Both the position numbers and the translations under genes were made by a program. A stretch of DNA of 64,000 nt from Acidithiobacillus marinus (GTDB lineage: Bacteria; Pseudomonadota; Gammaproteobacteria; Acidithiobacillales; Acidithiobacillaceae), in assembly GCF_002847505.1 (NCBI RefSeq), contig NZ_MXAV01000034.1, positions 186,001 through 250,000 of the forward strand, read 5' to 3'. Shown piece by piece: positions 1-64,000 of this stretch. The notes beneath the pieces were generated by a model. The model was not told where the DNA came from. It ran no database searches and saw only the letters and a list, made by a program, of their open reading frames with translations. Positions within the stretch are counted from its first letter, which is position 1. Each line of letters starts with the position of its first letter.

Positions 1-1
1 G

Positions 2-388
2 CCTCTTTTGCTTGTGGCGGTTGCGCTGATTGTCATGATTTTCAAAGGGCCGCTGACGCGCAAGGCAGCCGGTATCAGTGAAGTGGATGCCAAGGCGGCG
101 GTCCAGCTCATCAATCACGAAGAAGCCGTGGTGATTGATGTGCGTGAACAAAATGAATGGGCTCAGGGACATCTCCCCGGGGCTCGTCACATTCCTCTTG
201 GTGATTTGCCCAAATACATGAAAGAGCTGGAAAAGCACCGTGGTCACCATGTGATTTGTCAATGCGCCAGCGGGATGCGATCGGCCCGGGCGGCCGCCAG
301 TTTGAAAAAAGCCGGCTTCGATAAAATCTACAGTCTTAAAGGCGGCATTGGTGCCTGGCGTAGTGCTGGCTTGCCGGTCGAAAAATGA
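2..388 (+). CDS. Membrane-anchored rhodanese-domain protein (YibN-like), 5' end outside window
   Basis: The reading frame is open to the left edge, so the true start lies outside the window. The visible protein begins with a hydrophobic stretch (LLLVAVALIVMIF), consistent with an N-terminal membrane anchor, followed by a single rhodanese domain of about 100 residues. The active-site loop CASGMRS carries the cysteine and the CxxGxRS pattern of sulfurtransferases, and the DVRE motif is present in the N-terminal half. The stop codon overlaps the glutaredoxin start (ATGA at 385-388), so the two are translationally coupled. The order rhodanese-glutaredoxin matches the yibN-grxC neighbourhood of enterobacteria. 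The precise sulfur donor and acceptor cannot be told from sequence. Confidence 0.88.
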   Translation, partial: PLLLVAVALIVMIFKGPLTRKAAGISEVDAKAAVQLINHEEAVVIDVREQNEWAQGHLPGARHIPLGDLPKYMKELEKHRGHHVICQCASGMRSARAAASLKKAGFDKIYSLKGGIGAWRSAGLPVEK

Positions 389-663
389 AAGTCGTTGCTG
401 AAGTCATCATGTACGCCACGGGAACCTGTCCTTATTGCCACCGGGCCGAAGCCCTGCTGCGCAGCAAGGGGGTCAATCCTACCGTTATCCGCGTCGATCA
501 AAATCCAGCTCTGCGCCGGGAAATGCAGCAGCGTGCCCACGGTCGCCATACGGTGCCGCAGATTTTTATCAATGGACTGCATGTGGGTGGATCTGATGAT
601 CTGGCCGCATTGAACCATCGCGGTGGACTGGATAGTCTGTTACAAACGCCTCCCCAGGCTTAG
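385..663 (+). CDS. grxC: Glutaredoxin 3 (GrxC-type)
   Basis: A 92-residue dithiol glutaredoxin that reduces protein and small-molecule disulfides using glutathione in the cytoplasm. The CPYC redox motif lies near residue 15, the cis-proline motif TVPQIFING in the middle and the glutathione-binding GGSDDL near residue 69, all in the family's usual order and length. It starts inside the end of the rhodanese gene and is followed 35 bp later by a thioredoxin, making a compact thiol-redox cluster. Start choice is fixed by the ATGA overlap with the upstream gene. Confidence 0.93.
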   Translation: MKVVAEVIMYATGTCPYCHRAEALLRSKGVNPTVIRVDQNPALRREMQQRAHGRHTVPQIFINGLHVGGSDDLAALNHRGGLDSLLQTPPQA

Positions 664-698
664 TTTCGCACGCTGATGGATATTCTCAGGAGGAAAAA

Positions 699-1133
699 AT
701 GACAACATTGATGCTGGTGTGTCCTTCCTGTGGTGGACTGAATCGTGTTCCCCAGGAGCGCTTGGGGGATAAAGCCAAATGTGGCAAGTGCCATGCCGAA
801 CTGTTACCCGAGCATCCGGTCAACCTGGATGCAGGACATTTCAATACCTATGTCCAGAAAAATGCACTCCCGGTGCTGGTGGACTTTTGGGCTCCCTGGT
901 GCGGGCCCTGTCGCAGTATGGCACCTCAGTTTGAACAGGCCGCGCGCACTCTGCGGGGGCGGGTTTTGTTTGCCAAGGTCAATACCGAAGCAGAGCAGTC
1001 TCTGGGGGCGCGCTTCCAGATTCGCTCGATTCCCAGCATGCTGCTCTTCCAAAATGGTCAGGAAACGGCGCGCGTCAGTGGCGCCATGGGCGCAGCAGAA
1101 ATCCAGCGCTGGCTTGGATCCCAAGGGGTCTAA
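699..1133 (+). CDS. trxC: Thioredoxin with N-terminal zinc ribbon (Trx2/TrxC type)
   Basis: A 144-residue protein disulfide reductase. It has an N-terminal zinc ribbon (CPSC near residue 9 and CGKC near residue 29) and then a thioredoxin fold with the classical WCGPC active site near residue 67 and the cis-proline stretch IRSIPSMLLF. The zinc ribbon plus WCGPC arrangement is diagnostic of thioredoxin 2, which in E. coli is induced by oxidative stress. A perfect AGGAGG ribosome-binding site at 688-693 supports the ATG at 699. It follows the glutaredoxin on the same strand and is probably cotranscribed with it. Confidence 0.92.
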   Translation: MTTLMLVCPSCGGLNRVPQERLGDKAKCGKCHAELLPEHPVNLDAGHFNTYVQKNALPVLVDFWAPWCGPCRSMAPQFEQAARTLRGRVLFAKVNTEAEQSLGARFQIRSIPSMLLFQNGQETARVSGAMGAAEIQRWLGSQGV

Positions 1134-1236
1134 GCGGGCACGGGGATAGATCTAAGAGCTAATCCCTTGACTTCCTCCGAATAAACACTAAATTACCCCT
1201 ATAAGTTCAGAAATTAATATAAGTTGGGGGCGTACT

Positions 1237-2223
1237 GTGCGTGATTCATCCAGTATTTGTTCCAGTCGGCGACAATTTCTTCAGCGGTTGGCTCTGGGCG
1301 GAGCCCTGCTGGGAACATGGACAATGGCTGATGCCAGCCGGCTTGGCCGCATTACGCCTCGTGAACGCCCCATTGTGGTCTGCTTGGATCCCGGACATGG
1401 CGGCCACGATCCTGGCGCGGTGGGTGTGCGCGGTACCCGGGAAAAGGATGTGGTCCTCGATGTAGGCCTTATTTTGGCCGGGCATCTGCGCAGGACACCT
1501 GGGATTCAGGTGGTGATGACCCGGCAGACAGATCGGTATATTCCTCTCCTGTCGCGCATGTATCTGGGCTCCCGTCAGCGTGCAGACCTATTTGTTTCCA
1601 TTCATGCTGATGCTTTTCCGGATCCCGACGTGCGTGGTTCTACGGTCTGGGCCTTATCCGGAAAGGGAGCCAGCAATGCCGCTGCCCGCTGGCTGGCTAA
1701 ATCCCAAAATTCGGCAGATCCGATCCTCAGTAAATGGTCCACCAGTCGGCAAGATCCCATGCTGAACGAGGTGCTGATCAACATGACACAGACTGCGGCC
1801 ATGAATGCCGCCGCAGCGGCGGCAGATGTCATGATTCGTGGCCTGGCAGGAATAGAAGGCTTGCATAATGCGGCAGTGCAACATGCCAATTTTGTGGTAC
1901 TGCGTGCCCCCGATGTGCCTTCCATGCTGGTTGAAACCGCCTTTATCTCGAATCCCCAGGAAGAACAGCGGCTGCGTGACCCGGAATTCCGGCAGGATCT
2001 GGCGCAAAGTATGCATGACGCTATTGTGGCCCATTTTGTCAAGGCACCCCCCAGCGGAAGCTGCTGGTCTGCGGCCAACCATGTGCTGGGTCATCATGAA
2101 ACTCTCACGGAAGTGGCGCGACGCTATGGCCTGAGCGTGAAAGCCCTGCGCCTCGCCAACAATCTTGCCCAGGGTGAAGAGCCGGCAGGCACCCATTTGC
2201 GCGTGCCGATCATGGATGCTTGA
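1237..2223 (+). CDS. amiC: Tat-exported N-acetylmuramoyl-L-alanine amidase (AmiC-like)
   Basis: A 328-residue periplasmic amidase that cleaves the lactyl-L-alanine bond of peptidoglycan, usually to split the septum during cell division. The N-terminus carries a twin-arginine signal (SRRQFLQRLALGG), as in E. coli AmiC. The Amidase_3 catalytic domain spans about residues 45-265, with zinc/catalytic motifs DPGHGGHDPGA, the glutamate in GTREKD, SIHADA and VETAFISN. The last ~45 residues (HHETLTEVARRYGLSVKAL) look like a degenerate LysM cell-wall-binding repeat; this C-terminal LysM is unlike E. coli AmiC, which has an N-terminal AMIN domain that is missing here. The start codon is GTG. The upstream 100 bp contains TTGACT at 1168-1173 but no convincing -10 box. 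Confidence 0.88.
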   Translation: MRDSSSICSSRRQFLQRLALGGALLGTWTMADASRLGRITPRERPIVVCLDPGHGGHDPGAVGVRGTREKDVVLDVGLILAGHLRRTPGIQVVMTRQTDRYIPLLSRMYLGSRQRADLFVSIHADAFPDPDVRGSTVWALSGKGASNAAARWLAKSQNSADPILSKWSTSRQDPMLNEVLINMTQTAAMNAAAAAADVMIRGLAGIEGLHNAAVQHANFVVLRAPDVPSMLVETAFISNPQEEQRLRDPEFRQDLAQSMHDAIVAHFVKAPPSGSCWSAANHVLGHHETLTEVARRYGLSVKALRLANNLAQGEEPAGTHLRVPIMDA

Positions 2224-2288
2224 AATACCCGTTTGCAAATCGGCGACCGGTTGCTATTATTGCCAAGATCCTTATAATTTGTGGCCTT

Positions 2289-2364
2289 GCTCCCATCGTC
2301 TAGTGGTCTAGGACACTGGCCTCTCACGTCGGTAACAGGGGTTCGAACCCCCTTGGGAGCACCA
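2289..2364 (+). tRNA. tRNA-Glu (anticodon CTC)
   Basis: A 76-nt cloverleaf. The acceptor stem GCTCCCA pairs with TGGGAGC, and CCA is encoded. The anticodon stem-loop CTGGC-CTCTCAC-GTCGG gives anticodon CTC. The T-loop sequence GGTTCGAACC is canonical. It stands alone between the amidase and the convergent HD-domain gene. Confidence 0.95.
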
Positions 2365-2378
2365 TTTTAGTCTGGTCA

Positions 2379-3743
2379 CTATTCCAGGAAATTCCATGAT
2401 GGTACGCATGTTTTCAATGCTTCCAGACAATCGGGATCAATGGCTTTACCTGTCTCCTGTTCCATGATTGCCAGGGTGCGGGCCACCGGTACTGCATCAC
2501 GGTACGGTCTTTTGGCTGTGATCGCATCAAATATGTCGGCAGTAGTGATGATTCTGGTTTCCATCGAAATGTCTGGTGCCTGTAAACCTAACGGATAGCC
2601 TTTACCATCGAGCCGTTCATGATGGGCTGCGGCGATGGCAGCCATCTCCTGGAAATGAAAAATTCTTTCCAGCACATTTTTGGTCAGAGCTGCGTGGGTA
2701 CGGACTTCTTCCCATTCCAGATCATCCAGTTTGCCGGGCTTGTCCAGAATGTGGTTACTGACGCCCAGTTTGCCCACATCATGTAATAGCGCGCCTCGGC
2801 GTAACCAGCGACGATGTTCGGCTTCAAGGCCCATTTTTTGAGCGATGCCATCCGCGTAGAGGCTTACCCGACGACTATGGTCATGGGTGTAAGGGCTTTT
2901 GATGTCAACGATGGAGGCAAACACCTCGGCAATACGATCCAGTCTGTCTTCATCAATAAAGGTTCGGCAGGATATGGGTTCCAGCGCGCTGACGCGCGCT
3001 TCGAGGCCTTCATCCCTGAATCCTTCCCAAAAGGCTTCAATAGGGTTGATTGCATGAAAATTGCGAACTAGGTCAGGATTGAACCAGGTTCCAGAGCGCC
3101 GCTGCAGCTCTTTCATCACATCATGACGAGTTCCGGTTTTGTAAAAAACATCAATGACCTGTGCTATCAAGGCAATTTGTGAAAACAGGGGGATCTGATT
3201 TCCTTTGAGACCTTCGGGGCGGCCTTTGCCATTCCAGTGTTCATCCAGGCTCTTGATGCTTTCGGCAACTCTCGTATTGAAGCCTAACTCCAGTGCTATG
3301 TTGGATCCTCTTTCACAGCGCGTTTGGACGAGTTCAGTGGCTAGTTCTTCGCCTTTGCTCCCCAGATGGATCACGCGGCGCATCCTGTCGAGAAGATCTT
3401 CATGTTTGCCGGCGTGGCGGAAAACAAAGCGGGCCAGTTGCAGTAGGCTCTGGTTATCGACCAGTTTGAAGTCTTTTTTGACCAGTCTTTCGTCATCTCC
3501 ATAAAGCTCCCAGAGACGCGCCGCGTTACTACTGCAACCGGCATCTTTGAGCAGTACCGAGTAATAGAGATCGGTCAACGCCGCATCATCCAGTTGCAAC
3601 GCCTGACCGATATGCATAGCTATCCAAGTGCAGCGCAGGGAGTGTCCCGCAGGCTGACCCTCGGTCAGATCCAACGCAAAACTGATAGCGCCGACGATTT
3701 CAGCGAGGGAGGCCGTTGATTCTGGATGAGCATTGCTTTGCAC
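2379..3743 (-). CDS. HD-GYP domain protein, likely cyclic-di-GMP phosphodiesterase
   Basis: 454 residues with no signal peptide or membrane segment. The C-terminal half (about 270-450) is a complete HD-GYP domain: HDVGK, HHERLDGKGYP and the DIFDAITA motif are present, the pattern of enzymes that linearise cyclic di-GMP. The N-terminal half resembles a second, degenerate HD domain (KDAGCSSNAARLWELYGDD and a WNGKGRPEGLKG stretch recalling GYP), so the protein may be a tandem HD-GYP with one dead unit. The start is GTG with an AGGAG site 6 nt upstream. It is divergent from dapA across a 250-bp AT-rich gap. The signal it senses is unknown. Confidence 0.85.
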   Translation of the reverse strand: MQSNAHPESTASLAEIVGAISFALDLTEGQPAGHSLRCTWIAMHIGQALQLDDAALTDLYYSVLLKDAGCSSNAARLWELYGDDERLVKKDFKLVDNQSLLQLARFVFRHAGKHEDLLDRMRRVIHLGSKGEELATELVQTRCERGSNIALELGFNTRVAESIKSLDEHWNGKGRPEGLKGNQIPLFSQIALIAQVIDVFYKTGTRHDVMKELQRRSGTWFNPDLVRNFHAINPIEAFWEGFRDEGLEARVSALEPISCRTFIDEDRLDRIAEVFASIVDIKSPYTHDHSRRVSLYADGIAQKMGLEAEHRRWLRRGALLHDVGKLGVSNHILDKPGKLDDLEWEEVRTHAALTKNVLERIFHFQEMAAIAAAHHERLDGKGYPLGLQAPDISMETRIITTADIFDAITAKRPYRDAVPVARTLAIMEQETGKAIDPDCLEALKTCVPSWNFLE

Positions 3744-3993
3744 TTGGTGCTCCTCTTACCGAATGTACCAAATATAATACATTAGCATAAAATGTGTATA
3801 TTATTTAATGCAATCCAGTGAGAAAGTGCTGCAGGTCTTTTCTTGAAGAGGCTCAGGAATGCTGATTTTCCAAGATTCAGTATTTGTCGGGGTCAGATCT
3901 CGCCTGTTTTCATGCTTTACCTTGCCAGCCTCCAATTCGGCAAGTACCATCCCATGCAGAAATGGAACGCGTAAGAGCGGGAGCATAACAATC
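3744..3993. promoter_or_regulatory. AT-rich divergent intergenic region between HD-GYP gene and dapA
   Basis: No gene is supported here; the open frame running into dapA lacks family resemblance upstream of 3994. The stretch 3770-3815 is very AT-rich with several TATAAT-like hexamers on both strands (for example TATAAT at 3773 and TATATT at 3797), so promoters for both divergent genes are likely, but no well-spaced pair of -35/-10 boxes can be chosen with confidence. Confidence 0.35.
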
Positions 3994-4869
3994 ATGTTTC
4001 ACGGCAGTATGGTAGCTTTGGTGACGCCCATGCGCGCAGATGGCGTTGTGGATGATCAGGCGTTACGGGATTTGGTGGAGTGGCACATCAGTGAAGGCAC
4101 CCACGCCCTGGTGGCCGTCGGCACCACCGGTGAATCGGCCACCCTGGAAATGAAAGAGCATGTCGCGGTGATCCGCAGTGTCGTGGAGCAGGTCCGGGGA
4201 CGCGTGCCGGTCATTGCCGGGACCGGCGCCAATGCCACCCACGAAGCCATCAGTCTGACCAAAGCAGCCATGGAAGCCAAGGCGGACGCCGCGCTCCTGG
4301 TCTCTCCTTACTACAATAAACCCACCCAGGAAGGACTTTTTCAGCACTATACCGCCATTGCCGAAGCCTGCCATTTTCCCATGATTCTCTATAACGTGCC
4401 GGGTCGGACGGGCGGGGATATTCTCCCGGAAACCGTGGCGCGGCTTGCACCTCGCGCCTGTGTGGTGGGTATCAAGGAGGCCAGCGGCAAGGTCGAGCGG
4501 GTGGCGGAAATTCTGCAGCTCTGCGGTGATCAGGTGGAAGTCTATACCGGCGATGATGCCGCCGCCCTCGCAGCTATGTCATTGGGTGCGCGAGGGGTTA
4601 TTTCGGTAACGGCGAATGTGGCCCCCCGGATGATGGCAGAAATGTGTCAACTGGCCCTGACTGGTGACTTTGTGGCGGCGAGAGCAGTCAACGCCCGGCT
4701 GGTGGGCCTGCACCGTGATCTATTTGTTGAATCCAACCCGATTCCAGTGAAATGGGCCTTGCAGGAGATGGGACGTATGGGTCCAGCCTTGCGTCTGCCC
4801 CTGACACCATTGGCCGAGATGTATCACGAGCGTCTGCGCGGTAGTCTGCGAGCAGCGCGTTGTCTTTGA
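3994..4869 (+). CDS. dapA: 4-hydroxy-tetrahydrodipicolinate synthase
   Basis: Condenses pyruvate with L-aspartate semialdehyde, the first committed step of the lysine/meso-diaminopimelate pathway. 291 residues from the chosen ATG, the normal DapA length; in-frame codons upstream (from 3859) do not resemble DapA and are excluded. Visible family motifs are the N-terminal GSMVALVTPM, GTTGESATL, YYNKPTQEG with the catalytic tyrosine, and the Schiff-base lysine in VGIKEASGK. It is followed 37 bp downstream by bamC and then purB-purC, the same dapA-bamC-purC context found in E. coli. Confidence 0.95.
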   Translation: MFHGSMVALVTPMRADGVVDDQALRDLVEWHISEGTHALVAVGTTGESATLEMKEHVAVIRSVVEQVRGRVPVIAGTGANATHEAISLTKAAMEAKADAALLVSPYYNKPTQEGLFQHYTAIAEACHFPMILYNVPGRTGGDILPETVARLAPRACVVGIKEASGKVERVAEILQLCGDQVEVYTGDDAAALAAMSLGARGVISVTANVAPRMMAEMCQLALTGDFVAARAVNARLVGLHRDLFVESNPIPVKWALQEMGRMGPALRLPLTPLAEMYHERLRGSLRAARCL

Positions 4870-4906
4870 TTTTTTTCGCGCTCTGTCGCGTTTAGTGGAG
4901 TATTGC

Positions 4907-6031
4907 ATGCGCCGTTATGTTGCACTTGCCGTGGTCACCAGTCTGGGTTTAGGGGGCTGTTCGTATATTCCTTTCCTGCATACGAGTACGGGTCCTCAAT
5001 ACGCAGATTCGCAGGTCATGAAGCCCCTCGCGGTTCCGCCAGACTTGCTGGCACAGGTGCCGGCACCGGGAGTAACCATACCGGGGGGCGCAGTCAATCC
5101 GGCCACCGTAGCAGACAGTACTGTTGGCGGATACGGTGTTTTCCAGCCCCGCGAAGCGCCGGGACAGCAGCCTGTCGAAGAAAAATCGCTGGCCGGTGTA
5201 GGCTCTCAAATTTTGGGGAGCGGAGCTGATCTGAGCCTGAGTACCCAGGCTCAGCCCGCCCAAATCTGGTCGGCCGTGAAAGCAACTTTGGCAGACAGCA
5301 AAACGCCCATTGAAAAATTTGCTCCGGAGCAGGGGGAGTTGGTCACCGGCTGGCATAATTTCCGGACCGGCATTGCCGCCTTTTTTGGCAACACCCTGGC
5401 ACCTTCCCATCGCGAGAGATATGCTTTTCATTTGCAGCCTGGTGCCGATGGCGCCCAGGTGCTGAGTATCCAGCAGGAACGTTACTGGAATAATCCCCAG
5501 GGCAGTTCGGTGGAATGGAAGAAGGTTCCTGCAGATGCCGATCATAACCGGGATCTGCTCAAAGCCATTCAGAAGCATTTGCAGCAGACCAGCATTCTGG
5601 CCGAAATGCCCAAAATCAAGGTCACTCGCTATCGCGACGATCGCGGCCCTTATCTGGTACTCAATGCGGTTCCGGCCAAAGCCCAACCGGCGGTGGAAAT
5701 GGCTTTACAGGGGCTCGGCTATCCGGTGCGCAGTGAAGGGCTGGGTGACTGGACAGTGATGATCCATGCAGGCAGTCAGCAGGCTGCCAAAAAATCGGGA
5801 TTTTTCGGAGGGATGTTCAGCCGTGCCTGGAGCAGTATCCAGGATATCTGGAGCAGTCCAAAGGACCGGGAGCCGGTTTCCGTGCGTGTTCGTTTGCTGG
5901 CGATGAAGGATGATTCCGGCAGTGTGCTGGAAACTGAACCGAAAATGGGTAAAAAAGCGCCGGAGGCAGCCTTGGAAGTTCTCAATAAGTTACAGACCGC
6001 GCTGACACCCCAGGCGGAGGGTAACGCATGA
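4907..6031 (+). CDS. bamC: Outer membrane protein assembly factor BamC (NlpB)
   Basis: A 374-residue lipoprotein subunit of the BAM complex that inserts beta-barrels into the outer membrane. The signal peptide ends in a lipobox, LGGC, at about residues 18-21. ATG 4907 is preferred to an in-frame GTG at 4895 because GTGGAG just upstream then serves as the ribosome-binding site and the signal peptide has normal length. The unstructured N-terminal tail and two helix-grip-like halves (around QIWSAVKATL and VTRYRDDRGPYLVL) fit BamC. The stop overlaps the purB start by 4 nt. The call leans on synteny with dapA as well as sequence, because BamC diverges fast. Confidence 0.85.
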   Translation: MRRYVALAVVTSLGLGGCSYIPFLHTSTGPQYADSQVMKPLAVPPDLLAQVPAPGVTIPGGAVNPATVADSTVGGYGVFQPREAPGQQPVEEKSLAGVGSQILGSGADLSLSTQAQPAQIWSAVKATLADSKTPIEKFAPEQGELVTGWHNFRTGIAAFFGNTLAPSHRERYAFHLQPGADGAQVLSIQQERYWNNPQGSSVEWKKVPADADHNRDLLKAIQKHLQQTSILAEMPKIKVTRYRDDRGPYLVLNAVPAKAQPAVEMALQGLGYPVRSEGLGDWTVMIHAGSQQAAKKSGFFGGMFSRAWSSIQDIWSSPKDREPVSVRVRLLAMKDDSGSVLETEPKMGKKAPEAALEVLNKLQTALTPQAEGNA

Positions 6032-7335
6032 TCGAACGGTATACCCGCCCGGAAATGGGTGCCTTGTGGACCCAGGATGCCAAATATCAGGCCTGGCTCG
6101 ATGTGGAACTGGCCGCCTGCCGGGCTTTGGCGGCGCGGGGAGAAATACCCGCCGAAGCCCTGACAGAAATCGAGGCGAAGGCGGCATTTGATAGTACCCG
6201 TATTGCCGAAATCGAGCTGGAAGTAAAACATGATGTCATCGCCTTTTTGACCTCGGTGGCGGAGTTTGTCGGACCTTCCAGCCGCTTCATTCATGTCGGC
6301 CTCACTTCTTCGGATGTGGTGGATACGGGTTTTGGCTTGCAGCTCAAACGTTCCGGTGAACTACTCCTGCAGGGCATGGACCGGCTTCGTGCCGCTCTGG
6401 AGCAGCTGGCCTGGAAGCACAAGGACACGGTCATGATGGGTCGTTCCCATGGCATTCATGCCGAGCCCATCACTTTTGGACTGAAAGTGGCAGTCTGGTA
6501 TGCCGAAGCCCAACGCAATCATCAGCGTCTGCAGCATGCGATCAACGCGGTTTCGGCAGGGATGCTTTCCGGCGCCGTGGGTACTTTCGCCAACATTGAT
6601 CCGGATATTGAAGAAGCCGTTTGCCGCGAACTGGGACTGAGTCCGGAACTGGCCAGCACCCAGGTGATCTCCCGGGATCGCCACGCCGAATTTTTCAATA
6701 CCCTGGCCATCATCGCCGGTTCCATCGAGAAAATTGCGGTAGAAATCCGCCATCTCCAGCGTACGGAAGTGCTGGAAGCCGAAGAGCCCTTTACAGCAGG
6801 ACAGAAGGGCAGTTCTGCCATGCCCCACAAGCGTAACCCCATCCTTTCTGAAAACCTGACCGGTCTGGCCCGACTGCTGCGCGGTTATGCCAGCATGGCG
6901 CTGGAAGACATTGCTCTCTGGCATGAGCGGGATATTTCCCATTCCAGCGTGGAGCGGGTCATTGGTCCCGATGCCTGCATTGTCATGGATTTCATGTTCC
7001 ACCGGGTCAGCGGCTTGCTGGAGAAGCTGGTGGTATATCCCCGGAACATGATGGATAACCTGAACCAGATGCACGGCCTGATTTTTTCCCAGCGAGTCTT
7101 GCTGGCGCTGACGGCCAAGGGCATGCTGCGCGAAAACGCCTATCGTGTCGTCCAGCGCAATGCCATGCAGGTCTGGGAAAAACAGGCGGATTTCAAGACA
7201 CTTCTGGCCGCCGATGCCGATGTTTCCCAATATTTGTCAGAGCAGGATCTGGCTGAACTCTTTGATCTGGCTTACCACACCCGCAATATTGACCGGATTT
7301 TTGCGCGGGTATTTCCCCAGGGAAGGCCGCAATGA
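6028..7335 (+). CDS. purB: Adenylosuccinate lyase
   Basis: 435 residues. Catalyses two eliminations of fumarate in purine synthesis: SAICAR to AICAR and adenylosuccinate to AMP. The fumarase/aspartase superfamily signature [11 protein letters not shown] is intact, together with LTSSDVVDT and the catalytic-histidine region [10 protein letters not shown]. The start ATG overlaps the bamC stop (ATGA) and the stop overlaps the purC start in the same way, so purB, purC and bamC form one translationally coupled unit. Having purB between bamC and purC groups two consecutive steps of the pathway. Confidence 0.96.
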
Positions 7336-8042
7336 GCGACCGTGAGGCGTTGTATGAAGGCAAGGCTAAAATAGTTTACACCAGCAGCACGGAAGACGCG
7401 CTGATCCTCCATTTCAAGGATGACACCTCGGCATTTGATGGAGAAAAGGTCGAACAGCTGGCCCGCAAGGGCGAAGTCAATAATGCTTTCAATGCCTTCA
7501 TCATGGAGTATCTGCAATCCGAAGGAGTGCCGACCCATTTTATTCGGCGCCTGGATGCCCGAGAAAGTCTGGTGCGGCGTCTGGACATGATCCCGGTGGA
7601 ATGCGTGGTGCGCAATCGGGCAGCGGGTTCTCTGACAAAACGCCTGGGCATTGAGGAAGGACGGGTATTGGAACCGCCGACTCTGGAGTTTTTTCTGAAA
7701 AATGATGCCCTCCACGATCCCATGATCAACACTTCCCATATTCGCACCTTTGGCTGGGCCAGTGCCGAAGAAGTGGAAGCCATGCGTCGTTGGACCATGC
7801 GCGTGAATACTTTGTTAAAAGCGCTGTTTGCCAAGGCGGATTTGATCCTGGTGGATTTCAAGCTGGAGTTCGGACGATTTCAGGGCGAGTTATACCTGGG
7901 CGATGAATTCAGTCCCGACGGTTGTCGCCTCTGGGATGCCCACAGTCTGGAAAAAATGGACAAGGACCGTTTCCGTCGCAATCTGGGAGGGGTAGTTGAG
8001 GCTTACCAGGAAGTGGCGCAACGCCTGGGCGTGGCCCTCTAA
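7332..8042 (+). CDS. purC: SAICAR synthetase (phosphoribosylaminoimidazole-succinocarboxamide synthase)
   Basis: 236 residues, the standard length for bacterial PurC. Joins aspartate to CAIR using ATP, producing the substrate that PurB then cleaves. Recognisable stretches are YEGKAKIVY at the N-terminus, [12 protein letters not shown], the [14 protein letters not shown] motif and LVDFKLEFG. The start overlaps purB by 4 nt. It is followed by an 84-bp gap to the preferred purL start. Confidence 0.96.
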
Positions 8043-8126
8043 GTAAAGCATTTTCACGTGGTCGATGACGCGGGGTTCGTCAACCTGGCCGAATCCTGCC
8101 AGTTTTTTAGAACGAGGACACATTAC

Positions 8127-11100
8127 ATGCTGCTGCTGCACGGCTCTGCGGCCCTTTCTGCCTTTCGTCTGCAACATCTACTGACCCGCTTGCAGGAAGC
8201 CCATGTTCCGGTGTGTTCTCTGCATGCCCGCTTCGTGCATCTGCTCGATCTGAGTGCCGCACTCACCGCTGAAGAAGTCGCGCTTGTCAGCACCCTGTTG
8301 CACTATGGGGAGCCTTTTGTCGAGGTCGATCATGAGGGTATCCAGGAGATTTGCGTGCTCCCGCGTCTGGGGACGATTTCTCCCTGGTCAACCAAGGCCA
8401 GCGAAATCATGGGCCATTGTGGGCTCAGCAGCGTGCGCCGGGTGGAGCGCGGCATATCTTATACGTTGATCAGGGAAGATGGGGCGGAATTCAGTGACGC
8501 TGAACGGGCACAAATCCGTCAGCATCTTCACGATCCGATGACCGAGTCGGTGCTGCCGGACTGGGAAGCCGCAAAGGCCATCTTCACGCACCAGGAACCG
8601 GCACATTTGCAGCGGGTGCCGCTCCAGACCGAGGGGTTAAATGCTTTGCTGGCCGCCAATCGCGATATGGGTCTGGCCTTGTCTGCGGCGGAACTGGAGT
8701 ACCTGCACCAGTATTTTTCGAGCCTGGGCAGAGACCCTAGCGATGCAGAGCTGATGATGTTTGCCCAGGCCAACTCGGAACATTGCCGCCACAAGGTTTT
8801 CAATGCCCACTACAACCTCGATGGAGAGCCCCAGGCCCAGAGTCTGTTTGGCATGATCCGCGAAACCCATCGTTTGCATCCCCAGGGGACCCTGTCGGCA
8901 TACAAAGATAACGCTGCGGTGATGACCAGTATTGCGGTCAGCCAGCCCTTCGCTGTCGATCCGGATGGGTATTACCGGGTCACCCAGGAAAATACCGCCA
9001 TCCTGATGAAAGTGGAAACCCATAATCATCCGACTGCCATATCGCCGTTTCCGGGGGCGGCGACCGGCAGTGGTGGCGAAATCCGTGATGAAGGCGCTAC
9101 CGGGCGGGGCGGTAAGCCCAAAGCCGGCCTGACGGGTTTTTCGGTCTCTCACCTGCGTATTCCAGGTTATATCCAATCCTGGGAAAGACAGGATTATGGC
9201 AAACCCGCGCGCATCCGCTCGGCGCTGGAAATCATGCGTGACGGTCCTCTGGGCGCGGCGGCTTTCAATAATGAATTCGGACGCCCCGCCATAGCCGGTT
9301 ATTTCCGGGTGTTTGAATGTGAGCAGGATGGCCTGCATCGCGGCTATCACAAGCCGATCATGCTGGCCGGTGGACTGGGACAGATTCGTCCGCAACTGGT
9401 TGAGAAAAAACCGCTGCCGGTAGGTGCAAAAGTGTTGGTTATCGGCGGGCCGGCCATGCTCATTGGCCTCGGTGGGGGGGCAGCCTCCAGTGTCGCCAGC
9501 GGCACCGGTGACGAACAGCTGGATTTTGCCTCAGTACAGCGGGGTAACCCCGAAATGCAACGCCGTGCTCAGGAGGTGATTGAACGCTGTATTGCCCTGG
9601 GCAGTGAATCGCCGATTCTCTCCATTCATGATGTCGGGGCCGGAGGCTTGTCCAACGCTATCCCGGAATTACTGCATGATGGTGGTCGGGGAGGGCGCCT
9701 GCAGCTACGGGCAATACCTAACGATGAACCGGCCATGTCGCCCATGCAAATCTGGAGTAACGAAGCCCAGGAACGTTATGTACTGGCCGTCACGGCTGCC
9801 GATCTGCCGCGTTTTGAAGCCATTTGTCAGCGGGAACATTGCCCGTATGCCGTCCTTGGCGAGGCGCTGGAGGAAGATATTCTGCTCCTGGAAGATCATC
9901 TGCTGCAGGAACCCCCGGTGGAAATGGCCCTCAGCGCGCTGCTGGGTTGTCCGCCGAAAATGGAAAGAGACAGTCAACATCGTCCCGTTCAGCCACAGGC
10001 ACTGGATTTGTCTCAAGCGGTTCTGCGCGATGCGGCCTATGCGGTACTGCGTCATCCTAGCGTGGCCAGCAAGGAATTCCTGATTACAATTGGGGATCGC
10101 AGCGTGGGTGGATTGATTCACCGCGATCAGATGGTTGGTCCCTGGCAGGTGCCTGTGGCGGATTGTGGAGTGACCGCAGCAGATTTCTGGAATACCCACG
10201 GTGAAGCCATGGCCATTGGGGAAAGAGCCCCGGTGGCAGTGCTGAACCCGACAGCCAGTGCGCGTCTGGCGATCGCCGAGGCCCTCACCAATCTCTGGGC
10301 GGCAGACGTACGCGCGCTGGACAATATCAAGCTCTCGGCCAACTGGATGGCGGCCGCCGATCATCCAGGAGAGGACGCCGCCCTGTTTGATGCCGTCAAA
10401 GTGGCCGCACTGGAGGTTTGTCCTGCTCTGGAGTTAGCCATTCCGGTGGGCAAGGACTCCCTCTCCATGCGCACGATCTGGCAGGAAGGCGGTCAGGAGA
10501 AAATGGTGCTGTCACCACTGTCTCTGGTCATTTCGGCTTTTGCGCCGGTGCATGACCTTCATAAAACCTGGACGCCACAATGGTCGGCTCAGCCCAATAC
10601 TGCATTATGGCTGGTAGACCTGGGGCAAGGACGTTTAGGGGCCTCTATTCTTGCCCAAGTCTTGGAACAGATGGGTGCCGAAACGGCTGATCTGGATCAA
10701 CCCGAAGAACTCCGCAAATTGTTTACGGCCCTTAGCCGCTTAAGAGAGGAGGATCTGGTGCTGGCCTATCATGATCGCGCCGACGGCGGACTCTGGGCCA
10801 GCCTCTGTGAAATGTCTTTTGCCAGCCGCTGTGGCGCGGAAATTCACCTGTCTGCGGATAGGAATGTCTGGTCTTTCCTCTTTGCCGAAGAACCCGGTGT
10901 ATTGATGCAGATCGCGCATCAAGACCAGGAAAATGTGCGCCGTATTTTCGCAGAAGCAGGGCTGGAAGCACAGGTGCAGTGCATTGGCACCGTCCATCCC
11001 GAGCATTGGCAATTACGGGTAAGACAGGACGGACAGACTTTGTTGGACGAAGCAGCGGCTGATTTACTCCAGGCCTGGGCTGAAAACAGTTATCGGATGG

Positions 11101-11993
11101 CGGCTCTGCGGGATGCCCCCGATTGCGCCGAAGAAGCTTTTGCTGCAGTAACGGCAACAGCGATGCCGCTTTTTGCGCGCCTGCCGTTTACCCCACAGAC
11201 GCCCATGATTCAGCAGGGAATAGCGCCCAAGGTCGCCATCCTGCGGGAGCAGGGCGTCAACGGTCAGATCGAAATGGCCGCTGCCTTCCATCGCGCCGGA
11301 TTCACGGCCATCGACGTCCACATGAGTGACCTGCTTCAGGGACGCTATCATCTCCAGGATTTTCAGGCCCTCGCAGCCTGTGGCGGTTTCTCTTATGGGG
11401 ATGTGCTCGGCGCGGGCGCGGGCTGGGCCAAATCCATACTGTATCACCCTTTGTTGCGGGATCAGTTCTCCACTTTTTTTGCCGATACAGCGCGGCTGGC
11501 GCTGGGCGTCTGTAATGGCTGCCAGATGATGGCCGAACTGCGGGAAATTATTCCCGGAACAGAACATTGGCCATTGTTTGCCCGTAACCGCTCGGAACAG
11601 TTTGAAGCGAGGCTGGCGATGGTGGAAGTGCTTGACTCACCCTCTTTATGGTTCTCGGGGATGGCCGGTACTTACGCTCCTATTGTCATTGCCCATGGGG
11701 AAGGACGGGCCCATTTCGACCGTGTTCCCGAAGGAAATGTTTCTCCGGCGCCCATCATTATGCGATATGTCGATGCCCAAGGGCAGATCGCCCGGAGCTA
11801 TCCGGCCAATCCCAATGGGTCACCCGAAGGCATTACCGGGCTCTGCAACGCCGATGGTCGCATGAGTATATTGATGCCTCACCCCGAACGGGTAGTGCGC
11901 AGCCTGCAAATGAGCTGGGCGCCGGATGCGTGGGGAGAGTTCACGCCGTGGATGCAGATTTTCACCAATGCCCGCAAGGCCATGGCTTCCTGA
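8127..11993 (+). CDS. purL: Phosphoribosylformylglycinamidine synthase (single-chain)
   Basis: 1288 residues, the large gammaproteobacterial form that fuses synthetase and glutaminase. Converts FGAR to FGAM using glutamine and ATP. ATG 8127 is chosen over an in-frame GTG at 8058 because MLLLHGSAALSAFR matches the usual N-terminus and a GAGGA site sits about 8 nt upstream. The synthetase domain shows ANSEHCRHKVFN, ETHNHPTAISPFPGA and GRGGKPKAGLTGF. The C-terminal class I glutaminase has the nucleophile in GVCNGCQMM and a His-Glu pair in MPHPERV. It completes a purine block with purB and purC. Confidence 0.96.
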   Translation: MLLLHGSAALSAFRLQHLLTRLQEAHVPVCSLHARFVHLLDLSAALTAEEVALVSTLLHYGEPFVEVDHEGIQEICVLPRLGTISPWSTKASEIMGHCGLSSVRRVERGISYTLIREDGAEFSDAERAQIRQHLHDPMTESVLPDWEAAKAIFTHQEPAHLQRVPLQTEGLNALLAANRDMGLALSAAELEYLHQYFSSLGRDPSDAELMMFAQANSEHCRHKVFNAHYNLDGEPQAQSLFGMIRETHRLHPQGTLSAYKDNAAVMTSIAVSQPFAVDPDGYYRVTQENTAILMKVETHNHPTAISPFPGAATGSGGEIRDEGATGRGGKPKAGLTGFSVSHLRIPGYIQSWERQDYGKPARIRSALEIMRDGPLGAAAFNNEFGRPAIAGYFRVFECEQDGLHRGYHKPIMLAGGLGQIRPQLVEKKPLPVGAKVLVIGGPAMLIGLGGGAASSVASGTGDEQLDFASVQRGNPEMQRRAQEVIERCIALGSESPILSIHDVGAGGLSNAIPELLHDGGRGGRLQLRAIPNDEPAMSPMQIWSNEAQERYVLAVTAADLPRFEAICQREHCPYAVLGEALEEDILLLEDHLLQEPPVEMALSALLGCPPKMERDSQHRPVQPQALDLSQAVLRDAAYAVLRHPSVASKEFLITIGDRSVGGLIHRDQMVGPWQVPVADCGVTAADFWNTHGEAMAIGERAPVAVLNPTASARLAIAEALTNLWAADVRALDNIKLSANWMAAADHPGEDAALFDAVKVAALEVCPALELAIPVGKDSLSMRTIWQEGGQEKMVLSPLSLVISAFAPVHDLHKTWTPQWSAQPNTALWLVDLGQGRLGASILAQVLEQMGAETADLDQPEELRKLFTALSRLREEDLVLAYHDRADGGLWASLCEMSFASRCGAEIHLSADRNVWSFLFAEEPGVLMQIAHQDQENVRRIFAEAGLEAQVQCIGTVHPEHWQLRVRQDGQTLLDEAAADLLQAWAENSYRMAALRDAPDCAEEAFAAVTATAMPLFARLPFTPQTPMIQQGIAPKVAILREQGVNGQIEMAAAFHRAGFTAIDVHMSDLLQGRYHLQDFQALAACGGFSYGDVLGAGAGWAKSILYHPLLRDQFSTFFADTARLALGVCNGCQMMAELREIIPGTEHWPLFARNRSEQFEARLAMVEVLDSPSLWFSGMAGTYAPIVIAHGEGRAHFDRVPEGNVSPAPIIMRYVDAQGQIARSYPANPNGSPEGITGLCNADGRMSILMPHPERVVRSLQMSWAPDAWGEFTPWMQIFTNARKAMAS

Positions 11994-12296
11994 TTCTCCG
12001 CAAAGCTCACCCTAAAATTTACTGATGTGGTTGACATTGATAATTAATGTTCGTTATGGTCTGTCTTATGTTCAAGATGACCGTGCTTATAGACCATGTC
12101 TGTGGTCTGAACTTGGAACTATGATGTAGATCAACCGCATTATCTGGCGCAGTGACTTTAAACCAGTGACTCCGCTCCTCCATCGCGTGCTTCATCCAGG
12201 ATTCTGGATGTGGGCCTTCATTATTGTGTTCAAGTACCGAGTGATTTACTTCCTGCAAAATCCCGGTCATAACGCCAATCCATCAGTGGAGATTTC
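11994..12296 (+). promoter_or_regulatory. purL-sulP intergenic region with a candidate sigma-70 promoter
   Basis: No supported gene. TTGACA at 12031-12036 and TATGGT at 12055-12060, spaced 18 bp, make a reasonable promoter for the transporter downstream. It would give an untranslated leader of about 230 nt, long enough to hold a regulatory structure, although I recognise no riboswitch in it. Confidence 0.4.
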
Positions 12297-13820
12297 ATGC
12301 AAGCAATGTCCTCCTTTCAGGAGAAAAAAACCAATATTCTCAGCGGCATCACCGTAGCCCTGGCACTTGTGCCCGAAGCCATCGCCTTTGCTTTTGTGGC
12401 CCATGTTTCACCACTGACCGGCCTGTATGCAGCGGTAATTCTGGTATTTATTACCTCGGTATGGGGAGGACGTCCCGGTATGGTCTCCGGCGCCAGTGGC
12501 GCTACTGCCGTGGTGATGCTGGGACTGGTGGTATCTCACGGTGTGGAGTACCTCTTTGCTGCGGTGGTGCTGATGGGTGTGCTACAGCTTTTATTTGCTG
12601 TGGCACGCTTGAGCAAATTTGTACGTTTGATTCCGCATACGGTCATGCTGGGATTCATTAATGGTCTGGCAGTGGTCATTTTTTTGGCGCAGCTCGATCA
12701 TTTTAAGGTCAAAAACGCCGCTGGCAAACTGGTCTGGATGCAGGGGCAATCTCTTTATATCATGATAGGATTGGTGCTGTTGACCATGGCGGCCATTTAT
12801 TTGGTACCCCGAGTAACCAAGGCTATTCCTGCCACCCTGGCAGGCGCATTGATTACGACGATTGTGGTAGTGGTGTTTCAGATCCCTACGGTGACTGTGG
12901 GTGATGTCGCCTCGTTGTCGGGTGGATTACCGAGCTTCCATGTGCCTCAGGTGCCCTGGAGCTGGCATACCCTGGAAATCATTTTTCCTTACGCCCTGAT
13001 CATGGCAGCCAATGGTCTGGTAGAAACCTTGCTGACACTGAATCTCATTGATGAAATGACCGACACCCGTGGCCAGCCAAACAGGGAATCCATGGCCCAG
13101 GGGATAGCCAACGTCATCAGCGGCTTTTTTGGAGCCATGGGCGGCTGCGCGATGCTGGGTGAAAGTATCATCAACGTCAATAATGGCGCCATCAAACGGC
13201 TGTCTGGTATTACGACGGCGATTTTCCTGTTGTCGTTTATTGTCCTGGCTTCACGCTATATTCAACAGGTCCCTATTGCGGCGTTGGTCGGTGTGATGTT
13301 TGTGGTGGTGGAAAAAACCTTTGAATGGAGTAGTCTGCGTTTTTTCGGCAGGATTCCCCACACAGATGTGTTTATTGGTGTGCTGGTTGCCGTGTTGACG
13401 GTTATGGTCAATATCACGTTGGCGGTGGTAGTGGGAGTTATTCTTGCAGCTTTGGTTTTTGCCTGGGAGCATGCCAAGCAGATAGACGTACGCAGTAGCA
13501 TCGATAAGCAAGGCGTCAAGACCTATCAACTCAGTGGGACTCTGTTTTTTGCCTCGGTTGCCCAGTTTCGCAACTTGTTTGATCCCGCAGAAGATCCTGA
13601 TCAGGTCATCATTGACTTTGCAGATGCACGCATTGTCGATCATTCTGCCATTGAGGCCATTGATAGTTTGGCGGGACGCTATAAGGAAAGAGGCAAAAAA
13701 CTCTATTTGCGGCACCTGTGCACGGACTGCCTGGAGTTGCTGGACAAAGCCCGGGACATTGTTGAAATGAATCTATCGGAAGATCCCCATTATCATGTGG
13801 CAGATGATAAATTGGGTTGA
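12297..13820 (+). CDS. SulP-family anion transporter with C-terminal STAS domain
   Basis: A 507-residue inner-membrane transporter with about 10-12 hydrophobic segments over residues 15-395. The start of the first core helix reads LSGITVALALVPEAIAFAF, the SulP signature. A cytoplasmic STAS domain occupies about residues 400-500, with DFADARIVDHSAIEAID at the position of the conserved anti-sigma-antagonist helix. The family moves sulfate, bicarbonate or related anions, often with sodium or protons; the substrate cannot be assigned here. GGAG at 12288-12291 supports the ATG. Confidence 0.88.
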   Translation: MQAMSSFQEKKTNILSGITVALALVPEAIAFAFVAHVSPLTGLYAAVILVFITSVWGGRPGMVSGASGATAVVMLGLVVSHGVEYLFAAVVLMGVLQLLFAVARLSKFVRLIPHTVMLGFINGLAVVIFLAQLDHFKVKNAAGKLVWMQGQSLYIMIGLVLLTMAAIYLVPRVTKAIPATLAGALITTIVVVVFQIPTVTVGDVASLSGGLPSFHVPQVPWSWHTLEIIFPYALIMAANGLVETLLTLNLIDEMTDTRGQPNRESMAQGIANVISGFFGAMGGCAMLGESIINVNNGAIKRLSGITTAIFLLSFIVLASRYIQQVPIAALVGVMFVVVEKTFEWSSLRFFGRIPHTDVFIGVLVAVLTVMVNITLAVVVGVILAALVFAWEHAKQIDVRSSIDKQGVKTYQLSGTLFFASVAQFRNLFDPAEDPDQVIIDFADARIVDHSAIEAIDSLAGRYKERGKKLYLRHLCTDCLELLDKARDIVEMNLSEDPHYHVADDKLG

Positions 13821-13937
13821 CGATACTTTCTCTTCCGGTTGCCAGCGGACTGCATGGAATCTGGTGGCGCCGTCAGTGGCATGCACTGCAGGTGATATAC
13901 TCTTGGCCATGGAGAATAATGCTGACGATCAAGCAGG

Positions 13938-14017
13938 ATGATGGATGTCGTGGTCGACTTGCGCAAGATCATTCATTTGGAAATGGACGCCTTTTTTGCG
14001 GCGGTAGAGCAATACCG
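13938..14017 (+). pseudogene. dinB: dinB 5' remnant (DNA polymerase IV), truncated by the hsd locus
   Basis: A short frame reads LRKIIHLEMDAFFAAVEQ from about 13,959, the unmistakable N-terminus of Y-family polymerase IV (consensus RKIIHxDMDAFFAAVEQ). Resemblance stops at about 14,011-14,017, exactly where antisense hsdM coding begins, and the frame then ends at 14,063. The first metal-binding Asp of the DMD motif is Glu here, suggesting further decay. No other dinB piece is visible to the right of the hsd locus, so the rest of the gene was lost. The original start could be TTG 13,959 or ATG 13,938. Confidence 0.8.
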
Positions 14018-15466
14018 CAGCCCAGCCGCCACATCCCGGAACGAGGCTAACGCCGCTTCGAGATGATCGATGATTTCCTGCTGCAGCACATCCGGCGGTG
14101 GCAGGTCGGCCAAGTTGTCCAGGCTGTCGTCCTTCAGCCAGAAAATGTCCAGGCTGGCCTTGTCGCGCGCCATCAGATCTTCGTAGCTGTAGAACTGGAA
14201 GCGCTCGGTCGCCGTGCGCAGGTGCCGATTTTCCGGGTGGTAACAGGCGATGAAGTCGCGCAGGTCATCCAGCTTCAGCGGCCGGGTCTTGAGCGTGAAG
14301 TGCTTGTTGGTGCGCAGGTCGTAGAACCACACGCCCTGGGTGTGCACCCGTCCGTCCTTGGGCGCGTTGTCGAAGAACACGACGTTCGCCTTCACCCCTT
14401 GCGCGTAGAAGATGCCCGTGGGCAGCCGCAGAATGGTGTGCACATCGCAGTTTTCCAGCAGCTTGCGGCGAATCTTCTCGCCCGCGCCACCCTCGAACAG
14501 CACGTTGTCGGGCAGCACCACCGCCGCCTTACCGTCCACCTTGAGCATGCTCACGATGTGCTGCAGAAAGTTCAGCTGCTTGTTCGACGTGGTTTCCCAG
14601 AAGTCCTGGCGCTGGTAGGTCAGCGCCTCCTTGTCTTCCTCACCTTCTTCATTGGTGATGGTCATGCTGCTCTTTTTGCCGAACGGCGGATTAGCCAGCA
14701 CGTAATCCACCTTGCGCTTGGGCTCGGCAATCAGCGCGTCCGAGCGGTCAATCGATGGCTTCCCGTCCAGCTCGCCGATGTTGTGCAAAAAAAGGTTCAT
14801 CAGGCACAGGCGTCGTGTGTTCGCCACGATCTCATTGCCGTAGAACGTCTCATCGCGCAAAAACTCTTTCTCGCTTTTGTTCAGCGCGGCGCCGGGCCGA
14901 TTCAACCAGTTGTAGGCGCCCAGGAAGAAGCCGCCAGTGCCGCAGGCCGGATCGGCAATGGTTTTCATCGGCTCGGGCTGCACACAGGCCACCATCGCCT
15001 CGATCAGCGCGCGCGGCGTGAAATACTGTCCCGCGCCGCTCTTGGTGTCTTCGGCGTTCTTCTGCAGTAGCCCTTCGTACAGGTCGCCCTTGGTGTCCAC
15101 GCCCAGGCTGATCCAGTTTTCCGCGTCGATCATCTGCACCAGCCGCGCCAGCTTGGCTGGGTCTTGAATCTTGTTCTGCGCCTTGAAAAATATTGCGCCC
15201 AGCATGCCCGGTTTCTCGCCCAGCTGGTGCAGCACCACCAAGTAGTGCGACTCCAGCGGCTCGCCCGTCTTGGCCGTCAGGCTGGGCCAGTCGTAGCCCT
15301 GGGGAATCTGCGTTTGGCGGCTGTAGGGCGGCTGCGCGTATTCATGCGCCAGCTTCAGGAACAGCAGATAGGTGAGCTGTTCCAGGTAGTCGCCATAGCC
15401 CACCCCGTCGTCGCGCAGGGTGTGGCAGAAGTTCCAGACTTTCTGGACGAGGGTGGAGGTGTTCAT
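13973..15466 (-). CDS. hsdM: Type I restriction-modification DNA methyltransferase subunit (HsdM) with chimeric C-terminus
   Basis: 497 residues. Methylates adenine in the recognition site as part of the HsdM2-HsdS methylase and with HsdR in the restriction complex. The N-terminal helical domain (YLEQLTYLLFLKLAHEY) precedes the SAM-dependent domain with motif I DPACGTGGFFLGAY near residue 165 and catalytic NPPFGKK near residue 260. ATG 15,466 is preferred to TTG 15,469. The last 14 residues after AAGL (RYCSTAAKKASISK) are translated from the antisense strand of the dinB remnant, so the native stop codon was lost at the insertion junction. It is the last gene of the hsdR-hsdS-fic-hsdM order and lies 110 bp after fic. 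Confidence 0.93.
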   Translation of the reverse strand: MNTSTLVQKVWNFCHTLRDDGVGYGDYLEQLTYLLFLKLAHEYAQPPYSRQTQIPQGYDWPSLTAKTGEPLESHYLVVLHQLGEKPGMLGAIFFKAQNKIQDPAKLARLVQMIDAENWISLGVDTKGDLYEGLLQKNAEDTKSGAGQYFTPRALIEAMVACVQPEPMKTIADPACGTGGFFLGAYNWLNRPGAALNKSEKEFLRDETFYGNEIVANTRRLCLMNLFLHNIGELDGKPSIDRSDALIAEPKRKVDYVLANPPFGKKSSMTITNEEGEEDKEALTYQRQDFWETTSNKQLNFLQHIVSMLKVDGKAAVVLPDNVLFEGGAGEKIRRKLLENCDVHTILRLPTGIFYAQGVKANVVFFDNAPKDGRVHTQGVWFYDLRTNKHFTLKTRPLKLDDLRDFIACYHPENRHLRTATERFQFYSYEDLMARDKASLDIFWLKDDSLDNLADLPPPDVLQQEIIDHLEAALASFRDVAAGLRYCSTAAKKASISK

Positions 15467-15575
15467 CAAATCATCATCCTGTTGGTTGTGTCTGGGGCAT
15501 CATCCACAAGCTTTTTTGTGTCCGAAAAAAACAGGTATTTAATACATAAATTCTTTTGTGTACGGTGCGCCGGAC

Positions 15576-16679
15576 TCAAAGAATCTCCCGGCCCTCCGCG
15601 CAGTTGAGCAGATCGCGGAAAGCAAGCACGGCGGAGCGGCGTCCGCTGCTCTCACGCAGCACCTGCAAAACACCCGCGTCGCGTAACGTGCGCAGGAAAG
15701 GCAGGGCCGATTGTTTGGGGATGCCGGAGCGCTGGACAAAATCGCCCGACTGAAAAATCGGCCGGTCGAACAGCGCATCGAGCACCGCCATGGCGTGCTG
15801 CGAGCGGGTCAGTTCGGTGATGCGCCGCTTCATATCGGCATAAAGCGACATCATGGCGCGCACCCGACCGGTGTTGTTCAGCGCCTGCTGGGTCACAGCA
15901 TCCAGAAAGAAGGCAATCCAGCCGCTCCAGTCTCCATCGCGGCTGATCGCCTGCAAATGCGCGTAATACGCCTCGCGATGTCCTTCGAGATAGTCGCTCA
16001 GGTAAAACATCGGGCTGGCCAGCGCGCCCTTTTGGTGCAGAAACAGCGGGATCAGCAGCCTCCCAATTCGGCCATTGCCATCCTTGAAAGGATGGATCAG
16101 CTCGAACTGCGCATGCACCACCGCACACTGCAGCAGCACATCCGCGTCGTTGTCAGCAAGGTAAGCCTCCCAAGCCTGCAGATGGTCGAGTAGTTGCAGG
16201 GACGATGGCGGCACGAAGCTGGCCTGCTCGATGCGGCAACCCGCGCTGCCGATCCAGTTTTGTTCGCGGCGAAATTCGCCGGGTGTTTTGTTGGCGCCGC
16301 GCACACCGTCCATCAGCACCGCGTGCATCTGTCGCAGCAAGCCAAGGCTGATGGGGCGATGAGCGACTTCCTCTGTGGCCAGCGTCAGCGTCTTGCGATA
16401 GTTGACGACTTCTTGGATGTCCTTGGTTTTTTCCGCATCGAAATGCATGCCGGCTTCAAATTCCAGCACCTCATCCACGGTGGCCTGCGTACCCTCGATT
16501 TTTGAAGACAGCACCGCCTCGCGCTGCGTCAGCGGCGACAACATCACCGCCGGGTTCACCACGCTTTGCAACAACCCGTCGTAACGCGCCAGAGCCGCAT
16601 TGGCCGGGCCGATTTTCGGCAGCAGGCGAGCCAGATCGAGGTTCGTCAGCGGCAGGGAAGCCGGTACGTAGGGATGCAT
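15576..16679 (-). CDS. Fic-domain protein (likely AMPylase) inside the hsd operon
   Basis: 367 residues. The core Fic motif HPFKDGNGRIGRL near residue 195 is complete, including the catalytic histidine and nucleotide-binding residues, so transfer of AMP from ATP to a target hydroxyl is expected. An N-terminal SSKIEGT segment near residue 60 resembles the inhibitory (S/T)xxxE(G/N) helix of autoinhibited Fic proteins. The C-terminus has a winged-helix-like segment (FQSGDFVQRSGIPKQSALPFLRTL). The hsdS stop and this ATG overlap as TGATG, so it is coupled to hsdS. A TTG one codon upstream is the alternative start. Its target and its role in the RM locus are unknown. Confidence 0.9.
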   Translation of the reverse strand: MHPYVPASLPLTNLDLARLLPKIGPANAALARYDGLLQSVVNPAVMLSPLTQREAVLSSKIEGTQATVDEVLEFEAGMHFDAEKTKDIQEVVNYRKTLTLATEEVAHRPISLGLLRQMHAVLMDGVRGANKTPGEFRREQNWIGSAGCRIEQASFVPPSSLQLLDHLQAWEAYLADNDADVLLQCAVVHAQFELIHPFKDGNGRIGRLLIPLFLHQKGALASPMFYLSDYLEGHREAYYAHLQAISRDGDWSGWIAFFLDAVTQQALNNTGRVRAMMSLYADMKRRITELTRSQHAMAVLDALFDRPIFQSGDFVQRSGIPKQSALPFLRTLRDAGVLQVLRESSGRRSAVLAFRDLLNCAEGREIL

Positions 16680-18277
16680 CAATTGCGCTCCTTGGCATTG
16701 CGGCCACGCGATGTTTTGCCCGTCCCGCGCTCGCCCCGCTCGGCGCGGATGCGCGCCAGCAGCACGCTGGCTGGTTCGTCGTTGGGGTCTTGCGGGACGA
16801 GTTGGCCGGAAAAGGCGGCGCGCAGGATATTTTGGCGTTGGGCGGTGGATTGTTTGAGGGAAAGCTCGATTGCTTCCAGTTGCTCCACAGCTTCGTGGTC
16901 TGCCTCGTTGACCATCCGCACAATCTCTGCCTGTTCGGCAGCAGGCGGAACTGGCACTGCAAGGCTGCTGAACCGACCAAGGCTAACTTTTTTCTGCGCC
17001 ACCCCCTGTGTCATAGGCTCAATCTGGCGCTTCCCGATATGTGAATTGATCGCAAATTTCAAAAAATGCGCCGCCATCAATTCGCGCCAGCATCGAATCT
17101 TTATGCAGTCGGCCGTGATGATTGCGGGAGGTTGGTCATCCGGGTAAACATCTGCGTCTCCTGGTGGTTCACCCATTTTTGTGACCAATACATCGCCTGC
17201 GGCAATATTGTGGGCGCTCAATTCGACGGCCTTCGCTGGCGTCACAAATTTGGTGTGCTCTCCGCCGTAGTTGCTTGAGCGAATGTTGCGCACAAAGACC
17301 AACGGAACGCCAGACTCTTGGTAGTCGGGTACTTTCAAATTGCTTCCAAAAGGGCCTATCGAAAGGCTATACCGCTCGTCTGAAGCAATCTGCTCAACAC
17401 TCGCCCACGCCCACCCCTGCGGCAGTTTGGGCAAACCGCTGGTATTGGGCTGCACCGGCTCGGGGTATTTCTTTTGCCAGTCCTTGGGTGGGGTCTTGCC
17501 TTGATCCTTGAACCGGGCGAGCTGCTTGGCTTCCCAGCGAGCGCGGCGCTCTTGCAGGATGCGTTGCAGCAGTTGCGCGCCGGTTTCGGCGGGCGAGTGC
17601 TGTTGCCGCCACTCGGCGGTGAGTGCGCCTTCCACGGCGGCCTTGAGCAGCGATTGGCGGTATTGCGCCAGCTTCTTCTGCGCGGCTTTCAGTTCGGCCA
17701 CGCCGGTATCGAGGTCAGAGAGCAGTTCTTCGAGTTTGGCGACGATGCGGGTTTGTTCGGCGGCGGGAGGTAGGAGAAATGGGATGGTCTTCGCCAGAGT
17801 CTTCGAAGAAATGCTGGCTTGATTCACGTGGTTGGTACAACGATGCTTCATGTATCCAGTCATCCACAGAAAATGCAATTGCCGCGCAGCGAAAGCAGGA
17901 TTAACCCCAAACTCAGGGCGAATCCGTGTCATGTGGTTTGAAAAGACAAAGCCGGTTTCCCGAGTGGAAACAACCGCAGTTTTGCCAACCAACTCAGCAG
18001 AGTTTGTATTGTTAAACAATACGTCGCCAGACAGCAGTTCAATGCCATTACTCTCGGCAACCGACTTGACAACATTCAAATCGATCTGGCCGCTACGATC
18101 AACATTCATAGGCCGAAGGTGCGGTATCCCGGTGCCGTCAGAGTTGTGCTTTCCGTTGGCAAAGCCAGGACTGACGTCCGCAGAGATATCCTCCAGAGCT
18201 ACGAGACTCCAATTCAATGGTGGGGTGAAATGGGAAAATGGATAGCGTTGCATTGCTTCGTCGTTGAAATCACTCAC
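16679..18277 (-). CDS. hsdS: Type I restriction-modification specificity subunit (HsdS)
   Basis: 532 residues with two target-recognition domains separated by a conserved helical spacer, the normal HsdS layout: TRD1 about 20-150, spacer around PPAAEQTRIVAKLEELLSDL (about 165-200), TRD2 about 285-430 and a second spacer repeat PPAAEQAEIVRMVNEAD. It selects the bipartite DNA sequence for methylation and cleavage. The start is GTG, overlapping the hsdR stop (GTGA), with GGGAG 8 nt upstream. The recognition sequence cannot be predicted from this alone. Confidence 0.92.
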   Translation of the reverse strand: MSDFNDEAMQRYPFSHFTPPLNWSLVALEDISADVSPGFANGKHNSDGTGIPHLRPMNVDRSGQIDLNVVKSVAESNGIELLSGDVLFNNTNSAELVGKTAVVSTRETGFVFSNHMTRIRPEFGVNPAFAARQLHFLWMTGYMKHRCTNHVNQASISSKTLAKTIPFLLPPAAEQTRIVAKLEELLSDLDTGVAELKAAQKKLAQYRQSLLKAAVEGALTAEWRQQHSPAETGAQLLQRILQERRARWEAKQLARFKDQGKTPPKDWQKKYPEPVQPNTSGLPKLPQGWAWASVEQIASDERYSLSIGPFGSNLKVPDYQESGVPLVFVRNIRSSNYGGEHTKFVTPAKAVELSAHNIAAGDVLVTKMGEPPGDADVYPDDQPPAIITADCIKIRCWRELMAAHFLKFAINSHIGKRQIEPMTQGVAQKKVSLGRFSSLAVPVPPAAEQAEIVRMVNEADHEAVEQLEAIELSLKQSTAQRQNILRAAFSGQLVPQDPNDEPASVLLARIRAERGERGTGKTSRGRNAKERN

Positions 18278-21063
18278 GCCACCAACTCCCGATTCATCTC
18301 ATCCATCAGCCCATCCAATTCGTTGCTAAACACCTGCCACACGCGCTGCAACCCGCCCTTATTCGCCAGTTCGGCGTAATCAAAATCCTCGCGGCTAATA
18401 CTGCAGCTGCTGGCGATGTGGTCTTTCATCAGGCGCAGCCAGTCCATCTGCTCGGGCGTGAAGGCGGTGGGCGCTTGGGCGTTGTGGCGGAAGATCCAGG
18501 CTTGGAAGCGTTTGTCCACCTCGTCGGCAAAGGGGCGCAGCTCGGCGCCTGCGCCGTCCAGCCCCAGGGTAAAGCGCACCAGGCTGACCAGGTCGGTGAG
18601 TTGGCGTTTGCGGTCTGCGCCCTTGACCTGATGGGCCTGCACACGCGCGTAGGCGCTCCACAGGCGCTCGGTGGTCAGCATCAGCGGCGGGCGGGCCAGG
18701 CGCTCATGCAGGTCTTCGATCATGTCGAAGTTGAGCGCGCGGCGCTGGTAGGGCTGCTGGTAGAAAAAGCCCAGCGCGGCGATTTCATCCTTGTGCTGCC
18801 GCAGGTAGTCGGCAAAGGTCTGGATGACCGATTTGGCTTGCGCCTCGGCCTGCTCGCTGAAACCGCTGAAAGTGATTTGATCGAGGTTGATGTGGTCGAT
18901 GATCTGCTCGCGTTCGCGGCGGGCGTTTTCAATTTCATCACGCAGCGCGGGCTGGTCGAACGGGGCGCAGGCGGTGGCCACGCGCTGGGCGCGAGCGGCT
19001 TCCAGTTCCTCGGGCAGCAGGCTGTCTTCGCTGCGGGTAATGCCCTGGGCCTTGGCCGTGGCGAGCGCGGTCTGCACCACGGCGTCGGGGTCGATCGCTA
19101 CGATCAGCGCCTTGCCCAGCTCGGCCACGGGCACGCCGCCGCTGGCTTTTTCGATGCGCGTTTGCGCCTTGTCGTCGAGTTGTTTGGCCAGGCGCACCAA
19201 GCGGTTGGCCAGTGAGAGCACGGTGTCGTCGTCACGGTGGCCCATGGCCACGCCTTGCAGCAGGTCTTTCAGCGGCACGCCGGGTTTCTTTTCCAGCGGG
19301 CGGCTTTCGGTCTTGAGGCTTTTCTCCACGCCCACGGCGTCGATCAGCACGAAGCGTGTTTTGGCACTGTCCGCACTGTTGCTCACGCGCTTGAGGCTGT
19401 CGGCGTCCAGGCTGCGCACGCCACGGCCTTTCATCTGTTCGTAGTAGCCCTTGCTGCGCACGTCGCGCATGAACAGCAATACCTCCAGCGGCTTCACGTC
19501 GGTGCCGGTGGCGATCATGTCCACGGTGACGGCGATGCGCGGGTGGTAGTCGTTGCGAAAGCTGCTGAGGATGCTGTCGGCGTCTTCTTCGGCGCGGTAG
19601 GTCACCTTTTTGCAGAAGGCGTTGCCCTGGCCGTAGACCTCGCGCACGATCTGGATGATGTCGTCGGCGTGGCTGTCGGTCTTGGCAAAGATCAGGGTCT
19701 TGGGTGTTTCCTGGCGGGTGGGGAAAATCTGCGTTTCCACTGCGGTTTTCATCGCCTGGATGACCTGACGAATCTGGCTCACGTTGACCACGGAGCGGTC
19801 CAGCTCCCTGCCGGTGTAGGCGGTGTCTTCTTCGGTCTCGCTCCAGCGCTTCTTGCGGGTCTGCCGGTCGCGGTGGTCCACCCATTCCCTGGCCTTGAGT
19901 TCGGCGCCTTTCTGGGTGATCTCGGTGGCGATCTCGTACACGTCGTAGCCGACGTTGACGCCGTCGGCCACCGACTGCTCATAGGTGTATTCGGCGACGA
20001 TGTTCTCGTTGAAAAAGCCGAACGTGCGCTTGTCGGGCGTGGCGGTCAGGCCGATGAGGCTGGCGTCAAAGTAGTCCAGCACCTGCTTCCAGGTGTTGTA
20101 GATGCTGCGGTGGCATTCGTCGATGACGATGAAGTCGAAGCTCTCCACCGGCACGGCCGGGTTATAGCGGACGACCTTGTTTTGCTGGGCAGTTTGCCGC
20201 ACCTCGGCCAGCGACACATCCTCGGCCGACTCGTCGATGGGCTCGCCGCTGAGGATGGAATACATGCGTTGGATGGTGCTGATGCAGACCTTGGCGCCCT
20301 GGTCGATGGTGGGGCTGGAAAGGCGCTGCACGTTGTAAAGCTCGGTGAAGGTGCGGCCGTCGTCGGGCGGCGTGTAGGCCATGAACTCCTGGTGCGCCTG
20401 TTTGCCCAGGTTGCGCGTGTCCACCAGAAACAGGATGCGCTTGGCCCCGCCGTACTTGAGCAGGCGATAGATCGCGGTGATGGCGGTGAAGGTCTTGCCC
20501 GCGCCAGTGGCCATGTGCACCAGGGCGCGGGGTTTGTTGAGAGCGAGGGACTTTTCCAGCCCGGTGACGGCGCTGACCTGACAGTTGCGCAGATTGCGTT
20601 CCAACAGCGCGGGCATGTGCTCGGCCAGGCGGCGGCGAAGGGTGGTGGGCTGGGCCAGCCAGTCGGCCAGGGTGTCGGGCTTGAAGAAGTGGAAGATTTC
20701 GCGCGAGCGCGGCGCGGGGTCGCGTCCGTCGGTGAAACGGATGATTTCGCCGGTGGCTTCAAACAGGAAGGGCAATGGTGCGGTATCTTTACGCCATTTG
20801 AGGACGGCAGTGGCATAACGTGCGGTCTGTGCCTCGGCCACGGTGAGGTTCGCGCCCGCCGTGTCTTTCTTAGCCTCGATCACGCCGCAGGCGACACGAT
20901 CCACGAACAGCACATAGTCGGCGGGGCCGGTGTCGGTGGGGTGTTCGCGCACGGCCACACCTTGGCTGGCGGCGAGGTTGAGCTGCCGCATGTCCTGCAC
21001 CACCCAGCCGGCTTGTTCGAGCTTGTCGTCAATCCGTTGGCGGGCTTTGGTTTCGGGTGTCAT
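18274..21063 (-). CDS. hsdR: Type I restriction endonuclease motor/nuclease subunit (HsdR, EcoEI-like)
   Basis: 929 residues. Cleaves and translocates DNA lacking the methylation mark. The N-terminal nuclease shows GPADYVLFVDRVACGVIEAKK (PD-(D/E)xK type). A superfamily 2 helicase follows with Walker A HMATGAGKTFTA near residue 195, the DEAH-like box VIDECHRSI, GLTATPDKR and a motif VI stretch EQMKGRGVRSLD. A C-terminal helical domain contacts the methylase. ATG 21,063 is preferred over the upstream in-frame start because GGAGG lies 8 nt before it and MTPETKARQRID fits the family. It is the first gene of the operon. Confidence 0.93.
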   Translation of the reverse strand: MTPETKARQRIDDKLEQAGWVVQDMRQLNLAASQGVAVREHPTDTGPADYVLFVDRVACGVIEAKKDTAGANLTVAEAQTARYATAVLKWRKDTAPLPFLFEATGEIIRFTDGRDPAPRSREIFHFFKPDTLADWLAQPTTLRRRLAEHMPALLERNLRNCQVSAVTGLEKSLALNKPRALVHMATGAGKTFTAITAIYRLLKYGGAKRILFLVDTRNLGKQAHQEFMAYTPPDDGRTFTELYNVQRLSSPTIDQGAKVCISTIQRMYSILSGEPIDESAEDVSLAEVRQTAQQNKVVRYNPAVPVESFDFIVIDECHRSIYNTWKQVLDYFDASLIGLTATPDKRTFGFFNENIVAEYTYEQSVADGVNVGYDVYEIATEITQKGAELKAREWVDHRDRQTRKKRWSETEEDTAYTGRELDRSVVNVSQIRQVIQAMKTAVETQIFPTRQETPKTLIFAKTDSHADDIIQIVREVYGQGNAFCKKVTYRAEEDADSILSSFRNDYHPRIAVTVDMIATGTDVKPLEVLLFMRDVRSKGYYEQMKGRGVRSLDADSLKRVSNSADSAKTRFVLIDAVGVEKSLKTESRPLEKKPGVPLKDLLQGVAMGHRDDDTVLSLANRLVRLAKQLDDKAQTRIEKASGGVPVAELGKALIVAIDPDAVVQTALATAKAQGITRSEDSLLPEELEAARAQRVATACAPFDQPALRDEIENARREREQIIDHINLDQITFSGFSEQAEAQAKSVIQTFADYLRQHKDEIAALGFFYQQPYQRRALNFDMIEDLHERLARPPLMLTTERLWSAYARVQAHQVKGADRKRQLTDLVSLVRFTLGLDGAGAELRPFADEVDKRFQAWIFRHNAQAPTAFTPEQMDWLRLMKDHIASSCSISREDFDYAELANKGGLQRVWQVFSNELDGLMDEMNRELVA

Positions 21064-21171
21064 GTGCGCCCTCCTTTCACTTCGCCCAGTTATCGTCAAT
21101 ATCGCGGGTATTGTCCGATATCCTTTTCATGATAAGGCCCAGTAGCGCCGCCATGCAGCTCGACCCACAAA

Positions 21172-21201
21172 TAAAAACGCCCAACTGAGCACAGTTGGGC
21201 G
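21172..21201 (-). terminator. Rho-independent terminator after tRNA-Ala
   Basis: A perfect 10-bp stem (CGCCCAACTG, 21,178-21,187, with its complement at 21,192-21,201), 4-nt loop, followed on the minus strand by a run of T. It lies 9 bp downstream of the tRNA gene and separates it from hsdR. Confidence 0.85.
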
Positions 21202-21209
21202 CTGAATAC

Positions 21210-21285
<76 letters not shown>

Positions 21286-21406
21286 ATGAGCGCGTAGGAT
21301 AAAGAGAAGCCTTGGGGAATGCAACGTCCTTTGCATGCCTTTTCTTCCTTAAGGCTTCCTTAAGAAAAATCGGCAGAACGCCGCACTTGACGCAGGAAGC
21401 AGCCGA

Positions 21407-22414
21407 TCAGCGCCGTCCCACAACCACGACATCGCTGCCGAAGGGGAATATTTCGGGTTGCAACCCGGCTTCTTGCAGGGCCTGGGCGATTTCCTCCGGA
21501 TGCAGGAAATGATTACCCTGCACATGCTCAGTCAAGTTCTGGTATGCCATTCCGCGCAAGGCAGGCTCGCGCAAGCTACGATGATCTTCGGGCCAGGCCG
21601 GTTCCCAAATGACGATGGCACCCTTTGGTTGAAGCGCCGCGCGCAGTTTCTCAAAAATGGTGCCGCGTTTCTCCCAAACGTGGTGGAGGGCGCGATTCAT
21701 GGCAATCAAATCGGCAGGTTCCGGCAGGGTGAACGCGTGGATATCACCGGCGGCAAATTGCAGACGCTCCACCAGACCTTCCTGGAGGGCTTTTTCCTGG
21801 GCCTGACGGATGTTTTCATCAAAGCCATCCAGACCCAGTCCCCGTAAATTGTGACAGCGTTTGGCCAACGCCCGTAAGTACCAACCATTGCCGCAGCCCA
21901 GGTCGACAGCGAGTCCGCCCCGAGCATCCACTTCGGCGAATATGGGCACCTGTGGACAGATTTTTTCCTCGAATGTCTTGCGGAAATTGTTTTCGAGCAT
22001 CAGCCCAAACCAAGGCAAAATGGTTTCCCGTTCCGTCAGTACCTTTTCGCCGGGGCGTTCACCGGTGCGCATCAGTCCAGCAGCGCGTTCGGCCATGTGG
22101 GCTGCCAATACCGAGCCCACAGCCGTAGCCATGCGACTGCCCGGCGCTTCCGGGCGCATGCTGTCACCATCTTCGCTGAGTTGCCACTGATCCTCGGTAT
22201 TGAGTTCCAGCCAGCCATAAGCATAGGCGGCATCGCACCAGCGTCTTACATAGCCTGCATCCATGCCGGCTTGTTGGGCAAGGCCGTGCGTGTCTGCTTG
22301 CTGCAGTTGATGCAGGGCGCTGAACAGTCCATTGACGACACCAATGAAGGCAATATTCAGAGATTGTGCGCCCTGGGCCTGTTGTCTGAGTTCATCCATG
22401 CTGCGTAAAGTCAT
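21407..22414 (-). CDS. SAM-dependent class I methyltransferase with N-terminal dimerisation/winged-helix region
   Basis: 335 residues. Residues about 1-90 look like the helical winged-helix region seen in O-methyltransferase-like enzymes (TPLGLAQQAG-type segment: LAQQAGMDAGYVRRWCDAAY). The catalytic domain has motif I VDLGCGNGWYLRAL near residue 170, an acidic residue binding the ribose in GLGLDGFDE, and a post-I segment AAGDIHAFTLPEPADLI. The substrate is unknown. A good AAGGAG site precedes the ATG. It is followed by the TSUP gene on the same strand 24 bp upstream in the map, so the two may be cotranscribed with the TSUP gene first. Confidence 0.8.
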   Translation of the reverse strand: MTLRSMDELRQQAQGAQSLNIAFIGVVNGLFSALHQLQQADTHGLAQQAGMDAGYVRRWCDAAYAYGWLELNTEDQWQLSEDGDSMRPEAPGSRMATAVGSVLAAHMAERAAGLMRTGERPGEKVLTERETILPWFGLMLENNFRKTFEEKICPQVPIFAEVDARGGLAVDLGCGNGWYLRALAKRCHNLRGLGLDGFDENIRQAQEKALQEGLVERLQFAAGDIHAFTLPEPADLIAMNRALHHVWEKRGTIFEKLRAALQPKGAIVIWEPAWPEDHRSLREPALRGMAYQNLTEHVQGNHFLHPEEIAQALQEAGLQPEIFPFGSDVVVVGRR

Positions 22415-22438
22415 TTAGTCTCCTTGCTCTTCAATGTA

Positions 22439-23200
22439 TCAAATCAGATATTTCAGTCCGACCACGGTCAGTAATGCCAATGTGGCCAATAAAAAAGTGC
22501 GTTGATTGATGCGCATATGCAGGCGGTTTCCTGCCCAGAGTCCCAGCAATACGGGTGGAATTAACATCAGGAAACCCACCGCCAATTGCCAGGTAAGCAA
22601 AGCCAGAGCGATATACATGAACCCGCGTAAAATATTGTCAGTCAGGGCAATGCCCTGAAAGGTGGCACGAAATGCGCGTTTATCGAGATGACGCATCTGC
22701 AGGTAGGCGACAATGGGCGGCCCGCCGCCACCATAAAGACTACCCACCACCCCCCCGAAAATGCCCAGAGGCGTGCCCCAAGGCAGGCTGATGCGCGGCA
22801 GGCGCTCGGGTTTCATGGCTAGGGCATACACCACATAGGCGAGAATGAAGACACCCAGAAAGCGGGTGAGGTTCTGGGCGTTGGTATCGGCGAGAATAAA
22901 AGAACCGATGGCTAGGCCAACGATGCTGCCCGGAATCAGCCAGCGTAGCTCCGGCCAGTGCATCTTCCGAAAATCATAGGCACCGAGGAGCACGGAACCC
23001 AGTAAATCCAGGAGCAGGACCACAGGGACCACTTCCTTAATGGGAAAAATCAGGGTGAGCAGTGCTACCGAAATCAGTCCGGACCCGAAACCAATCACCG
23101 CCCGGACATAAAATGCGAGAAGCACAATGACTCCCGCTATGGTCCAGAGGAGGGGAGAATGGGCAAGGGTGACGTAGGAAAGGGATGCATGTAAGTTCAT
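22439..23200 (-). CDS. TSUP-family (TauE/SafE) membrane transporter
   Basis: 253 residues with about 7-8 hydrophobic helices. The N-terminal repeat VRAVIGFGSGLISVALLTL and the mid-protein IFGGVVGSLYGGGGPPIVAYLQ are typical of the TauE/SafE (4-toluene sulfonate uptake) family, implicated in export or uptake of sulfite, organosulfur compounds and other anions. In a sulfur-oxidising host such a protein could move sulfur oxyanions, but that is inference from context only. Confidence 0.85.
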   Translation of the reverse strand: MNLHASLSYVTLAHSPLLWTIAGVIVLLAFYVRAVIGFGSGLISVALLTLIFPIKEVVPVVLLLDLLGSVLLGAYDFRKMHWPELRWLIPGSIVGLAIGSFILADTNAQNLTRFLGVFILAYVVYALAMKPERLPRISLPWGTPLGIFGGVVGSLYGGGGPPIVAYLQMRHLDKRAFRATFQGIALTDNILRGFMYIALALLTWQLAVGFLMLIPPVLLGLWAGNRLHMRINQRTFLLATLALLTVVGLKYLI

Positions 23201-23370
23201 ACCGACCAGTCTATAAGTTTTGGGGAATGTCTGCCATATCCGGCTGGATTGTAGCGTTGGAATAAAGAAAAAACTGTATAGGCATTTCAGAAAAAATAGC
23301 CTAATATGACATTATCCTGAGAAGTTGCTTTAAAACTTTTTGCATTTTGTTGATGGGGGAGGGTTGACCC

Positions 23371-24318
23371 ATGCTGCCGCATCTATCGAGTAATACTGTA
23401 TTTTTGCTTCAAAAACCGCGCTCGCCAAGGCTTCAGACATGGTTCTGGAGTATGTTCTTTCTGGGATGCGCGCTGCTTTTGAGTATTCCCGCCGCGCGGG
23501 CTGACGACAGCGGTCAGCCGCCCATTGATGCCCGCGCCTACATTCTGATGAATGCTCAAAGCGGGGCCATTATCGCGGCCAAAAATGCCTATCAACCCTA
23601 CGCCATTGCCAGCCTTACCAAGCTCATGACCCTGTACCTGCTTTTCAAGGACATCAACGCAGGTGGTTTAAGCCTGAACCAGGAGTTTGTCCCGTGTCAG
23701 GCGGCCTTGCAAACAGGCGGGTCAAGCATGTTCATGCGCCCCGGATTGCGTTTTTCCGTGGCGCAAATGATTTTGGGCATGACCGTTCCTTCAGGTAATG
23801 ATGCCGCCGTCGAAGCGGCGCATCTGGTGGCGGGTAGTGTCCCGGCTTTTGTGCGGGAAATGAATCAGACCGCCCGCAAAATCGGCATGTTGTCGACGAC
23901 TTATTATGATCCAGACGGTTTGCCGCACCCCAATAATACGGCCAGTCCCTATGATATTGCGATTCTGACCCGGCGCATCATGACGGATTTCCCTCAGTAC
24001 ATGCATTTTTTCAATCATGAAAATTTCACTTACGCGGGCATAACCAGCCCCAACCCCAACCTGCTGGTGGGGCGCGTCCCTTTCATTACGGGTATGAAGA
24101 GCGGCTACACCAATGCTGCTGGTCATTGTCTGGTGGCGACCGGTACTCAGAATGGCGTACAACTGATTGCTGTGATTTTAGGCGTACCATCTTTTACGGA
24201 TGAAAGTCGGGGTTTCTGGAAAGCTTCCTGGCAAAGTCTCAAACTACTGGACTGGGGCTTTGCGCGCACGCTCTGGTTGCCAGCTGTTCCTCACCTGGAA
24301 AAAACCTCGGCCCCATAA
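23371..24318 (+). CDS. D-alanyl-D-alanine carboxypeptidase (serine-type, peptidase S11, DacA/PBP-like)
   Basis: 315 residues with an N-terminal signal peptide (LGCALLLSIPAARA, cleavage likely about residue 44). The three penicillin-binding motifs are in order: SLTKLMT (SxxK, near residue 76), SGN in PSGNDAAVEAA, and KSGYTNAAG (KTG equivalent). It trims the terminal D-Ala of peptidoglycan stem peptides in the periplasm. It ends soon after the catalytic domain and lacks the C-terminal beta domain and amphipathic anchor of PBP5, so it is closer to the PBP7/short form. GGGGGAGG upstream supports the ATG. Confidence 0.88.
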   Translation: MLPHLSSNTVFLLQKPRSPRLQTWFWSMFFLGCALLLSIPAARADDSGQPPIDARAYILMNAQSGAIIAAKNAYQPYAIASLTKLMTLYLLFKDINAGGLSLNQEFVPCQAALQTGGSSMFMRPGLRFSVAQMILGMTVPSGNDAAVEAAHLVAGSVPAFVREMNQTARKIGMLSTTYYDPDGLPHPNNTASPYDIAILTRRIMTDFPQYMHFFNHENFTYAGITSPNPNLLVGRVPFITGMKSGYTNAAGHCLVATGTQNGVQLIAVILGVPSFTDESRGFWKASWQSLKLLDWGFARTLWLPAVPHLEKTSAP

Positions 24319-24322
24319 GAGA

Positions 24323-25861
24323 TTATTCCATAAGAGACGGGCTGTTTTCGGTATTGTCATCTTTCTCGCGTGGCGGCTTTTTCAAGAATAAAATCAACGG
24401 TATCATGACCAGGAAACCGTAAAATACCAGCACGAAGGCATCAAGCGTGCCACGCATGTTTGCCTGACTGTAAAGGACGACGTTGCCCAGCACTTGCCAG
24501 GTGGTGGGATTTTGGGTCATGCCTGCCGCAGCCAGATAATGGTGGAACGCCGGATTGAAAGGATTGATGAATTTGCTCATCTGATTCCAGCCCACCTGGG
24601 TTTCCTGGCTCATGACGGTAGAGACAACGGCAATACCGACACTGCCGCCCAGGGTGCGCATCAGGTTGAAAATGCCGGACCCCTCAGCCTGCTGGGATTT
24701 TTTGATAGTGGTGAAAGCCAGGGTGAACAGGGGAATGGTCACCAGGCCGAAACCAATACCGCGAATGAAGCTGGGCCAGATCACCCAGTCCATGTTGATA
24801 TCGAGATTATATAAGGTGGTGAGATAGGTACCAAATGCGCCGATGACAATCCCGACCAACACAATATCACGAGGATTGATGCCCTTGCCCAGCAGGCGGC
24901 CGGCCAGCATCATGGCCAGCATGGCTCCGATCCCCTGGGGGGCCATGACCAGGCCAGCAGTAAAAGCTTCATAGTGCATCAGACTTTCCAACATAATGGG
25001 CAGGATCACCATGGTGCCGAACAGCGCCAGCCCAAATATGCCAATCCCCATGCTGCCAATGGCTAAATTGCGATCTTTGAGCAGACGTAAATCTACTACA
25101 GGATATTTGACGCTCAATGAGCGCCACACAAAAAACAGTAAGCCCAGTATCGTAATCAAGGTCAGGATGATAATGGTTCGAGAGCTGAACCAGTCATCCT
25201 GATCACCAAGGCTGAGAATCCCTTGCAGGCAGCCCAGACCCAAAGCCATCAGCCCGAATCCGGTCCAGTCCACCGGACGGGGATTGGCGCTTTTGCCACC
25301 ATCTGGCACGCTCTGCATGAGCAAAAAAGCCAGTATGCCAAAAGGGATATTGACGTAAAAAACCCAGCGCCAGCTCAAGGTGTCAGTCAGATACCCCCCC
25401 AGGGTCGGCCCCAGGATCGGCCCCAGCATGATACCCATACCCAGGATAGCCATGGCCTGTCCACGTTTGTTGGCCGGATAGGCGCCGAGCATGATGGTTT
25501 GTCCGACAGGAGCCAGGGAGGCCCCGAAAATACCCTGCAGAAAGCGCCAGAGCACGATTTCGGTAAGGCTGTGGGACTGTCCGCACAAGGCCGAGGAAAT
25601 CACAAAACCGACGACACTCCAGAGCATGATGTTGCGCTGCCCGTAGCGTTCCACCAGCAGGCCGGTAAGGGGCAGGACAATGACGTTGGCTACCATGTAC
25701 GAGGTCAGCACCCAGGTAATCTGATCACTGTTGGCTTGCAGTGAGCCGCGCATGTAGGTCAGGGCAACATTGACAATGGTCAGATCCAGAACCTGCATGA
25801 CCACGGCAAGCATGACCGCCACTGTGATGGTCAATCGGGATGAAGATTGTTCTTGCGCCAC
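24323..25861 (-). CDS. emrB: DHA2-family multidrug efflux MFS transporter (EmrB-like)
   Basis: 512 residues with about 14 hydrophobic segments, the length and topology of EmrB/QacA drug:proton antiporters. Visible family signatures are LDLTIVNVALTYM (motif D1 region), LTGLLVERYGQRNIML (motif A) and GIMLGPILGPTLGGYL (motif C). The start is GTG with AAGGAG 8 nt upstream. No emrA-like adaptor gene lies beside it. A promoter with an overlapping TetR-type operator is visible upstream (25,899-25,944), so its expression is likely controlled by a repressor encoded elsewhere. Confidence 0.88.
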   Translation of the reverse strand: MAQEQSSSRLTITVAVMLAVVMQVLDLTIVNVALTYMRGSLQANSDQITWVLTSYMVANVIVLPLTGLLVERYGQRNIMLWSVVGFVISSALCGQSHSLTEIVLWRFLQGIFGASLAPVGQTIMLGAYPANKRGQAMAILGMGIMLGPILGPTLGGYLTDTLSWRWVFYVNIPFGILAFLLMQSVPDGGKSANPRPVDWTGFGLMALGLGCLQGILSLGDQDDWFSSRTIIILTLITILGLLFFVWRSLSVKYPVVDLRLLKDRNLAIGSMGIGIFGLALFGTMVILPIMLESLMHYEAFTAGLVMAPQGIGAMLAMMLAGRLLGKGINPRDIVLVGIVIGAFGTYLTTLYNLDINMDWVIWPSFIRGIGFGLVTIPLFTLAFTTIKKSQQAEGSGIFNLMRTLGGSVGIAVVSTVMSQETQVGWNQMSKFINPFNPAFHHYLAAAGMTQNPTTWQVLGNVVLYSQANMRGTLDAFVLVFYGFLVMIPLILFLKKPPREKDDNTENSPSLME

Positions 25862-25898
25862 CCTTGGGACTCCTTGTCAGGGATAAAATATCAATCAG

Positions 25899-25944
25899 AT
25901 ACCGACCGTTCGGTCAGTATAGTGGGCAAGAAGCTGACCCGCAA
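25899..25944 (-). promoter_or_regulatory. emrB promoter with overlapping TetR-type operator
   Basis: On the minus strand TTGCGG (25,944-25,939) and TATACT (25,921-25,916) are spaced 17 bp. A 22-bp inverted repeat with a single mismatched pair, centred on ACCGACCGTTCGGTCAGT (25,901-25,918), overlaps the -10 box. CCGACCG/CGGTC half-sites of this form are characteristic of TetR-family repressors. No TetR gene is nearby. Confidence 0.6.
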
Positions 25945-25981
25945 GGGCTTTATCTGTCCCTGATTCATCCGCTGCGACAGC

Positions 25982-26006
25982 AAAAAAACCGGCCATCGAG
26001 GCCGGT
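25982..26006 (-). terminator. Rho-independent terminator of the 50-residue gene
   Basis: Stem ACCGGCC (25,988-25,994) pairs with GGCCGGT (26,000-26,006) around a 5-nt loop and is followed on the minus strand by seven T residues. It lies 18 bp after the stop of the small gene at 26,025. Confidence 0.85.
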
Positions 26007-26024
26007 TGCGGAGGAGAAAGAGGG

Positions 26025-26177
26025 TCAGGCAGCACGCGGTACCGCCAGATCCCGCAGGTCCTCGTTGTTCAGGAAGGCTTCGCGCAGTTCCTCATCGGAA
26101 ACATCGGCAAAGCAATAACCTTCTTCTTCCAGTTGGTAAACCAAAGCAATCATCGCGAATTCCTGTTCCATTTCCAT
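26025..26177 (-). CDS. Small conserved-looking acidic protein, 50 residues, unknown function
   Basis: Encodes a 50-residue acidic helical peptide beginning MEMEQEFAMIALVYQLEEE, with DVSDEELREAFLNNEDLRDL toward the end. I do not recognise the family. It is credible as a gene because it has its own sigma-70 promoter (TTGACA 26,238-26,233, 17-bp spacer, TATGTT 26,215-26,210 on the minus strand), a GGAGAAAGG ribosome-binding region just before the ATG and a strong terminator after it. An in-frame ATG two codons in (26,171) is an alternative start. Confidence 0.65.
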   Translation of the reverse strand: MEMEQEFAMIALVYQLEEEGYCFADVSDEELREAFLNNEDLRDLAVPRAA

Positions 26178-26209
26178 GACCTTTCTCCATCAGCAAATAA
26201 GGTACAACT

Positions 26210-26238
26210 AACATACATAGATATTATGGCTATGTCAA
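26210..26238 (-). promoter_or_regulatory. Sigma-70 promoter of the 50-residue gene
   Basis: On the minus strand, consensus TTGACA at 26,238-26,233, a 17-bp spacer and TATGTT at 26,215-26,210. Transcription would begin near 26,203, giving a leader of about 25 nt. Confidence 0.6.
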
Positions 26239-26261
26239 TATAATGAATATATAATATAGGA

Positions 26262-26457
26262 TAGCCGTGTCCGTGCTTGGGGGATGCTTTTTGCTCCAAC
26301 GGTCCTTGCCTGTTGTTCTATGACTCACCCCGCTGGCAGGCGAAAACTCGCCCTGCGGGCTCAGACAGTTCGCCTGCCGGGCGCGGGATTTCGCCAAGAA
26401 CAACAACGGCGCGGACCAAAGTCGCTGCAAAGCATTCCCCAAGCACGGACACAGCTA
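26262..26457. repeat. 196-bp MITE-like inverted-repeat element
   Basis: The two 29-bp ends (26,262-26,290 and 26,429-26,457) are inverted repeats matching at 27 of 29 positions. A weaker inner inverted match continues inward (around 26,296-26,319 and 26,398-26,421), and a perfect inner pair GGCAGGCGAA/TTCGCCTGCC occurs at 26,335-26,344 and 26,369-26,378. The whole element can fold as one long hairpin. It contains no credible gene. It ends 4 bp from the stop codon of the pseudouridine synthase gene, so it may also act as that gene's transcript end. Confidence 0.7.
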
Positions 26458-26461
26458 CCCT

Positions 26462-27256
26462 TCAGCCCTGCAAAAGTGCTTCCTCGTCTGGCTGTAACCA
26501 ACGCCACTGCCCACTGGCCAGATCGCCCAGGATCAGTTGACCCATGCTGACCCTGATCAGGCGCAGTACTTCCGCATCTACTGCTTGCAGGAGGCGCCGG
26601 ATCTGACGATTGCGACCCTCCGCAAGCATGAATTCAAGCCACTGGGTTTTGCCCCCGCAACGCAGTTCGCGAATCTGCATGGGCAGGCAGGGCCGGTCAT
26701 CGAGCACGCTGTGCCGGGCCATATGTTGCAGTATCTCCGGCGCAAGAGGTGGGCGGATCTGCACATGGTAAGTTTTGACCAGGTGTTGTTGCGGATCGAG
26801 AAGTTGCTGGGCCCAGGCTGGATCATTGCTGAACAAAAGCAAACCAGAACTGGCCTGATCCAGGCGACCTACGGGTGCGAGCCAGGGCTCGGCTGGCAGC
26901 AAGTTATAAACCGTGGGCCGGCCTTTTTCATCACTGCGGGTGCTGACCACTCCCCGTGGCTTATGCAGCATGAGCACCTGACGCTCGGGCTGCAGCAAGG
27001 GCTGCCCATCCACTGTAATCTGGGCATGCCTGGATGGAAAGCGAGCTTCTGGATCAAGTATTTTTTGTCCGTCGACCCCAACCCTGCCGGCGCGTATCCA
27101 GGCTGCGGCCACGGTCCTGGAGCACAGTCCGGCTTTGGACAAGAGGCGGGCCAGCCCATGATAGGGCTCTTCATGATTCCCCGGTTTGGTATCAGGAAGG
27201 CTTGGGTTAGGGGGCTGCTTTGGACTATGCTTAAGAGAGTATTTCATTTTTTTCAT
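26462..27256 (-). CDS. RsuA/RluB/RluE-family pseudouridine synthase
   Basis: 264 residues. Isomerises a uridine in ribosomal RNA. An N-terminal S4 RNA-binding domain (LARLLSKAGLCSRTVAAAWIRAGRVGVDGQ, about 35-90) precedes the catalytic domain. The catalytic aspartate is in GRLDQASSGLLLFSND, and KPRGVVSTRSDE and EGRNRQIRRLLQ are the other family motifs. These identify the RsuA family; whether it is RluB, RluE or RluF cannot be fixed by eye. The N-terminal ~30 residues are low-complexity and the start could be further in. It is divergent from the ferritin-like gene. Confidence 0.85.
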   Translation of the reverse strand: MKKMKYSLKHSPKQPPNPSLPDTKPGNHEEPYHGLARLLSKAGLCSRTVAAAWIRAGRVGVDGQKILDPEARFPSRHAQITVDGQPLLQPERQVLMLHKPRGVVSTRSDEKGRPTVYNLLPAEPWLAPVGRLDQASSGLLLFSNDPAWAQQLLDPQQHLVKTYHVQIRPPLAPEILQHMARHSVLDDRPCLPMQIRELRCGGKTQWLEFMLAEGRNRQIRRLLQAVDAEVLRLIRVSMGQLILGDLASGQWRWLQPDEEALLQG

Positions 27257-27273
27257 GCTGAAAGGATCTCAAG

Positions 27274-27585
27274 ATGGCACATGAAACAATGCACGAGTCT
27301 TTGGAGTCTTTGTCCAGTGATACCTTGGACATTCACCGGGCCATATCCTCCCTAATGGAGGAGTTTGAAGCCGTAGATTGGTACCAGCAGCGTGTTGACG
27401 CCTGCAAGGATCCCCACTTGAAACAGGTGCTGGAACACAATCGGGATGAAGAAATAGAGCATGCCGCCATGGTTCTGGAATGGTTGCGCCGGAAAATGCC
27501 GCGACTGGATAAGGAGCTGCGCGAGTACCTGTTTACCGAAGGCTCCATAACCGGGCACGAAGCCGAAGCCATGGGCCGGGAATAA
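27274..27585 (+). CDS. Encapsulated-ferritin-like (EncFtn) protein
   Basis: 103 residues. The two-helix ferritin-like sequence IHRAISSLMEEFEAVDWYQQ and LEHNRDEEIEHAAMVLEWLR closely matches encapsulated ferritins, with the iron-ligand glutamates (EEFEAVD, EEIEH) and histidine conserved. Such proteins form annular decamers with ferroxidase activity and normally deliver iron into an encapsulin shell. No encapsulin shell gene is in this window and the C-terminal tail (SITGHEAEAMGRE) is not a clear shell-targeting peptide, so it may work without a shell or the partner may be elsewhere. An AAGGA site precedes the ATG. Confidence 0.85.
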   Translation: MAHETMHESLESLSSDTLDIHRAISSLMEEFEAVDWYQQRVDACKDPHLKQVLEHNRDEEIEHAAMVLEWLRRKMPRLDKELREYLFTEGSITGHEAEAMGRE

Positions 27586-27595
27586 ATAGAGGTTT

Positions 27596-28753
27596 TCAGG
27601 GTAGGAAGCGAGCACATAGTTCATTATAAAAGTTGAGCCCTTGGGCGGTTGGCCGGATGGTTCCGGCTTCTTCTTGTATTAAGCCTTCGCGTCGGGCACG
27701 GCGGATTTGCGGCTCAATGAGCAGGTTGTCCAAGCCGGTTCGCTCGGTGAACAAATGGATGGGGAAACCCTCGGTCAGGCGCAGGACGTTGAGCATGAAC
27801 TCAAAGGGGCGTTCCTCTAGAGGAATGGGCGTGTACTCGCCTAGTGTTTCCCGTTCGCTGAGGGCATCGTTCATATAGCTTTCCGGGCGGCTGGGTTTCC
27901 GGCTACGCCAGATACCTTCGGCTTGGGTGATTTTGCCATGGGCGCCGGCGCCGATGCCCAAATAGTCACCATATAGCCAGTAATTGCGATTATGCTGACA
28001 TTGTTCTCCAGCACGGGCGTGGGCGGAAATTTCATAGCGCGGAAGTCCGTGGCTATCGAGGACGTCGCGCAGCTGGCTTTCCATGTCCGCTGCGGTATCT
28101 TCATCAGGCATCTGCGCTGGCGGATGGCTGGCAAAAGGTGTCCCCGTTTCCAGCGTCAGCTGATACAGGGACAGATGCGGGGGTTGAAATTGCAGAGCGG
28201 TGTGCAGGTCAGCGAGGGCTTCGTCCATACTTTGCCCGGGGAGGGCGAACATGAGGTCAAGGTTGAAGCTGGTAAATTGCGCTGCCATGGCCTTTTCTAT
28301 GGCGCGCTGCGCGGCGGCAGCATCGTGAATACGCCCGAGACGCTGCAAATGCGTATTGTTGAAAGACTGAATGCCCAGGGAAAGACGGGTCACTCCGGCT
28401 GCCCGAAAATCCCTGAAGGCGTCTGCTTCCACGGCGCCGGGATTGGCCTCTAGAGTGACTTCCATGGCTGACAAGGGTTGCAGACGGGCACGGATATCCG
28501 AAAGTAGCTGGTGGATGACTTCCGGTGGAAACAGGCTGGGGGTGCCCCCACCGATGAAAACGCTGTGCAGGCGCCGGCCCCAGATACGCGGGAGTTCCCG
28601 ATCCAGATCGGCAATCAGCGCCGCAGCGTAGCGTTCCGCAGGAATCTGTTCGGCCGCATGGGAATTGAAATCACAATAAGGACACTTGGCTTTACACCAA
28701 GGCAAATGCACATATAGTGAGAAGCTGGAAGATGGTTTCAGGCTGGGTTTCAT
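27596..28753 (-). CDS. hemW: Radical SAM protein HemW (heme chaperone, coproporphyrinogen III oxidase-like)
   Basis: 385 residues from the chosen ATG 28,753; an in-frame extension to 28,834 overlaps the divergent gene's leader and does not look like HemW. The radical SAM cluster motif CKAKCPYC lies near residue 21 preceded by SLYVHLPW, the family N-terminus. IGGGTPSLF and the GIQSFNN stretch also match. The family was annotated as oxygen-independent coproporphyrinogen oxidase, but HemW members act as heme-binding chaperones. It is often found beside rdgB in proteobacteria, which is encoded here 2 kb away. Confidence 0.9.
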   Translation of the reverse strand: MKPSLKPSSSFSLYVHLPWCKAKCPYCDFNSHAAEQIPAERYAAALIADLDRELPRIWGRRLHSVFIGGGTPSLFPPEVIHQLLSDIRARLQPLSAMEVTLEANPGAVEADAFRDFRAAGVTRLSLGIQSFNNTHLQRLGRIHDAAAAQRAIEKAMAAQFTSFNLDLMFALPGQSMDEALADLHTALQFQPPHLSLYQLTLETGTPFASHPPAQMPDEDTAADMESQLRDVLDSHGLPRYEISAHARAGEQCQHNRNYWLYGDYLGIGAGAHGKITQAEGIWRSRKPSRPESYMNDALSERETLGEYTPIPLEERPFEFMLNVLRLTEGFPIHLFTERTGLDNLLIEPQIRRARREGLIQEEAGTIRPTAQGLNFYNELCARFLP

Positions 28754-28775
28754 GGATACTCGTGAGAGGAACAGC

Positions 28776-29336
28776 ATGGCGACGGATACAGACACAATAC
28801 CTCTATTTTTACTCCGATCCGTACTTTTTCCCAAGGCCTTATTAGGGCTGAGGGTGTTTGAACCGCGTTATCTGGATATGGTCAGCAGCTCCCTGCGCAA
28901 TGACCGTGGGTTTGGTATTTGCCTGACCCATCCACGCGGCGATGGTCATGCCGAGCCTGAGCGAGTGGGGACCCTCGCGCGTATTGTCGATTGGGGCGGT
29001 GAGCCGGGCGTGCTGGAAATCCAGGTGGAAGGACAGCAACGCTTTACGATTCAGGATTGGCATTATGCGGGTGCTTTGGCCATGGCTTCGGTCCATTACT
29101 GGGAGGAAGAGCCCGTCGTTCCCATGCGGCGCGAAGATGACCTGCTCCGCGCCATCCTCAAAGAATTGCTGGGCGAGGCGGCGGCAAGAGACCTGGATGC
29201 CAGTACGGCAGGGATGATACTTGCCCAGGCGCTACCGGCTTCTCCTGAAGAAAAGCAGGCGCTGCTGGTGCTTCAGGACCCCCTCGAACGCTTGCGACGT
29301 ATCCACGACCTGCTCAATCAACGCGGCGGGGCCTAG
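28776..29336 (+). CDS. Lon N-terminal-domain (LON substrate-binding) protein
   Basis: 186 residues corresponding to a free-standing LON/PUA-like domain without protease or ATPase. IPLFLLRSVLFPKALLGLRVFEPRYLDM is the typical N-terminal strand-helix segment and GTLARIVDW follows. GAGAGGA at 28,764-28,770 selects ATG 28,776 over upstream in-frame codons. Its stop overlaps that of the convergent cNMP-binding gene by 4 bp. The function of stand-alone LON-domain proteins is poorly known. Confidence 0.83.
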   Translation: MATDTDTIPLFLLRSVLFPKALLGLRVFEPRYLDMVSSSLRNDRGFGICLTHPRGDGHAEPERVGTLARIVDWGGEPGVLEIQVEGQQRFTIQDWHYAGALAMASVHYWEEEPVVPMRREDDLLRAILKELLGEAAARDLDASTAGMILAQALPASPEEKQALLVLQDPLERLRRIHDLLNQRGGA

Positions 29337-29827
29337 TGCTTGCCTTTTCCGTAAATATAGGTGGAAAAATCCGTATAGTTTTGGGAAAGATTGCGGAATA
29401 AATGGTCGAGACTGATGATGGCCTGTTCCAGAATGTTCACCGTAATATAGGGTTTCTCGACCTTGAGGCGTTGATAGCGGGCACGGGTCAGGACCAATAC
29501 CTGGGTGTCATCGCTTTTGGCGAGAATGCGGGCACTGCGCGGTTGCCGATCAAAAAAAGACATTTCTCCGGCCATTTCGCCGTCCTTCACCCGTACCACT
29601 TCCATTTCGTCGCCATCCGCCGTGTGATGAATGATGGCCATTTCGCCTTTCACACAAAAAAACAGGGCTTCACCGAGTGTGCCCCACTCGGCAATGACCT
29701 GATCAGCATGGAACTGGGCATGGGTCACATATTCCGCCAGGGTCTGGATTTCGGCAATGGTCAATGACTGAGCGAGATGGTGTTGCTTCAGAAATTGGGT
29801 GATTTCGACATGGGCGACAGTAGACAT
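29333..29827 (-). CDS. Cyclic-nucleotide-binding-domain (Crp/cNMP-fold) protein without DNA-binding domain
   Basis: 164 residues. Residues about 15-135 form a cNMP-binding fold, with the phosphate-binding-cassette-like stretch GEMSFFDRQPRSARILA. The protein ends with a short helical tail and has no helix-turn-helix, so it is not a Crp/Fnr regulator. It may be a stand-alone ligand sensor. AGGA in GAGGATAACCTC precedes the ATG. Confidence 0.8.
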   Translation of the reverse strand: MSTVAHVEITQFLKQHHLAQSLTIAEIQTLAEYVTHAQFHADQVIAEWGTLGEALFFCVKGEMAIIHHTADGDEMEVVRVKDGEMAGEMSFFDRQPRSARILAKSDDTQVLVLTRARYQRLKVEKPYITVNILEQAIISLDHLFRNLSQNYTDFSTYIYGKGKH

Positions 29828-29929
29828 GAGGTTATCCTCGTTTCTGGGGGATTGAGCTCATTATAGGGGTTTATGATGCGGGAAGGACAGGGCTACAATG
29901 CACCTCCCGCCATCAGATGAGTACTGAAA

Positions 29930-30658
29930 ATGAGTCGACCCAGTGGAAGAACAGCAGACGCCTTGCGTCCTATCGCCATTACCCGCAATTTCACCAAACA
30001 TGCCGAAGGCTCGGTATTGATGGCCTGTGGAGATACCAAGGTCTTATGCACAGCCAGCATTGAGGAAAAAGTGCCGCCTTTTTTGCGGGGCGCCGGGCAG
30101 GGCTGGGTTACCGCAGAGTACAGTATGTTGCCCCGGGCCACTCAGGACCGGATGCAGCGGGAATCAGCCAAAGGTAAAATCTCTGGACGCACCCACGAAA
30201 TTCAACGCCTGATTGGTCGGAGTCTGCGCGCAGCCGTTGATTTGCAGGCTTTGGGCGAGCGCACCATCTGGGTGGATTGTGATGTGCTGCAGGCGGATGG
30301 CGGCACCCGGACGACAAGCATCACTGGTGCCTGCCTGGCGGTGGCTGATGCCCTGCAGACCCTGCGCCGCAATGGCAAAGTCCAGGTGAATCCCATGCGG
30401 GACTGGGTGGCTGCTATATCAGTGGGCATGTTTCAGGGGCAAGCTGTTCTGGATCTGGATTATGCCGAAGACAGCCACGCCGAAGTGGACATGAATGTAG
30501 TGATGACCGGCACCGGCGCTTTTGTGGAAGTCCAGGGAACGGCCGAAGGCGCGGTGTTCAGCGACGCAGAGATGACGCAGATGCTGGCCCTGGCGCGTCA
30601 GGGCATTCGTGACCTGGTCGCCCGCCAGCGTCAGGAAATTCCTGAGGCCGTGCCGTGA
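29930..30658 (+). CDS. rph: Ribonuclease PH
   Basis: 242 residues, the full length of RNase PH. Removes nucleotides from the 3' end of tRNA precursors by phosphorolysis. Characteristic stretches are [48 protein letters not shown] and [19 protein letters not shown]-like [13 protein letters not shown]. Its stop overlaps the rdgB start as GTGA, a common rph-rdgB arrangement. Confidence 0.96.
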
Positions 30659-31278
30659 AAGCGCTGCTGCTGGCGACTGGTAATGCCGGTAAAATCCGCG
30701 AGCTCCAGAGCTTGCTCAGTCCGCGTGGCTATCAGGTACATGCTCAGAATGATCTGGGCATTGCCGGAGTGGCCGAAACCGGCCGCACTTTTGTGGAAAA
30801 TGCTTTGCTCAAGGCTCGCCATGGCGCGGCTTTGTCAGGAATGGCGGCCCTTGCCGAAGATTCCGGGCTCTGTGTTCCCGCCTTACAGGGGGCGCCAGGG
30901 CTGTTCTCGGCGCGCTATGCTGGGGAAGGAGCCAGCGATGCCGAAAATAACCAGCATTTGCTTCAACAGATGCAGGAGTTACAGGACACAGAGCGCGGTG
31001 CCTATTATGTGGCCTGCATGGTTTTGCTAGAGTCGGCAGAGGATCCTGCGCCTATTGTGGTCCAGGGATTCTGGTCGGGTGCCATTGCGACGATCCCACA
31101 GGGGGAAGGGGGGTTCGGATACGACCCGCTTTTTTGGCCGTCTGGTAGCACCAGGAGTGCGGCACAGTGGACCCTGGCCGAAAAAAATCGGGTGAGTCAC
31201 CGGGCTCGGGCACTGGAAAGATTGTTGACACTCTTGGCGGAGCGTCAAGTACCCCAACCGCTGTCCGAAAGCGATTGA
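30655..31278 (+). CDS. rdgB: XTP/dITP diphosphatase (non-canonical purine NTP pyrophosphatase)
   Basis: 207 residues. Hydrolyses dITP, dXTP and related nucleotides to protect [20 protein letters not shown] at the N-terminus, [36 protein letters not shown] and the FGYDPLFW segment are all Ham1/RdgB signatures. The start is GTG overlapping the rph stop. Its last 34 bp overlap the 3' end of the convergent sigma-factor gene. Confidence 0.95.
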
Positions 31279-32102
31279 CGCAGCCGGGTCAGCGCCCGCA
31301 CCTGTAATTGTCGCACCGCCTCGCGGCTGACGCCCATGCGTTCGGCCACGGCTTCCAGAGTCATGGGCGCATCTCCATGCATGCCGTAGCGAAAAATCAT
31401 GACCTCCCGCTGTTTTTCATTGAGCTCGGCCAGATGTTCGCGAAGTGCCTTGCAGATGGACTCGCGATCGTAATCCATGTCCGGACTGGCAGTATCGCCC
31501 GGAACCTGCTCCACACGGCTCGGCCCATCCGCAAATTCTTCATCCAGGGAGCAGACGCGAATATCGGCAAAATCCAGAGCGCGCATGGTACTTTCGCGGA
31601 CCCCCAGGGCTTCACGACGTTGCTCGCGGCGAGTATCTTCATTGTGTGCACTTTCGTCTTCAGCTCGCTGCAAATAGGCATGCAGGGATTTGGCCAGGTA
31701 ATCGGGTAGACGAATAAAGCGTGAGCGGATCAGGGCCCGTTGCATAGCTTCGCGAATCCACCAGGTGGCGTAACTGGAGAAGCGCGTGCCCAGGCCTTCG
31801 CGGAAGCGATCAGCAGCACGCAACAAGCCCATGTAGCCTTCCTGCAGGAGATCCTCCTGGCTGAGTCCCTTGTTGCGATAAGAGCGAGCTACGGCTCTAA
31901 CCAGTGGCATATGGGCAGAAATGAGCGTAGCTCTAGCGCTTTCGTCGCCTTGACGAAGGCGGCGGATGAGTTGTAATTCCTGATCCAGAGTAAGAAAGGG
32001 GCTGCTGGTCTCAACTTCCATGAAATCCGCGAGCGGGGGTGGGTCGATGGCTGGCGGAACATCAGGTAAGGCTTCGTTCAATTCTCTCGCTTCCGTTCGC
32101 AT
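31245..32102 (-). CDS. Sigma-70-family RNA polymerase sigma factor (RpoH/RpoS-like)
   Basis: 285 residues. Region 1.2-2 is present (LISAHMPLVRAVARSYRNKGLSQEDLLQEGYMGLLRAADRF, with region 2.3-2.4 YATWWIREAMQRALIRSRFIRLP), followed by region 3 and a C-terminal region 4 with a helix-turn-helix (LEAVAERMGVSREAVRQLQVRAL). There is no region 1.1 and no non-conserved insertion, so it is an alternative factor. Length suggests RpoH, but the RpoH-box and RpoS identity cannot be decided by eye. It is convergent with rdgB and overlaps it by 34 bp. GGGGA precedes the ATG. Confidence 0.85.
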   Translation of the reverse strand: MRTEARELNEALPDVPPAIDPPPLADFMEVETSSPFLTLDQELQLIRRLRQGDESARATLISAHMPLVRAVARSYRNKGLSQEDLLQEGYMGLLRAADRFREGLGTRFSSYATWWIREAMQRALIRSRFIRLPDYLAKSLHAYLQRAEDESAHNEDTRREQRREALGVRESTMRALDFADIRVCSLDEEFADGPSRVEQVPGDTASPDMDYDRESICKALREHLAELNEKQREVMIFRYGMHGDAPMTLEAVAERMGVSREAVRQLQVRALTRLRQSLSDSGWGT

Positions 32103-32181
32103 GGGCTTCCCCTGTGATTTTTAAAGACCACAATCACTCTAACATTGTAATCTAATATTCTATATATAAAAGCATTTTTAA

Positions 32182-32190
32182 TATTTCATA
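32182..32190. repeat. Left target-site duplication of the IS4-like element
   Basis: TATTTCATA, repeated at 33,729-33,737 on the other side of the element. Confidence 0.7.
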
Positions 32191-32209
32191 CTGAAGATTA
32201 GACATTCAG

Positions 32210-32230
32210 CCCGGCTCCGCCGGGTTTTTT
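32210..32230 (+). terminator. Rho-independent terminator in the left end of the IS
   Basis: Stem CCCGGC (32,210-32,215) with GCCGGG (32,219-32,224), 3-nt loop, then six T. It faces inward and would stop transcription entering the element from the left. Confidence 0.8.
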
Positions 32231-32278
32231 ATCGCCTTTCTTTCGGCGAAAGTGCTTGACACGGTGATGGGGCCGTGC

Positions 32279-32330
32279 GGCCGACCCTTGTAAAAAAGGG
32301 TCGGCCAATGAGAAGCGTTTTAGGCTTCTC
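32279..32330 (+). promoter_or_regulatory. Two strong hairpins in the transposase leader
   Basis: An 11-bp perfect stem (32,279-32,289 with 32,296-32,306) is followed by a 7-bp stem GAGAAGC/GCTTCTC (32,310-32,316 with 32,324-32,330), ending 12 nt before the transposase ATG. Read-through RNA would fold here and could limit translation, a known way for IS elements to avoid activation by outside promoters. Confidence 0.55.
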
Positions 32331-32342
32331 GGAATCACACCC

Positions 32343-33650
32343 ATGCCCTTTCATCGTCTCGTTTCCCTCCGCCTGTCGGAGTGGATTTCCTACTTTCTGA
32401 CGGTCGTGCCGCCCCGCTCGCGGCGCAGCTTCCTCGAACTGCTCTGTGGCTGCCTGATCTCGCCCGAAGGCTGGGTCACCCGCGCCCTCAGTAGCATCTC
32501 CCTCCGCTGCCACTGGACCACCTATTACAAACTCCTGGAGCGCGAGTCCTTGCGCACCCAGGCGTTGGCCATAGCCCAGGTACGCTGGCTTCTGCAGTCC
32601 TTGCCCAAGCTCCTGATCGTCGATCTCGTCATCGACGATACCCTGGTCCTGCGACACTCTACCAAAGCCCCAGGTGCGGCCCTCCGCTTCGATCACAGCC
32701 ATAAACACAATCGCCCCAGTTATGTCCTCGCCCAGAATTGGGTGGGCCTGGCGTTGACCCTCCGTACCCGATCCGGCAAAGCCATTTCCTTTCCCATCCG
32801 CTTGCGCTTGGTACCGAGCACCGGCAACACCCACAAGCTGAAAATTGCCGGGGCGTTGCTGCGCGCTTTTCTGCCCCATATCCCAGTACCCGTCCGTCTG
32901 CTCACCGATGCCTGGTTCATGCGGCGGCGCCTGCTCTTGCCCCTGTTGCGTCAGCACGGCCAGTTTATCGGCCAGGTGCGCAAAGATACCGTGCTGCTCC
33001 AGGACCCGCCGCCGAAAACATCCAAACGCGGACGTCCCCGGATATATGGAGACAAGTACACCCCGGAAGAGATGGCCGCACTGCCCACCGAAACCGTCTC
33101 TCTGCATATCTATGGGAAATGGCAGAAGGTCCGTCTCCAATCCATCGTCGCCAATGCACGATTCCTGAAAGGCCATCCGGTCCGGGCTGTCTGGAGTGCA
33201 ATCTACGACGAAAAGCATCGTCGATGGTCTCCCACCCGCCTCTATCTCGCTTCCGAGACCCACTTGACCGCCAGCGAAATTGTCTCCCTCTACAGCAACC
33301 GCTGGCAGATCGAACCGATCTTCCATAACCTCAAACGCTGGTGGGGCATCAATAATCTCTGGCAGCAAAAACGCACCGTTTTGGAACGCTGGATGCAAAT
33401 CCGCTGCATCGCCTGGTCCATGGTGCAGCTCCTCGCCGAAACCCTAGCTGAGGACTTCCCCATGACCGACATAGCGCCCTGGCGTGTCGCCACCCCCGTT
33501 ACCGCAGGACTCATGGCCCAATGGCTCCATCTGCAATTTCTGCGGGTTCCCTTCTGGAAGGGTTTCGACCCGAAGTCCGGGAAATTCCAGTGCCCAGCAC
33601 CCGCCTTTTGGGCCGACGCCGATGACCCACCCCGCAAAAAGGCCGCCTGA
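32343..33650 (+). CDS. DDE transposase, IS4 superfamily (IS701-like)
   Basis: 435 residues and intact. A DDE catalytic triad can be proposed: Asp in VIDDTLVLRHS (near residue 101), Asp in LLTDAWFMRRR (near residue 190) and Glu in SNRWQIEPIFHNLKRWWG (near residue 325), the last resembling the YREK signature of IS4-type enzymes. Codon use and GC content resemble the host. Assignment within the IS4/IS701 group is by motif only. Confidence 0.85.
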   Translation: MPFHRLVSLRLSEWISYFLTVVPPRSRRSFLELLCGCLISPEGWVTRALSSISLRCHWTTYYKLLERESLRTQALAIAQVRWLLQSLPKLLIVDLVIDDTLVLRHSTKAPGAALRFDHSHKHNRPSYVLAQNWVGLALTLRTRSGKAISFPIRLRLVPSTGNTHKLKIAGALLRAFLPHIPVPVRLLTDAWFMRRRLLLPLLRQHGQFIGQVRKDTVLLQDPPPKTSKRGRPRIYGDKYTPEEMAALPTETVSLHIYGKWQKVRLQSIVANARFLKGHPVRAVWSAIYDEKHRRWSPTRLYLASETHLTASEIVSLYSNRWQIEPIFHNLKRWWGINNLWQQKRTVLERWMQIRCIAWSMVQLLAETLAEDFPMTDIAPWRVATPVTAGLMAQWLHLQFLRVPFWKGFDPKSGKFQCPAPAFWADADDPPRKKAA

Positions 33651-33823
33651 CTCACTTCTGACCCAAATTTACCGAGCCATAACGCCACCCAGAGGGGCTG
33701 GCGAGGAGGCTGTATGTCTAACGTACATTATTTCATATATTAGCATTCTTTTTGATCGCCCTGTCAAGCACATGCAACGCTTGTTTTGCGCTTTTTACAA
33801 CGTCAGCAACGATAGAGATTTTT

Positions 33824-33852
33824 TTGACTCGCGCGATTGATCTGCCTATACT
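33824..33852 (+). promoter_or_regulatory. Sigma-70 promoter of the rpsU-yqeY-mutS2-dnaG-rpoD operon
   Basis: TTGACT (33,824-33,829), a 17-bp spacer and TATACT (33,847-33,852). Start of transcription would be near 33,859, about 45 nt before the rpsU ATG. Confidence 0.75.
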
Positions 33853-33902
33853 CTGCCCCTTTCTTGCTAAGCATTTATTTTTGATGAGGTCTGAAACCTT
33901 CT

Positions 33903-34118
33903 ATGCCAACTGTTCGTGTTAAAGAAAATGAACCTTTCGAAGTGGCGCTGCGGCGCTTCAAACGCTCCTGTGAAAAGGCCGGAGTCCTGACGGAAGTGCG
34001 TCGTCGTGAGTTTTATGAAAAGCCCACGGAAGAACGCAAGCGCAAGGCTGCTGCAGCCCGCAAGCGCGCTTTGAAGCGGATGCGGCGTCAGTCCATGCGT
34101 CTGGTGCGGATGTACTGA
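33903..34118 (+). CDS. rpsU: 30S ribosomal protein S21
   Basis: 71 residues, the usual length, very basic. [26 protein letters not shown] and [15 protein letters not shown] are the standard S21 sequence. First gene of the macromolecular-synthesis operon; S21 helps mRNA selection during initiation. The IS element lies 165 bp upstream but leaves the promoter intact. Confidence 0.97.
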
Positions 34119-34120
34119 TC

Positions 34121-34570
34121 ATGTCTTTACGCGAACGTCTTCAGGAAGATATGAAGGCGGCGATGCGGGCGCGTGAGTCCGAGCGGCTGACGACGATTCG
34201 TATGCTTCAGGCGGCCATCAAACAGCGTGAGGTGGATGAGCGCCGCACCCTGGAGGAAGCGGAGATCCTGAGTATTGTCGAAAAACTGATTAAGCAGCGT
34301 AAAGACTCTGCCACTCAGTTCAGGGCAGGTCAGCGTCCCGACCTGGCCGACAAGGAAGAAGCGGAGATTGTCATTCTCACGGCCTATTTGCCTGAGCCCT
34401 TGAGCATGGAAGCGCTGGATGCCCTCATTGCTGAAAGCATTTCTCAGCTGGAGGCTGCTGGTCCCAAGGATATGGGCAAGGTGCTCAATACCTTGCGCCC
34501 GCAATTGCTGGGCAAAGCAGACATGGCGCTGGTTGCCGATAAAGTGAAGGCGCGTCTGAATAACGGATGA
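34121..34570 (+). CDS. yqeY: GatB/YqeY-domain protein
   Basis: 149 residues. LRERLQEDMKAAMRARESERLTTIRMLQAAIKQ is the YqeY N-terminus, and the rest matches the tail domain of GatB that binds tRNA. The stand-alone protein's biochemical role is not settled; it may act on amidotransferase or tRNA. It sits between rpsU and mutS2/dnaG, a frequent position, starting 2 bp after rpsU and overlapping mutS2 by 4 bp. Confidence 0.93.
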   Translation: MSLRERLQEDMKAAMRARESERLTTIRMLQAAIKQREVDERRTLEEAEILSIVEKLIKQRKDSATQFRAGQRPDLADKEEAEIVILTAYLPEPLSMEALDALIAESISQLEAAGPKDMGKVLNTLRPQLLGKADMALVADKVKARLNNG

Positions 34571-36903
34571 CAGCCGTTGCGGCTTTGACCGGAAACGCTC
34601 CCTGTCTGGACAGCTTTGCCAGAGTCCTTGACCTGGAAGACATCTGTGCCGCGTGGGCTGCCCGTTGTGCTCATCCTTATGGGCAAGATTATGTAATAAA
34701 CTTGCATCCCTGGGTAGCGCTGACCGAAATTCATCAGCGTCACCATCTCGCTCTATGTCTGCAACAACGCGCCGTAGCGGGTTCGACTCTGCCAGTTATG
34801 ACCCTGCCGGAAATCCGCACATCGCTGGATCTGGTCGAGCGTCCCGGGGCGGTCCTCGCTGGCCGGCAATTGCTACAGGTGAGTCAGGTTTTGCTGGGGC
34901 AGAAGCACTATGCTGCCGTCTTGCGCGAAATCGATGACGCTCTCAGCGAATGGGCGGCCGATATTGACCCTCCCCAGTCATTGCTGCGCCGCCTGCAGCA
35001 GTCCCTCGATGAGGAAGGGGAGCTTCTGGATACGGCCAGCACCGAACTCCAGGCGCTCCGCCGGCAGTTGCGCCAGGGCCGCCATGACATTCAACGGTTT
35101 TTGCAGGGTTTTTTGCGTAACCCTGATTGGCAGGATTACTGGCAGGAGCAGCTGATTGTGCTGCGCAATGATCGTTATGTACTCCCCCTGAAAGCCAGCC
35201 ACAAAGGGCGGATCAAAGCCATTGTCCATGATCGCTCGGCGAGTGGTGAAACCCTTTTTGTAGAACCCTTGACGGCGGTGGAGCTGAATAACCAACTGGT
35301 CCAGGACCGCCAGGCCGAACGTCAGGAACAGGAAAAAGTACTCCGGGTGTTGAGTGCGGCGGTCGGGCAGGAGGCAGCGGCCATCCGCCGTGCTGTCCAA
35401 CAGTTGGGAAAGCTGGATGGGGTCCGGGCAGGGCTGGAGCTGGGTAAAGCCTACCAGGGCGTTCTGGTGCCGGTGGACAAACACCCTGTTTTTGCCTTGC
35501 ACAAGCTGCGGCATCCACTGTTATGCATGCAGCATCCCGGACAGGTGGTGGGCAATTCTCTGGCTTTGGGGGAACAGCATCAGCAGTTGGTCATTACCGG
35601 GCCCAATACCGGTGGTAAAACAGCATTGCTCAAGGCACTGGGTTTGAATCATCTGATGGCCTATCTGGGTTTGCCGGTGGCTGCGGAAGGCCAGTTGGGT
35701 TATTTCCGACAGGGCTTTGCGGTGATTGGGGACGCCCAGAATATTCATGCCGATCTGTCCACTTTCTCGGCTCAGGTCAGTCGCTTGCAGGTCTTGCTTG
35801 AGCAGGTCGACGCCCATAGTCTGGTGCTGCTGGATGAGTTGGGTAATGGTACCGATCCTCGTGAAGGCGGCGCTCTGGCCCAGGCAGTGGCAGAGGAACT
35901 GCTGGCGGCCAAAGCCTGCACGATGTTGACCAGTCACCTGGAAGTCATGAAACGCTATGCCCTTGGTCGCCCTGGGGTGGCCTTGGCCGGCATGGGTTTT
36001 GATGCAGAAACACTGACGCCGACCTATCGCCTGCAATGGGGTGTGGGCGGCGCCAGTCAGGGGCTGACCATCGCCCGGCGCATCGGTATGCCCGAGCCGC
36101 TCATGCGTCGCGCGGAAGCCCTGTATGCCGATGACCGCGAGGACTGGGAACGCTGGGAAGCACAGCGGGAAGGGTTGCTGCGCGCCGCGCAACAGGCCAT
36201 GGATGAAGCGGCGCTGGCGCGGATGGAAGCGGACAAATCGGCGAAGCGTTTGCAACGGGAACTGGAGGCGGCCCGTCAGGAACGCGAGCGCGCCGCAGAG
36301 GAAGCGCGCAACGAGTGGCAGCAGTTACTCGAAAATGCCCGCAGCGAAGTCCGTAAAACCATTGCGGCGCTCAAAACCGGGCGGGATACCCAGGCTGCCA
36401 GTGCGGCATTGGAACAGACAGGCGCGCCTTTCCGGGCTGTGCAGGATGCCGCCCCAGCTTTGCCGGAAGTCGGGAGCAGGGGGTTATTTTTGCCCCTGCG
36501 TCAGGTTACCCAGATCACGCGCGTGGATGCGCTGCGTCAGCGTCTGCAAATTCAGTTGCGTGGCAAGCAGTTGTGGATTCCGGTAGCGCAGTTTCGTGCC
36601 GATGCGGCGTTGGAAATGCCCAAGGATAAGGGCAGTACTCAGTATGCTTCTCCGGAAAACCATCCCTGGCGTCTCGACCTGCGCGGCCAGCTGCGTGACG
36701 ATGCCTGGCAGGCTTTGTGCCGTCATGTGGACGGCGCTATGGCTTCCGGTCGGCAGCAGGTCGAGGTGCTTCATGGAAAAGGTAATGGGGTGCTGGCAGA
36801 AATGGTGCGGGAATTTGCCCGGCAGGATCCCCGGGTGACCCAGTGGCGCATGGCCCGTCCCGAGCAGGGCGGTGGTGGCGTCAGTGAATTGGAGTTGCGC
36901 TGA
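34567..36903 (+). CDS. mutS2: MutS2-family endonuclease/ATPase
   Basis: 778 residues. The MutS-type ATPase core has Walker A GPNTGGKTALLKALG near residue 345, Walker B LVLLDELGNGTDP and a signature GGALAQAVAEELL, but there is no N-terminal mismatch-recognition domain. A coiled-coil arm (DEAALARMEADKSAKRLQRELEAARQERERAAEEARNEW) is followed by a C-terminal Smr nuclease domain (LDLRGQL...HGKGNGVL). Known roles are suppression of recombination and rescue of collided ribosomes. Placing mutS2 inside the dnaG operon is noteworthy. It starts inside yqeY and ends 3 bp before dnaG. Confidence 0.92.
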   Translation: MTAVAALTGNAPCLDSFARVLDLEDICAAWAARCAHPYGQDYVINLHPWVALTEIHQRHHLALCLQQRAVAGSTLPVMTLPEIRTSLDLVERPGAVLAGRQLLQVSQVLLGQKHYAAVLREIDDALSEWAADIDPPQSLLRRLQQSLDEEGELLDTASTELQALRRQLRQGRHDIQRFLQGFLRNPDWQDYWQEQLIVLRNDRYVLPLKASHKGRIKAIVHDRSASGETLFVEPLTAVELNNQLVQDRQAERQEQEKVLRVLSAAVGQEAAAIRRAVQQLGKLDGVRAGLELGKAYQGVLVPVDKHPVFALHKLRHPLLCMQHPGQVVGNSLALGEQHQQLVITGPNTGGKTALLKALGLNHLMAYLGLPVAAEGQLGYFRQGFAVIGDAQNIHADLSTFSAQVSRLQVLLEQVDAHSLVLLDELGNGTDPREGGALAQAVAEELLAAKACTMLTSHLEVMKRYALGRPGVALAGMGFDAETLTPTYRLQWGVGGASQGLTIARRIGMPEPLMRRAEALYADDREDWERWEAQREGLLRAAQQAMDEAALARMEADKSAKRLQRELEAARQERERAAEEARNEWQQLLENARSEVRKTIAALKTGRDTQAASAALEQTGAPFRAVQDAAPALPEVGSRGLFLPLRQVTQITRVDALRQRLQIQLRGKQLWIPVAQFRADAALEMPKDKGSTQYASPENHPWRLDLRGQLRDDAWQALCRHVDGAMASGRQQVEVLHGKGNGVLAEMVREFARQDPRVTQWRMARPEQGGGGVSELELR

Positions 36904-36906
36904 ATC

Positions 36907-38670
36907 ATGGTGAAATTTTCGCCAGCGTTTATTGATGCCTTGCTGGAGCGCACCGATCTGGTCCGGCTGGTGGAAGGGCGGGTTCCACTCAAAAAGAAAG
37001 GTAAGGATTTCTGGGCCTGTTGCCCTTTTCACCAGGAAAAAAGTCCTTCTTTTTCGGTGAGTCCGGAAAAGCAGATTTATTACTGTTTCGGCTGTCACGC
37101 CCATGGGAATGCCATTGGTTTTCTGATGGCCCATGACCGCCTGTCTTTCCCGGAAGCGGTGACCCTGCTGGCGGAAGATGCAGGTGTGGCGTTACCCACT
37201 GCGCTTGCCGGTCAGTCGCCTCAGGAAGATTTTCGTCCCTTTAGACAGATTCTGGAAAAAGCGGTCAAACTGTACCGGAGCGCCCTCAGCGAAAATCCGG
37301 TGGCGCAGCAATACTGGCAGAGTCGTGGCCTTAACTCGGACACAATCGACCGCTTTGAGTTGGGCTATGCGCCGCCCGCCGCCAGTTTTCTCAGTCAGCG
37401 GCTGGGTAGGGATGATCACACCCGAAAGGCCTTGATAGGGGCAGGACTGGTGAGCAGTCGCGAGGATCATTCGGTGTACGATCGTTTTCGTGACAGGGTC
37501 ATTTTTCCGATCCGTGATGGGCGTGGCCAACTGGTCGGTCTGGGAGGGCGAAGTCTCGATGGCCACGAACCCAAGTATCTGAATTCTCCGGAAGGTCCCC
37601 TGTATCACAAAGGCCAGGTACTCTACGGGCTGTATCAGGCTCGCGAAGGCTTGCGCCGGACGGGGCGGGCGCTCCTGGTGGAGGGTTATCTGGATGTCAT
37701 CACCCTGCATCAGGCCGGTCTGGATTATGCGGTAGCTGTCAGCGGTACCGCTCTCGGTGAAAGTCAGTTGCAGATGTTGTTTCGCGCGGCCCCCGAAGTT
37801 CTGCTTTGTTTTGATGGCGATGGGGCGGGGCGCAAGGCGGCCTGGCGGGCGGTACAAATAGCACCCGAGCTGTTGCGTGAAGGGCGTTTGCTGCGGGTAC
37901 TGTTTCTGCCTGATGGTCAGGACCCGGATTCATTGGTGCGCGCGCAGGGTGGGGCGGTACTGGAAGCCCAGTTCGCTACCGCGCGCCCGGCAATTGACTA
38001 TTATCTGGATGAACTGCAGCGCCGCTATAACATTGCAGCCGAAGATGAAAAGGCCCAATTTTTGCGAGAAGCCAGGACATTTCTGCAACGCGTGAATGAT
38101 ACGACGCTAAGGGAGGTTTATCTGCACAAGCTTCAGGATTTGTGTGGGCTGGCTTTTTCCGTAACGCCAAAAAAGCGCCGCCGGGAGTCGATGCTTTCGT
38201 CATCACCCGGAGCAAGAGCACGCAGCCAGGCGGGGCCTTCTCTTTTTAAAAATGCTTTACGACTGCTTTTGAATCATCCTGAGGATCCCGCATGGCAGAA
38301 TCTGGAAAAGGCATTGCTCCCTTTTGCGGCAGATCCCATCGCAAAAAAAATGGACGCCACCCTTGATATTTTGGCTAACATGACCCATCTAAGTTCTCAC
38401 GAGCTCTTGGCGAGATTGGCGGGTTCTGATCTGGCCGAGTTTTGTTATGCCTTGGTCATGGATACGGACGCCGAGAGTCAGGAGGGCACAGGGATGCGTA
38501 ATGAGATATCCGGTTGTGTGCAAAGAATCAATCAACGTTTGGTCAAGGCGCGAATAGATCATATGGCGTGTACGGCGGATCGTTCGGGTCTGGGTGCGCT
38601 GACCGAGCAGGAAAGAGCCGAAATGGTGCAGTTAACACGGCGTGGTCAGCGCAAGCCATCAGAGCCATGA
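36907..38670 (+). CDS. dnaG: DNA primase
   Basis: 587 residues. Makes RNA primers at the replication fork. The N-terminal zinc finger is intact (CCPFHQEKSPSFSVSPEKQ and YYCFGCHAHG), the central Toprim domain contains VEGYLDVITLHQAGLDYAVA and the metal-binding DGDGAG, and the C-terminal third is the DnaB-interaction domain, divergent as usual. Part of rpsU-dnaG-rpoD, here with yqeY and mutS2 inserted. Confidence 0.95.
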   Translation: MVKFSPAFIDALLERTDLVRLVEGRVPLKKKGKDFWACCPFHQEKSPSFSVSPEKQIYYCFGCHAHGNAIGFLMAHDRLSFPEAVTLLAEDAGVALPTALAGQSPQEDFRPFRQILEKAVKLYRSALSENPVAQQYWQSRGLNSDTIDRFELGYAPPAASFLSQRLGRDDHTRKALIGAGLVSSREDHSVYDRFRDRVIFPIRDGRGQLVGLGGRSLDGHEPKYLNSPEGPLYHKGQVLYGLYQAREGLRRTGRALLVEGYLDVITLHQAGLDYAVAVSGTALGESQLQMLFRAAPEVLLCFDGDGAGRKAAWRAVQIAPELLREGRLLRVLFLPDGQDPDSLVRAQGGAVLEAQFATARPAIDYYLDELQRRYNIAAEDEKAQFLREARTFLQRVNDTTLREVYLHKLQDLCGLAFSVTPKKRRRESMLSSSPGARARSQAGPSLFKNALRLLLNHPEDPAWQNLEKALLPFAADPIAKKMDATLDILANMTHLSSHELLARLAGSDLAEFCYALVMDTDAESQEGTGMRNEISGCVQRINQRLVKARIDHMACTADRSGLGALTEQERAEMVQLTRRGQRKPSEP

Positions 38671-38732
38671 AGTATCCAGTTGAGCAGGATGAATACCCGA
38701 TGCAAAATTCCGGCTTTTCATCCATGGGTTTT

Positions 38733-38744
38733 TTCTTATATAAT
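38733..38744 (+). promoter_or_regulatory. Possible internal promoter before rpoD
   Basis: TATAAT at 38,739-38,744 in a T-rich context, 30 bp before rpoD. The matching -35 hexamer is poor (TTTCAT 17 bp upstream), so this is a weak call, but internal rpoD promoters are common in this operon. Confidence 0.4.
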
Positions 38745-38773
38745 GTGCGGCTTTCCGCGAGTGCAGGATAGTT

Positions 38774-40666
38774 ATGAGAGACGGTGAGAGTGTAGTGGAC
38801 AATGAGTCTCAGCGGTCTGAGCTGAAGCGCCTTATTGCGCGCGGAAAAGAGCAGGGATACCTGACTTATGGGGAGATCAACGACCATCTGCCCGAAGAAG
38901 TGTTTGATCCTGAGCAGATGGAAAATGTCATTTCCATGATCAATGACATGGGTATTGAAGTGTTTGAAGAGGCCCCCGATGGCGATACTTTGCTCGATGT
39001 CGAAGGCAATGTCGGCGTAGCTGCCCAGGAAGCTGAAGAGGCCGCTGAAGAAGCCCTGGCCGTGGTTGAGGCCGATATTGGTCGCACCAGTGACCCGGTG
39101 CGCATGTACATGCGCGAGATGGGCACCGTCGAGCTGCTGACCCGGGAAGGGGAAATCGAAATTGCCCGGCGGATTGAAGATGGCCTCATGCAGGTTCTGC
39201 GTGCTGTTTCCACCTGTCCGACCACCATCTCTCTGCTGCTGGACGCGGCAGATCGAGTGGAACGGGGCGAAATGCGTCTGGATGAGGTCGTGGATGCTTT
39301 CATCGATCCCAATGCCCTGGAAGCCGAAGCCGTCAGTGAAGATGACGAGGCGGTTCTGCTGGAAGGGGAAGATGCGGCAGACTCTGATGACGATGAGGAA
39401 GAAGACGGTGAAGAAACCCTCGAAGCCGACAAAGGGCCGCAACTCGAAGAAGCTCTGGAGCGCTTTGCCGTTATTCGTGAAGCCTATCTGAATCTGTTGA
39501 CCAGTCATGCCGAAGGTGAAATGCATGACGCCAGCTATCAGGAAAAAAGACGCGAACTTGCGGATCGTTTTCTGGAAATCAAGCTCAATGGCCGGCAGAT
39601 TGATGTCATGGCCGATGCCCTGCGCTCATTGACTGAAGAAGTGCGACAATGTGAGCGTGAGCTCATGGAAATCTGCATCGAGCGGGCGCGTTTTCCCCGG
39701 AAGGAGTTTGTCCGTAGATATCCGGGGCATGAAAGCGATCTCGACTGGATTGACCAGCAGATCAATGGCGGTTTTTCCTACAGCGCCCGTCTGGTGGAAT
39801 ATCGGGATGACATTCTCGCCATCATGAAGCGTCTGGCGGAAATTGAAAGACGGGCGGGCTTGCCGGTGGCGGAAATCAAGGAAGCTAGTCGCCTCATGTC
39901 CATCGGTGAAGCCAAAGCCCGGCGTGCCAAAAAGGAAATGGTCGAAGCCAACCTGCGCCTGGTGATTTCCATCGCTAAAAAATATACCAATCGCGGCCTG
40001 CAGTTTCTGGATCTGATTCAGGAAGGCAATATCGGTTTGATGAAGGCGGTGGACAAGTTTGAATACCGACGGGGTTACAAGTTTTCGACTTATGCCACCT
40101 GGTGGATCCGCCAGGCCATTACCCGCAGTATTGCCGATCAGGCACGGACCATTCGGATTCCGGTGCATATGATTGAAACTATCAACAAGCTGAACCGGAT
40201 CAGTCGGCAGATGCTGCAGGAAATGGGCCGTGAGCCGTCTCCGGAAGAGTTGGCGGAGCGTATGGAAATGCCGGAAGATAAAATTCGCAAGGTGCTGAAA
40301 ATTGCGAAGGAACCGATTTCCATGGAAACACCTATTGGTGATGATGAAGATTCGCATCTGGGTGATTTTATTGAAGACCGGAATGTCACTGCCCCGGCGG
40401 ATTCGGCGGTCAATGCGGCGATTCGGGAGGTGGTCGAAGAGCTGCTGGACAATGGTCTGACTGCCCGTGAAGCCAAGGTGCTGCGGATGCGCTTCGGCAT
40501 CGGTATGAATACTGACCATACGCTGGAAGAAGTTGGCAAGCAGTTTGACGTGACCCGTGAACGTATCCGTCAGATTGAAGCCAAGGCTTTGCGGAAGCTG
40601 CGTCACCCCTCTCGCTCCGAGCGTTTGCGCAGTTTTGTGGATGGCGAAGTTACCATTCCTTCCTAG
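38774..40666 (+). CDS. rpoD: RNA polymerase primary sigma factor (sigma-70)
   Basis: 630 residues. Region 1.1 ([24 protein letters not shown]), region 1.2 ([25 protein letters not shown]), an acidic non-conserved insertion (about residues 190-220, [16 protein letters not shown]), region 2 ([41 protein letters not shown] and [29 protein letters not shown]), regions 3 and 4 ([33 protein letters not shown]) are all present. AGGA 6 nt upstream supports the ATG. A terminator follows at 40,689. Confidence 0.97.
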
Positions 40667-40688
40667 GGCAAAAATGTGTTAAAAATGC

Positions 40689-40717
40689 GGGCGCGAAAAT
40701 GGTTCGCGCCCTTTCTT
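40689..40717 (+). terminator. Rho-independent terminator of rpoD operon
   Basis: A perfect 9-bp stem GGGCGCGAA (40,689-40,697) with TTCGCGCCC (40,703-40,711), 5-nt loop, then TTTCTTC. It closes the macromolecular-synthesis operon just before the tRNA. Confidence 0.85.
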
Positions 40718-40719
40718 CA

Positions 40720-40796
<77 letters not shown>

Positions 40797-40802
40797 ATTA
40801 AA

Positions 40803-41858
40803 TCAAGTGGTTACCAGCGTTTTGACCATGGTAGTTTTGTCGGGTTGTGCCATATTTGTACCATGCCCCTGTAACTGGCTGAGTACCCGATCAATGCGCG
40901 CTGAATCTTCTGCCAGGTGTTCTGGCGCCAGATGCGCGTAGCGCCGGACCATTTCTACCGACTCCCACCCGCCCATTTCCTGTAGCCTTTCCAGCGGTGT
41001 ACCCGCCTGCACATGCCAGGAAGCCCAAGTATGCCGAAGGTCATGCCAACGAAAATTATGAATATCCGCTTTCAGCAGGGCCTTTTTCCAGGCATGGGTG
41101 TTGGTCTGCTTCACAGGCTTTCTTCGAAAGGTAAATACCCGCACCGGGTGTTTGCCGGTTTGTCGCAGCACTATCGCCATGGCTGTAGCATTAAGGTTGA
41201 TACCAATGGGTTTGCGACATTTGGCCTCATCCGGGTGAACCCAGGCAACGTGCCGGATCAGGTCTACCTGCTCCCAGCACAGGCCAGTCACATTGGCCTG
41301 ACGCAAACCTGTTGCCAGCGAAAACTCGGCCATATCGCGCAGGTGAGCGGGTAAATAAGTCACCAGACACGCCGCCTCCTCTGGCCGCAGCCAACGAATG
41401 CGTTTTTTAGGCTCGGGATACTGGCGCAGTTTAGGCGCGTGGTACAGCCACCCCCATTCTATACAGCGGTTCAGGATGGCCCGGATCAGCGCCAAATGAC
41501 GATTAGCCGTAGAGGGACTGGTTTCGTTACGCTTTATTTCCAATACCTCCTGAATCCGAGATCGCGTCAGCTCGTCCAGAAAACAGCCCCGAAAGTAGGT
41601 CTGTAACCACGCTAATTCCGACATATCCTTGTTCAGACTTGCTTTGTCCTGTCGTTCGTCCAGCCATCGCAGCCCGGCATCGTCCCAAGTCACCCGTGGG
41701 AGGGCGCCTAATTCAATTTGCCGCCAGGCCTCGCCCTTGAGCCGGTCGTGCAGCTCCTGGGCTTGGCTTTTTTCCGTTGTTCCAGCCGAGCGTCTAATCC
41801 GCTGGCCGTCCGGCGCCGTAAAGTCGATCCAATAGGTTTTGCCACGTTTGTAAAGCAT
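40803..41858 (-). CDS. int: Tyrosine-type site-specific integrase
   Basis: 351 residues from ATG 41,858, chosen because GGAGG sits 7 nt upstream and MLYKRGKTYWIDF is the usual N-terminus; an extension to 41,906 is not supported. The N-terminal arm/core-binding region spans about 1-150. The catalytic residues are visible: Arg in LATGLRQANVTGL, His-Asp-Leu-Arg in HDLRHTWASWHVQAGTP, Trp/His in GGWESVEMVRRYAHL with the nucleophilic Tyr. It faces the tRNA, as expected for an integrase using the tRNA 3' end. Confidence 0.92.
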   Translation of the reverse strand: MLYKRGKTYWIDFTAPDGQRIRRSAGTTEKSQAQELHDRLKGEAWRQIELGALPRVTWDDAGLRWLDERQDKASLNKDMSELAWLQTYFRGCFLDELTRSRIQEVLEIKRNETSPSTANRHLALIRAILNRCIEWGWLYHAPKLRQYPEPKKRIRWLRPEEAACLVTYLPAHLRDMAEFSLATGLRQANVTGLCWEQVDLIRHVAWVHPDEAKCRKPIGINLNATAMAIVLRQTGKHPVRVFTFRRKPVKQTNTHAWKKALLKADIHNFRWHDLRHTWASWHVQAGTPLERLQEMGGWESVEMVRRYAHLAPEHLAEDSARIDRVLSQLQGHGTNMAQPDKTTMVKTLVTT

Positions 41859-42076
41859 TGAGGAACCTCCACATTCAAAGAAGAAAGAGAAGGCGCCACT
41901 TGCCAAGACTCAGGATAATGTTTGCGGAGATAGTCCGCAAGGGCGTCTTCCAGAAAAACCCAACGTTTGCCAGGCTTGGCGGCAGGAACCTGTCCCGCCT
42001 TGGCCCGCCGTCGCAGTTCTTCTTTGCTGAGGTGCAGAAACTGCGCAGCCGCTTCAAGATCTAGGGTTTTCATCAT
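41708..42076 (-). CDS. Excisionase/HTH_17-like DNA-binding protein
   Basis: 122 residues. MKTLDLEAAAQFLHLSKEELRRRAKAGQVPAAKPGKRWVFLEDAL is a helix-turn-helix of the excisionase type (MerR-like winged helix). The last 50 residues are low in family character and overlap the integrase start in another frame, so the natural protein may be shorter. Being just upstream of the integrase on the same strand suggests a recombination directionality factor. Confidence 0.7.
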   Translation of the reverse strand: MMKTLDLEAAAQFLHLSKEELRRRAKAGQVPAAKPGKRWVFLEDALADYLRKHYPESWQVAPSLSSLNVEVPQCFTNVAKPIGSTLRRRTASGLDARLEQRKKAKPRSCTTGSRARPGGKLN

Positions 42077-42278
42077 GGTTTACTCTTTTCTGTTACGATA
42101 GTGAGACTAGATTAACGTCTTTCCTATGGGTGTTACGTGATAATAAGAGGGCAATTTTCGGGTTTTTTCTAACCATTATGGGCAATGAATACTACAGATA
42201 AGAGATAAGGGGGATGACGCTCTACCAGTACCATTCCATGCACCGAGCCTTTTGGCACTGACACCGGGCGGCTCCGTT
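42077..42278. other. Intergenic, no feature recognised
   Basis: About 200 bp of AT-rich sequence between the excisionase-like gene and the 56-residue gene. I see no coding frame, repeat or promoter that I can support. Confidence 0.3.
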
Positions 42279-42449
42279 TTATCGTTGGTGTAGATCATCC
42301 CGCATGGCTGCAATGACATCCTTGCCCAAGAGCATTTCTAAAAGTCGTTCCTCGGCTTCGCGCTGTTTATAGACGGCTTCTGCAAAACAAAAAATCTGGG
42401 AGCCGGATTGCTGCTGAATGTTTTTTTCGTTGTCACTTTGAAAGGGCAT
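42279..42449 (-). CDS. Small hypothetical protein, 56 residues
   Basis: Begins MPFQSDNEKNIQQQSGSQIF and ends with a helical, charged segment REAEERLLEMLLGKDVIAAM. AGGAG seven nt before the ATG supports translation. I do not recognise the family. It lies in the integrase-proximal end of the island, pointing the same way as the integrase. Confidence 0.5.
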   Translation of the reverse strand: MPFQSDNEKNIQQQSGSQIFCFAEAVYKQREAEERLLEMLLGKDVIAAMRDDLHQR

Positions 42450-42917
42450 GAAAATTCTCCTGTTGTGTCAGAGGGGTGGATTAAGTATTTATGTTACCAT
42501 GGGCCCGTGAGCCAACGTTTTTTCTCCTGGGAGTGCATCCTCCGACTGTCCCGAAGATCCGTAGGTTTACTTTAGGGTCTTTATTTTAAATAGCCTTATC
42601 GGAGTAGGTTCCAGCTATTGACACCTATTGAAGGGTAGGATGGTTTGAAACGGTTTTACCTGGCATTGCCTGGGGCTCATTTTGAGCCCCGCCATCCTTC
42701 ATTTTAGCGGAGCCAACGATGCAAGTTTGCAGAAGAAACCCAGCCAGGAGATATTGCAAAGTGTCCATGTGGCAGTAGTTTGTTGCGTATGCGCTGCGGT
42801 GAAGTAGACATGGCTATAATCCTTAAGATATATGAAGTCAGAGAAAAAACATTTTTCGAAATGGATGCTGGCCGGACCTCCACTGATCTTATGGAGCACC
42901 CCGCGCATCCATTCAGT
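42450..42917. other. Intergenic, contains a palindrome
   Basis: About 470 bp without a supported gene. It contains the perfect palindrome GGGGCTCATTTTGAGCCCC at 42,672-42,690, listed separately. Confidence 0.4.
42672..42690. repeat. 19-bp palindrome, also near 52,911 in inverted form
   Basis: GGGGCTCATTTTGAGCCCC is a perfect inverted repeat with 8-bp arms. A copy with one difference occurs on the opposite strand at 52,911-52,929. Confidence 0.6.
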
Positions 42918-43580
42918 TTACAGATCCGCCAATCGAAATCGTGGAACCAGGCCGCGATGGCGGATCAGGGATTTTATTCTTGCCTGCCGATCAACCAGGT
43001 CTTCTGCTTCCCACAAGAACTGGTATTCACCGAGCGTCGCAATTGTCAACTCATTTACCAGAAACTTGAGTATGGATTTTTCCATGAAGTTGAACAGGGC
43101 GCCCGTCAAATCCATTTGGGGGTCAGACTCGATGTGCCCTGAGAAGGGACGCGCAAGTTGGGCGATTAAGATGATGGTCCGATCATCGTCCCACATTTCG
43201 AGCGAGCCGGGCATAACCTTCCAAGCCAATTGCATCAGAAAGAGGGGGTGGACCTGACTGAAATCCAGCAAGCTGGCCTGCCAGGATTGCTCATGAGGAA
43301 TATTCCAAAGCTGTTTTTGTCCCTCCACTTTTTTTTGCAGGGCAGTGGCATCCAGTCGGTAGTAGAGGAATTCCTTCTTTTTGTTGACGGCTACCAGGAG
43401 CATCTTCTGGTTGGGACGCGGGACGAATCCAAAGAAGTTCCAAGCCCCTTCAGGGGAGACGCAATAGCAACATCCTTCTTCAGTAATGGACCATTGCTGA
43501 AAATGCTCTTCGCGGAATACAGGTAGGTTTTTCTGCTGAGCATAATTTACCAGGCAGTCATAATGATTAATGGAGGACAT
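42918..43580 (-). CDS. Hypothetical protein, 220 residues
   Basis: ATG 43,580 is chosen because a GGAA site lies about 7 nt upstream; the frame extends further upstream without a convincing start. The protein is soluble, with aromatic and basic stretches (EEGCCYCVSPEGAWNFFGFVPRPNQKMLLVAVNKKKEFLYYRL). I do not recognise it. It is transcribed opposite to any neighbour within 1 kb. Confidence 0.5.
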   Translation of the reverse strand: MSSINHYDCLVNYAQQKNLPVFREEHFQQWSITEEGCCYCVSPEGAWNFFGFVPRPNQKMLLVAVNKKKEFLYYRLDATALQKKVEGQKQLWNIPHEQSWQASLLDFSQVHPLFLMQLAWKVMPGSLEMWDDDRTIILIAQLARPFSGHIESDPQMDLTGALFNFMEKSILKFLVNELTIATLGEYQFLWEAEDLVDRQARIKSLIRHRGLVPRFRLADL

Positions 43581-44394
43581 GGGAATGTTCCTTTTTTGAA
43601 GTGCGATATTGCACTTACCAAGATTAACATACGAAAATCTTCTTATTTTTAGCCGCATGTCTCGTTTATCCGCACTTTGTTGTCAGCAATATCTGTCTAT
43701 ACGTAATACCAGCATTCTCCATGAATCTAGGTTACGGTATCATCCACGCCTGGCTGACAGACTTGCGGTTATCAAAATAGAGCACCAGAACCACTTATGG
43801 GTCTCCAATCAGAATCCCATTCTGGACGAAACAATAAGCTCTTCTTTTCGTGAATACCGCACCATTATTTATTTATGCCATTATTTTAAAATCGATAGAC
43901 TTTTCTGCCCTAAGGATATCTAGTATAAAAAATCCTTGGTGATCTCTAAATACTATAGCAAAAAACGTACATATGATCTATTAGAGATCAAAAACAGATT
44001 GATCTATAAATCCTATATGTAGAGCTAAGATTGCAATTTTTCAAATCGATACAAAAATCACAGTCTGAGCTATGCCGAAGGCAGGTACGCAGGATTTAGG
44101 ACAATCTTTCCAGATGAATGAGGCGTAACAAGGACTGCCGAAGGATAGGCTTACTGCAAGCATCAACGACACAAGGAAAGACAAGCAATATAAGCCAAGC
44201 AAAAGGGTCCATTAGCGCTCCTCGACACATCGAGTGGGCTCAGGGGTAGAATCTGGGGTATGTGACGCCTGAATATGAGAATAATCGAGATGAAGAAGCC
44301 GGTAACTGAGCAGCGTTATGTCCTGAAACTTTCCAAGGTGCAGAATAATCTTCCAGGATATGACTGAGGAGAAAATACATGGTGCCATCAACAC
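43581..44394. other. AT-rich intergenic stretch of about 0.8 kb
   Basis: No gene supported; short open frames are not family-like. At 44,227-44,244 an 18-nt segment CTCGACACATCGAGTGGG resembles CTCGATAGATCGAGTGGG at 52,568-52,585 at 16 of 18 positions. Confidence 0.4.
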
Positions 44395-44975
44395 CGCGCA
44401 GGAGATCCCCGCGCCGCAACGCCCAAGCCTGGTAGGCATTACTGAATGAACAGGCTGAAAGTGGTTTGCCGGTGACGGCTTTTTGTCATCAGGCATGCAT
44501 CAGTCAAGCCAGTTTCTATCGTTGGCAAGGACGGCTGTGTAAGGGATTACCGGAAACCGGGGGGAATGTAGACCGGAAGCCGTTCAATATTGTCCCAGCG
44601 TTTACTACCCCTCAATCTATCCCCGACTTTGTCGATTGGGCGCGCTGGAAGACGTGCCCTCTCCGGCCCGACGGGAAGCAGACGCTGTGCATCAACTGGG
44701 ACTCCGTCTGGATCTGGGCGGCGGCCTGATTCTGCATCTGTTGAGGGGCTGATGTTTTTCCCGGAAGGGTCGGGTACGGGTGCATCTCTGCGGCCAGCCG
44801 GTGGATATGCGCAAGTCCTATATGGATGCCTCCATGTGGGCAAGAGGATTCGGTGTCTGGCATGTTGAGGTCGAGTTGCTGCCTTATATCCGGCCTTTGA
44901 TGCAGAGCAATCAGTCTGCGGGCCTTAATGGAATCCGCCGGAAGAACTCCTTATCTACGATACGTCCTTAATGGG
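44395..44975 (+). pseudogene. IS66-family remnant (TnpA/TnpB degraded)
   Basis: Translation from about 44,437 gives ALLNEQAESGLPVTAFCHQACISQASFYRWQGRL, the TnpA helix-turn-helix of IS66 elements, interrupted upstream by a TAG. In another frame LDLGGGLILHLLRG ends TnpA, and MFFPEG then VHLCGQPVDMRKSY begins TnpB, with frameshifts between. The transposase TnpC is absent. No functional protein can be made. Confidence 0.75.
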
Positions 44976-45007
44976 CAGGAATTAGCCAGGTTTTTTCTTC
45001 CGAGGTC

Positions 45008-45663
45008 TGACCTGTTTTGCCATCAATCGTTTATCCGCCTGCGCAACTCCTTATGTTGAAGTTCAACAATTCTGTAATACCGTACTATGCGGCGGTTTTT
45101 ATCTTCGCGTGATTCGCGTCGTAGATAGTATCTCGCACCAATAGCACCCAAATCGTTCTGACCATCTTGTTCGCCTGTGCTACGACGACCACATTGTGGG
45201 CTGTCGGCAGAGCAGCTTGTTCATCCAAGGGTTCAGGTTCTTGATCTGGCAATTCACGACTGCCCGCGCTCCGTGGGTGAGCAGCTTTCGCAGATAGCTG
45301 TCTCCGCGTTTACTGATGCCCAGCAACCGAACCTTGCCACCGGTGCCGCTCTGACGGGGAACCAATCCCAGAAAAGCCGCAAACTCCCGCCCTGACCGAA
45401 AGGATTTCATATCGCCCACGGTGGCGATGATGGCGGTAGCTGTCAGTAACCCCACGCCAGGAATCGCCATCAATCGTGTCACCGCTTGCTGGTCTTTCTT
45501 CCATAGGGTCAAACGCTTTTCGATATCCGCAATATCCTTGTCCATCTGTTCAAGCCGTTTTAATTGCTGGCGAACGGTGCCCAGAAGCATGGGCGATAGG
45601 GATTTTTCCAGGTCGGCCAAAGCATCCGGCGGCTTCTTTGAGTCCTTTCTGGCTTGCGGGGCA
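45008..45663 (-). pseudogene. IS110-family transposase, truncated 3' copy
   Basis: Closely related to the complete copy at 49,631-50,662 from the middle of the protein to the C-terminus and through the shared 3' tail ending near TGACCTGTTTTGCC (45,008). The N-terminal half, including the catalytic DEDD aspartate region, is missing; similarity ends near 45,663. Confidence 0.85.
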
Positions 45664-45938
45664 CTTAAAAAACTCCTGATGGCACGAAATGCACGCTGTA
45701 ACCAATTGTTTCTATGCTGTATGTTTCTTGTGAAATGAGGTTTTCCGATGTGCCCATTAAAGTCCAAACACGTGGAAACCACTTTGTAAAAAAAGAGAAA
45801 ATGGGCGATTTTAGTTGCTTAATGAGACGAAAAAAGGAATCAAGACGGAATATTCTAATCATTGACAAGTTTTGGTCAGAGCGGTCTGGGACCTGATGAT
45901 GTCATATGGCCAGCACATCACCAAAAAGGATCACAACA
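45664..45938. other. Intergenic, no feature recognised
   Basis: 275 bp between the IS110 remnant and the 242-residue unknown gene. An A/T-rich stretch, no supported gene or repeat. Confidence 0.3.
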
Positions 45939-46667
45939 ATGAACCATCAAACAGAAGCAAGAAGAAATCTTGAAGTCATGTTTCAAAGGCAGATGCTCTT
46001 TTATCAGCAGGTACAGGACATAATCTTTGACGATGCTCAGAAGAAAGCACAAGAGTTTTATGCAATCCAAAAAAAGCTATCACAGCAAGTCCATAAAGAT
46101 AATCAAAATAAAGACTGGAGCGACTTGAGCATCGCGGTTAGAAAAACTATAAACGGCAGTGTGACAGTGCATTGGCGCATTAGAATATGGTATAAATCAA
46201 CCAACAATAGCCGCAAAAACTTCAATGCAAGACATATCAGCAAGGCTAGGAACAGTCAAAATTACAAAAAGTCCCTAGCAAAACATGCTATAGCAGAAGA
46301 GTATGAAACCGTGATGAAACTTGAGGATCAGTTTGAGAGGTTACGAAAATTTTCGAAAACGGTACAAGATGCGCGGCGGCAAATGCTGAAAACTTCAAAA
46401 GAATTAGGATTTTCCATGAAAGATGAACCGTTCATAATAGGGCAAGAATCAGCATACGCTCTACATGAGCAAATCGGAAATCTAATGTTATTGCTTCGCC
46501 ACAAAATTTGGCCGACGCAAACGGACGCTGATCGGCAAGCTGACTTTGTACCTTTGATTGATCCGCATGCTGGTCTACCTCGTGATGTGGATACGAGGGA
46601 ACTGAATACTTCCCTACAAAAACTTGAGGAGGCGCATGTGGTGCTGGGTAACCTGCTCATAATCTGA
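45939..46667 (+). CDS. Hypothetical island protein, 242 residues (possible conjugation-related)
   Basis: ATG 45,939 has AAGGA about 8 nt upstream, better than the first in-frame codon at 45,906. The protein is basic and largely helical (LRKFSKTVQDARRQMLKTSKELGF). A stretch VHWRIRIWYK...ARHISKARNSQNYKKSLAKHA faintly recalls MobI-like conjugation proteins, but this is weak and untested. Codon use is AT-rich like its neighbours, unlike the core genome. Confidence 0.5.
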   Translation: MNHQTEARRNLEVMFQRQMLFYQQVQDIIFDDAQKKAQEFYAIQKKLSQQVHKDNQNKDWSDLSIAVRKTINGSVTVHWRIRIWYKSTNNSRKNFNARHISKARNSQNYKKSLAKHAIAEEYETVMKLEDQFERLRKFSKTVQDARRQMLKTSKELGFSMKDEPFIIGQESAYALHEQIGNLMLLLRHKIWPTQTDADRQADFVPLIDPHAGLPRDVDTRELNTSLQKLEEAHVVLGNLLII

Positions 46668-46938
46668 GGCATTGGGATTAATTTGATCCATTTTCTTTAT
46701 AACGGTAACAACATGATCATGCGTCTGCCGCAACGTCATTAGTCTATGGACCATAGACTTACACGCTTGACGTTTTTTTGAGTCTTTCTATAGGCAAAAA
46801 AATGTGCATTTTCTAGCTTGTTTTAACCGGAAATCAAAATGTGATTCCTGATGTCAACAGTCGCAAAACGAATTAACATCGCGGCTGAGGCCATGCCGCT
46901 GATGACGGTCACTGGTCTCAACTCGCGGAGCTTCATGA
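46668..46938. other. Intergenic with a 19-bp perfect inverted repeat
   Basis: 270 bp without a gene. AGTCTATGG-A-CCATAGACT at 46,741-46,759 is a perfect inverted repeat, a possible operator. Confidence 0.4.
46741..46759. repeat. 19-bp perfect inverted repeat
   Basis: 9-bp arms AGTCTATGG and CCATAGACT separated by one base. Size and symmetry fit a dimeric repressor site; not followed by a T-run, so it is not a terminator. Confidence 0.5.
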
Positions 46939-47109
46939 TCAGATAACCTCACTCAAAAAGGTTTCTACACCATTTTGGTGTTTTTTTGCATATTTCTGTT
47001 GTGCAGTACGGTGTTGCCCAGCAACAGGCACAGGATTGGTCATGTTAGCGCAACCAGACAAAGCCACTACAAAAATTGATAATACAAAATATCCTACTTT
47101 CCTATGCAT
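46939..47109 (-). CDS. Small predicted lipoprotein, 56 residues
   Basis: Begins MHRKVGYFVLSIFVVALSGC, a lipoprotein signal peptide with lipobox LSGC, leaving a mature peptide of about 37 residues, rich in Gln and Lys. ATG 47,109 is chosen over an extension to 47,136 because AAGGAG lies about 8 nt upstream. Family unknown. Confidence 0.6.
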   Translation of the reverse strand: MHRKVGYFVLSIFVVALSGCANMTNPVPVAGQHRTAQQKYAKKHQNGVETFLSEVI

Positions 47110-47521
47110 GATGGAGTCTCCTTGGTTATTCATCATGGGATTAAGTGTGCAAATCTAGTCACAATAAAAAAGGGAAGATTTTTATTTCTGACCAGAAAGA
47201 TAAATTTAGATACCCAGGTTATGATGCGGGCCATTACTTCTAACTCAAGCCCAACTATTAGGGTAACTGTTGGTAATGCGTAACCGTGGACACCTTTACG
47301 TAATGAGGTTTCAAATTCTAAACATAATCTATGCAACATGCTTATCTCATCAACAGCAGAAGATTAAAATTAATCACCCCTTTTGTACGCTTTGTATGCT
47401 AGATACCAAAATATGGGGAGTGAAATAATCCAAAAATGGACTATAATACCCAAGAAAAAATATGCTATTACCTTGAATGTGAATTTATTGGGGTGTAAGT
47501 TTTAACATAAGTAGTATTGTC
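47110..47521. other. AT-rich intergenic region, no supported gene
   Basis: About 410 bp. A minus-strand frame at 47,133-47,339 has no ribosome-binding site or family character and is not called. Confidence 0.3.
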
Positions 47522-47620
47522 TTATAATACTTCGTTCTTTTGCTGATTGTATTCAGCATCAGTTATGAGCCCTTGTTCTTTTAGTTCTGCCAGCTTCGAA
47601 ATATCATCGTAATCAGCCAT
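47522..47620 (-). CDS. SHOCT-domain micropeptide, 32 residues
   Basis: MADYDDISKLAELKEQGLIT followed by DAEYNQQKNEVL is a complete SHOCT (short C-terminal) motif: Leu-rich helix, GLIT turn, acidic-Tyr/Phe then Gln/Lys. AGGGAA lies 5 nt before the ATG. The domain usually sits at the C-terminus of larger proteins and mediates oligomerisation; here it stands alone. Confidence 0.6.
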   Translation of the reverse strand: MADYDDISKLAELKEQGLITDAEYNQQKNEVL

Positions 47621-47998
47621 ATTAATTCCCTAACATATTATTAGCAATAGTCATTCTAGGCTTAAATTTTGCGGCTCACACCTAATGCTGATATATTAAT
47701 AACGCACTTTTACATCAATGTCAATTACCATTTGTTACTAGATAATCCACGCCTTACCCACAAACTCAACAACCTATGGACGGCTCGTTATGAAGGAAAC
47801 GAAGACGGTGACGGTGAGATCATCATCGTCATTCGTGTAGATTAATGAAGCGGCCAGGTTACCAAAAACAGAGGCCCTACATTTGTTAGGGTGTGGTAGA
47901 AGCTCGTACCAACTGCTCAGGATGCTGGCATGGTGATATCTCTGTTCTATAGGAATCCTCTGACTTAATTACAGTAACGACTTCTCATGATTTTCATG
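47621..47998. other. AT-rich intergenic region, with a partial repeat
   Basis: No gene. GCCTTACCCACAAACTC and AACAACCTATGGACGGCT at 47,751-47,785 recur, with about 12 extra bases between, at 49,114-49,158. Confidence 0.45.
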
Positions 47999-48148
47999 TT
48001 ATTTGGGTTTTTTTGGTGGCGGTGGCGGTGGCGTGGCAATAGTTTTTGGACTTCGCGGCAATATTCCTCTAAGTACTAATCCGTCTATTGCGAGACCTTC
48101 TTGAGCTTTTTGTAAACCCTTACTGATTGGTTTTTGTGGTTTCTTCAT
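47999..48148 (-). CDS. Small proline-rich basic protein, 49 residues
   Basis: Starts MKKPQKPISKGLQKAQEGLA and ends with six consecutive prolines and KKPK. AGAGGAAAAG precedes the ATG. It lies 15 bp after the membrane-protein gene on the same strand, so the two form an operon. I do not recognise it. Confidence 0.55.
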   Translation of the reverse strand: MKKPQKPISKGLQKAQEGLAIDGLVLRGILPRSPKTIATPPPPPPKKPK

Positions 48149-48163
48149 GCTTTTCCTCTGTGC

Positions 48164-48862
48164 TCAATAGTAACGATTAATTGGTAGTGTGGTTTCATCG
48201 TGGCTTTCAGCCGGGTACTCTATTGTAAAACCACCAGGCGGTTTCGATAGGTATATACTAGGTGAGCTATATACCAGGTCGCTGGTTTCATAATTATAAA
48301 CTTTAACATCGATTAATATTATCTCTTGGATGTAGTCAGTTATAGATACTGCCGACAATTTACCTTGGTAGGTCAAGTTTTTATCCTTTTCACTTATGAC
48401 AACGTATTTCAAATTTTTTTGACTCGAGAATAAATAATATAAACTCTCGTCGCCATATTTTTCAGATACCTTAAACTTCATGGCCATTATGTTTACTATC
48501 TTTTTATTGAATACGAAAGAAAAAATAATTGCTACAATGGGTGACAATGTTACGGCAATAATTATATTTGCGATAACAGTTTGTGGGATGTTGTAATTAT
48601 TTATTACATAATGGATTAATGGGAGGATGTTTGAAGTTGATATTTCGCGTTCTATTTTCGATTGAGAATAGGTGGACAGTTGAGGCAAAACAAAGTAAAT
48701 AATTTGCTCAAAAATATAACTAGAAACACCAAAAAAGAAAGAATATAATGTGTACTTAAATGCCCCCCATTTTGTAACATGAGTCGTAATTTTGTCACAA
48801 ATTATAGTTGCTAAAATTCCTGGGAAAAATATTATTGCCATGTATACTGCGAAGCTATTCAT
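48164..48862 (-). CDS. Membrane protein of unknown function (DUF6338-like architecture), 232 residues
   Basis: Three hydrophobic segments at about residues 5-22, 36-58 and 94-118 are followed by a cytoplasmic or periplasmic beta-rich domain with IILIDVKVYNYET and SIYLSKPPGGFTIEYP. The layout (N-terminal LPG-like FFPGI, helices, then C-terminal soluble part) recalls DUF6338 proteins, but this is only a resemblance. AT-rich. First gene of a two-gene operon with the 49-residue protein. Confidence 0.5.
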   Translation of the reverse strand: MNSFAVYMAIIFFPGILATIICDKITTHVTKWGAFKYTLYSFFFGVSSYIFEQIIYFVLPQLSTYSQSKIEREISTSNILPLIHYVINNYNIPQTVIANIIIAVTLSPIVAIIFSFVFNKKIVNIMAMKFKVSEKYGDESLYYLFSSQKNLKYVVISEKDKNLTYQGKLSAVSITDYIQEIILIDVKVYNYETSDLVYSSPSIYLSKPPGGFTIEYPAESHDETTLPINRYY

Positions 48863-49630
48863 TGATGCCTCAACATTTTAAGTGGGTAACCTGAGATCCA
48901 GCTTACCCAGGATCAGGTATAGCATGTTGATAAAATTTTTGTGCGTGCGGTGACCACGAGTCTTGGCCTTATCTTTTATCCTTTTTTGAGTATGTTGCAG
49001 TTACTCTGAACATAACACCGGGCCGGTGGCCCGTCAATTTGCGCCCCTCACTGTCCAAAAAGTATGCTACATCAAACGATTGGATAGCAAAAATATGACG
49101 CAAATGAGAACCCGCCTTACCCACAAACTCCCGCTACGCTCACAACCTATGGACGGCTTATTGTTCCAATGGCCAGCCGGTACACGTTCCGGCTTGCCGC
49201 CCACCCCCGCGTGGCCTTGGGGTCTGGATGGACCCCGTTGCGCGGGCAAGGGCTGTGGATTTTGCCGCCTTCGGCTTGGATAAGGCTCTATTTTGCCCAT
49301 TTTTGGCTATCTTGATATGCAGATATCTAGCCAGATAAGCTATCAATGTATCTTAGTATCAAATATAAAGATAGCAAGCTATCAAAACGGGCAAAAAGAG
49401 CTACACCGCACACAGACCGCATGCAGCCGTACCCTCATCACCATCTTAACTTTCCACAAAAGAGAGCAGCAGCAGGACCAGAGCCAGGGGAAGCCGTTAC
49501 AGATGGCATGGATGCCTCCCCCTACAGGACCGGCAGCGGGGTGCTTCGGAAGGGAGTCCCCGCTTGAACCGGACGGCATCAAGGTGCCAAGGTGGAAATT
49601 TATCCACGTTAAGGACAAGGAGGACTCGTC
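48863..49630. other. Non-coding region upstream of the IS110 transposase
   Basis: About 770 bp. It contains the second copy of the 47,751 repeat (49,114-49,158), a GC-rich patch (49,175-49,275), and, from about 49,430, the untranslated left part of the IS110 element with a hairpin GCGGGG/CCCCGC (49,536-49,541 with 49,558-49,563). No supported gene. Confidence 0.45.
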
Positions 49631-50662
49631 ATGCAGGTTACAACTTATGGACTGGATTTGGCAAAAAGGGTCATGCAGTTACACTGGGTAGACATGGAGA
49701 CCGGTGAGATTCATCGCAAACAGATGAAGCGTCGGGCACTTCTGGAGTTCTTTGCCAATCGACAACCGGGCATCGTGGCCATGGAAGCCTGTGGGAGTGC
49801 GTATTATTGGGGCCGGGAATTACGCAAGCTCGGTCATGAGGTCCGTCTGGTAGCGGCACAATTCGTGCGGCCTTTCGTGAAGACCAACAAAAACGATGCA
49901 GCGGATGCGGCAGCCATCTGGGAAACCGTACAGCGGCCGGATATGCGCTTTGTGGCGGTCAAGAATGAAGAGCAGCAATCCGTCCTGTCGCTCCACCGTA
50001 TCCGGGAGCAACTCATCAAGGTCCGGACGATGCAGGTGAATCAGATCCGGGGCTTGCTCTATGAATTTGGCGCTGATCTGCCGCAAGGTCGCCAGAAAGG
50101 ACTGAAAGAAGTGCCGGATGCTTTGGCCGACTTGGAAGAATCCCTATCGCCCATGTTCCTGGACACCGTTCGCCAGCAATTAAAACGGCTTGAACAGATG
50201 GACAAGGATATTGCGGACATCGAAAAGCGTTTGACCCTATGGAAGAAAAACCAGGAAACAGTGACGCGATTGATGGCGATTCCTGGCGTGGGGTTACTGA
50301 CAGCTACCGCCATCATCGCCACCGTGGGCGATATGAAATCCTTTCGGTCAGGGCGGGAGTTTGCGGCGTTTCTGGGGCTGGTTCCCCGCCAGAGTGGAAC
50401 CGGCGGTAAGGTCCGGTTGCTGGGCATCAGTAAACGCGGAGACAGCTATCTGCGAAAGCTGCTCACCCACGGAGCACGGGCAGTGGTGAATTTCCAGATC
50501 AATAACCGGAACCCCTGGATGGACAAGCTGCTCTGCCGACGGCCCCACAACGTGGTTGTCGTGGCACAGGCCAACAAGATGGCCCGAACCATCTGGGCAC
50601 TGCTGGTGAAAAATACAGAATATATGGCAAGTCACACAATAAAAGCGGCTTCCATATCGTAA
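49631..50662 (+). CDS. IS110-family transposase (DEDD recombinase), full length
   Basis: 343 residues. The N-terminal RuvC-like domain starts TTYGLDLAKRVMQLH (first Asp), with MEACGSAYYWGRELRKLGHEVRL (Glu) and KTNKNDAADAAAIWE (Asp-Asp) giving the DEDD set. The C-terminal transposase_20 domain contains PGVGLLTATAIIATVGDMKSFRSGREFAAFLGLVPRQSGTGGK. It appears intact and its partner remnant is at 45,008. IS110 elements use a non-coding 'bridge' RNA from an element end; the left leader here could encode it. Confidence 0.92.
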   Translation: MQVTTYGLDLAKRVMQLHWVDMETGEIHRKQMKRRALLEFFANRQPGIVAMEACGSAYYWGRELRKLGHEVRLVAAQFVRPFVKTNKNDAADAAAIWETVQRPDMRFVAVKNEEQQSVLSLHRIREQLIKVRTMQVNQIRGLLYEFGADLPQGRQKGLKEVPDALADLEESLSPMFLDTVRQQLKRLEQMDKDIADIEKRLTLWKKNQETVTRLMAIPGVGLLTATAIIATVGDMKSFRSGREFAAFLGLVPRQSGTGGKVRLLGISKRGDSYLRKLLTHGARAVVNFQINNRNPWMDKLLCRRPHNVVVVAQANKMARTIWALLVKNTEYMASHTIKAASIS

Positions 50663-50734
50663 TGGTTACAGAATTGTTGAAGTTCAACAAAAGGCGTTGC
50701 GCAGGCTGTAAACGATTGATGGCAAAACAGGTCA

Positions 50735-50980
50735 ATCGCCTAAAGCACGCGCTTCTTCAAAAGCGTTGGATGGTGGAGAAGAAATCGTTGGCATCGGGGT
50801 GGGTACCTGACCACTGACCTTCATCAAGCCCTGAATCTCGGCATTCAACTGACTGTCGACCTGATCCAGCCGCCCCAGTGTGGCGACGGTCCGCTTTTTA
50901 ACCTTTCCGGCATCATCCCGGTAGGACTCGACAAGCTGGACATAGCGGCGGCTGCCAGAGGTGGTTATCTTCACATGCAT
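50735..50980 (-). pseudogene. IS1634-family transposase N-terminal fragment
   Basis: Begins MHVKITTSGSRRYVQLVESYRDDAGKVKKRTVATLGRLDQV, the IS1634 N-terminus. It ends at the right boundary of the IS110 element (near 50,734), so the IS110 insertion or a deletion removed the rest. Confidence 0.75.
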
Positions 50981-51350
50981 GCCGCCACTTTATCAGTGTT
51001 AATCGTCATGTAAATAAAAGTATCTATGAGATAAAGCGTGCCACCACAGAAGTTTGAGAAAATGGACGCTGAAACCCCTATGAATGCTGGGGTGGCGTTA
51101 CAAAATGGACGATTTTAGCCGATGAACTGTCGAACTCGGGGGAATGGATGAATATCGCTGCACGGGCAGGAGTTTTGTATCCTGCTGCCTTTCTGCTTAG
51201 ATTTGGACACGAGCACTATACATCCCTTATAAAACACTTGCATCCGCGAGGGCGCATGGTTAAAAAGCGAGACTTCTACACCGCGTTCTGTAATGCACTT
51301 CATAATGCTCTTACGCCCAGTAATTTTTGTAACGTAGTGCTGTGAACATG
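50981..51350. other. Intergenic stretch left of the 11-bp repeat array
   Basis: About 370 bp without a supported gene. GTGGCGTTACA at about 51,093 resembles the array unit 51,351-51,449. Confidence 0.3.
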
Positions 51351-51449
51351 CATTACAGTGGCATTACAGTGGCATTACAGTGGCATTACAGTGGCATTAC
51401 AGTGGCATTACAGTGGCATTACAGTGGCATTACAGTGGCGTTACATTCG
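51351..51449. repeat. Tandem array of 11-bp repeats (iteron-like)
   Basis: CATTACAGTGG is repeated perfectly eight times in direct head-to-tail order from 51,351 to 51,438, followed by a degenerate ninth unit to 51,449. The period of 11 bp is one helical turn, so any bound protein would sit on one face. The same region can be read as open frames in several phases, but there is no ribosome-binding site, so I treat it as non-coding. Confidence 0.9.
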
Positions 51450-51638
51450 GCTTTACTGCGGGTCATCCCTATATACCTTTGGGCCACCAAGGTTATCTCT
51501 TTGTCTTTGTTTCTGTCTACATAATTTGTCGGGAATTGCTACAATCACCGCAGTGATATTCTCCTGATAAGATGCATTATCGTTTTTTAGTTTTGCATAC
51601 GCTGAGTTTGATTTTTTTAGTCGGGAAACACATTGACT
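51450..51638. other. Intergenic, no feature recognised
   Basis: 190 bp between the repeat array and the convergent membrane-protein gene; no supported gene or repeat. Confidence 0.3.
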
Positions 51639-52367
51639 TCATTCATCCTTATTGGAGATATCCAGGTAGTAATCCAAAGTCAGCCCAAAAGCAAATGACC
51701 ACCCAGACAGAATAACGGTGAAAATCGTCAACACCACCATCACTGCTACCGATTCCCAAGACATAAAAACTCTGGCAATATATTCCGACAAGATCCAATA
51801 AAAGCCTAGTACTATACTTGTAATTATCACTAGCTTTGGGAAAGAAAGACGTTCAAATATCTCCGATGTCGAAATCATCATATCCATCGGAGTTATTTTC
51901 TTGTCCAAAAACATAATTGCTGATATAGCCGGCCAGAATAGAAAATACCCAAAAATAATTAGCAAAAAAGCCAAGGGAAGTTTATCGCAAAAACGCAACC
52001 ATATACTATGCGCACTACTGCCCGCACCGGGATACATCCAAGCTCTATAGTCCCGCAGACTGACCGTCCTAAATAGTCCAGCCGTCAACACAACTGGAAC
52101 TGAATAAAAAGCGAAGATGATGAGTATAGATCGTACATGTCGCCGGATTCTTATCCAAGTTTCAGCAAACGACCAGTGATAATATACCCTTGCGTAGAGA
52201 ATCCATAAAGTTGGGATCCAAATGAACAAAGCGGCAAAGAACAGAATAGAGGGCAAAAAAGTGACGGCTAGCAATGCCATGGTCATCAGTAAAAAACAAA
52301 AACTACCACGCCCAATTAGAGCAAAAGGCATGTACCAAAGGCGCATCTTTATATCACGGGATAGCAT
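51639..52367 (-). CDS. Multi-pass membrane protein of unknown function, 242 residues
   Basis: Hydrophobic segments at about residues 22-42, 45-60, 80-100, 135-155, 170-190 and 205-230 suggest five or six helices. No family motif is recognised. AT-rich. AAAGGAGAAAA just upstream supports the ATG at 52,367. Its role in the island is unknown. Confidence 0.55.
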   Translation of the reverse strand: MLSRDIKMRLWYMPFALIGRGSFCFLLMTMALLAVTFLPSILFFAALFIWIPTLWILYARVYYHWSFAETWIRIRRHVRSILIIFAFYSVPVVLTAGLFRTVSLRDYRAWMYPGAGSSAHSIWLRFCDKLPLAFLLIIFGYFLFWPAISAIMFLDKKITPMDMMISTSEIFERLSFPKLVIITSIVLGFYWILSEYIARVFMSWESVAVMVVLTIFTVILSGWSFAFGLTLDYYLDISNKDE

Positions 52368-52567
52368 GTTTTCTCCTTATTACCAACATTTCTTAACTAT
52401 AGCTATTTTATCAGTAAATTTTTGCATTGAATAAATGATGGCGCGTGCACGCACAACAAGACGATATAAACCTCTTATAAAGACAACCTTGTGTTTGAGC
52501 ATATAAAATATCGTTTTGTGTTACAGTATACTCGGTAAATCGAAGAAATACCTGCTCATTTTAAGGG

Positions 52568-52816
52568 CTCGATAGATCGAGTGGGTAGGTCCGGTCCCCA
52601 TGGGACCAGGTAAGGGATGAGTAGGACGTCATATGGAGACCTTGAATTGACCCCGATACTCACCTTGTAGGCAAGAAATATCGTTGGTAACCATGTAGTT
52701 TCGCGCCAATGCCTTATCTAGAAGTTGTGGTATGATCGAGACTGACGGTGGTTGACCAGTGATTGGTGCGACCCCAGATGCATGGTCTGCGGTCTCCATC
52801 TCACCCACTCAAAACA
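52568..52816 (+). ncRNA. Possible structured non-coding RNA (intergenic, 249 nt)
   Basis: No coding frame. Paired segments are nested: GAGTGGGT (52,579-52,586) with ACCCACTC (52,803-52,810), then ATGGAGACC (52,633-52,641) with GGTCTCCAT (52,791-52,799), and an inner hairpin GGTCCC-CAT-GGGACC (52,593-52,607). The order is compatible with one closed multi-branched structure. Transcription is not demonstrated and it could equally be a relic of a mobile-element end. It is low-confidence and included as a lead. Confidence 0.3.
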
Positions 52817-53031
52817 TCGAAGAGCCTGGTGGTACCACTGAATTTTTTAAATTTTCACATAAGAGATAAGCTTAGAGAGCCAGCAGCTGATGCGGCAAGA
52901 GATATTGGGTGGAGCTCAAAATGAGCCCCGGGCCCCGTGCTCGACAGTTAATCTAATCTTACAACTTATCGATATCGTTAGTAACGATTTCAAAACGCTC
53001 CACTACAACAGCGTCAATTGCTGAGAAGCGT
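52817..53031. other. Intergenic, contains inverted copy of the 19-bp palindrome
   Basis: About 215 bp without a gene. GGAGCTCAAAATGAGCCCC at 52,911-52,929 is an inverted, near-identical copy of the palindrome at 42,672. Confidence 0.5.
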
Positions 53032-53297
53032 CTATTTTTTTACACGGCGGACATCCAGAACCTCGCCTTGGCCATCGTGGATGGAAGACACCAGCAGATC
53101 GGTAAATTCCTGGTACCGTCGCCCCGGTACGGCCAGGACAAACTCCAGAGACTGTTTCCACCCAGCGCAGTCCGCCCAGTTTCGATTCGGGATTGCAGAG
53201 CCGGTTGAGGACCATCACCCGGATCAGCGCTTCCACATCGGTCGTATGGCGGGTCTTGCGTAACACCTGACGTAGGGCGCTGAACCTGTCAACAAAA
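53032..53297 (-). pseudogene. IS1634-family transposase internal fragment
   Basis: VEALIRVMVLNRLCNPESKLGGLRWVETVS is the internal IS1634 sequence. After a frameshift, EFVLAVPGRRYQEFTDLL and VLDVRRVKK follow in another frame. Its orientation and order show that it is a separate copy from the N-terminal fragment at 50,735. Confidence 0.7.
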
Positions 53298-53385
53298 TAA
53301 ACGCGAATTTATACGGTTATTTTTGATCTTCTTTGATGAACACTTGGCTAACCTTATCTTCTCTCAAAGATCAGTGAGGTCAACC

Positions 53386-53649
53386 ATGGATCATTATAAC
53401 GATCTAATTAAACAGATAATTGTTGAAATTATCAGACAGCTTGATTGCGGCAAAGACATCTCCCCACATCAACTGATGTTGAGCGAGCGTACTGCAGCAG
53501 CCGTATTGCAGGTTAAGCCTTCAACCTTACAAAATTGGCGTTGCACGCGCCGATATGACTTACGATATTTCAAGACAGGACGCTTAGTTAGATATCGTGT
53601 TGCGGACCTGGCGGAGTGGCTAGCCAAACGGCAAATCGGGGGGAGGTGA
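53386..53649 (+). CDS. Small helix-turn-helix (AlpA/HTH_17-like) regulator
   Basis: 87 residues from ATG 53,386, which has TGAGG 6 nt upstream; in-frame codons before it are not family-like. LMLSERTAAAVLQVKPSTLQNWRCTRRYDLRYFKTGRLVRYRVADLAEWL is a helix-turn-helix of the excisionase/AlpA type. Its position directly before the primase gene fits the regulator of P4-like elements. Confidence 0.75.
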   Translation: MDHYNDLIKQIIVEIIRQLDCGKDISPHQLMLSERTAAAVLQVKPSTLQNWRCTRRYDLRYFKTGRLVRYRVADLAEWLAKRQIGGR

Positions 53650-53727
53650 TAAAATGAGCCCTGACATCATCGCCATTATTCTCGCATTTTTTTCTTGTTC
53701 TCTCGGCCTCGTAGTATGGGGGACAAA

Positions 53728-54429
53728 ATGAGAGGCCTCCTTGATACCATGCGCTCGCGCGGTCTGAATCCCCCGAGCGATATCATCGACGGAAAAGTGG
53801 GCGAGTTCATACGCTTTTCGAGCAACGGGAAAGCCTCTGATAAATCAGGTTGGCTAAAGATTTTCCCGGGCCGCAAAGGGGCCGTTTTTGGCGATAAAAG
53901 GACAGGTCTAACAGCAGGCTGGCAGGCTGTCCGCGACCCTGACTTATCCGATACCGAACTTGCGGTACTTCTCAAACAACAGGCCAAAGCCCGTTGTGAA
54001 TCAGAGAAGCAGCGAGAAGCCGCCTACTTAAAGGCGGCGACGCGTATCAGGCAGGCGCTGGATAATTTTGATCCAGCCGAACCTGGTCATCCTTATCTTG
54101 CCAAAAAGAAAATCTCTCCTTATGGCGCGATGCAAGATCTCACTGGGAATTTAGTCATATCCGTGCGGGACATCTACGGAGAAATCCAATCGCTCCAGAA
54201 AATCAGCGCATCCGGACGCAAATCCTTCGCCAAGGGCGGCAGGATGAAAGGCGGTATGTATTGGCTCAGGGATCCCGGCGACGTGATCTATATTGCTGAA
54301 GGCTTTGGGACAGCGGCGAGCATTGCTGAGTCCATCTCTACAGGTGGCGTTGTCTGCTGTTTTTCGGCAGGGAACATGCTGACCACGGCGAAGGCTATCC
54401 GGGGAAAATACCCAAGGGCAGAGATCATC
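53728..54429 (+). pseudogene. Toprim primase-helicase, N-terminal part (interrupted)
   Basis: Residues 1-234 of a P4-alpha-type primase. ATG 53,728 follows GGGGG; GRKGAVFGDKRTG and, at the end, VIYIAEGFGTAASIAESIS begin a Toprim domain with the catalytic Glu. It is cut at GCAGAGATCATC (54,418-54,429), where the transposon 54,430-56,474 begins. The second part resumes in the same frame at 56,487, so excision would restore an 857-residue protein. Confidence 0.85.
54418..54429. repeat. Left 12-bp target-site duplication
   Basis: GCAGAGATCATC, repeated at 56,475-56,486. These are part of the primase coding sequence. Confidence 0.85.
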
Positions 54430-54521
54430 AGGGCCCTGTCAACCTTCCATCTAAGCTGCTGATGGAGTAGCACAAAGGGTTTTTCTGGACTTCTCAGGAT
54501 GAATGCGGTAACTTTTGCCGC

Positions 54522-55496
54522 ATGGAAGTCCCAACTCTCACCGAAAACCAGCAAGCCAGCCTGCACCGTGTTCAGGTGCGACCCATCCTGCCCACGGAGC
54601 GGGAACGCTGGAATACGCTGATGCAAACGTATCACTACCGGGGCTTTCGCACCTTGGCGGGCCGTAACCTGCGCTATGTGGCTACGCTCGATGGTCGCTG
54701 GGTAGCGTTACTGGGCTGGCATGCCGCCGCTTTTCAATGCCAGGCGCGGGATCGGTGGATCGGCTGGTCCTGGATCTTGCGCCGCCAGCGCTTGCATCTC
54801 ATCGCCAACAATGCCCGTTTTCTGATCCTGCCCGGAGAATCCTTCCCGAATCTGGCGTCCCGTATTCTGGCGCTGAACCTGCACAGGCTCTCTGCGGACT
54901 GGCAATCCGTCTATGGGCATCCCATCGTGCTGGCTGAGACCTTTGTGGAATCCCCCCGTTTTACCGGTGCCTGCTACCGGGCCGCCAACTGGGTGGATGT
55001 CGGCGGAACCAAGGGCTTCGCCCGCCGTCCCGGTGGTGGCTATGTCCACCACGGCCAACCTAAACGTCTTCTGCTCTTTCCTCTCCATCCACAGGCGCGG
55101 GCCTGGTTGGCCCAGCCGCAGCCCCAACTCGAATGGACCCATACCCCCATGCAAACCGTGACGTTGAGCGACCGCGCAAATGGAAGGCTTGCGCCAAATC
55201 TTTTTCCGCCTTCCCGATACCCGCAGCAAACTAGGCAAGCAGCATCCCCTCCCGGCCATCCTGACGGTGGCCGTGGCCGCTGTCCTGACGCGGGCCGAAA
55301 GTTATGCCGCCATCGCCGAGTGGGGCGGTCGCTTGACCCAGGCTCAATTGAAGCGCATCCGCGCCCGATTCGATCCCAAAACCAAGCGCTACCTCGCCCC
55401 CTCCGAACCGACCATCCGGCGCGTCTTGCAAGGGGCCGATGTGGAGGCGCTGGATGCGGCGATCGGCGCCTGGCTACTGGGTACGGCGGGCTTTGA
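54522..55496 (+). CDS. DUF4338 (DruA-like) domain protein within the transposon
   Basis: Residues about 1-220 form a DUF4338 domain: RVQVRPILPTERERWNTLMQTYHYRGFRTLAGRNLRYVAT, DRWIGWSW and NNARFLILPGESFPNLASRILALNLHRLSADWQSVYGHPI. DUF4338 is the domain of DruA, a component of the Druantia phage-defence system, and is also found with transposases. The C-terminal third runs through the ISAs1 start in another frame and is probably not natural; the family suggests this domain was once fused to the transposase and that one or two frameshifts now separate them. Confidence 0.7.
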   Translation: MEVPTLTENQQASLHRVQVRPILPTERERWNTLMQTYHYRGFRTLAGRNLRYVATLDGRWVALLGWHAAAFQCQARDRWIGWSWILRRQRLHLIANNARFLILPGESFPNLASRILALNLHRLSADWQSVYGHPIVLAETFVESPRFTGACYRAANWVDVGGTKGFARRPGGGYVHHGQPKRLLLFPLHPQARAWLAQPQPQLEWTHTPMQTVTLSDRANGRLAPNLFPPSRYPQQTRQAASPPGHPDGGRGRCPDAGRKLCRHRRVGRSLDPGSIEAHPRPIRSQNQALPRPLRTDHPARLARGRCGGAGCGDRRLATGYGGL

Positions 55497-56278
55497 AGCG
55501 GTGGCCGTCGATGGCAAAGTCCTCAAAGGGGCCGCACGCGCAGACGGCGCTCAGGTGCATCTGCTCAGCGCGTTCCTGCATGGACAGGGGGCCACCATCG
55601 CGCAAAAAGAAATCGCCCGGAAAACCAACGAAATTCCAGAACTGCGCAACCTGCTCCAGGACGTCAACATCGCGGGCAAGGTCGTCACCGCCGATGCCCT
55701 GCATACCCAGCGGGAGACCGCCCGCTTCCTCGTCGAAGACAAGAAAGCCGATTATCTCTTCACCGCCGTCAAAGGCAATCAACGAAAACTCCGCGACCGT
55801 CTGACGTGCCTCCCTTGGGGCGATTTTCCCCCTCAACGCTGAAACCACAGAGGTCGGGCATGGCCGCTTTGAATACCGCAAAATCATCGTCGCCACCCGG
55901 GCAACCGGCCTCCATTTTCCGCATGTCGGACAAGCTTTCCTGATCCAACGCTCCACCATCAACAGCAAAGAGGGCACGATTCGGGATGATTATGCCTTCG
56001 GACTCACCAGCCTGACCCCGGATCGTGCCACGCCCGAAAATCTGTTGGGCTTGGCCCGTGGTCACTGGGAAATTGAAAACCGGAACCATCATGTCCGCGA
56101 TGTGACTTTCCACGAGGACCTCTCCCAAGTCCGTACCCAGAACGGTCCCCATATGATGGCGACCTTGCGCGAACTGGCCATGAGCATTATGCGTCTCACT
56201 GGCGTCAAGAATATCGCCAAAGCGTGCCGGGATTTCGCCGCCAGCGCGCACAAAACGCTCCGCCAACTCGGATACTGA
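55180..56278 (+). pseudogene. ISAs1-family transposase, frameshifted
   Basis: LPDTRSKLGKQHPLPAILTVAVAAVLTRAESYAAIAEWGGRL and LKGAARADGAQVHLLSAFLHGQGATIAQKEIARKTNEIPELRNLL are ISAs1 sequence, in frame until a TGA at 55,840. The rest (AETTEVGHGRFEYRKIIVATRATG to HWEIENRNHHVRDVTFHEDLSQVRT and the terminal RQLGY) continues in the next frame. The shift lies at a run of five C (55,828-55,832); one extra C explains it, though programmed frameshifting or a sequencing error are not excluded. Restored length is about 366 residues. Confidence 0.8.
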
Positions 56279-56474
56279 GGCGCCACCACGGGGTTTACCT
56301 ATCCGAGAATAGCTCCGGAGGGCGAGCTGCGTCCGTCAGCCACCCCATTCACGATTCTGCACCCAAAATCGCCTGAAAATGCCGCATTTCCACCAACTAT
56401 AGCCCCTTCAAACCACCATTAAAATCAGTGGCGAAAACCTCTGCTACTATATCTGGCGAGCTTGACGGAGCCCT

Positions 56475-56486
56475 GCAGAGATCATC
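56475..56486. repeat. Right 12-bp target-site duplication
   Basis: GCAGAGATCATC, identical to 54,418-54,429. Confidence 0.85.
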
Positions 56487-58358
56487 CTTTGTGGCGACCA
56501 CGATGCTACAGGAGTGGGCCAGAAAGCAGCCAGAGTCGCCGCAGCAGCGGTGCATGGACAGGTAGCCATCCCAAACGTAGAGGGCGATGATTGGAGCGAT
56601 GCTTATGTGCGCGATGGCGCAAGCGCTACCCGAACAGCAATAGAGGCCGTCACAGTTGCGAATGCGGAAGAACTTGCGGGTGAATCTGTAGCAGAGGACG
56701 AGGCACAGCCTGGCGAGGTTGAGCGCGTACAGCTCATGCTTATTTCAGGGAAATGGCCGGAACTACTTCGTACTGTGATTGGGCGACTGACCGCTAAGCG
56801 CGAAGTTTTTGATTTTGGTGGGACATTGGTCCGGATCGACTCAAGAGGGAACACTTACCCGGCTTCAGCCCATGCGTTACTTGATCCCGTTGAGCGACTT
56901 TTCGAAATAAAACGTTACGATGGTCGCAGCGGTTCATGGGCTGCAAGTAAGCTACCCCTTGAATTTGCACAGCGCATACTTGCAGCGCGTGAGGCGTGGC
57001 AGTTCCCCGAGTTAAATGGGGTGACACGTCACAGAATCATGCGACCTGGTGGCACACTGCTTGATCGCCAAGGGTATGATGACCAGACGGGTCTTTACTT
57101 GCACCATCAAGGAGATTGGGCGCCCATTCCAAACGATATTCGCGAGGCAATTCAAACGCTCTGGTTCCCGCTTAGCCAAATGCCTTTTATCTCTCCAGCA
57201 GATGCAGGAGCGACTATGGCGCTGTTGTTGACGGCTGTACAACGTCCAATCCTGCCATTGTCTCCGATGTTTATCATTTCAGCGCCAACATTTGGTTCTG
57301 GGAAAACGCATATAGGCATTGTCGCCAAACTACTGGCGGGGGACGACAAATCCGTTACAAGCCTCGGTGCAAGCCCTGAAGAACAGCAAAAACGACTATT
57401 CTCCACCTTGCTTGAGGGAACACCGGCTGTGCTGTGGGACAACCTCAGCGGTACTCTGGGCGGCGACGACCTAGCCGCAGTCATTACCTCTGAAAGATAC
57501 TCGTCCCGATTACTGGGCCAAAGTGCCACTGCAAAAATCCCAACAAGGATGCTACTTATGGCGACTGGGATAAACCTGATCCCTGCTGCTGATTTAACCA
57601 GGCGCACGCTGACAATCCGCGTTGACCCGAAGGTTGAAAGGGCTGAGCTTCGTCAATTCAATATTGACCCGACCGAGTGGACACAAGTGCATCTTGGTGC
57701 GATGCAGGCGGCGGCCATCGCCATTTTGAAATATGCACGGCCACATAAGGAGGGCAGTTTGGGCAGCTTTAACGCCTGGAACGATTCTGTGCGCGCCGCA
57801 GTTTTAACCTTAATTGAGGACGGTCTCGCACCCTGTCCAATGGCTGACCCACTGGACGTTGTGAGTAGAGAACGCGCTACTGACCCAGAAGCCGAAGACC
57901 TCAGCGCCATTCTGCAAGGTTGGCACGCGCTGATCGGTGAACGGTTTATCACACTGAAGGACTTGGTAGAAAAAGCTACCTTCAACACTGATGCCGAGCT
58001 TCTGGGGGCTTTGGACGCAGTTGCTGGAAACAGCAAAGGTTCCATAAATATCAGGCGGCTAGGCAAATACTTGCGACGCCACGAAAATAGGATTGTTGAA
58101 GGTCTTCAAGTAATGAAAGGCCGGGAGACACATCTTGGGGTGGCATGGAAAGTCACTAATCAGGGTTTGCAGGGTTTTAAGGGTATGTTTCATTCCCAGC
58201 GTGAAAACTGTCAAACAAATGGTAATACAACTGACAGTTTATATATGGCCGGTGAAAATAACCCAGCAAACCCAGCAAACCCAAATGTTCAGGTTTGCCC
58301 CTCCTGCTCTGGCGAAGGGTGCAAATGGTGTCATGACACGGGAATACTCACATCATGA
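56487..58358 (+). pseudogene. Toprim primase-helicase, C-terminal part (interrupted)
   Basis: Continues the Toprim domain in frame (LCGDHDATGVGQKAARVAAA with the DHD metal-binding aspartates), then a large linker and a superfamily 3/AAA ATPase with Walker A ISAPTFGSGKTHIGIVAKLL near 57,270 and Walker B VLWDNLSGTLGG. The end has a zinc-ribbon-like CPSCSGEGCKWC. An internal GTG at 56,514 could allow re-initiation of a helicase-only product. In P4-type elements this protein replicates the element. Confidence 0.85.
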
Positions 58359-58429
58359 GACTCTACGAACTGTTACCAATACCCCCAACACCCAGCCCAA
58401 GAGAAGCCTAAAGCTGGATTGCCGGGCGA

Positions 58430-59030
58430 TTATCTCCTGTTGCTCTGGCAGTGTTTGCGTTCCACTCTGACAGAGAGCTTGTAGCCATGGCTGCTTTTCC
58501 CATGCTTCTTCGTCCAGGTCGCTCCAGATCTTTCTAGCGACGTTTGGTGGGGCTCCAGTCGCGGGTACGGCCTTTTCTTTGAGCTGTGCGTTGTCTTCCC
58601 GGATAAAATGCTGCTTGGGTGCAGGGACCAGGTTGGCATCAATGATCTGACCTCCTCGCGCCAGATAACCGTGCTGGAGAATTTGCTGCTCTACCACTGC
58701 AAACAGGGCTTCGGCACCGGCTACCTCGATGCCGGTTCTCAAAATGCCAGATCGTCTTGCGATCGGGCAGGTGCGCGGCATCCAGCAGGCCGCAGAAACG
58801 TTGATAGCTGTGGCGATCCAGAAGCTGGTATTCCATCTGTTCATCCGAAAGATTGTACAGGCGTTTCAAGACCAGGATCCGCACCATGACTTCGGTGGGG
58901 TAAGGCGGGCGACCACCCTGGGAACTCACCGGTCGAGGAGCCGCACCATCTACCTGCGCTGCCAGTGCCGTGAAATCGATGCAGGCGCCAATTATGCGTC
59001 TTCCGTAGACCTTATTACGAAGTAATCGGC
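58430..59030 (-). pseudogene. IS5-family transposase remnant
   Basis: Read in pieces on the minus strand, FTALAAQVDGAAPRPVSSQGGRPPYPTEVMVRILVLKRLYNLSDEQMEYQLLDRHSYQRFCGLLDAAHLPD, then KTIWHFENR and, after a shift, AEALFAVVEQQILQHGYLARGGQIIDANLVPAPKQH form an IS5-type transposase missing its C-terminal half. It lies between the primase gene and the BREX promoter. Confidence 0.8.
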
Positions 59031-59049
59031 TTTAATCGGTAGCCTTCCT

Positions 59050-59077
59050 TTGACAAAATTCGGTCTATTCGTATACT
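59050..59077 (+). promoter_or_regulatory. Near-consensus sigma-70 promoter of the BREX operon
   Basis: TTGACA (59,050-59,055), a 16-bp spacer and TATACT (59,072-59,077), about 65 bp before the first gene. It starts some 20 bp from the end of the IS5 remnant. Confidence 0.7.
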
Positions 59078-59141
59078 GGAACCGTTTAAATGGAAATGCT
59101 CCGCAACTTCATTCTGGCCGCCCCCACAAGGAGCTTAAGAA

Positions 59142-59345
59142 ATGACCGAGATGGAAGACCGCTGGTTATCAATAAGTGAGATCTGCAAGTACCTGGGGGT
59201 CAGCAATGACACCGTGTACAAGTGGATTGATAGGCATGAAATGCCCGCGCATCGCATGGGCCGACTTTGGAAGTTCAAAAAGGTTGACGTGGACGAATGG
59301 GTGAAGGCCGGTGGCGCTGCTGAACATTACAAAAAGGAATCCTGA
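59142..59345 (+). CDS. Small HTH_17 (excisionase-type) DNA-binding protein at the head of BREX
   Basis: 67 residues. MEDRWLSISEICKYLGVSNDTVYKWIDRHEMPAHRMGRLWKFKKVDVDEWVKAGG is a complete helix-turn-helix of the excisionase family. AAGGAG (59,128-59,133) is 8 nt before the ATG. It ends 6 bp before brxA, so it belongs to the operon. Small regulators of this type are often seen at the start of BREX loci; it may control expression, but this is inference. Confidence 0.8.
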   Translation: MTEMEDRWLSISEICKYLGVSNDTVYKWIDRHEMPAHRMGRLWKFKKVDVDEWVKAGGAAEHYKKES

Positions 59346-59351
59346 CGAAAA

Positions 59352-59963
59352 ATGGGTAGTGATAGATACAGCCTGTCATTTACAACGGGCAGTCTATTTC
59401 ACCGTGAGTCGCTGGAGCTGGTAAAGCTGTATTTTGATCTCGGTGACTGGAACGCAGTTCGTACAAGTGTTATTGCAAATAATGTACTGCAGACCAGAAC
59501 GGTAAGTACACTCAAGCGAATCTGCCGCGAGGTTATCTCTCGGCTCAGGACCCTGAGTCCGGTTGAACTTAAATTCTTGGTAGATGGCAGTCGTCAAGAG
59601 CAGGTCTATCTTCTCTGGCTTGCTGTTTGCCGCCAGTACAGATTTATCGCTGACTTTGCCATCGAAGTGCTTCATGAGCGTTATATCTCAATGAAAGGTG
59701 ATCTGAACTTTGATGATTTTGATGCTTTCTTCAACCGTAAAGCTGAATGGCATTTGGAGCTGGATAAGATCACCCCAGCAACCCGAAGCAAATTACGGCA
59801 GGTCTTATTTAAGATGCTTCGCGAGGCCGATTTCTTGACGGCCAACAACACGATCCACGCTGCCATGCTCAGCCCAAAACTATTGGAGCTGATCCATCAA
59901 GGCAACCGCAGGGAGATTTTGCACTTCCCTGTATTTGAATCAGAACTAAAAGGGATGGCGTAG
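59352..59963 (+). CDS. brxA: BREX protein BrxA
   Basis: 203 residues with the DUF1819 signature (DRYSLSFTTGSLFHRESLELVKLYFDLGDWNAVR). BrxA is a small DNA-binding BREX component whose role is still unclear. First structural gene of the operon; its stop overlaps the brxB start by one base. Confidence 0.88.
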   Translation: MGSDRYSLSFTTGSLFHRESLELVKLYFDLGDWNAVRTSVIANNVLQTRTVSTLKRICREVISRLRTLSPVELKFLVDGSRQEQVYLLWLAVCRQYRFIADFAIEVLHERYISMKGDLNFDDFDAFFNRKAEWHLELDKITPATRSKLRQVLFKMLREADFLTANNTIHAAMLSPKLLELIHQGNRREILHFPVFESELKGMA

Positions 59964-60574
59964 TGTCAGCAGATATGGCCAGAAGGCCAATACCGGAAAG
60001 ATTTCAGCATCTTTTTGCTGTGATCTCAGGCCAACGCTTTCTCAAGAAGCAAGGTCTTGGTAATGAGATCCCCTTTTTCATCTGCCCATTCAAGCCGGAA
60101 GATTCTGTTGAAGTCGAGCGGCAAAAGCTGAAGCTGGTCAATCGTCTTGAGCAGGCCGGTGTCCGGATTCTGGAGATCAATCTGTATGATCTTTCGATAG
60201 AAATTCTCAAAGAGCGTGGCATATGGAACCAGATTATCGAAATGGAGGCTACTGTCTCCAAAGAGCAGCTCAAGGAGTTGTTGCAGGGCGTGCTGGACCC
60301 CGAAGCGCATCTTGTTCCGGCCATTGCGGCCAAGCTGGCCATTACGGAATTCGAGGTTCTCTTTCTGTCCGGCGTTGGTGAGGTGTTCCCCTACATCCGC
60401 TCACACAACGTGTTGAACAATTTGCAGAGCACAGCGAAAGATAAGCCGACTGTCCTATTTTTCCCGGGAAACTACACCCACTCCCTGCAGACTGGAGCAT
60501 CGCTGGATCTCTTTGAGAGAATGCATGACGATAAATATTATCGAGCATTCAATATTTTTCACTGTGAAGTCTGA
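59963..60574 (+). CDS. brxB: BREX protein BrxB
   Basis: 203 residues with the DUF1788 pattern (FAVISGQRFLKKQGLGNEIPFFICPF, LEQAGVRILEINLYDLSIEILKERGIW and VGEVFPYIRSHNVLNNLQS). Starts at a GTG overlapping the brxA TAG, with AAAAGGGA upstream. Needed for type 1 BREX methylation and defence in the described systems. Confidence 0.9.
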   Translation: MSADMARRPIPERFQHLFAVISGQRFLKKQGLGNEIPFFICPFKPEDSVEVERQKLKLVNRLEQAGVRILEINLYDLSIEILKERGIWNQIIEMEATVSKEQLKELLQGVLDPEAHLVPAIAAKLAITEFEVLFLSGVGEVFPYIRSHNVLNNLQSTAKDKPTVLFFPGNYTHSLQTGASLDLFERMHDDKYYRAFNIFHCEV

Positions 60575-60600
60575 ATTTAATCAGAAGAGCCGAGGGAAGG

Positions 60601-63600
60601 ATGATGACTCTTAAGACCATTTTCAACAAGCCAGTTGATCGCCCGATTGAAGGGGTCATCAAAGCTGACGATGAAGCCAGTCTGTCCCGAGAGATTGAAG
60701 AGTACGTACTGACCAACGAAGTCGAGAAGCGGCTTGAGTCCTTTCTGGATGCCTACAACAACTATGAAGGTGCCAACGGCGTTTGGGTTTCCGGCTTCTT
60801 CGGGTCCGGCAAATCCCACCTGTTGAAGATGCTGGCGCTCTTGCTTGAGAACCGGCTGATCGAAGGAGCCTCGGCTCTTGATCTGTTCCTGCCCAAGTGC
60901 GGCGATAACGAAATCCTGCGCGGTGATCTCAAGCGAGCCGTCGCCATCCCTTCTAAAAGCATTCTATTCAACATCGACCAGAAAGCGGATGTCATCAGCA
61001 AGACCCAAATGGATGCGCTCCTCGCTGTCTTCGTCAAGGTCTTTGACGAGATGTGTGGTTACTACGGCAAACAGGGGCACATCGCCCGGTTTGAGCGCGA
61101 CCTCGACAGTCGTGGCCTCTACGAACAGTTCCAATCGGCCTACGAAACGACAGCGGGCAGAACATGGCAAAAGGGCCGCGAGCAGTCTTTGCTAGAGACC
61201 AAAAACATTGCCAAAGCCTATGCTCAGGTAGCTGGTGGTGACGAGACGCAGGCCTCGGGGATACTCGATAAATACCGCAGTGAATACCGTGTCTCCATTG
61301 AAGATTTTGCTGAGCAGGTGCAAGCGTATATTGAGCGGCAATCGAGCCAAGAGGGAAATAAAGCATTCCGCCTGAACTTTTTTATCGACGAGGTCGGTCA
61401 GTACATCGCCGAAAATGTCAAGCTGATGACCAACCTCCAGACCATCGCCGAGAGCTTGGCCACCAAATGCCGAGGCCGCGCATGGATCATCGTGACCGCC
61501 CAGGAGGACATGGGGACGGTCGTCGGCGAGATGAGCAAACAGCAAAGTAACGACTTCTCGAAAATTCAGGCGCGGTTTGCCAATCGCATGAAGCTGAGCA
61601 GTGCCGACGTGGCGGAGGTTATCCAGAAACGTCTGCTTATGAAGAACGAAGAAGGCGTGCGTCTTCTGTCGGACATTTATCACGCGCAGTCCAACAATTT
61701 TAAGACTCTGTTTGACTTTGCCGACGGCTCGCAGACCTACCGGAACTATCAGGACCGGGACCACTTCATTCACAGCTATCCGTTTATTCCGTACCAGTTT
61801 GCGCTGTTTCAGTCGGCCATTCAGAATCTATCGCTGCATAGCGCCTTTGAGGGCAAGCACAGTTCGGTGGGCGAACGCTCCATGCTGGGCGTGTTCCAGC
61901 AGGTGGCGATCCAGATCGGGGGTTATGAAATCGGGCGGCTTGCGACCTTCGACCTGATGTTTGAAGGCATTCGCACCGCGCTGAAATCCAACATCCAGCG
62001 AGCCATCATCCAGGCAGAAAACCATCTGGATGGTCCTTTCGCCATTCGGCTGTTGAAGACGCTCTTTTTGGTCAAATACGTCAAGGAGTTCAAGCCGACG
62101 CTTCGCAACCTGTGCGTCCTGATGCTGGACGGCTTCAATCAGGATCTGCCCGTGTTACGGAAACGGGTCGAAGAAGCCCTCAATCTTTTGGAACAACAGA
62201 CTTACGTGCAGCGCAATGGCGCACTCTACGAATACCTGACCGACGAGGAAAAAGACGTCGAGCAGGAAATCAAGAACACCGAGGTGGAGTCATCCGAAGT
62301 TGCCGCCGAGCTTGAGAAGATCATTTTCGACTACGTCATCAAGCAGCGGAAGATTCGCTTCGACGAGAATGGCCAGGACTACCCATTCTCCAGAAAGCTT
62401 GATGATCGGCTGCACGGGCGGGAGTACGAGCTGGCTATCCATGTCATCAGTCCGTTCCATGAAAACGCCGAAAGCGAGTCCATCCTGCAGATGCAGAGCA
62501 TGGGCCGGGACGAACTACTGGTTCTGATGCCTGCGGATGAACGCCTCGTTCGCGATATCCTCATGTACAAGCGGACGGAGAAATACATCCGCCAGAATAT
62601 CTCGATCACGCAACAGGAGTCAGTTAAACGCATTCTGAATGACAAGAGCTTCCAGAACCAGGAACGGTCTGCTGAGCTACAGCAGCGCGTTCAAAGCCTG
62701 ATTGGCAAGGCCAAATTGTTCGTGGCAGGAGCCGACATAGAAATAGGTTCCGAGGATGCCCAGACCCGGGTGCTGCGCGGATTCCAGGATCTCATCACCC
62801 GTGCCTATCCAAACCTTCGCATGCTGCGCGGCGTCCCCTATACGGAAGAAATGATCAGGACGGTTCTGCGTAATAAGGGTGCAACACTCTTGGGTAATGA
62901 TACCACCTCCCTGGCCGAGTCTGAGCAGGAGCTGTTGGCGTTCATTCAGAGCAATAACCGGGGTGGCGTGCGTACTACGCTGAAAAACCTGTTGGAAAAA
63001 TTCGAGCGCAAACCCTACGGTTGGTACTACGCCGCTATTCTTTGCACCCTGGCCAGCCTCTGCGCTCGCGGCAAGGTCGAAGTCCGCGCTGACGGGAACC
63101 TGCTGGAAGAAGACGAACTGGAACGGGCGCTGCGCAACACGCATGGTCATGGCAATGTGGTGCTGGAGCCCCAGGTCGAATTTACCGCATCGCAGGTTCG
63201 CGTTCTCAAGGTGTTCTTTGAGGATTTCTTCGATGCTCCGCCTGCTGCCGGCGAAGCGAAGGCGCTTGGCAAGGAGACTGACACTGCGCTCCAAGATCTG
63301 ACGCATCAGCTCACCCTGCTAGCGGCCCAGGCATCCCAATATCCGTTCCAGAATGCACTGACACCGGTACTTGAGAAGCTCAAGGAGCTAACCGGCAAGC
63401 CCTATGCCTGGTATCTGACCGAACTCACCCGCCAGGAAGACGCGTTGCTCGACATGAAGGAAAGCGTCATCGATCCTGTCCGCAAATTCATGAGCGGGCC
63501 GCAGAAAGGCATTTTCGATAACGCCCGCCAGTTCGTTCAAAGCCAGGACTCCAACTTCGCCTACATCGAAGAAGATGTGGGAAGTGGAAAACTGGAAGTG

Positions 63601-64000
63601 AGAGAGGGCGATCCTGAAGATGTTTCTTCAGGCGTCTTGAGGGCGATATTGGCCGATCCAGAATGCTTCAAGGGTAACCGAATGCAGCAGGTCAAGACGC
63701 AAGTCGAAACCCTGCAGGAGAAGATCACGGCCCAGATCGAGGCCGAGATCACTACGGCCAAGGAGACAGTCGCCGCTCTTAAAGGCCGACTCTGCGGCAT
63801 GGCCGAATTCGTCGCACTGAACGACGGGCAGCAAGAGCAGATCACCCGTCCGTTCAACGAATTCAACGCAGACCTGGAGCGACAGAAGCTGATTGCGGTG
63901 GTCCGCGAAAACCTACGTCGGTTTGAGGAAAACGACTACCAGCGACTGCTTTCGCAGATGACATCCTGGGCGCAACCGGCTCCAACATCTGAGCCTGCTC
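60601..64000 (+). CDS. brxC: BREX ATPase BrxC (incomplete, runs past window end)
   Basis: The frame is open from ATG 60,601 to the end, about 1133 residues visible. An N-terminal AAA-type P-loop reads VSGFFGSGKSHLLKMLALLL (Walker A, near residue 68), followed by FIDEVGQYI (Walker B region). Long helical segments make up the rest (LQEKITAQIEAEITTAKETVAALKGRL near the visible end). GAGG 6 nt upstream supports the start; a second ATG follows immediately. In type 1 BREX this gene is followed by pglX, pglZ and brxL, which would lie beyond the window. Confidence 0.92.
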   Translation, partial: MMTLKTIFNKPVDRPIEGVIKADDEASLSREIEEYVLTNEVEKRLESFLDAYNNYEGANGVWVSGFFGSGKSHLLKMLALLLENRLIEGASALDLFLPKCGDNEILRGDLKRAVAIPSKSILFNIDQKADVISKTQMDALLAVFVKVFDEMCGYYGKQGHIARFERDLDSRGLYEQFQSAYETTAGRTWQKGREQSLLETKNIAKAYAQVAGGDETQASGILDKYRSEYRVSIEDFAEQVQAYIERQSSQEGNKAFRLNFFIDEVGQYIAENVKLMTNLQTIAESLATKCRGRAWIIVTAQEDMGTVVGEMSKQQSNDFSKIQARFANRMKLSSADVAEVIQKRLLMKNEEGVRLLSDIYHAQSNNFKTLFDFADGSQTYRNYQDRDHFIHSYPFIPYQFALFQSAIQNLSLHSAFEGKHSSVGERSMLGVFQQVAIQIGGYEIGRLATFDLMFEGIRTALKSNIQRAIIQAENHLDGPFAIRLLKTLFLVKYVKEFKPTLRNLCVLMLDGFNQDLPVLRKRVEEALNLLEQQTYVQRNGALYEYLTDEEKDVEQEIKNTEVESSEVAAELEKIIFDYVIKQRKIRFDENGQDYPFSRKLDDRLHGREYELAIHVISPFHENAESESILQMQSMGRDELLVLMPADERLVRDILMYKRTEKYIRQNISITQQESVKRILNDKSFQNQERSAELQQRVQSLIGKAKLFVAGADIEIGSEDAQTRVLRGFQDLITRAYPNLRMLRGVPYTEEMIRTVLRNKGATLLGNDTTSLAESEQELLAFIQSNNRGGVRTTLKNLLEKFERKPYGWYYAAILCTLASLCARGKVEVRADGNLLEEDELERALRNTHGHGNVVLEPQVEFTASQVRVLKVFFEDFFDAPPAAGEAKALGKETDTALQDLTHQLTLLAAQASQYPFQNALTPVLEKLKELTGKPYAWYLTELTRQEDALLDMKESVIDPVRKFMSGPQKGIFDNARQFVQSQDSNFAYIEEDVGSGKLEVREGDPEDVSSGVLRAILADPECFKGNRMQQVKTQVETLQEKITAQIEAEITTAKETVAALKGRLCGMAEFVALNDGQQEQITRPFNEFNADLERQKLIAVVRENLRRFEENDYQRLLSQMTSWAQPAPTSEPA

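Follow-up and report, generated by a model that had tools for sequence, protein, structure and literature searches.

The eight exact 11-bp tandem copies in the window (the whole 64-kb stretch of DNA that was analysed) are neither a product of chance nor a lone minisatellite. The chances are judged to be about even that the array represents the enlarged portion of a conserved cis-acting site (51288-51477) carried by an integrative element of the MobI type, and that this site is, or was, a replication origin, the TGTAAYGC boxes of which are putative initiator-binding iterons. Judged from its sequence, the array appears to work like an iteron site; it is placed in no named family.

Tandem array and the conserved palindromic site

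The array copies of CATTACAGTGG, which reads TGTAATGCCAC on the minus strand, were verified at the positions given in Table 1, and the eight exact repeats reported in the initial annotation are real; the array had there been extended to 51449 because a ninth, diverged copy (CGTTACATTCG, 8/11 match to CATTACAGTGG) occupies 51439-51449. A further 8/11 copy (CTTTACTGCGG) is found at 51451, its register shifted by one base. More than three tandem copies were found at this place only within the window; the 200-bp maximum of TGTAAYG boxes was 11 in the window and no more than 2 in 100 shuffled sequences. The exact double unit (22-mer) was found nowhere else in the own genome, in 95 relatives, in viral contigs or in genome contigs, and the exact array is therefore private to the source genome. 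None of the plus-strand frames is interrupted by a stop across the array (51342-51567), and all three read the 11-residue period HYSGITVALQW.

Table 1. Features of the site, its surroundings and the host island (window positions).
Feature	Positions	Strand	Remarks
tRNA-Met	40720-40796		with the integrase, left end of the island
Tyrosine integrase	40803-41906	-	adjoins tRNA-Met; left end of the island
mobI, MobI-family mobilisation gene	45906-46667	+	PF19456
Dispersed IS, remnant and end	50735-51143	.	contains GTGGCGTTACA; 83-89% repeats in relatives; transposase-like ORF
Palindrome, left arm CTGTAATGCA	51288-51297	+	exact inverted repeat of 51349-51358
Core between the arms	51298-51348	+	TGTAACG box at 51328; resembles the G005 core
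Palindrome, right arm TGCATTACAG	51349-51358	+	overlaps the first array copy
Eight exact 11-bp tandem copies of CATTACAGTGG	51351-51438	+	iteron-like array
Diverged copies CGTTACATTCG and CTTTACTGCGG, conserved right flank GGGTCAT..ATATACC	51439-51477	+	common to G005 L032:5648-5700, opposite strand
Predicted membrane protein gene	51639-52367	-	kept in three MobI elements; no Pfam family
HTH_17 / excisionase-like DNA-binding protein	53386-53646	+	first gene of the replication module
TOPRIM-type primase gene, 5' part	53695-54462	+	IS-split
IS: DruA-like ORF and ISAs1-like transposase	54428-56475	+	interrupts the primase/helicase gene
Primase/helicase module, 3' part	56514-58358	+	
BREX brxA, brxB, brxC	59352-64000	+	island cargo; brxC runs past the window end

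The array extends a palindromic site built of TGTAAYGC boxes, two of which point right and the remainder left, around a short palindrome; the arms of the inverted repeat are 10 bp long and exact, and the array begins inside the right arm. The same pair of arms is present in G005, a sister species of the same genus with a related element (MobI 89%, membrane protein 80%), where the palindrome is located upstream of the HTH gene and encloses a similar core. Once G005 was turned to put its HTH gene on the same side, both flanks were collinear with those of the window: on the left AATGCAC..TAATGC, on the right GTTACATTC..GGGTCAT..ATATACC; between these collinear flanks the centre of the palindrome (about 20 bp) is inverted (window 51288-51358, L032:5692-5759). 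The similarity score of the right flank was reached in 0/500 shuffles and that of the core in 2/500; the remaining intergenic sequence of the window and G005 gave no detectable similarity. Measured against dinucleotide shuffles, the stability of the palindrome is z = -3.5 in G005 and weaker in the window (z = -1.6). A search of 188 genomes with a model built from both sites returned the window and G005 loci only, and these two are the known orthologous sites; the fifteen-mer TTTTTGTAACGTAGT had the palindrome context in none of its 57 matches in viral contigs. The array was also considered as the remnant of an initiator pseudogene, and this was rejected, the site having no similarity to initiators.

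Between the core and the right flank, the box is present in one copy in G005 and in eight in the window (one genome per species was compared); the array therefore reflects a changed number of copies at a site that is orthologous and conserved, as in a minisatellite (VNTR), and it bears out the earlier expectation that a perfect array of this kind would be prone to such change. As in an iteron-type oriV, the array is one of near-identical direct repeats within a conserved noncoding site.

On the left, GTGGCGTTACA near 51,093, which had been taken for a related single motif, turned out to belong to a dispersed IS end: it falls within 50980-51143, repeated at 83-89% in the source genome and relatives and adjoined by an N-terminal transposase-like ORF (50732-50980). 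It is thus not part of the array by descent. A 12-nt inverted repeat (51150/51550) was considered as a pair of MITE ends and discarded as being at chance level by estimate; the 65-aa ORF on the left side of the array gave no homologues.

The host element and the clusters of a third MobI element

The array sits in an integrative element that starts at tRNA-Met. Among 57 relatives, MobI was found only in G000, G005 and G004, and the membrane protein is likewise confined to these three. The right flank of the array has about 62% AT vs 46% for the window; no DnaA box with fewer than 2 mismatches was found in 51000-52000, and Rfam returned tRNAs only. The Rep or partition protein for which the initial annotation had recommended a search was not recognised in the island: Pfam searches of the main genes and of 53 further island ORFs revealed neither a Rep family nor relatives of ParM/ParR, ParA/ParB or StbA, though distant StbA relatives could escape. 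The IS that splits the primase gene has a 98% identical copy in G004, and another copy is located at the end of contig C28. The genus is probably Acidithiobacillus, with which an IS110 copy on an A. caldus plasmid (75%) is in line.

Two large clusters of TGTAAYG boxes were found in the 118 kb read of G004, and no others (at least 3 boxes within 100 bp) were found there. Cluster 1 (L033:11985-12222; G004:C1:1639985-1640222) consists of 14 boxes in both orientations around a stretch of 70% AT and lies inside a 730-aa DUF1376 ORF (L033:10618-12810), a phage-type putative initiator, the domain being matched at E = 9e-6, slightly under the curated cut-off. The DUF1376 gene is followed on the same strand by a DUF6475 gene and then by the homologue of the window's membrane protein gene, which the end of the DUF6475 gene overlaps. 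By its sequence, L033:11985-12222 is a candidate replication origin. Cluster 2 is a 12-bp array of 13 boxes, located 8 kb from mobI in the 3'-terminal part of a gene for a phosphoesterase and ahead of a beta-clamp-like gene; here the (GTAACGCCTGAT)n array (L411:15272-15434) encodes the VTPDVTPDV tail of the SbcD-like phosphoesterase. The pooled clusters of the window and G004 gave the consensus TGTAAYGC (32 sites, last position 97% C). Shuffled sequence had at most 2 boxes in any stretch of equal size.

That the array is a passive minisatellite, formed by slippage in a decaying, IS-ridden stretch and functionless beyond its parent site, is possible but somewhat doubtful. The exact identity of the copies, which points to a recent expansion, the single copy at the orthologous site of G005, the location with an IS end on one side and a gene's 3' end on the other, and the splitting of the primase gene by an IS are all consistent with it; the adjoining core and flank, however, are conserved, and the G004 element has independently arranged clusters of the same box, for which neutral slippage alone hardly accounts.

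The box in viral contigs, phages and other gene families

Viral contigs with three spaced CRTTACA boxes numbered 60 (10 bp), 37 (11 bp) and 74 (12 bp), and 4 were obtained with a scrambled motif. Since spacings of 10 and 12 bp are no rarer than 11 bp and the scrambled motif is rare, what counts is the motif, not a period of exactly 11 bp; a special preference for 11-bp spacing was ruled out. In many viral contigs the cluster falls within the coding sequence of an NVT- or VTP-rich linker. The overlapping ORFs match above all replication-initiation, replisome-organiser and DnaD-like families (best family 10/79, a figure that is no exact fraction, the family tallies overlapping); none of these replication families was among the top ones for 45 control ORFs that surround a lone match due to chance. 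Enterococcus phage phiEf11 has a GTAACG cluster in its replisome organiser, beside an AT-rich tract.

The box is absent upstream of most other genes of the HTH_17 family, a few loci having different repeats, and TGTAAYG was accordingly rejected as a general upstream feature of these genes; at L037 (G008), a further member of the HTH_17 family is preceded, ~420-680 bp upstream, by clustered CGTCTACCGG/CCGGTAGACG repeats. The TGTAAYG box is likewise absent from other DUF1376 genes of the genus and of named phages, and phage proteins closely related to the DUF1376 protein of G004 are without it, so that specificity differs within families. Given its absence from most HTH_17 and other DUF1376 genes, the box cannot be assigned to any single protein family; DUF1376, which has no match in the whole source genome, was ruled out as its universal owner. 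E. coli ydaU (Rac prophage DUF1376, L413:11480-11600) has linker repeats TGTTCAAAC/TGTTTGAACA of different sequence at the same position. In Pedosphaera sp. RYN_620, an element with 4-6 CGTTACA boxes is dispersed in many copies and may be the end of a transposon (loci L153, L162, L177, L178, L184, L185, L188, L190, L206, L207, L215, L219, L221).

With considerable reserve, it is suggested that TGTAAYG may be a widely shared iteron: phage-type initiators of differing structure (DUF1376, Phage_rep_org_N, DnaD-like, O-like), together with integrative elements, would use clusters of the box as origin recognition sequence, often hidden in the coding sequence of the initiator linker (NVT/VTP repeats).

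Comparison with known systems and the proposed origin

The oriV of SGI1 consists of four 17-bp GC-rich iterons and a DnaA box with an adjacent RepA_C initiator gene (PMC7433901). Like it, the window array consists of direct repeats in noncoding DNA close to the replication genes of an integrative mobilisable element; unlike it, the repeat is 11 bp long, neither a good DnaA box nor a recognised Rep is present, and only the HTH_17 protein and the broken primase/helicase stand in the place of an adjacent cognate Rep gene. For want of a good DnaA box and of a recognised Rep, the array was not classed as an SGI1-type iteron origin. A lambda-type origin lies inside the initiator gene O (PMC7466680), and this arrangement was found in G004, the boxes and the AT-rich stretch being inside the putative initiator gene (DUF1376); the window differs from it in that the site is intergenic, DUF1376 is absent from the genome and the iteron sequence is different. 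The iteron-like arrangement read from the array by the initial annotation thus stands in part: each of the three MobI elements found has clustered boxes, which in G004 lie within a putative initiator gene around an AT-rich stretch, whereas the window's island has no recognised Rep and its primase is split.

Two partition or transfer systems have comparable repeats. The parC of plasmid R1 (ParR, 11-bp repeats; PMC9426499, PMC4949242) likewise has direct repeats with a period of one helical turn; in contrast to it, no parM and parR were found beside the window repeats or elsewhere in the island, and the boxes are also inverted around the palindrome. The stbDRs of R388 (StbA; PMC3098194), which have the sequence TTGCATCAT and stand in two groups of five at the stbABC promoter, are short direct repeats carried by a mobile element with a period of 11 bp (9 bp + 2 bp), as in the window; unlike R388, the window's island has no StbA-type protein recognised by Pfam, which distant relatives could escape, with the repeats at its promoter.

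A partition or transfer-accessory site of the parC or stbDRs kind, bound by a segregation or mobilisation protein instead of an initiator, is for these reasons considered unlikely. Its one-turn spacing and the co-occurrence of MobI and box clusters in the same three elements agree with such a site; no relative of the corresponding proteins was recognised in the island genes listed above, the best-organised cluster (G004) is inside a DUF1376 gene, and the array is not positioned beside a promoter of the par type.

Direct and inverted boxes also serve regulators, and repressor or activator sites of a neighbouring gene were considered. An operator is very improbable: the nearest gene, that of the membrane protein, ends towards the array, which is therefore not at its promoter, and the HTH gene starts 1.9 kb away. 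A coding repeat of the above 11-residue period can hardly be credited, for although ORFs of 58-69 aa span the array, the unit itself accounts for the lack of stops in every frame, the orthologous site is not so repeated, and no relative was found.

Returning to the preferred reading, that of an origin with iterons, an initiator-type protein would bind each box, one per helical turn, and would open the adjoining AT-richer DNA to the primase and helicase whose genes lie downstream. The excised element would then replicate, or once have replicated, from this site, which would feed the adjacent HTH_17-primase-helicase module. For this reading speak the core and right flank conserved in G005, the box clusters of G004, and the preference of box clusters for replication genes in viral contigs, with the replisome organiser of phiEf11 as a named case; against it stand the lack of a known Rep, DUF1376 or partition protein in the island, the want of a good DnaA box in 51000-52000, the flank's AT content of only about 62%, the absence of the box from most other HTH_17 genes and from other DUF1376 genes, and the small number (two) of orthologous sites. 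The tandem expansion of one box, from 1 to 8 copies, probably took place by replication slippage. As the primase gene is IS-split, the origin may no longer fire and is perhaps a relic; loss of firing could also relax the constraint on copy number.

If this reading is right, the site would offer a handle on replication, after excision, of the defence-carrying integrative elements of the genus, and TGTAAYGC would be a named iteron open to testing. The box would also mark likely origins inside the initiator genes of many uncharacterised phages, the origins of which would become readable from sequence.
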